NCBI GenBank assembly: GCA_013288075.1
Contig: JABDCQ010000012.1
Span: 1 to 41,514, forward strand
Direction: 5' to 3'
DNA: 41,514 bases
Origin: Chlamydiota bacterium
GTDB lineage: Bacteria > Chlamydiota > Chlamydiia > Chlamydiales > Rhabdochlamydiaceae
Part shown: positions 1 through 41,514 of the stretch, in pieces
Layout: each line of letters starts with the position of its first letter
How positions within the stretch are numbered: the stretch's first letter is position 1
Program-made: the position numbers and the translations under genes
The notes under the pieces: model-generated
Told to the model about the DNA's origin: nothing
Database searches by the model: none
What the model saw: only the letters and a program-made list of their open reading frames with translations

Positions 1-2
1 CA

Positions 3-101
3 AGCGAGCCTCTACAGGGGTGGCAAAAGTATATGATTCAAATGAGCTGTGATGACTGCCTTATCCCATCAGCGTCTCTTATCAAGCGTATAAAAAATTA
101 A
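3..101 (+). CDS. possible 3' end of an upstream gene (partial)
   Basis: One plus-strand frame is open from the window edge to a TAA at 99-101 and encodes the last 32 residues of a possible protein, containing the stretch SCDDCLIPSASLIKRIK. It is on the same strand as rpmE and leaves a leader of about 120 bp before it. No family can be recognised from so short a tail, and a chance open frame is a serious alternative. Confidence 0.25.
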   Translation, partial: SEPLQGWQKYMIQMSCDDCLIPSASLIKRIKN

Positions 102-221
102 TAACGTGATTTTGGGGGGTGATAAAAGTGCAAAGAAAATATTTTTCTCTTTATCGATTATCAAAGATCCTTTATCCTCCTCATATCTATTTCTAATACT
201 CACATTTACAGGAGCTAGTTT

Positions 222-542
222 ATGAAAAAAGAAGGACATCCTCCATACCAAGACGTTTTGTTTGTTGATACTGCAACAGGTTTTAAATTTGTTTGTGGAA
301 GTACGCTTAAGCCAAAAGAAAAAGAAACTTACGAAGGGACAGAGTACCCAGTTTATAGAGTTCCTGTTTCTTCTGCTTCTCACCCATTCTTTACAGGAAG
401 CAAGCAGCTTGTTGACTCTGAAGGAAGAGTAGACAAGTTTAAGAAGCGTTACATTGCAAAAAAACAAGAAACTGAAACTGAAAAAGAGAAAGAAGAAGCT
501 GCGTCGGCTGCTAAACAAACAAAAAAAGCTAAAAAGAAATAG
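222..542 (+). CDS. rpmE: 50S ribosomal protein L31, type B-like
   Basis: Structural protein of the large ribosomal subunit. The first ~75 residues follow the L31 pattern: [10 protein letters not shown] at the start, then [25 protein letters not shown] and [10 protein letters not shown]. Only one cysteine is present (VCGS, around residue 25), so the CxxC pair of zinc-binding L31 is absent and this looks like the zinc-independent form. From about residue 77 there is a Lys/Glu/Ala-rich tail of roughly 30 residues, longer than a typical L31 tail. AGGAG at 210-214 sits 7 nt before the ATG. It opens the conserved chlamydial run of translation genes, and a hairpin-type repeat follows it. Confidence 0.95.
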
Positions 543-571
543 TCCTTAAAAGAACAAAGAGAAGAACATAC

Positions 572-600
572 AGAGAGAGTTTTTATTCTCTCTTTTTTTT
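572..600 (+). terminator. candidate intrinsic terminator after rpmE
   Basis: About 30 bp after the rpmE stop, AGAGAGA (572-578) can pair with TCTCTCT (586-592) around an AT-rich loop, followed directly by a run of T to 600. The stem is GC-poor. The T run also abuts the left arm of the long inverted repeat, so either hairpin could act in termination. Confidence 0.35.
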
Positions 601-711
601 CTTCTCTCTGTGCTCTCTGTGATCTCTGTGGTAAAAAATTATCGCAGAACGTTGTAGCTAATGCGTTAGCATATTTTTTACCACAGAGATCACAGAGAGC
701 ACAGAGAGAAG
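601..711. repeat. long-hairpin dispersed repeat, copy 1 (CTCTGTGG family, subtype A)
   Basis: Inverted repeat with 39-nt arms at 601-639 and 673-711 that are exact reverse complements, separated by a 33-nt spacer. The arms contain three CTCTGTG units in tandem and end toward the loop in GGTAAAAAAT. The spacer, read on the minus strand, begins ATGCTAAC and is homologous to the spacers of the other three copies. It lies between rpmE and prfA, which run in the same direction. Confidence 0.9.
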
Positions 712-799
712 AAAGAAAAGAAGAATTCCGCTCTTTTTTTATCATGTCTATCCTAATATCCTGTTATTTTTCTTTTCTTAGTTAATCTCTAGGTAATCA

Positions 800-1753
800 A
801 TGATCGAAGATAAGGTGCAAAGGCTTTTAGTTCGTCTTCATGAAGTGGAAGACCTTTTAGGTAAGCCAGATGTTGTAGCGAATCAAAAAGAATACGACCC
901 TGAATTTGCAAGCATCATTAGAGAAGAGATTGTCACTCTAGAAAATTCCATTGTAGATTTAACAAAATCCCTTGAAACCCTTCTTGTTCCTCCCGACCCT
1001 CGCGATAGCCGCACGATTATCTTGGAGCTCAGGGCTGGAACAGGGGGCGATGAAGCCGCTATTTTTGTGGGCGATTGCGTGCGCATGTACCAATACTACG
1101 CCGATAAAAATAAGTGGAAATGCGAGCTTTTTTCTTGCACTCCTTCTGAGATGGGCGGATTTAAAGAATATATTGTGGTTATCTCCGGCCATAATGTTTT
1201 CCGCTTCCTTCAGTATGAAGCGGGCACCCACCGTGTGCAAAGGGTTCCAAAAACAGAGGCCCAAGGCAGAATTCATACTTCAGCGATAACTATTGCAGTG
1301 CTTCTTGAGCCTGATGAAGAAGAAAAAATTGTCATTGATGAAAAAGATTTAAAGATCGATACCTATAGAGCTTCTGGCGCAGGGGGTCAGCACGTTAACG
1401 TGACAGACTCAGCTGTTAGAATCACTCACTTGCCGTCTGGTGTTGTTGTGACTTGCCAAGACGAGAGAAGCCAGCATAAAAATAAAGATAAAGCGATGCG
1501 CCTTCTTTCTGCAAAACTTGCTCAAGATAAAATAGAAAAGCAGAATAAAGAGATTGCAAGCCTCCGCTTATCCCAAGTGGGATCAGGCGATCGCTCAGAG
1601 CGCATTCGTACCTATAATTTCCCTCAAAACAGAGTAACCGACCACCGTATCGATCTGACTTTATATAAGCTGGACCGCGTAATGGAAGGAGATTTAGACG
1701 ATCTTACTCAAGCTCTTGTGGCATTCTTTTATAAGGAAAAATTCGAAGAATGA
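800..1753 (+). CDS. prfA: peptide chain release factor 1, shortened N-terminal domain
   Basis: Class I release factor that reads UAA/UAG in the ribosomal A site and triggers peptidyl-tRNA hydrolysis. The catalytic GGQ is at residues 195-197 (SGAGGQHVN) and the codon-reading PxT tripeptide is PKT at 150-152 ([15 protein letters not shown]), which is RF1-type. [10 protein letters not shown] at about 78-87 is the family signature. The protein has 317 residues, while bacterial RF1 is usually about 355-360. The missing ~40 residues fall in N-terminal domain 1: NQKEY at 28-32 runs straight into DPEFAS, skipping the middle helices. Catalytic and codon-recognition domains are complete. The stop overlaps the prmC start by 4 nt (ATGA). 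Confidence 0.95.
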
Positions 1754-2583
1754 AGATTCTTAGTGAAGTTCTTAAGCTTTCAGCAAAATATTTAGAAGAT
1801 CATAAGATTTCTAGAGCTAGGCGCGATGCCGAAGATTTGCTTGCGTTTGTATTAAATATTAAACGGATCGATCTTTACATGCAGTTTGATCGTCCTTTAG
1901 ATGAAAAAGAGCTAGATGCTTATAGACCGCTTTTAAAACGCAAAGCACAAGGCGAGCCTGTAGAATACATTTTGGGGAAAGTCGATTTTTATCATTGCGT
2001 ATTGCATGTGACTCCGGATGTCTTAATCCCTCGCCAAGAGACAGAAATTCTTCTAGATAAAATTTGTAAAACACCAGATTTAGGAAAAGTTATTTGGGAT
2101 GTTTGCTGCGGGCCTGGAACTTTGGGGATTGCCTTAAAAAAAGCAAGACCCGAGCTTGATGTGACCCTTTCTGATATCAGTCCAAAGGCTCTTGCTCTTG
2201 CGCAAAAAAATGCAGTCTTAAACCAGGTAGAAGTGAATTTTCTAGAGGGCGACTTGCTTTTTCCTTTTAAAGGCCAAAAGGCAGATGTGATTATTTGCAA
2301 CCCTCCCTATGTGAGTGAGGCTGAATACGAGGAGTTAGAAAACGAAGTAAAAAAAGAGCCTCGCTTAGCCCTTGTCGCAGAAAATGAAGGGTATGCGTTT
2401 TATGAGCGCTTAAGTAAAGAGCTTCCTTCTTACTTAAATAAGGGGGGTAAAGCTTTTTTTGAGATTGGTTTTGCTCAGGGGGAACGTATTAAATCTTTAT
2501 TTAATTCTGAGATATATAAGAAAAAATGGGTAGAAAAAGACTTTGCAGGCCATGATCGTTTCTTTTTTCTTGAAATGGAATAA
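1750..2583 (+). CDS. prmC: peptide chain release factor N5-glutamine methyltransferase
   Basis: SAM-dependent methylase of the glutamine in the release-factor GGQ motif, and the natural partner of the overlapping prfA. An N-terminal helical domain (about 1-85) with [11 protein letters not shown] at 93-103 precedes a Rossmann methyltransferase domain. The SAM motif is [13 protein letters not shown] (117-129) and the substrate-glutamine motif is NPPY at 184-187. Its 277 residues are normal for the family. The start ATG lies inside the last codons of prfA, which points to translational coupling. Confidence 0.95.
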
Positions 2584-2627
2584 AGATCTCCTCTATCCTA
2601 TTGTCTCTATAAATATAGAGTAAGCAC

Positions 2628-3944
2628 ATGTTTGGCTCATTAACAGAAAAATTCCAGAATCTTTTTTCCTCTTTAGCGAGTAAAAAAAAGTTTACAGAAG
2701 AGAATATTGCCGATGCTGTAAGGGATGTTCGTCTTGCCCTTTTAGATGCTGATGTGAACTACACTGTTGCATCTCAGTTTATTAAGAGAGTGAAGGAAAA
2801 AGCTGTAGGAGAAGACGTTTTAAAAGCGGTAACCCCTCATGAACAATTCATTAAAATTGTGCATGATGAGTTAGTAGCTCTTATGGGATCTGAGGAAAAT
2901 CCTCTTAATGTGAATGGCTATCCTGCTGTGATTATGCTTTGCGGCCTTCAGGGCTCGGGTAAAACAACGCAGTGTGCCAAGCTTAGCTACTATTTAAAAA
3001 GAAAAGAGGCAAATAAACGGATTTTAATTGCTGCTTGCGATTTAGCAAGACCCGCTGCTGTAGAGCAAATTAAGACGCTTGGAAGCTCTATTGAAGTGCC
3101 TGTTTTCTTTATTGAGGGAGAAAAAAATCCGGTTGTAGTTGCTAAAAAAGCGCTTGAAAAAGCAAAAGCCGAAGGCTTTGATATCTTGATTGTCGATACT
3201 GCAGGACGTTTGCATATCGATGAAGAGCTTATGGACCAGCTTAAAGAGATGAAGCAGGCTCTTAATCCTCAAGAGATTCTTTTTGTAGCGAATGCAACAA
3301 CCGGGCAAGACGCTGTGAAAACAGCGCAAGAGTTTGATCAGAAAATAGGGATTTCGGGCAGTATTTTAACGATGCTCGATGGAAGTGCAAGGGCCGGGGC
3401 CGCCATTTCTATTCGAGAGATCACACAAAAGCCTTTGAAATTTGAGGGGATAGGCGAGAAGGTTGCAGATCTTCAGCTTTTTAATCCTCGCTCTATGGCA
3501 GACCGTATTTTGGGCATGGGAGATATTATAAATCTTGTGCGGAAAGCCGAAGAGCACATTGATACGAAAGAAAGAGAGAAGTTAGAAGAAAAATTTAAGA
3601 AAGCCTCATTCACCTACGACGATTATCTCAAGCAAATGGGAATGATGAAAAAAATGGGCTCTTTAAAAAGCCTTTTAAAAATGCTCCCAGGAATGCCTGA
3701 TATGGGCGATCTTGATTTTTCTGAAAAAGAATTTGTACGCCTTGAAGCCATGATTTTATCGATGACGCTCCAAGAAAGACAAGAAGCTGTTGAGTTAGTT
3801 CCTTCTAGAAGACGAAGAATAGCCTTGGGCAGTGGAACAACAATAGACGATGTCAATAGAATGGTGAAAAGTTTTAAAAGGCTCAAACAGTTTGCAAAAG
3901 ATATGCCAAATTTAAAGAAACAATTTTTAAAGATGAATAAATAG
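2628..3944 (+). CDS. ffh: signal recognition particle protein Ffh
   Basis: SRP54 GTPase that, with 4.5S RNA, targets nascent membrane and secreted proteins to FtsY and SecYEG. Domains in order: N helical bundle (about 1-90), G domain with P-loop GLQGSGKT (106-113) and DTAGR (190-194), then the methionine-rich M domain from about 300 (MGMMKKMGSLKSLLKMLPGM) that binds RNA and signal peptides. The length of 438 is slightly short of the usual ~450 because the C-terminus ends at KKQFLKMNK without a long tail. It lies 11 nt before rpsP, matching the conserved ffh-rpsP-trmD-rplS cluster of many bacteria. Confidence 0.97.
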   Translation: MFGSLTEKFQNLFSSLASKKKFTEENIADAVRDVRLALLDADVNYTVASQFIKRVKEKAVGEDVLKAVTPHEQFIKIVHDELVALMGSEENPLNVNGYPAVIMLCGLQGSGKTTQCAKLSYYLKRKEANKRILIAACDLARPAAVEQIKTLGSSIEVPVFFIEGEKNPVVVAKKALEKAKAEGFDILIVDTAGRLHIDEELMDQLKEMKQALNPQEILFVANATTGQDAVKTAQEFDQKIGISGSILTMLDGSARAGAAISIREITQKPLKFEGIGEKVADLQLFNPRSMADRILGMGDIINLVRKAEEHIDTKEREKLEEKFKKASFTYDDYLKQMGMMKKMGSLKSLLKMLPGMPDMGDLDFSEKEFVRLEAMILSMTLQERQEAVELVPSRRRRIALGSGTTIDDVNRMVKSFKRLKQFAKDMPNLKKQFLKMNK

Positions 3945-3955
3945 GAGAAATACTC

Positions 3956-4357
3956 ATGGCGCTAAAAATTCGCTTGAGACAACAAGGACGTACAAATCGT
4001 CAAACATATCGTCTGGTTTTAACAGATGTTCGCTCACCAAGAGATGGTAAATATATTGAAATGCTCGGCTGGTACAATCCTTTTCAAGCAGAAGGAAATA
4101 TTTCTGTGAATGCAGAAAGATTGCTTTATTGGCTTGGATTTGGCGCGCAACTTACAAATCAAGCTGCAGTACTTATTAAAAAGGCTGCTCCTGAAGTGCT
4201 AAAAGATTTTACAGCAAAACAAGAAGCGCACCGTGTAAAAATGGCAGGCAAAAGAAGAGCTCTTAGAAAAGCTGCTGCTCCTGCTAAGACTGAAGTTGCT
4301 CCAAAGGCTGCTAAAGCTCCAAAGGCTGCGAAGGCACCTAAGGCGTCTAAGGCTTAG
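3956..4357 (+). CDS. rpsP: 30S ribosomal protein S16
   Basis: Small-subunit protein S16. The start MALKIRLRQQGRTNRQTYRL and DGKYIEMLGWYNP are typical. The conserved S16 part ends by about residue 90; the last ~40 residues are an Ala/Lys/Pro tail with repeated KAPKAA units, probably flexible and basic. AGGAG at 3943-3947 precedes the ATG. The trmD start follows the stop by 5 nt. Confidence 0.96.
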   Translation: MALKIRLRQQGRTNRQTYRLVLTDVRSPRDGKYIEMLGWYNPFQAEGNISVNAERLLYWLGFGAQLTNQAAVLIKKAAPEVLKDFTAKQEAHRVKMAGKRRALRKAAAPAKTEVAPKAAKAPKAAKAPKASKA

Positions 4358-4362
4358 CGTAT

Positions 4363-5049
4363 ATGCTCATTGATATCCTCTCTTTATTTCCTGAATATTT
4401 TCGGGGGCCTTTTGATGTTAGTATTCTAAAAAAGGCGCAAGAGAGCGGAATCATTGAAATTAATCAGGTGGATATCCGCTGTTTCAGTAAGAATAAGCAC
4501 CATAAAACAGATGATCGCCCCTTTGGGGGAGGTCCCGGAATGGTGCTTATGCCGCAGCCTACAGTGGATGCCATTAGAAGTTGTAAAAGGGAAGATTCCC
4601 ATGTGATTTATCTGTCGCCTCAAGGGAAAAAACTTGATGCGGCTATGTGCCAAAGGCTTGCAATCCACTCTCATTTGGTCTTAGTGTGTGGCCATTATGA
4701 GGGCTTAGATGAGAGAGTGATCGAAAAAGAGATAGATGAAGAGATTAGCATTGGAGACTATGTGCTCACTAATGGATGTCTTTCGGCTATTGTTCTTCTC
4801 GATGCTGTAGCTCGATTTATCCCTGGCGTTTTAGGAAATGAGGAAGCTGCAAAGTATGATTCATTCCAAAATGGCATATTCGATGCTCCTCATTATACGA
4901 GGCCCGTGGAATTTGAAGGAATGCAAGTTCCTGAAGTTTTAAGAAATGGAAACCATTCTCAGATTAGAGAGTGGAGACAGAACCAAGCTTTAAAAAAAAC
5001 AATTAGAGTCCGCCCCGATTTAATAGAGGGCCTAAAGGAGAGAAAATGA
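4363..5049 (+). CDS. trmD: tRNA (guanine-37-N1)-methyltransferase
   Basis: SPOUT-family methylase that makes m1G37 in tRNAs with a G36 anticodon and so prevents +1 frameshifting. The trefoil-knot SAM site shows as GHYEGLDERV (110-119) and SIGDYVLTNG (129-138), with PFGGGPGMV at 53-61 and the C-terminal helical segment YTRPVEFEG...VPEVLRNGNH. It has 228 residues, close to the core family length. The stop overlaps the rplS start as ATGA. Confidence 0.96.
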   Translation: MLIDILSLFPEYFRGPFDVSILKKAQESGIIEINQVDIRCFSKNKHHKTDDRPFGGGPGMVLMPQPTVDAIRSCKREDSHVIYLSPQGKKLDAAMCQRLAIHSHLVLVCGHYEGLDERVIEKEIDEEISIGDYVLTNGCLSAIVLLDAVARFIPGVLGNEEAAKYDSFQNGIFDAPHYTRPVEFEGMQVPEVLRNGNHSQIREWRQNQALKKTIRVRPDLIEGLKERK

Positions 5050-5441
5050 ACCAGTGTGATATCATTCAATTAATTGAGAAAAAACAGCTCAAAACAAATC
5101 TTCCTAAATTTCGCGTTGGAGATACTATCGCTGTCCATACACGCATTATAGAAGGTGAGAAAGAGCGTGTTCAAATATTTACAGGAACTGTTATTGCAAA
5201 AAAAGGATGCGGACTTTCTGAAACAGTTTCTTTATACCGCGTATCTTATGGTACAGGTATGGAAAGAGTGTTCACTATCCACAGCCCAAAAATTGCCAAA
5301 ATCGAGATCACTTCAAGAGGCGATACACGCCTTGCAAAACTTTATTACATCAGAGGCGCTCTTGGTAAAGCTGCTAAAGTGAAGAAACTCCTTGGCAAAG
5401 CCGCTGTTATCGAAGCCCCAGCTCCAGAAGCGGACGCTTAA
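5046..5441 (+). CDS. rplS: 50S ribosomal protein L19
   Basis: Large-subunit protein L19 at the interface with the 30S subunit. FRVGDTIAVHTRI, GTVIAKKGCGLSETVSLYRV and GMERVFTIHSPKI are characteristic, followed by a short Lys/Ala tail ending in acidic residues. The 4-nt overlap with trmD suggests translational coupling. About 40 bp after its stop begins a long inverted repeat, so the cluster may end here or be processed here. Confidence 0.96.
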   Translation: MNQCDIIQLIEKKQLKTNLPKFRVGDTIAVHTRIIEGEKERVQIFTGTVIAKKGCGLSETVSLYRVSYGTGMERVFTIHSPKIAKIEITSRGDTRLAKLYYIRGALGKAAKVKKLLGKAAVIEAPAPEADA

Positions 5442-5482
5442 TCTTAAGAGAAGAATTGAAAAGGGAGAGAATCTTTCTTTTT

Positions 5483-5603
5483 TCTTTCTTCTCTCTGTGC
5501 TCTCTGTGATCTCTGTGGTAAAAAATATGCTAACACGTTGAATCCAACATTTTTGCAATATTTTTTACCACAGAGATCACAGAGAGCACAGAGAGAAGAA
5601 AGA
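5483..5603. repeat. long-hairpin dispersed repeat, copy 2 (CTCTGTGG family, subtype A)
   Basis: Arms at 5483-5528 and 5558-5603 are reverse complements over about 46 nt around a 29-nt spacer. Arm sequence is nearly identical to copy 1 over the central ~40 nt but continues further outward with its own matching sequence. The loop starts GCTAACACGTTGAA on the plus strand, so the element is inverted relative to copy 1. It lies between rplS and rnhB. Confidence 0.92.
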
Positions 5604-5644
5604 TTTTTTGTTTTCGTTTTGAATCTGTGTAACTGAGATCGACA

Positions 5645-6268
5645 ATGCGGCAAGAATCTATTTCGAGGAACCTCCTTGTTTACGAGCAAGAAGCTCGCTC
5701 TAAAGGTTTTCATTTAATAGCAGGCGTTGATGAAGCTGGCAGAGGTCCTCTTGCAGGTCCTGTTGTAGCAGCAGCTTGTATTATCCCTTATGGCGTGATT
5801 ATTGAAGGAGTTGATGATAGCAAAGCTCTCAGCGCCGAAAAGCGGGAGCATCTTTACCAAAGGTTGACAGGCGATTCAAGTATTTGCTATGCTATTGGCA
5901 TTATCTCCTCTGTTGTTATTGATCAAATTAATATCCTCCAAGCGACCTTTTTAGCTATGCTAGAGGCTGTAAAAGGACTTGCCAAGCAGCCAGACTATGT
6001 TCTTGTAGATGGCAATTTAACTCCCCGTTTCCCTATGCCCGCGAAAGCCATAATCGATGGCGATGCTTTATCTCAGTCTATTGGAGCAGCCTCCATTATT
6101 GCAAAAGTCACTCGGGATAAGATGATGGAAGAATACGCAGCCAAATACCCTCATTTTGGGTTTTCCAAACATAAGGGATACGGGACAAAGGGGCATTTAG
6201 CGGAAATTGCACGCCATGGGCCAACTCCCATTCATCGCTTTAGCTTTTCCCCCATTAAAAAGGGTTGA
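5645..6268 (+). CDS. rnhB: ribonuclease HII
   Basis: Cuts the RNA strand of RNA/DNA hybrids and starts ribonucleotide excision from DNA. The catalytic block GVDEAGRGPLAGPVVAAA begins at residue 27, giving D29 and E30; VLVDGN supplies the next acidic residue and GAASIIAKVTRD the later one. The 207 residues are the full family length. It starts about 40 nt after the right arm of repeat copy 2. Confidence 0.96.
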   Translation: MRQESISRNLLVYEQEARSKGFHLIAGVDEAGRGPLAGPVVAAACIIPYGVIIEGVDDSKALSAEKREHLYQRLTGDSSICYAIGIISSVVIDQINILQATFLAMLEAVKGLAKQPDYVLVDGNLTPRFPMPAKAIIDGDALSQSIGAASIIAKVTRDKMMEEYAAKYPHFGFSKHKGYGTKGHLAEIARHGPTPIHRFSFSPIKKG

Positions 6269-6293
6269 CACCGAGGGGTGAATGGGTTACATT
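6265..6293 (+). promoter_or_regulatory. candidate sigma70-type promoter for yicC-gmk-rpoZ-metG
   Basis: A perfect TTGACA at 6265-6270, overlapping the rnhB stop, is followed after 17 nt by TACATT (6288-6293). Transcription would start near 6300, giving a leader of about 16 nt to the yicC ATG at 6316. The fit is good, but a chance match cannot be excluded. Confidence 0.5.
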
Positions 6294-6315
6294 TTACCTC
6301 CAAATCGAGTACTAA

Positions 6316-7200
6316 ATGATTAAAAGCATGACGGCCTTTGGCAGGGCTGAAAAAATAACTTCTAGTGGACGCTTTGTTTTAGAGATCCATTCTGTAAATC
6401 GCAAAACCTTAGATATTGCTCTTTATATTCCTAAAGACCTTATCCGCTTCGACATAGATCTTAGGCAAATGATTGGAGAAGTGGTTCAAAGAGGGTCTGT
6501 CACGCTTAGATTAAGCGTTACTTTAGATCAAAATTCTACCCATCTTTTTTCTACCTATAGAGAAAGGTTAAAGCCTTTAAAAGAAGGATGGAGTAAAATA
6601 GCAGAAAGCCTAGGACTTGATCCTAAAGAGGAAATTAATTTACCTTTTCTTTTAAGGCAGTTAGAAGCCACAGCTTCTCCTGATCTCTATCCTGATGACG
6701 AGGAGATAAAAACTATTTTAAAAGAGCTTGCTACCGAAGCTTTATCTTTATTTAGCGAGAGAAGAAAGCAAGAGGGCCAAAGTCTTTTAGAGGATATGGA
6801 AGCAAGGCTTAAGGCTATAGAAAAAGATGTCCTTAAAATTAAGAATAAAGCCCAAGATGCAGTAAAAAAATATAGAGAAAAACTTTTAGAAAGAATTAAA
6901 GAAGTAAGTACTGGAGAAGAGTGCGATGAGCGCATTTTAAGGGAAGTTGCCCTTTATGCGGAAAAAGTGGATATTACAGAAGAGATCATTAGACTAGAAA
7001 CCCACTTAAAGCAATTTTCTAAAGAACTCCACACTTCTCAAAAAAGCATAGGGCGTACCTTGGATTTTATGATCCAGGAGATGCATAGAGAAATCAATAC
7101 AATCGCTTCAAAATCAGCTGACATCGAAATTTCTTCTCTTACTATAACGATTAAAAGTGAATTAGAAAAAATTAGAGAACAAGTACAAAATATTGAGTGA
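6316..7200 (+). CDS. yicC: YicC/YloC-family endoribonuclease
   Basis: Member of the YicC family, whose E. coli representative is reported to be an endoribonuclease acting on small RNA. Hallmarks are the N-terminal MIKSMTAFGRAE, VNRKTLDI (about 28-35), a long charged helical middle, and the C-terminal EEIIRLETHLKQF with FMIQEMHREINTIASKS. The 294 residues are normal. It lies 9 nt before gmk; the order yicC-gmk-rpoZ is also seen in Bacillota and many other bacteria. From memory Chlamydiaceae lack it at this place. Confidence 0.9.
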   Translation: MIKSMTAFGRAEKITSSGRFVLEIHSVNRKTLDIALYIPKDLIRFDIDLRQMIGEVVQRGSVTLRLSVTLDQNSTHLFSTYRERLKPLKEGWSKIAESLGLDPKEEINLPFLLRQLEATASPDLYPDDEEIKTILKELATEALSLFSERRKQEGQSLLEDMEARLKAIEKDVLKIKNKAQDAVKKYREKLLERIKEVSTGEECDERILREVALYAEKVDITEEIIRLETHLKQFSKELHTSQKSIGRTLDFMIQEMHREINTIASKSADIEISSLTITIKSELEKIREQVQNIE

Positions 7201-7209
7201 TGCATTTTT

Positions 7210-7803
7210 ATGGCTTTAAAGCTCCTTAACGGTTTAGAAAAAGGCTTACTTTTTGTAATAAGTGCTCCTGCAGGTACGGGCAAAACAACGCTTGTAAGAA
7301 TGCTAACTAAAGAGTTTAGCTGCGTTGTAGAAAGCATTTCTTGCACAACGCGTCCTATCCGTTCTAATGAAGTCGCGGATAAAGATTACCATTTCCTCTC
7401 TTTAGAAACGTTTCAGAATAAAATAAAAGCAGGCGATTTTTTAGAGTATGCCGAAGTGTTTGGTAACTACTACGGAACCTCCAAAGAATATGTAGAGAAG
7501 CAAAGAGCAAGTGGTAAGCATGTTGTATTAGTGATTGATACCCAAGGCGCCATGCAGCTAAAAGGAAAAATTCCGGCAGTGTTTGTATTCATCAGCCCTC
7601 CTTCCTTAGACGAATTAAAGGTAAGGCTGATGAAAAGAAAAACAGAGAGTATAGAAGTGATTGAAGAGAGGCTTTCTTGGGCTAAAAAAGAGCTTGAGAT
7701 GGTTTCTTCTTATGATTATCACATTGTGAATGATCATTTAAATATGGCTTATGAAATACTTAGAAGTATTATCATCGCAGAAGAACATCATGTGCGCAAT
7801 TAA
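7210..7803 (+). CDS. gmk: guanylate kinase
   Basis: Phosphorylates GMP to GDP with ATP. P-loop GTGKTT at residues 22-27 within ISAPAGTGKTTLVRML; SCTTRPIRSNEVADKDYHF is the GMP-binding region, and FGNYYGTSKEYV and VLVIDTQGAMQLK complete the fold. It has 197 residues. It sits between yicC and the omega-like gene on one strand, with gaps of about 10 nt. Confidence 0.96.
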   Translation: MALKLLNGLEKGLLFVISAPAGTGKTTLVRMLTKEFSCVVESISCTTRPIRSNEVADKDYHFLSLETFQNKIKAGDFLEYAEVFGNYYGTSKEYVEKQRASGKHVVLVIDTQGAMQLKGKIPAVFVFISPPSLDELKVRLMKRKTESIEVIEERLSWAKKELEMVSSYDYHIVNDHLNMAYEILRSIIIAEEHHVRN

Positions 7804-7814
7804 GAGGAGAAAAT

Positions 7815-8021
7815 ATGGGCAGAATGAAAGAAAACTTAACAAACGAGAAGTTGAAAGGGCTTTTTAACAGCAATTTTGACCTTGCTAACTATGCAATTAG
7901 CATTGCAACGCGAGATATCAGATTAGGCAAAGAAGTGAATGCCGATAATATTTTAGAAGAAATTGTAAGAAATCCTAAAGCAGCGATAGACCAAGCCAAA
8001 GACGAAGAAGACTTTGAATAA
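7815..8021 (+). CDS. rpoZ: probable RNA polymerase omega subunit (CT031-like)
   Basis: A 68-residue protein whose centre, NSNFDLANYAISIATRDIR, resembles the omega pattern in which a hydrophobic NRFxLVxxAAxRAR helix docks on the beta' subunit. The conserved position directly after gmk supports this. The last 15 residues are acidic. The match is distant and rests on one helix plus gene order; the chlamydial counterpart is, as I remember, often called hypothetical. GAGGAG at 7804-7809 precedes the ATG, and the last 8 nt overlap the metG start. Confidence 0.65.
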   Translation: MGRMKENLTNEKLKGLFNSNFDLANYAISIATRDIRLGKEVNADNILEEIVRNPKAAIDQAKDEEDFE

Positions 8022-10053
8022 AAAGAAAATTCTTATTACATCTGCCCTGCCTTATGCCAATGGACCGCTTCATTTTGGTCACATTGCGGGGGCTTATTTG
8101 CCAGCTGATTGCTATGCAAGATTTCAGCGTTTAAAAGGGCATGATGTACTCTATATTTGCGGATCCGATGAACATGGGGTTGCCATCACTCTAAGCGCTG
8201 ATATAGCAAAAAGAGCGCCTAAAGAGCATGTGGATATTTTTCATGCCCAGATAAAAGGTTTTTTTGAGCAGTTGAATTTTCATTTCGATCATTATTCGAG
8301 AACAACATGGGAAGGTCATGTTGCCACCACGCAAGAATTCTTTAAAGATCTTTTAGAAAACGGCTATATAGAAGAAAGAGTCACAGAGCAGCTTTTTTCA
8401 GAGCAAGATAAACGGTTTTTAGCCGATCGCTATGTTGTAGGTACTTGCCCTAAATGTCACTTCCCCCAAGCAAGAGGGGATGAGTGCGGCAAATGCGGCG
8501 CTAGTTTCGAAGCAACCGATTTGCTCTCTCCCAGATCAAAACTAACAAGTGCCCCCTTAGTTTTAAAGCCTACTAAGCACTGGTTTTTACGCTTTGACCT
8601 CTTTAAAGATAAATTAAAAGAGTGGATCGATAAAAAAGAGTGGAAGGCAAACGTTTTAAATTTTGCGAAAAGTTATATCGATGATCTGCGCCCGCGCGCA
8701 ATCACCCGCGATTCTGATTGGGGAATCCCGGTTCCGCTTGAATCTGCCAAAGGAAAAGTCTTTTATGTCTGGTTTGATGCTCCTATAGGCTACATTTCAG
8801 CCACAAGAGAATGGGCAGAAAAAAAAGGCACACCAGATGCCTGGAAAGATTACTGGTGTGATGACCAAACAAAATATGTCCAATTCATAGGAAAAGACAA
8901 TATTCCTTTCCACGCCGTCTTTTTCCCTGCAATGATTATGGGCCAAAATCAGCCTTATAAACTTGTTGATGAGCTTCCTGCAAACGAATTCTATAATCTA
9001 GAAGGCAGACAGTTTAGCAAGTCAGAAGGATGGTACATCGATCTAGAGAAGTTCTTTAAGAAGTTTAGCGTCGATCAAGCGCGCTATGCAATAGCTGCAA
9101 ATGCCCCCGAATCACAAGACGCTGAATTTACCTGGAAAGACTTCCAGATGCGCTGCAATAGCGAGCTTTTAGGCAAGCTTGGCAATTTAGTAAACCGCGT
9201 TCTTGTTTTTGCTTCTCAGCACTGCCAAGCCAAAATTCCAGGCGATTTTAAACTCGATGATCAAGATGCTGCGTTTCTCTTAGAAATCAAACAAGTGGTT
9301 CAAGAAATTGAAAAAGCTTTTGAAGGCTTCCATTTAAGAAAAGCCTGCCAGCTCATTATGGAGCTTGCCCAGTGTGGAAATGTGTACTTCAATGCCAAAA
9401 AACCATGGGCTTTAGCTAAAAATCCCGAGACCTTGGCTCAAATGCGCGCAGCTGTTTTTTGCTGCCTTGAGTGCATTAAGTGTCTTGCCATTGTAAGCTC
9501 ACCTGTAATCCCTGAAACTGCCCAAAAAATGTGGCATCTTCTTGGATATAAAACACAATTAATAAACGGTACCTGGGATGATCTGATTTCCACCCCCCTA
9601 GATTCCCATCAGAATCTACCCCCTCCAGCCATTCTTTTTTCTAAAATAGAGGACGAAATGATAGAACAAGAAATGAAAGACCTAAATAAACTAGCAGAAG
9701 AGAAAAATGCTCCGGCAGTCGTTTTAAAAGAGCAAATCTCTATAGACGACGCTAAAAAGCTAGACCTTCGCGTTGCTGAAATCTTAAGCGCTGAAAGAGT
9801 GCCCAAAAGCAAAAAACTCCTAAAGCTTTCTATGGACCTAGGTTTTGAGAAAAGAACCGTCGTAGCAGGAATAGGCGATAAAATCGAAGCCCTTGAAACC
9901 CTCATCGGCAAGCGCGTCATCATCGTCGCCAACCTAAAACCCGCAACCCTTATGGGGATCGAAAGCCAAGGCATGCTCCTAGCAACGGAAAGCGACGGTA
10001 AAATCATTCTTCCCGACCTAAGCGCCGCTGCCCTCGGCTCCTCCGTTAGCTAA
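8014..10053 (+). CDS. metG: methionyl-tRNA synthetase with C-terminal tRNA-binding domain
   Basis: Charges initiator and elongator tRNA-Met. The HIGH-type motif is HFGH at 20-23, the zinc knuckle CPKC...CGKC lies near 145-163, and the KMSKS-type loop is FSKS near 334. From about residue 570 there is an OB-fold tRNA-binding domain of the EMAPII/Trbp111 type (LDLRVAEILSAERVPKSKKLLKL...GIESQGMLLA), which makes the protein dimeric in other bacteria. The start appears to be TTG at 8014, overlapping the omega-like gene by 8 nt: the HIGH region begins only 20 codons later and no ATG lies between. As I recall, Chlamydia MetG is shorter (~550) and lacks this C-terminal domain. Confidence 0.95.
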   Translation: MNKKKILITSALPYANGPLHFGHIAGAYLPADCYARFQRLKGHDVLYICGSDEHGVAITLSADIAKRAPKEHVDIFHAQIKGFFEQLNFHFDHYSRTTWEGHVATTQEFFKDLLENGYIEERVTEQLFSEQDKRFLADRYVVGTCPKCHFPQARGDECGKCGASFEATDLLSPRSKLTSAPLVLKPTKHWFLRFDLFKDKLKEWIDKKEWKANVLNFAKSYIDDLRPRAITRDSDWGIPVPLESAKGKVFYVWFDAPIGYISATREWAEKKGTPDAWKDYWCDDQTKYVQFIGKDNIPFHAVFFPAMIMGQNQPYKLVDELPANEFYNLEGRQFSKSEGWYIDLEKFFKKFSVDQARYAIAANAPESQDAEFTWKDFQMRCNSELLGKLGNLVNRVLVFASQHCQAKIPGDFKLDDQDAAFLLEIKQVVQEIEKAFEGFHLRKACQLIMELAQCGNVYFNAKKPWALAKNPETLAQMRAAVFCCLECIKCLAIVSSPVIPETAQKMWHLLGYKTQLINGTWDDLISTPLDSHQNLPPPAILFSKIEDEMIEQEMKDLNKLAEEKNAPAVVLKEQISIDDAKKLDLRVAEILSAERVPKSKKLLKLSMDLGFEKRTVVAGIGDKIEALETLIGKRVIIVANLKPATLMGIESQGMLLATESDGKIILPDLSAAALGSSVS

Positions 10054-10090
10054 TAATTCAGTAGTTTCACTAGTATAAGGCTTTGTTATT

Positions 10091-10858
10091 ATGAATTTAT
10101 TGTTTCGAAATATTGTTGCTTGTTGTTTATTTATATTTTTAGTTCAGGTTCCTACTAAGCTTTTGGGACTTGAGATGAAATATTGCTCTATTAGAGATAC
10201 AGTAAAACATGAAGCCAATCAGAAGCTTCTAGAAGCTGTTTTAGAGAAGGAACTTGCTAATCTAGATTCCAGCATGACTCTTGCTGATCAAGCTAATTAT
10301 CTAAGCACAAGAATTACAAAGATTGCGAGCACCCTATTAAAGCAAGGATTTTTAGCCGACGCTTATGAGATACCAAAATCTGATCGGAACTCGATCCTAT
10401 CTTTTAATTGCTTTGCTTTGTGGGAAGGAGAAAGAAATACAAAGGGACCAATCCCTCTTACTTTTTTCGTTTATATTTGGCCATCAGAAAAAGTAGCATT
10501 AAAACATAATTCTTCTAACCCTCTTAATTGCCACTATGCTTCCACTATTCATAGCCATCCCATACCCTGTTCTTTCGCTGTGTTGCAAGGAGCTCTTATT
10601 CAAAAAAATTACGAATGTATTGGATCAGATCAGGTGGCTAAAAGTGTTCGCCTTATCGAGGAAGAAATATTTCGAAAGGGAGAAGGGCATGTCGATAATT
10701 TGACAAAACCATGTATCCATCAATTATATAACAAGGAGCTCGGTTCAAAAATTTGCTTATCACTACACGCCTATGGATTATCATCGGAAGAAAAAGTTAT
10801 GACATGTTTTACAGAAACTCTCTCTGATTGTACATACAATCATGTAATTTTTAAATAA
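10091..10858 (+). CDS. exported cysteine-dioxygenase-like cupin
   Basis: 255 residues with a hydrophobic N-terminal segment (about 5-26) that looks like a signal peptide or anchor. Two stretches match cysteine dioxygenase (CDO). THISH-type HSHP (H154, H156) followed by CSFAVLQGAL matches the CDO metal site and the LLQG turn. PCIHQLYNKE (H210) matches the third iron ligand region, and CLSLHAYG (S224, H226, Y228) reproduces the CDO Ser-x-His-x-Tyr catalytic triad. CDO adds O2 to a thiol to give a sulfinate. Export is unusual, as known bacterial CDOs are cytosolic. The substrate is unknown; other thiol dioxygenases of the same cupin group are possible. The DJ-1-like gene follows by 9 nt, suggesting an operon for thiol or oxidative stress. 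Confidence 0.7.
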   Translation: MNLLFRNIVACCLFIFLVQVPTKLLGLEMKYCSIRDTVKHEANQKLLEAVLEKELANLDSSMTLADQANYLSTRITKIASTLLKQGFLADAYEIPKSDRNSILSFNCFALWEGERNTKGPIPLTFFVYIWPSEKVALKHNSSNPLNCHYASTIHSHPIPCSFAVLQGALIQKNYECIGSDQVAKSVRLIEEEIFRKGEGHVDNLTKPCIHQLYNKELGSKICLSLHAYGLSSEEKVMTCFTETLSDCTYNHVIFK

Positions 10859-10867
10859 AGAGGCAAT

Positions 10868-11431
10868 ATGACTATATCAACTTGGTTACTTGGGGCTAAG
10901 ATAGCTCTCATAGCAGCAACGGGCGTTGAACAAATGGAGTTGGAAGGACCAAAAAAGAGCTTGGAAGAAGCGGGAGCGATCGTTTTTATTGTTTCTCCTG
11001 AAGAAGGTAAAATTCGCGGGTGGGATTGTTATGCTTTGCAACCAAGAGATGAATTCAATGTAGATGTACTTTTAAAAAATGCCTCCGCAGAAGATTTTGA
11101 TGCTCTTGTCATTCCGGGAGGTATGTTTATAGACGACATACGACTTGCTGAGAATGCGAGTGCCTTTGTTTTAGGTTTTAAGGATAAACCGATAGCTTCT
11201 ATATGCCATGGCCAGCAGTTACTTATCGACCCAGGATTTTTAAAAGACAAAACTGTTACATCTTATCCAGGGATTGCAATTGATATTGTTAATGCAGGCG
11301 GACATTGGGTTGATCAAGAAGTTGTGCGTGACGGACTTTTGTTAACAGGCCGAAAGCGCTCTGATACAGAGGCTTTTGATAAAGCGTTAGTTGAGTTCTT
11401 GAAAGAGCACAAGGACAAAAATCCATTATAA
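10868..11431 (+). CDS. DJ-1/PfpI-family protein
   Basis: Flavodoxin-like DJ-1/PfpI protein of 187 residues, in a family containing glyoxalase III/deglycase-type enzymes, proteases and stress chaperones. The nucleophile elbow is SICHGQ with C113 and H114, and the partner glutamate is in GVEQMELEGP near residue 21, matching the GxEExE pattern of PfpI/YhbO members. ALVIPGGM precedes the nucleophile as expected. Unlike its neighbour it has no clear signal peptide. AGAGG lies upstream of the ATG, 9 nt after the dioxygenase-like gene, so the two are probably co-transcribed. Confidence 0.85.
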   Translation: MTISTWLLGAKIALIAATGVEQMELEGPKKSLEEAGAIVFIVSPEEGKIRGWDCYALQPRDEFNVDVLLKNASAEDFDALVIPGGMFIDDIRLAENASAFVLGFKDKPIASICHGQQLLIDPGFLKDKTVTSYPGIAIDIVNAGGHWVDQEVVRDGLLLTGRKRSDTEAFDKALVEFLKEHKDKNPL

Positions 11432-11470
11432 AAAAACTAAGCTAAGGAGAGTTATAAGAAACAAAAGTAC

Positions 11471-11722
11471 GAGCAAACTCTTTGTCCCATTAGGGACAGC
11501 GGTACGTAGCCAGGGCGTGACGAAGGAACCCCTGGAAAACGTGAACAACAAAATCGCACTCCATCGGAGTGCAGGATAGCAAAAAGAACCTAAAAATCTT
11601 GTTTTCTAAGTCCAAGATTCCAGCACTCCTAAGGAGTGCATTTTTAGATTCATTTTATCCAGGGGTTCCTTCGTCACCCCTGGCTACGTACCACTGTCCC
11701 TAATGGGACAAAGAGTTTGCTC
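11471..11722. repeat. 252-bp nested inverted repeat (REP/MITE-like)
   Basis: The outer arms 11471-11536 and 11658-11722 are reverse complements over 65-66 nt with about two differences. Each arm can also fold on itself: TGTCCC-ATTA-GGGACA near its outer end, and CCAGGG...CCCCTGG near its inner end. Between the arms lie two more hairpins, GCACTCC...GGAGTGC at 11556-11572 and GCACTCCT-A-AGGAGTGC at 11623-11639. No ORF is inside. It fills most of the 490-bp gap between the DJ-1 gene and the amine oxidase; the rest (11723-11921) shows only a possible promoter. Confidence 0.9.
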
Positions 11723-11859
11723 AACCTTGGCGTTGATTCAGAAAAAAACATAAAAATCTGTCCGACCTTCTTAACTTTCCTTGATCTTTACCATTTTCCC
11801 TTGCGTGGTTAGCCAATGGAAAAAAGCCAAGAAGATAAGATCATCTCCGCATTTCTAAA

Positions 11860-11887
11860 TTGAAAGAATTCGTAGATCTAGTATCGT
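11860..11887 (+). promoter_or_regulatory. weak candidate promoter for the amine oxidase gene
   Basis: TTGAAA (11860-11865) and TATCGT (11882-11887) are 16 nt apart, about 35 bp before the ATG. Both boxes are imperfect, so this is only a plausible site in an otherwise featureless stretch. Confidence 0.3.
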
Positions 11888-11921
11888 TATCCAAAACGCG
11901 CGTATTTTAAGGAAAACGATC

Positions 11922-13373
11922 ATGAAACTATCCCCCTTCTTCACAACAATGGCATTTTTGGTTTTGACCAAAATCGCTGTCTGCCAGTCCAATACATTTG
12001 ATCCAAACCGAATTATCGAATTCACGAATGCCTTTATTTTAGAGGAGGCAGCAATTATACAGACCGCGTTTAATAAACCTGTCGTGGAATTTCATGAGGC
12101 GATTGTGATTGGAGCGGGCATATCCGGCCTTCAGGCAGCAACGGTTTTAAAAAATGGAAATGTTGATGTGAAAATTTTAGAAGCTAGACCTAGAATCGGC
12201 GGCAGAATTGTTACCGCAACTATGGATGGCGCCTATGCTGATTTAGGTGCTTCTTGGCTGCATAATACTCCGGCTAATCCATTAGCATTTTTGGCAAATA
12301 ATTTAGGTATTCCCTTGATACCAACGCCTGTTACGCCAACCGATTATGCTATATTTAATAATGGAACTAAAGTTAGTCAGACTGATATAAACACTCTATT
12401 TTTTTATTCACCAGATCTAACTACCTCATTAGTGAATCGCCAATATGTTAGTTGTGGATCGCTTGAAAATGCAATTAATTGTTTTGTACTAAATACAATA
12501 CCATCACCGTTGATTCCTTACGCAATGTATTCTTATAATTTTGATCTCGCTGCTTGGTTTGCTGCCAACACAAATGGTATTTCGGCAACTGTTGCCCCAA
12601 GCTATCTTCCTTTGCACCATGATGCTTTGCCTTCCATTGGATATACCAATTTTATTGATGAAATTTTCGATGTTAATTCATTGGATATTAGATTGAACTC
12701 TGTAGTAGATAAAATTGATTATACTAAAGATTATGTTATTATTAATACAAAGGATGGTAGGACATTTGTCACAAAGTATTTAGTTATTACAGTGCCGATT
12801 GGAGTTTTAAAAGAAAATTCGATTCAATTTGTTCCAAGTTTGCCGACAAATATTCAGACTGCAATACAAAACATGGGAAATGGATTAATGAACAAAGTAT
12901 ATATGCAGTTTGATCAAATTTTTTGGGACAATAGTTTAGCATTTAGTTTGCTTTACACAGCAAATCCATTAGTTAATTATTATATGATATTTAATTTTGG
13001 TAGGTATGTGAATAAACCGATTTTACTTACATTTTCTATTGGAGAATTTGCTGCGTTATTAGAAAAAATGTCAGACAGTGAAATCATAGATAGCGTAATG
13101 AATCAAATCCGTTTAATTTATCCGACAGCCCCAGATCCTATAGAGACAATTATTACAAGATGGGGGCAAGATGAATTTTCTAAGGGTGCCTATTCCTATC
13201 CTTCCCTTAATACGACTTTTCAAGATTATACCAATTTAATGACGCCCGTGCAAAATAGATTGTTTTTCGCAGGAGAGGCTGTGAATATAAATATAAATGG
13301 TTCAGCAGATGCAGCTTATATATCTGGAGAAAATGCAGCAACGCAAATTTTAAACATTATTCATTCGCGCTAA
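11922..13373 (+). CDS. exported flavin amine oxidase (polyamine/monoamine oxidase type)
   Basis: FAD-dependent oxidase that would release aldehyde, H2O2 and amine or ammonia from an amine or polyamine. An N-terminal signal peptide-like segment (1-21, ending AVCQS) is followed by the FAD-binding GAGISG (64-69), ILEARPRIGGRI (about 86-97) and LGASWLH, and by the C-terminal RWGQDEFSKGAYSYPS and RLFFAGEAV typical of the amine oxidase fold. The 483 residues are full length. The coding sequence is visibly AT-rich in its second half compared with the translation cluster, hinting at later acquisition. It stands alone: the next genes run the other way. The substrate cannot be told from sequence. Confidence 0.9.
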   Translation: MKLSPFFTTMAFLVLTKIAVCQSNTFDPNRIIEFTNAFILEEAAIIQTAFNKPVVEFHEAIVIGAGISGLQAATVLKNGNVDVKILEARPRIGGRIVTATMDGAYADLGASWLHNTPANPLAFLANNLGIPLIPTPVTPTDYAIFNNGTKVSQTDINTLFFYSPDLTTSLVNRQYVSCGSLENAINCFVLNTIPSPLIPYAMYSYNFDLAAWFAANTNGISATVAPSYLPLHHDALPSIGYTNFIDEIFDVNSLDIRLNSVVDKIDYTKDYVIINTKDGRTFVTKYLVITVPIGVLKENSIQFVPSLPTNIQTAIQNMGNGLMNKVYMQFDQIFWDNSLAFSLLYTANPLVNYYMIFNFGRYVNKPILLTFSIGEFAALLEKMSDSEIIDSVMNQIRLIYPTAPDPIETIITRWGQDEFSKGAYSYPSLNTTFQDYTNLMTPVQNRLFFAGEAVNININGSADAAYISGENAATQILNIIHSR

Positions 13374-13385
13374 AACCAGTTGCAT

Positions 13386-13401
13386 AAAAAAGGAGGCTCC
13401 T
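13386..13401 (-). terminator. short terminator-like hairpin after the Bat operon
   Basis: On the minus strand AGGAG-C-CTCCT is followed by a run of T, just past the stop of the last Bat-operon gene. It lies between two convergent genes, but the stem is only 5 bp. Confidence 0.35.
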
Positions 13402-13409
13402 CTCTTATT

Positions 13410-14543
13410 TTATGTGGGGTTAAGGTCGGGGAGTTTTTCTTTTTTCTCTTTTTGAGCGGGTAAGGTAGGGGGTGTTATTGGCTTTTTGGGAGCTGCAGTC
13501 TCTTTTTTTTCTGGTTTTGGAGTGGGGGCTTCGCTTAAGTTAGCCATTTTTCTTTGTAAGGAGAATATCCAAAGAAGGGTAGCTATTAGAAAACATGCCA
13601 GAATCCCAATGATATAATAGAGTAAGAGAGAAGAGCGAGGAGAGGAGAGGGGCGTTTCTATAGCAGGAATTGGCGCTGTTTGCTGAGGAGGTGTTGCTCT
13701 AGCTTCTAGTGCGGGCAAAATTTGAAGTGCGTGCGCAGGAAGAGTAGCGGTTCTTTTTTCTTTTTTAACAGTGTCCCACCAGCTGATGGAAATTTCAGGC
13801 AATATGCACGTGCCATCCTTTTGGGGGATAATCGTATATTGATTTTTACGCGTGCTTTCAATGACACCTTCTAAAACTTTTTCTTGATCTTCTGGCTTAT
13901 CGGCATAAACTTTAAAGGCTGAGCTTTGTTCTTCTAAATGGGGAAGCTGGCTGGCTTTTAATCCTTCTGCTTTAATGAGGATAGTGCGGGAAAAAGGCTC
14001 TCCTACGCGTAGCGTTTGATTGTCTCTCCACTCTTCTTCCAAAGTAAGGGCTTTTGCTGGCAGCCAGGGTGATACTTCCGGGATTGCGGGCTGTATGTCG
14101 ATCTCAATCTCTTTTGTCATTAAAGTAAAAGGTTTTAGCTCATTGAAACCTTGCATCATAAAAAAGAGATTATTGTGCTCTTGTCCCTTTCTTCTTTGTG
14201 GTATTGCTCCTTGAATAGCTATAGGAGAAATTGTTAGAGATCCTGCTTTTAAAGGAGTGATAAGGTAAGAAAATTCAACAACATTAAGCAATATTCCATC
14301 GATGACCTTCTCTTCTAATTTGGGCTCCTCTAGAAGCTCTACAATAGCGTCTTCCACCTGGATTTTTTGTGTTTGGACATTATAAAGCGGCAATTTAGAG
14401 CTAAGATACGCTCTATAGGTAAAAGGTTCATTTTTGTAGGGAGAAAGGTTGCTAACACTAGCACTAAATTCGGCTGCAAGGGCAGCAGAAATGATGCTTA
14501 CAAATAATGTGGATAAGGGAATAAAAAAAGATTTTTTTACCAT
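13410..14543 (-). CDS. BatD-like aerotolerance protein
   Basis: 377 residues: a signal peptide-like start (about 1-23), a long extracytoplasmic beta-rich region with the BatD-type PYKNEPFTYRAYL and RVGEPFSRTILI phrases (lists of Ig-like beta domains), a transmembrane helix near 310-330 (LLLYYIIGILACFLIATLLW), then a Lys/Pro-rich cytoplasmic tail. BatD proteins are encoded with MoxR ATPases and von Willebrand factor A (VWA) proteins. Their biochemical role is unknown; loss affects oxygen tolerance or cell-envelope stress in Bacteroides and other bacteria. It overlaps the upstream VWA-TPR gene by 7 nt and is the last gene of the operon. Confidence 0.8.
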   Translation of the reverse strand: MVKKSFFIPLSTLFVSIISAALAAEFSASVSNLSPYKNEPFTYRAYLSSKLPLYNVQTQKIQVEDAIVELLEEPKLEEKVIDGILLNVVEFSYLITPLKAGSLTISPIAIQGAIPQRRKGQEHNNLFFMMQGFNELKPFTLMTKEIEIDIQPAIPEVSPWLPAKALTLEEEWRDNQTLRVGEPFSRTILIKAEGLKASQLPHLEEQSSAFKVYADKPEDQEKVLEGVIESTRKNQYTIIPQKDGTCILPEISISWWDTVKKEKRTATLPAHALQILPALEARATPPQQTAPIPAIETPLSSPRSSLLLYYIIGILACFLIATLLWIFSLQRKMANLSEAPTPKPEKKETAAPKKPITPPTLPAQKEKKEKLPDLNPT

Positions 14544-16207
14544 GGGTCAACATCCTCTTTGGTACCATTTTTCTTAGATTCGAGATAGAATTTTTTCTTT
14601 AAGAATGACTTGGGGGTATTTTTAATCTGATTAAGCCAAAGATCGGCATCTAGATCTTCCTCTGAACGAGGCGGCAGCTTTTCTTTTTCTTGCTGAGGAG
14701 GAGGCCTCTCTTCTTCGGGCTCTTTTGTTTCCTCTTCATTTTTGGGCGATTCTTTTTCTTGAGTATCGTCTGCCTTTTTTTCTTCTTCCGATTGCTTTTC
14801 TGTATCTTGCTTTTGAGGGCCGCCCTCGTTTTGCCCTTTTTGCTGCTTTTGATCTTTGAGGATGCTTTTGATTAGTTGGCAATTGTCTTCAGCTTCCATA
14901 TGATCTGGCCATTTTTCGAGTACATCTTCGTAAGCTTTAATAGCCTCTTGGAGCTTATTTTGTTTTGCAAGAGCATTACCCAAATTGTAAGCTGCGCTAG
15001 AAGCAACTTCTTTTCGCTTTGATTGCCTGAACATCTCTTCAGCAGCTTTATAATCGCCCATGCGATAGTAGGCAACTCCCTTTCTATAAGGATCTTGGAA
15101 GGCATCACTAGCGGCCTCGTAATCTTCTCTTTCGTACGCCTGATTAGCTTTTTGTTCTCTATTGTAGAAATAGCTTGGAAGAGATGCTTCTGCAGAAGTA
15201 GGGAGGAGGAAAAGAAGGAGGGAGAAAATGTATCCTCTTCGATACCAAAAAAGAAAGAAAGGAATTGCAGGCAGAAGAAACAGATAAAAGTGCTCTTGCC
15301 AGAAACGCTGCTTTTTATGCGTCTTTTCTTGGAGCTCGCTCTTTTTTTCTAGATCTTCAAAGATAAGCGCTATCTGCTCTCCATGCCCTGCATCAAAATA
15401 ACGCCCTTGTCCAATGCTGCTGATTTCTGAGAACTTCTCTTTTTCTAACTTCGATACGATCGGAATTTCGTTTTTTTTGATTTTTAGAGGAGCGCCTTCC
15501 AAGGTACCAACGCCTATGGTATAAAGAATGATTCCTTTTTCTCCTAGGCTTTTAGCTCTCTGGATAGCGCTTGGATCATCAAAGCCTCCATCGCTAATCA
15601 CGACAATTGCGTCATTATTGCCCGCCTCATTTTCTAGCATTTTTTCTGCCATCTGAAGAGCAGGTGTTAGCTTACTTCCTTGGACATAGATAAGATCGGT
15701 ATCTAAAGAAGGAAGAAGATGACGAATCGTTTCTTTATCTTCTGTCATGGGTACAATCATATGAGGATCTGCAGCAAAAGCGATAAGCCCGATTTTAACT
15801 CCTTTGGACATGTTAAGAAGGTCCTCGATTTTTTGCTTGGCCCTCCCTAATCTTGAAGGGCTAATATCTTTAGCATTCATCGATTCAGAAAGATCGAGGA
15901 GAATTACCAAATTTTGATCGCGTGTAAAAGTGGGGCTTTCGCGAAAATCAAAGCGGGGGCCAGCTATTGCAATGACAAGGCAGCTCCAGACAAGCGACCA
16001 GAGTAGCAAGTGAATCCCCACTTTTTTTTTCTTGGCTTCGCCTCCTATAAGAAGATAGGGAAGTAGATGTTTATCGATAAACTTTTCTAGCTGATGGGCG
16101 CTTTTTTGTCTCTGATAATAAAGAAAAAAAAGTCCGGCGATTAGGGGAATGACAAGCAGCATCCAAAGCCAAAGAGGATGGGCAAAATGGAAGTGACTAA
16201 AATCCAT
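14537..16207 (-). CDS. VWA-TPR membrane protein (BatB-BatC fusion)
   Basis: 556 residues that combine two Bat components. The N-terminal half has two membrane helices (about 12-32 and 65-83) and a VWA domain with the metal-site motif DLSES (105-109) and VVISDGGFDD. A further hydrophobic pair lies near 310-345. The C-terminal half holds TPR repeats (about 350-445, e.g. AAYNLGNALAKQNKLQEAI) and then a very charged Glu/Lys/Gln-rich stretch (about 450-525). In other genomes the VWA part (BatB) and TPR part (BatC) are often separate genes. It overlaps the upstream VWA gene by 11 nt. Confidence 0.85.
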   Translation of the reverse strand: MDFSHFHFAHPLWLWMLLVIPLIAGLFFLYYQRQKSAHQLEKFIDKHLLPYLLIGGEAKKKKVGIHLLLWSLVWSCLVIAIAGPRFDFRESPTFTRDQNLVILLDLSESMNAKDISPSRLGRAKQKIEDLLNMSKGVKIGLIAFAADPHMIVPMTEDKETIRHLLPSLDTDLIYVQGSKLTPALQMAEKMLENEAGNNDAIVVISDGGFDDPSAIQRAKSLGEKGIILYTIGVGTLEGAPLKIKKNEIPIVSKLEKEKFSEISSIGQGRYFDAGHGEQIALIFEDLEKKSELQEKTHKKQRFWQEHFYLFLLPAIPFFLFWYRRGYIFSLLLFLLPTSAEASLPSYFYNREQKANQAYEREDYEAASDAFQDPYRKGVAYYRMGDYKAAEEMFRQSKRKEVASSAAYNLGNALAKQNKLQEAIKAYEDVLEKWPDHMEAEDNCQLIKSILKDQKQQKGQNEGGPQKQDTEKQSEEEKKADDTQEKESPKNEEETKEPEEERPPPQQEKEKLPPRSEEDLDADLWLNQIKNTPKSFLKKKFYLESKKNGTKEDVDPW

Positions 16208-17210
16208 AGCGCTCTCTCCTATTTAATAACTGAATCAGGGTAAGAAGTAGCAAGACAAGTAAAGAAAGGCTTAAAGGGTATTGATAAAGCGGCTCGCGAA
16301 TAAGAAATAGCGTTTCATTCGCCTCGCTCTTTTCAAGCTCACCAATTTTAGCATAAATGTAGCTGAGCATTTTGGGGTTTGTTGCCGAAAAATATTTTCC
16401 TCCGGTTTCTTTAGCTATCTCTTTTAATAATTCTTCATCCATAGGCACCTCGGCCATGCCGTAGCCTCCAAGCTGATTAGGAAAAGGAACTAAGCCCTTT
16501 TTGCCTATGCCAATAGTGTAGATGCGTATGCCGTATTGCTTAGCTAGCTTGGCAGCTTTCAAAGGAGGAATGCTGCTTGCGTTATCTTCCCCATCGGTTA
16601 ATAGGATAAGCACGCGCGAACCTGTTGGCCTTTCTCTGAGCGTTCGCACTCCTAATCCAATAGCATCTCCAATGGCAGTTGCAAGGCCTGCCATTCCTGG
16701 AGTAGCATCATTTAGCATGCTGCAGACAGAAGCTGTATCTAAGGTGAGAGGCACATTTAAATAGGCATTTTGCCCAAAAAGAATTAGACCTAGCCGATCT
16801 CCTTGCCGCCCTTTAATGAAATTACTAATCACTTCTTTAGTGACATCTAAACGGCTTACTGCTTTCGCAGGGGTTGAAAAATCGAGCGCTTGCATAGAGC
16901 CAGAAATGTCAACGGCTAGCATAAGATCATATCCTTTATTTTTGGTTTGCTTAAATTGATCCACATTTTCAGGCTGCATAAGAGCCATGATAAGCAATAT
17001 CCAAGATAGGGAGAGAAGACCGAAGAAGGTGAAATTGCTTCTTTTCTTGGCTGCTAGCGGATTTGGAAAGATATTTTTCAACCTATCTACTGCAGGAAAG
17101 TGGATCTCTGCTGTTTTATCTTTTTCTTTTGGCAAGGTAGGTAGCAGGAAGCGAAGAATGAAGGGCAAGGGAAGAAGGAGTAAAAACCAAGGAGAATGAA
17201 AATGGAACAT
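16197..17210 (-). CDS. VWA-domain membrane protein, BatA-like
   Basis: 337 residues with membrane helices near 8-25 and 60-78, a VWA domain carrying the MIDAS motif DISGS (101-105) and LLTDGEDN, and a final helix near 310-328. In Bat systems two such membrane-anchored VWA proteins interact, with metal-dependent binding through the MIDAS site. The stop lies inside the start of the VWA-TPR gene and the start follows the DUF4381 gene by 1 nt, so this is tightly packed polycistronic DNA. Confidence 0.88.
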   Translation of the reverse strand: MFHFHSPWFLLLLPLPFILRFLLPTLPKEKDKTAEIHFPAVDRLKNIFPNPLAAKKRSNFTFFGLLSLSWILLIMALMQPENVDQFKQTKNKGYDLMLAVDISGSMQALDFSTPAKAVSRLDVTKEVISNFIKGRQGDRLGLILFGQNAYLNVPLTLDTASVCSMLNDATPGMAGLATAIGDAIGLGVRTLRERPTGSRVLILLTDGEDNASSIPPLKAAKLAKQYGIRIYTIGIGKKGLVPFPNQLGGYGMAEVPMDEELLKEIAKETGGKYFSATNPKMLSYIYAKIGELEKSEANETLFLIREPLYQYPLSLSLLVLLLLTLIQLLNRRERYGF

Positions 17211-17211
17211 A

Positions 17212-34067: not shown

Positions 34068-35876
34068 TTATTTGGGATGAGCGGGATCAAACGCCCAATG
34101 CGAGGTGCTAAATCCCTGACTTGCGGCCCAATTAGCCATTTCTACAGGATCATATGCATGGGCATCAAAATCATCGATCCCTACGGAAACTCTTTCCGAA
34201 GTAAAACCATAGTTTTGTTTTAACCAGTTCGACCACCCAAGTATCCAGCCTTTTTCCGATTCTATCGGATCGTAATAGGACATGATATAAAACATATCGA
34301 CTGCGCAATTTCCAGGGGAAATCATCGCTGCATCTAATATCGTTTTTACAACTGGTTGCCAAGGGTAGTAAGGGCCAAATCCCGCATTCGAGCAAAGGCT
34401 TGTCTTAAAGTTAGGATCAATAGCTTTGAATTGCTTAATTAAAGTCCCCACTAGGACTTCTTGATCTGAGGAAAGAAATTCTTCATAATCAAAATCCACT
34501 CCAACAAGTCCATGAGCATGGCAAAAGTCTGCCATCCCTTGCGCAAAGGCTTGGGTATTTGCAGTTGTTAGCCTGTCCCAGCATCGATCATACATCCCTC
34601 CAGAACCTCCGATAGACACTTTAACTTCTATAGGAGGATTTTGAGAGCGGCAGTATGCTGTAAAGGCATCTATCTGCGCATCAGTGAGATTTCCAAATCC
34701 ACCGAGTGTCGGCTTGCCAGCTCCATCAAATTTCAATTCTCCTACAAAGATGTTAAGGCGATTAACGTTAGTAGGAATGACAAACGGAGGACCTGTAAAC
34801 CAAGAGGTCCAGTCAATGTACCAAGCTGAATGTTCGATACCTTGTGATAGGGGAGGGACAGGAGGAGGGGGTGGTGGTGATGGTGCTTGTGATGTAGAAA
34901 CGCTTTGCACGTTGCTATAAGCACCTGTTCCTGCATCATTTGTAGCTGAAACGCGATAAAAATACGTACCGGCTGCTTGAGCTGAAACAGCAGCAGAAAG
35001 CACATTTCCCTTAGCCACAATTACGGGATTAGAAAAACTGCTTGTAGTGCCTTGCTCTAAAGTATAGGAGGTTGCTCCATCTACCGCATTCCAAGAAACG
35101 GTAGGAGTTGGACCCGCCATAATAGGATTTAAAACAGGTGCACGGGGCGCGGTCTGCAGAGGGGCGCTTCCATTGGCTGCCGCTTGTAAATTGCTGATCC
35201 TAGGTTTCCCTAAAGAAGGCATTACGATAATCATGGTAAAAACGCTTGAGCCTCCAGGAGGGATAACCTCTGATGAGGTTAAGCTTTTGACTGTAACGTT
35301 TTGGCCGCTCAGAGTGAATACCCCGTTCCAAACATGGGAGCTAAGAGAATGTCCCTCCGGCATTGTAAACGTAGCTATCCAAGAAGATACCGGCGTGTTT
35401 GAGTTGTTTGTCAGGGTAACCTTGACTTCATAAGCTGTTGCCCAAACAGTATCGACAGTTGCCACGGCGCCAAGCGTTGCATTTGGCAAAGAAGGCACTA
35501 CAGGAACTCCTGTAGCTGTTACTCCTTGCAAATTGCCTGTAGCCATTTGGGGATTCTCTACCTGGAATCCGAACTTAGCACTTTGCCCGGCTTGTATTGT
35601 AGTGTTTTCTGTTTGACTTGTGACCGTTACGTTTTGATTACTTTGCGTAAAGGCTCCATTCCATAAACAGTGAACGGATTGTCCTTGTGGAAGAGAAAAG
35701 TTAACTTTCCACGAAGAAATTGCTTCGTTGGAAGAATTTGTAACGGTTAATTCGGTTACATATCCAGTATCCCAAGCTGAAGTAATTGCAGAATTTGCTT
35801 CAATTTGGACATCGCCATTCAACCCTGCGCTTAGAAAAGCCAGGCAACATAAAAAATTAAGGAAGGACTTCTTCAT
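34068..35876 (-). CDS. secreted GH18 chitinase-like protein with two CBM2-like domains
   Basis: 602 residues from the ATG at 35876, chosen because AAAGGAG lies 7 nt upstream and a signal peptide (1-20) follows at once. Domains: CBM2-like carbohydrate-binding (about 22-115; W35, W56, W72), a second one (about 140-222; W145, W166, W183), an Fn3 domain (about 245-330), a proline linker (333-342), and a GH18 barrel (about 347-602). The catalytic strand is GVDFDYEE with D461, D463 and E465; the first Asp of the usual DxxDxDxE is Val458. GH18 enzymes cut chitin, and CBM2 binds cellulose or chitin. Because amoeba cyst walls contain cellulose, a role in wall attachment or breakdown is a reasonable inference. 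Confidence 0.85.
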   Translation of the reverse strand: MKKSFLNFLCCLAFLSAGLNGDVQIEANSAITSAWDTGYVTELTVTNSSNEAISSWKVNFSLPQGQSVHCLWNGAFTQSNQNVTVTSQTENTTIQAGQSAKFGFQVENPQMATGNLQGVTATGVPVVPSLPNATLGAVATVDTVWATAYEVKVTLTNNSNTPVSSWIATFTMPEGHSLSSHVWNGVFTLSGQNVTVKSLTSSEVIPPGGSSVFTMIIVMPSLGKPRISNLQAAANGSAPLQTAPRAPVLNPIMAGPTPTVSWNAVDGATSYTLEQGTTSSFSNPVIVAKGNVLSAAVSAQAAGTYFYRVSATNDAGTGAYSNVQSVSTSQAPSPPPPPPVPPLSQGIEHSAWYIDWTSWFTGPPFVIPTNVNRLNIFVGELKFDGAGKPTLGGFGNLTDAQIDAFTAYCRSQNPPIEVKVSIGGSGGMYDRCWDRLTTANTQAFAQGMADFCHAHGLVGVDFDYEEFLSSDQEVLVGTLIKQFKAIDPNFKTSLCSNAGFGPYYPWQPVVKTILDAAMISPGNCAVDMFYIMSYYDPIESEKGWILGWSNWLKQNYGFTSERVSVGIDDFDAHAYDPVEMANWAASQGFSTSHWAFDPAHPK

Positions 35877-36005
35877 AAACTTTCTCCTTTGTTGAAAAGT
35901 TCTCCTGAATTTTAAAGAATTTGTATTTTTTATGTAAAAGTAATATTTATTTATCGGTAATTTTTTTTTTGTGAGCATTGCATAAGTTAGAGCTAGGCCC
36001 TAGTG

Positions 36006-37466
36006 CTAAGGAAGTATTAGTCGATGCCCAATGAGCTCTGCTGTATTTGAATCTTCAAAGGCATGTGTTGCTAAAAGCATCATATGAGCTTTTTTAAAAT
36101 CACTCCAATCGATAAGAGAAGTATATTTTTGAGCAAAATCAAGAACTCTAATTAGCGCATCAGGTCTAGCTTGGTGAGTCAGAGCCTTGAGCGCTGAAAG
36201 ATAATTATTTCTGAAAATAGTTGGGATGATAATTCTTGCTTGATTTCCAGCTACTAGTTCCGCATTCATCATGATCCTAGCGCATCTCCCGTTCCCATCT
36301 GCGAAGGGATGAACCTCTGAAATCAAAAACATCATATAAACTGCGCGCTGAAATGGGGTATTTAGTCCTTGAAGCCATTGGAACCCTTTTTTCAGTGTCC
36401 CTTCCACGAGATGGGGAGCCACAAAAAGAGTTGAACCTGCCTGATTTAGAACTGTTTTAAATTCTCCTGGATGCACTTCACGGCGCCCTTGCATCAAAAA
36501 AGCATGGCGACGTTTTAGAATTGTTATGAGTTCGTCTTCGCTTTTAGGGCATTTTATCATCTCTTTTATATCGGAAGTGATTTGATAGGTGCCAAGAATA
36601 TCGTGGGCATCTTCAGGTCGATTTTTTGGGATTTTTCCTTCAAAGATAATCTCAGCAGCCTCTTCAACTTGAAATTCTGTTCCTTCAATGAAATTTGAGA
36701 AGTATGCTTCAAAAAAAGGAAGAGAAGAACCTAAGTCATTCATAAAGCGGTCCGGAGTGCTGATACTTGCAAGTGATTCATATAATTTCTGAAAAAGATC
36801 AAGCCGTTTTGGATCGTAAGGCAATCCTTGAGTCCTGGCAATTGCTATTGAAGAGATCATAGGGATACTGCGTGTTCCAAGAAGAGTTCCAATTAACCCA
36901 TCTAGGATTTTATATTCTTTCTCTAAATCTAGTTGCAAGGCAACTCTTTTTGCCATATCTCGAAGAGCCTGAAGAGCCTCAATTCCGGCTCCTTGAAGAA
37001 GAGTTTCTAGGCGTTCTTCAATTTCTTTGCGGGAAAGCGTTCTCCCTATGCCTCCTCCTCGAGTTCTCCTTTTACACAAATTTTCTAAATAAGCACGCGC
37101 AGGACAGGATAAATAGAGTTTTTCCATGAATGGTTTATCTTCATCAAGTGGGCCGTGCCCTTTTCTTGGATATATCGAGAGACCTGGAAGATGGATTGCT
37201 CTCTTCTTTTTAGATACAATGAACACTGATCCATCAGCTGCCGGTCGATGTTCAAGCGCTGTTCGATCAACAATTACACTGCCTGGAAATAGCTCTTTTA
37301 CAATAAACCAGGCATGACGTTTGACTAAGAGCTCTTTAGATTCGGTTAAATTAGTTGTGTACACTTTACTGCCTAGTTTGCGCAGACGCCCTTTTTTTAC
37401 CTCTTTTGATACATAGGAGGCAAGGCTTGTATCTGAAACAAAGACCTCGGGTAAGAATGTGGTCAT
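36006..37466 (-). CDS. Fic AMP-transferase with AbiEi-like N-terminal region
   Basis: 486 residues. The N-terminal ~130 residues (KKGRLRKLGSKVYTTN, VIVDRTALEHRPAADG, AIHLPGLSIYPRKG) resemble the winged-helix and following domain of AbiEi-type transcriptional antitoxins. The C-terminal Fic domain carries the complete motif HPFADGNGR (386-394) for AMP transfer from ATP to hydroxyl side chains. The inhibitory motif SNFIEG at 257-262 fits the (S/T)xxxE(G/N) consensus of class II Fic proteins, so activity is probably self-restrained. No signal peptide. The N-terminal region suggests DNA binding and autoregulation. AGAGG lies before the ATG. Confidence 0.85.
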   Translation of the reverse strand: MTTFLPEVFVSDTSLASYVSKEVKKGRLRKLGSKVYTTNLTESKELLVKRHAWFIVKELFPGSVIVDRTALEHRPAADGSVFIVSKKKRAIHLPGLSIYPRKGHGPLDEDKPFMEKLYLSCPARAYLENLCKRRTRGGGIGRTLSRKEIEERLETLLQGAGIEALQALRDMAKRVALQLDLEKEYKILDGLIGTLLGTRSIPMISSIAIARTQGLPYDPKRLDLFQKLYESLASISTPDRFMNDLGSSLPFFEAYFSNFIEGTEFQVEEAAEIIFEGKIPKNRPEDAHDILGTYQITSDIKEMIKCPKSEDELITILKRRHAFLMQGRREVHPGEFKTVLNQAGSTLFVAPHLVEGTLKKGFQWLQGLNTPFQRAVYMMFLISEVHPFADGNGRCARIMMNAELVAGNQARIIIPTIFRNNYLSALKALTHQARPDALIRVLDFAQKYTSLIDWSDFKKAHMMLLATHAFEDSNTAELIGHRLILP

Positions 37467-37537
37467 TAAGAACCTCTTTTACCTCATTTTAGCAACTTTT
37501 TGGGTTTTAAGCCATTGTTTTTTTAATTTTTTGGGGT

Positions 37538-38428
37538 TTAAGGGGTGTTTTTTATTAGACCTACTTTTTGATAAGACCAGGCGACGATGCGGCTTTTCTT
37601 TTGGCCTTGGCCCATATCGATGGTTTTTACTTGAAGCGGGTGTGTTTTATCTAGGGCGCTATAAATGGCTGGAAGGCTGCTCTCTTTGGATACAAGGGTT
37701 GTGAACCATTTGGAGCTTACATGAACGCTTTCTTCAATCATACGGCCGATAAAGGCAGTTTCTCCGCCTGCGCACCAAAGTTCGTTGCTCTGCCCGCCAA
37801 AATTTAAGGCAGTCGTTTTCACTTTGAGGTTTTTCCATTTTCGGCGGGTTCCCTCTTTTGCTTCCTTCAGCGATGCATGGAAAGGGGGATTGCACATGGA
37901 GATGTCGAATGTTTCATGATCGTGTACGATGTTTTTAAAAATGTGTAGAGAAGATGGTTGTAGACGAATCTCGATAGCTTCTTTAAGGTGATTTTGGGCA
38001 ATGATCCCTTCTGCAATGGAAATGGCAAGAGGGTCAATATCTGTTCCCACAAAACTCCATCCATATTCTCTATGCCCAATAAGAGGATAGATGCAGTTGG
38101 CTCCGACTCCGATATCTAAAACGCGGATTTTATTGTTGCAAGAGGTGCTCTTTAAGATATCTGCTAGGTGATGGATATAATCTGCCCTGCCAGGAATAGG
38201 AGGGCATAAAAAGGGAGCTGGTATATCCCATGTTATATTATAAAAAAGTTTAAGAATGGCTTTATTAAGGGTTTTAACAGCTAGAGGGTTGGTAAAATCA
38301 ATAGACTCGTTTCCATACTGATTCACTGCGACAAATTTAGCTAATTCCGGGCAACTTTCTATAAGCTTATTGAAATCGTAGGGGCCTCTATGACGATTTC
38401 TAATATGCAATTCTGTTTTTAATGTCAT
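37538..38428 (-). CDS. rlmF: 23S rRNA (adenine-1618-N6)-methyltransferase
   Basis: SAM-dependent enzyme (RlmF, METTL16 relative) that makes m6A1618 of 23S rRNA. LHIRNRHRGPYDF (7-19), IDFTNPLAVKTLNKAIL and RADYIHHLADIL are the family signature; the SAM site is VLDIGVGANCIYPLIG and the catalytic motif is CNPPFH. The start is the ATG at 38428 (MTLKTELH); an upstream extension of the frame would read into the long-hairpin repeat and lacks homology. 296 residues, a normal length. Confidence 0.92.
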   Translation of the reverse strand: MTLKTELHIRNRHRGPYDFNKLIESCPELAKFVAVNQYGNESIDFTNPLAVKTLNKAILKLFYNITWDIPAPFLCPPIPGRADYIHHLADILKSTSCNNKIRVLDIGVGANCIYPLIGHREYGWSFVGTDIDPLAISIAEGIIAQNHLKEAIEIRLQPSSLHIFKNIVHDHETFDISMCNPPFHASLKEAKEGTRRKWKNLKVKTTALNFGGQSNELWCAGGETAFIGRMIEESVHVSSKWFTTLVSKESSLPAIYSALDKTHPLQVKTIDMGQGQKKSRIVAWSYQKVGLIKNTP

Positions 38429-38476
38429 TCTTGAAACAAATCTAATGTAGTTTTTAAGAATAATACAATTCAAAAA

Positions 38477-38666
38477 GAAAAAAACAAAGAGATAATTTTT
38501 CCTCTCTTTCTCTCTTTTCCCCCTCTGTGGTTTCTTCCCTCTGTGGTTAAAAAAATGCAAGTCTTTTGCATCTATAAGCTTAGCCAAAGAATTAACCACA
38601 GAGACAAGAAACCACAGAGGGGGAAAAGAGAGAAAGAGAGGGAAATTATCCCTCTTTGTTTTTTTC
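38477..38666. repeat. long-hairpin dispersed repeat, copy 4 (CTCTGTGG family, subtype B)
   Basis: Largest copy: arms 38477-38550 and 38592-38666, about 74 nt each, nearly perfect reverse complements with three or four differences and a one- to two-base bulge. The outer ~25 nt (GAAAAAAACAAAGAG...) are unlike any other copy yet present in both arms. The loop on the minus strand starts TTTGGCTAAG and ends ACTTGCAT, homologous to copy 3. It lies upstream of rlmF and after the outer-membrane protein gene. Confidence 0.93.
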
Positions 38667-38692
38667 TGTTCTCTATCTTATTTTAGCATTTT

Positions 38693-39316
38693 TTAGAATG
38701 CGTAGCCTAAGCCTGCACCAAAGACGAAGCCACCTACTTGGATGCTTCTTGTATAGACATTCGTTTTAGAAGTGTGGACATGCATTTTTTTATAGGAGTA
38801 TTCTCCAAAAATATCAAAGACGAAGTCATCCCAAAAGATGAAGTTAAAGCCTGTGTTTACAAATCCGCCAAGTCCATTATGGTTAATTGTTTTGTCTACA
38901 TAGTTTGAGTCGTTATGTGCATGGAGGAAAATGTATCTAGGCCCTAGTGTGAAATAGTACTGAATATCTGGTAAAATTTCAAAAGTAGGCTTCAGCCCTA
39001 AACTCAAAGGAACTTCCCAAATGGATGTTTTTTGATGTGCGTTTAGGGATTTTCCATGTTTTTCTAGGTACTCCACACTCCCGTAAATGTTAAGCCATTC
39101 CCATACTGGGTAGGAACCGCTAAGCTGGACATCGAATCCTCCGTCATCATAGATTTTGCGCATTTTGTCATCTGAGAAAAAGAAGTAACCCAGCTTAATC
39201 TCTACTATAGGCCGTATAGGCTCTTCGCAGCAGACAGACGGGCAACAATCATCACAAAACCCTTCTGTTGAGAGGCCTCCAAGTAAAATAGAGGCAATCA
39301 AACAAGTGCGCTTCAT
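38693..39316 (-). CDS. outer-membrane beta-barrel-type protein
   Basis: 207 residues from the ATG at 39316 (MKRTCLIAS), with AAGGA upstream. Signal peptide 1-21, then a cysteine-rich stub (DDCCPSVCCEEP) and alternating hydrophobic/polar strands rich in Tyr, Phe and Gly, ending VFGAGLGYAF; a terminal Phe is the usual signal for outer-membrane assembly. Small barrels of the OmpW/OmpA-like size would fit. The early cysteines could form disulfides with the cross-linked chlamydial envelope (inference). It lies 49 nt downstream of the YVTN propeller gene and is probably co-transcribed with it. Confidence 0.75.
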   Translation of the reverse strand: MKRTCLIASILLGGLSTEGFCDDCCPSVCCEEPIRPIVEIKLGYFFFSDDKMRKIYDDGGFDVQLSGSYPVWEWLNIYGSVEYLEKHGKSLNAHQKTSIWEVPLSLGLKPTFEILPDIQYYFTLGPRYIFLHAHNDSNYVDKTINHNGLGGFVNTGFNFIFWDDFVFDIFGEYSYKKMHVHTSKTNVYTRSIQVGGFVFGAGLGYAF

Positions 39317-39365
39317 AGAAGATCCTTTTTTATGTTTTAATAATTGGGCTGTCATATTTTACCTC

Positions 39366-40700
39366 TTAATTAATGGTGATGCTAACAGGATTACTTTGAT
39401 CATTTGCAGCGTCAAATGCGGTCACAGAATAAGATGTTGTAACACCTTTAGGTTGGTTATGATCTTGGTATTCAAACGTAGAAGCATTCAAAGTAGCAAT
39501 CCTCACGCCATTGCGATAAACATAATACCCTGTAACTCCTGTAGAAGCGCTTGCTTTCCACTTTAGAAGGTTGAATAATTCATACTCTAATCCAAAGTCA
39601 TTCTTTTTTTGCTCTCCTGTCAGATCTTGTGGAGGAGATAATCCAGATGGTGGAGGAGGTGGAGGAGGTGGAGGAGGAGGTGGTGGTGTAGAGGAAATCA
39701 TTGCAATAGAGTCTGGACCTGCGCCAACCATAATGGCGGATCCTACCACCATATTGGTGGCCGTATCGATGACAGAGACGGTGCCTGATGCCCTATTAAC
39801 CACATAGACAAAAGCTCCATCAGAAGTGATTGCAATGGCTCGAGGGTTAGAGCCTACCGTAATCGGGGGTCCTACAACCATATCGGTTAGTATATCAATC
39901 ACAGAAACAGTGCCACTACTTTGATTAGCCACATAGGCATGTAGTCCATCAGGAGTAATGGCAATGGCTGTTGGAAACATACCAAGACCTGTAACAGTTC
40001 CTACAACCGTATTAGACACTGTACTAATCTTAGAGACGGTATTGGCACCTTGATTAGTCACATAGGCAAAAGCTCCATTAGGGGTAATGGCAATTCCTCT
40101 TGGAGAAGCACCAACTGCAATCGTGGGTCCAACCGCAGTAGTAGTTGTATTCATTCGAGTAACACTATTGCCGACTGAATTCGTTATATAGGCAAAAGGC
40201 GTTGTTGGCATAATTGCAATTCCAAGGGAGCCATTAAAGGCGGGAGTTGAAATGCCTGTCGCCATTTGAAGCATTGTGTCAATTTTGTAGACAGTGGTGC
40301 CCGATGAATCTGTTGCAAAGGCAAATAGTCCATCAGGTGTAAATGCAATAGCTGAAGGAAGATTACCGCCTAAGAGTGTAATGGATCCTGTGATCGTATT
40401 AGTGCTTGTATTAATTACAGTAACGGTGCCGCCATTTATGCCTACATAGACCTCATTTCCACTTGGACTTGCTGCAATCGTAAGAGCACCCATTGATGTA
40501 GGGATGGTTGTTGTGACCGTATTAGTTGCGGTGTTGATTACAGAGACATTGCTGGCGTTAAAACTACTTACGTAGGCATTGTCTGCAAAGGCACTCGTAA
40601 GAGATGCCGAGGTAGTAACTAGAGCGAGCGGGAATACATAACGAACAGATAAATTTATGCACGCGTCATAAATTTTATGGATGCCTGTCTTTTTTTTCAT
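39366..40700 (-). CDS. secreted YVTN beta-propeller protein with Pro spacer and Fn3 domain
   Basis: 444 residues: long signal peptide (to about residue 39, ending SAFA), then a propeller of about seven YVTN/NHL-type repeats (pattern GxxPxAIAITPDGxxAYVxNxxxxTVSVIDxxTxxVV), a run of 13 prolines (about 341-353), and a C-terminal Fn3-like domain (GVTGYYVYRNGVRIATL...TSYSVTAFD). Bacterial YVTN propellers are usually secreted or surface proteins that bind proteins or glycans. The Pro-Fn3 arrangement resembles that of the chitinase-like protein 5 kb away. AAAGGAG lies before the ATG. It heads a probable two-gene unit with the outer-membrane protein. Confidence 0.88.
   Translation of the reverse strand: MKKKTGIHKIYDACINLSVRYVFPLALVTTSASLTSAFADNAYVSSFNASNVSVINTATNTVTTTIPTSMGALTIAASPSGNEVYVGINGGTVTVINTSTNTITGSITLLGGNLPSAIAFTPDGLFAFATDSSGTTVYKIDTMLQMATGISTPAFNGSLGIAIMPTTPFAYITNSVGNSVTRMNTTTTAVGPTIAVGASPRGIAITPNGAFAYVTNQGANTVSKISTVSNTVVGTVTGLGMFPTAIAITPDGLHAYVANQSSGTVSVIDILTDMVVGPPITVGSNPRAIAITSDGAFVYVVNRASGTVSVIDTATNMVVGSAIMVGAGPDSIAMISSTPPPPPPPPPPPPPSGLSPPQDLTGEQKKNDFGLEYELFNLLKWKASASTGVTGYYVYRNGVRIATLNASTFEYQDHNQPKGVTTSYSVTAFDAANDQSNPVSITIN
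39649..39687. repeat. 39-bp triplet/9-mer repeat encoding 13 prolines
   Basis: On the plus strand the unit GGTGGAGGA is repeated three times (the last unit extended by one GGA), followed by three GGT triplets. It codes for 13 consecutive prolines on the minus strand. Its length may vary by slippage in steps of 3 or 9 without breaking the frame. Confidence 0.9.
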
Positions 40701-40761
40701 GGGACTCCTTTATAGAATAAGCACAGATTTTTTCATTTTTATCCAAAATTTTAATTTACGG

Positions 40762-40935
40762 CTAGTCTTTTCTGAATATTGGATCTGCTTTTTGTAGATG
40801 GTCGCATTTTGTGCAGCGGAAAAGCCCTTCTGTAGAGTTTTTCACCTTAACCCAATGGGAATTGCCGCAATCGCAAGGGTTTTTTATGGGGGGCCTTGAT
40901 TTGGGATCTATTCCCCAATCACATTCTTTACACAT
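40762..40935 (-). CDS. small zinc-ribbon protein
   Basis: A 57-residue reading frame from ATG (40933-40935) to TAG. It begins MCKECDWGIDPKSRPP and contains CDCGNSH and CTKC, giving cysteines at 2, 5, 21, 23, 41 and 44: two CxxC knuckles plus a CxC, as in a zinc ribbon. AAGGG stands about 8 nt before the ATG. Similar tiny ribbons are often nucleic-acid or protein-binding, but no family name can be given. The regular cysteine spacing makes a chance frame unlikely. Confidence 0.7.
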   Translation of the reverse strand: MCKECDWGIDPKSRPPIKNPCDCGNSHWVKVKNSTEGLFRCTKCDHLQKADPIFRKD

Positions 40936-41020
40936 GGCATTTTCCCTTCTTTCATCTTGGGTATAAAAACCTAGCAGAAATCAAGAATTTAAGATAGTAA
41001 GTGTGAGGAATTCATATTAT

Positions 41021-41029
41021 TGGTATAAT
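41021..41029 (+). promoter_or_regulatory. extended -10 promoter
   Basis: TGG directly followed by a perfect TATAAT (41024-41029), an extended -10 element. No good -35 box is found 17 nt upstream (GTGTGA). It lies about 30 bp before the ATG of the last gene. Confidence 0.5.
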
Positions 41030-41060
41030 TTTGCTCTAAAATTAAAAAAAGAGTGAAAAT

Positions 41061-41514
41061 ATGTCATTATCTGTTTTTACCCATATCTGCTTTGTTTGTT
41101 GCCACCCGGGTCCAGCAGCCCCTTTTGCCGATTTTTCAAAAGTTTTTGAAGAAAATGAAAGAATGTCTTACTCCCTTGCTACAGAATCAGCACATAAAAT
41201 TTTAAGTGAAAAGGGTGTTCATGTAGATAATTTTTATACCTCTAGAAATAGCGCTCCTCTTTCTTCATTAGCGGATGAAGACGCAGAAATCCTTGCTTTA
41301 ACCGTTGCAAAAACAAGTAGTGGGGCAAGGCATGTAATGCTGGATGTCGGAAGCCCTTTTGCTGCGCAGGTTCTAAAAGCTTTATCTGAAAAGCACCCGG
41401 AAGTTATCCGTATTGCCTATTATGACAATCCTCAAGGCTTTGTAGGAGGCGGATATTCTGAAACAGTTGCAAAGATCATTCCTTTTGCTGAGGTTGTTTT
41501 ATTTGGAAATAGCC
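41061..41514 (+). CDS. hypothetical protein, cut by the window end
   Basis: Open from ATG at 41061 to the edge, 151 codons. It begins MSLSVFTHICFVCCHPGPAA and continues with DVGSPFAAQVLKALSEKHPE and RIAYYDNPQGFVGGGYSETV. The pattern of hydrophobic strands followed by helices suggests an alpha/beta fold, possibly Rossmann-like, but no family is recognised and the C-terminus is missing. A promoter-like TATAAT lies upstream. Confidence 0.75.
   Translation, partial: MSLSVFTHICFVCCHPGPAAPFADFSKVFEENERMSYSLATESAHKILSEKGVHVDNFYTSRNSAPLSSLADEDAEILALTVAKTSSGARHVMLDVGSPFAAQVLKALSEKHPEVIRIAYYDNPQGFVGGGYSETVAKIIPFAEVVLFGNS

Follow-up and report, generated by a model that had tools for sequence, protein, structure and literature searches.

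Palindromic hairpins dispersed in a Chlamydiota genome and their probable kinship with the inverted arms around GxxExxY genes

Four long hairpins in two families

The window, by which we mean the whole 41,514-nt stretch of DNA analyzed, belongs to contig JABDCQ010000012.1 of a Chlamydiota bacterium (assembly GCA_013288075.1), a 1.77-Mb draft genome of 71 contigs that is about 80% complete. In keeping with this phylum, the genomes of its group share their loci with named Chlamydiae and Parachlamydiaceae contigs. Four long hairpins had been predicted in it, and all four were found (Table 1). Copy 1 occupies the spacer between rpmE and prfA with a stem that, as predicted, is perfect over 39 bp (601-639 with 673-711, all positions paired) and that reaches 49 bp with one mismatch when extended to 591-639/673-721. 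The best inverted-repeat score in the window, 46 for copies 1 and 2, compares with 11 to 12 in simulated sequence (three times 41.5 kb, with the dinucleotide make-up of the window), which places the hairpin of copy 1 beyond chance. As single-stranded RNA, copy 1 has a folding energy of -88.7 kcal/mol (z, -16).

Table 1. Positions of the four hairpins in the window and the genes next to copies 1 and 2
Feature	Position	Strand	Description
Copy 1, family A hairpin	591-721		Core arms 601-639 and 673-711, perfectly paired; loop 640-672
Setting of copy 1			Between rpmE (222-542) and prfA (800-1753)
Conserved three-word arm of copy 1	683-706	+	CACAGAGATCACAGAGAGCACAGAG region; word array u; complement in 606-629
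Copy 2, family A hairpin	5483-5603		Perfect 46-bp arms 5483-5528 and 5558-5603
Setting of copy 2			Between rplS (5046-5441) and rnhB (5645-6268)
Copy 3, family B hairpin	32031-32209		Imperfect; arms of 53 nt, mismatched at 13 positions; outer pair 32060-32083/32157-32180 clean
Copy 4, family B hairpin	38478-38664		Arms 38497-38550 and 38592-38645, with 3 mismatches in 54 nt; a weaker match continues outward up to 73 nt

Copies 1 and 2 have a 39-nt core arm that is identical letter for letter and loops that differ, the loop of copy 2 lying in the opposite orientation to that of copy 1; the arm of copies 3 and 4 is distinct from theirs. What the original prediction took for one family is, by arm sequence, two, namely, A (copies 1 and 2) and B (copies 3 and 4), and the loops of the two families are weakly related (mean score, 17.9, versus 14.4 for shuffled loops, with 15% of the shuffles as high). 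The stems had also been described as differing between copies, which is true of A against B and untrue of copies 1 and 2; the apparent difference among the four stems arises mainly from the comparison of two families.

Other features of the window were recorded as well. Just upstream of copy 1 and outside its core, positions 572-593 contain a terminator-like stem followed by T8, which may be a chance occurrence in a purine/pyrimidine tract. Nested palindromes of another family lie at 11471-11722, with 45-bp outer arms, inner arms of GGCGTGACGAAGGAACCCCTGG, and inside them a further hairpin-like pair, CACTCC...GGAGTG. The protein encoded at 34068-37466 on the minus strand has a cellulose-binding domain (CBM_2) and a weak match to GH18 (chitinase type), and a Fic-domain protein adjoins it. 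PrfA has 317 amino acids here compared with about 360 in relatives, and its matches in relatives split near residues 28 to 33, as if an in-frame gap had removed some 40 residues from its N-terminal part; an assembly artifact could conceivably account for the shortening.

Copy number, conservation, and insertion

Exact A-arm words occur 107 times and B-arm words 383 times in the genome, corresponding to about 53 family A and about 190 family B hairpins, or some 240 short palindromic insertions. The family B arm word (ACCACAGAG) is related to that of family A. It has a single match among the remaining 233 genomes of the phylum, and family B, judged by these counts, has expanded almost exclusively in this genome. 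In a sample of 414 kb, composed of the window and 20 further stretches (372 kb) of the genome, 87 long inverted repeats made up 2.6% of the sequence, several further families being among them. The original prediction that the loops are the conserved part is reversed within each family: the inner stem is conserved at 95% in family A and at 84 to 89% in family B, against 80% and 69%, respectively, for the loops.

Comparison with relatives indicates that the hairpins were inserted. The genes rpmE and prfA are adjacent in 19 relatives that have no hairpin there (the stretch of one further relative yielded no rpmE), and their spacer is 0 to 78 bp long (175 bp in one) compared with 257 bp here; these lengths vary with the choice of start codon, which does not affect the absence of the hairpin. 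Similarly, rplS and rnhB are adjacent in 20 relatives with no hairpin of the family of copy 2, two of them having unrelated hairpins. Because the same gene pairs occur in relatives without the hairpin, copies 1 and 2 are, on the evidence of gene order, insertions between conserved neighbors.

The hairpins lie closer to the 3' ends of genes (median distance, 34 nt from stop codons) than to the 5' ends (105 nt from start codons), and the flanking genes are codirectional in 62 cases, convergent in 26, and divergent in 9, against 54, 15, and 28 expected. This bias toward 3' ends and the avoidance of divergent spacers are as expected if insertions into promoters are lost; a 3'-end bias is known for bacterial stem-loops generally (PMC1590033). 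A search for target-site duplications gave no enrichment of any k-mer at a fixed offset beside the copies, whose outer boundaries are uncertain because many copies run outward into further matched modules (AGGATATACAGGATGAAG in family A and AACAAAGAGG in family B).

Family A arms around GxxExxY genes

The arm of family A has the form ACCACAGAG-N2-CACAGAG-N2-CACAGAG and was found in at least 116 stretches from many phyla, including archaea. In the present genome, it also brackets a gene: 36-bp A arms stand on both sides of a GxxExxY gene (genome G000, locus L347, C2:9315-9659) with matches to TIGR04256 and to Pfam PDDEXK_3, which is no known transposase family. The N terminus of its product, LTTEITEHTEK, is the translated A arm, and among the bracketed genes of many phyla the arm sometimes codes for the N-terminal end of the protein.

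This association holds well beyond one genome. GxxExxY is encoded in 41 of 48 genomes that were chosen for carrying the arm. An inverted arm pair scoring at least 18 surrounds 19 of 28 GxxExxY loci from arm-bearing genomes and none of 343 control windows from the same stretches, where the maximum was 12. Among 55 distinct loci, the arm points into the gene from upstream (u) in 35 and from downstream (rc(u)) in 33, with both in 27; the wrong orientation was seen 4 times upstream and 7 times downstream, and the density of arms farther off is 0.12 per kb. In a set of 234 genomes from the phylum that was selected without regard to arms, 49 have arm and gene, 9 the arm only, 43 the gene only, and 133 neither (Fisher P = 4e-16, kinship ignored), and the distribution is patchy within families.

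Different word arrays, namely, AACGAT, CACAGATTA/CACAAATTA, and CACAAAG/CACGAAG, stand on both sides of other GxxExxY genes, and the arrays follow the phylogeny of the protein. When the CACAGAG label is mapped on a tree of 55 proteins, it requires 8 changes, compared with 12.6 for shuffled labels (0 of 500 shuffles were as low). The two CACAGATTA-armed proteins, from hosts in the Bacteroidota and Aminicenantes, form one clade and the two AACGAT-armed proteins another, small as these numbers are. In a Prevotella copy (L166), intact arms enclose the opening 25 residues of the domain together with fragments of its remainder, and this copy is, by its remaining sequence, an internal-deletion derivative. 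One Omnitrophota contig (L173) contains two bracketed copies whose proteins are 80% alike. No gene was found between B arms, nor was a driver of family B found.

In three loci (L380 1401-1703, L425, and L423), both arms around the GxxExxY gene contain, at the same site, a small inserted palindrome (CCCGCGAACAAAGTTCGCTAGAG or one like it); it is translated in the N terminus of the protein and looks as if it had been copied from arm to arm. In Bacteroides fragilis, CTCTGTGTTCTCTGTGGTG is part of a published primer located next to the invertible LC promoter (PMC3090145), and a copy of the arm appears to lie there.

Among isolate replicons, arms were found in six cyanobacterial plasmids and in no phage, and of 72,556 plasmids and 50,697 phages, 8 plasmids and no phage carry the GxxExxY gene; on this rarity, we rejected isolate phages and plasmids as carriers. 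Arms are present in metagenomic viral contigs, five of which carry the GxxExxY gene. In two viral contigs (L263 2799-6914 and L224 215-10975), arm-type hairpins follow almost every gene.

With a probability of roughly 70%, the hairpins are dispersed, nonautonomous miniature palindromic elements, and the arms of family A are the inverted pair (u ... rc(u)) of an element with GxxExxY as its sole gene. This reading draws on the insertions, the copy number, the fixed orientation of the arms around GxxExxY, the tracking of protein clades by arm words, and the deletion derivative. Copy 1 thus seems to be a reduced version of a mobile element of a kind that is widespread and, it appears, has yet to be described.

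The GxxExxY protein as a candidate mover

The GxxExxY protein, of about 120 amino acids, belongs to the PD-(D/E)XK nuclease family. An AlphaFold2 model built from six sequences (pLDDT, 91.6; pTM, 0.84) has SSO0001, a Cas4 nuclease, as its closest solved fold, followed by alkaline and lambda exonucleases. Residues D67, E77-x-K79, and Q91 are conserved in the alignment, a pattern typical of RecB/Cas4-type nucleases, and Y95 is also invariant. Together, the fold match and the conserved residues point to a putative nuclease role. Sequence search found no solved homologue, and a Holliday junction resolvase fold was rejected, since resolvases stand far down the list that Cas4 and lambda exonuclease head. 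In the open-access literature, GxxExxY (PF13366) occurs in passing mentions only and the letters of the arm in two primers only; an earlier description of the element elsewhere, in subscription journals or database comments, is possible.

A different mover, either a RAYT-type Y1 transposase or the replication and repair machinery of the host, might instead have dispersed the arms, in which case GxxExxY would be a passenger, or cargo that makes use of these arms. The nine arm-bearing genomes of the phylum in which no GxxExxY gene was detected, some of them incomplete, are what this explanation would lead one to expect, as are the negative search for a target duplication and the resemblance of the protein to Cas4 and lambda exonuclease rather than to transposases. 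The genome also has a Y1_Tnp gene, but this gene (L363 1225-1868), the sole one found, lies between different inverted arms, AAGGCCAACGGCC...GCCCAGG (AAGGCC...GCCCAGG), and appears to form a RAYT/REP-like set of its own; RAYT was rejected as the driver on this ground. Since the arms bracket GxxExxY closely and in one orientation in many phyla, and their word tracks the nuclease clade, we consider another mover unlikely.

Agreement between the arms of a copy

The original prediction that both arms of a copy match beyond the family consensus was borne out. Mismatches per stem in family A number 1.11 between the arms of the same copy and 2.19 between swapped arms; in family B, they number 5.87 and 6.62, both figures being inflated by ungapped counting that includes indels. 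In neither family was any of 2,000 permutations as low. In family A, the agreement comes mostly from one dinucleotide, TG, CT, TT, or CG, which is as a rule matched in the opposite arm. In family B, the inner stem is nearly fixed and an outer pyrimidine tract varies from copy to copy: over the outer 20 nt, identity falls from 0.92 to 0.57 between own arms and from 0.65 to 0.41 between swapped arms, and seven outer-stem haplotypes are private to one copy, each present in both of its arms. Coevolution of arms, which independent divergence genome-wide would have spoken against, therefore stands with regard to the agreement of own arms and is qualified by decay of one arm, which is common too, above all in family B.

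Selection for pairing in RNA was one of the causes originally considered. The hairpins would then be structured RNA or transcriptional punctuation (a terminator, an RNase III site, or a stabilizer of mRNA 3' ends), and matched changes in the arms would preserve a transcript that must fold. The very stable fold of copy 1, the position near 3' ends, and the avoidance of divergent spacers are all in keeping with such a role. However, mismatches on the transcribed strand of codirectional copies, with the strand taken from rough open reading frame calls, comprise 42 G.U and 53 A.C, and a structured RNA should favor G.U, so that pairing selection is unlikely. Furthermore, a scan of the window with Rfam 15 at the gathering score returned a tRNA only and no match for the hairpins, the T/A tract of copy 1 lies inside its stem rather than after it (an intrinsic terminator has a GC-rich stem with an immediate U tract), relatives lack hairpins at the same places, and the arms accompany a gene. 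We regard it as improbable that the hairpins are kept for a function in RNA.

Least probable of all is local formation of palindromes without mobility, by slippage and template switching in CT-rich sequence, which would suit an outer pyrimidine tract that differs between copies and matches between arms but is refuted as the sole cause by inner arms and loops that are homologous across about 50 (A) and about 190 (B) dispersed places, which local formation cannot produce. Relatives also lack the hairpin at the sites of copies 1 and 2. The same process may act on arms after insertion.

Agreement between arms is better explained at the level of DNA, by palindromic copying or by copying from arm to arm, followed by independent decay. 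Of the causes named in the original prediction, arm-to-arm conversion or snap-back copying is thus favored; taken as a whole, its observation is partly confirmed and its interpretation partly supported.

A proposed route of dispersal

If the hairpins are miniature elements with a GxxExxY parent, the nuclease would recognize the words repeated in its arms, possibly in the form of an extruded cruciform or of a single-stranded hairpin, and would cut there, the element being copied by repair. Miniature copies could be moved in trans by the same nuclease. Each copy would be made, or later mended, as a DNA palindrome, by fold-back or template-switch copying or by arm conversion, which we propose as the reason why arms match within a copy; the palindromes would then decay by ordinary mutation, and the insertions that survive would for the most part follow stop codons and would seldom lie in promoters. 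The outer arms, matched yet diverging, may accordingly be read as a trace that fold-back copying or conversion between arms has left in nature.

The miniatures of this genome have the order rc(u)-loop-u and are inside out with respect to the gene-bearing u-gene-rc(u), whereas most miniatures elsewhere share the orientation of the gene. A simple internal deletion does not explain an inside-out order. Our guess is that the inside-out miniatures arose by fold-back copying from the end of an element into its flank, the shared loop being the flank of the founder.

More generally, and tentatively, GxxExxY genes with inverted word-array arms may constitute a class of bacterial and archaeal mobile DNA in which a small Cas4/RecB-like PD-(D/E)XK nuclease acts on its own palindromic ends in place of a transposase, and the CACAGAG, CACAGATTA, CACAAAG/CACGAAG, and AACGAT palindromes may be miniature derivatives that are made perfect again by fold-back copying at each move. 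Such palindromes are found in a great many phyla, and the open literature searched assigns them no owner. A link to one nuclease family would provide a testable mover for them and a candidate function for GxxExxY, which is widely annotated yet unstudied; if it is true, a nuclease with a palindrome would be one more way for short DNA to spread through genomes.

Comparison with known systems

ERIC, NEMIS, RPE, and other stem-loop families are likewise long intergenic hairpins biased toward the 3' ends of genes. They differ from the present hairpins in sequence, the portion of the source at hand (PMC1590033) gives no gene partner for them, and the arm described here crosses phyla.

Intervening sequences (IVSs) of 23S rRNA that encode S23p resemble the GxxExxY element in having a small open reading frame within a long stem-loop and a patchy distribution, but the gene family is another and the copies in the window stand between protein genes rather than in rRNA helices (PMC4990558). 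Excision by RNase III belongs to the definition of an rRNA IVS. In this genome and two relatives, genes for S23p, the four-helix-bundle protein of 23S IVSs (23S IVP), are bracketed by inverted GTGCCC word arrays (L365 1394-1892, L377 1137-1864, and L378 1234-1681). The S23p gene of this genome was rejected as the driver because its arms are GTGCCC arms and not those of family A or B. This one genome contains three protein designs, Y1_Tnp, the four-helix-bundle S23p, and GxxExxY, with three sets of arms.

Miniature inverted-repeat transposable elements (MITEs) are also short and without genes, and their ends are those of a longer gene-bearing element in the same genome, here the one at C2:9315-9659; the Prevotella copy with remnants of the gene corresponds to their deletion derivatives (PMC10969869). 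Unlike MITEs, the miniatures of this genome have no transposase parent and are inside out relative to the parent proposed for them. No target-site duplication was seen beside the copies, whose boundaries are uncertain.

A close parallel is with REPIN/RAYT systems, in which inverted doublets without a gene are dispersed as extragenic, high-copy hairpins and the repeat recurs on both sides of a small nuclease-type gene that has a single domain and is present once per genome (PMC3116915). The gene here encodes a PD-(D/E)XK protein instead of the Y1 HuH transposase RAYT, the arms are arrays of a 7-nt word 30 to 50 bp long in place of REPs of 20 to 40 bp, and the arms are common to many phyla. Most likely, the miniature elements work as REPIN/RAYT systems do, with another enzyme.
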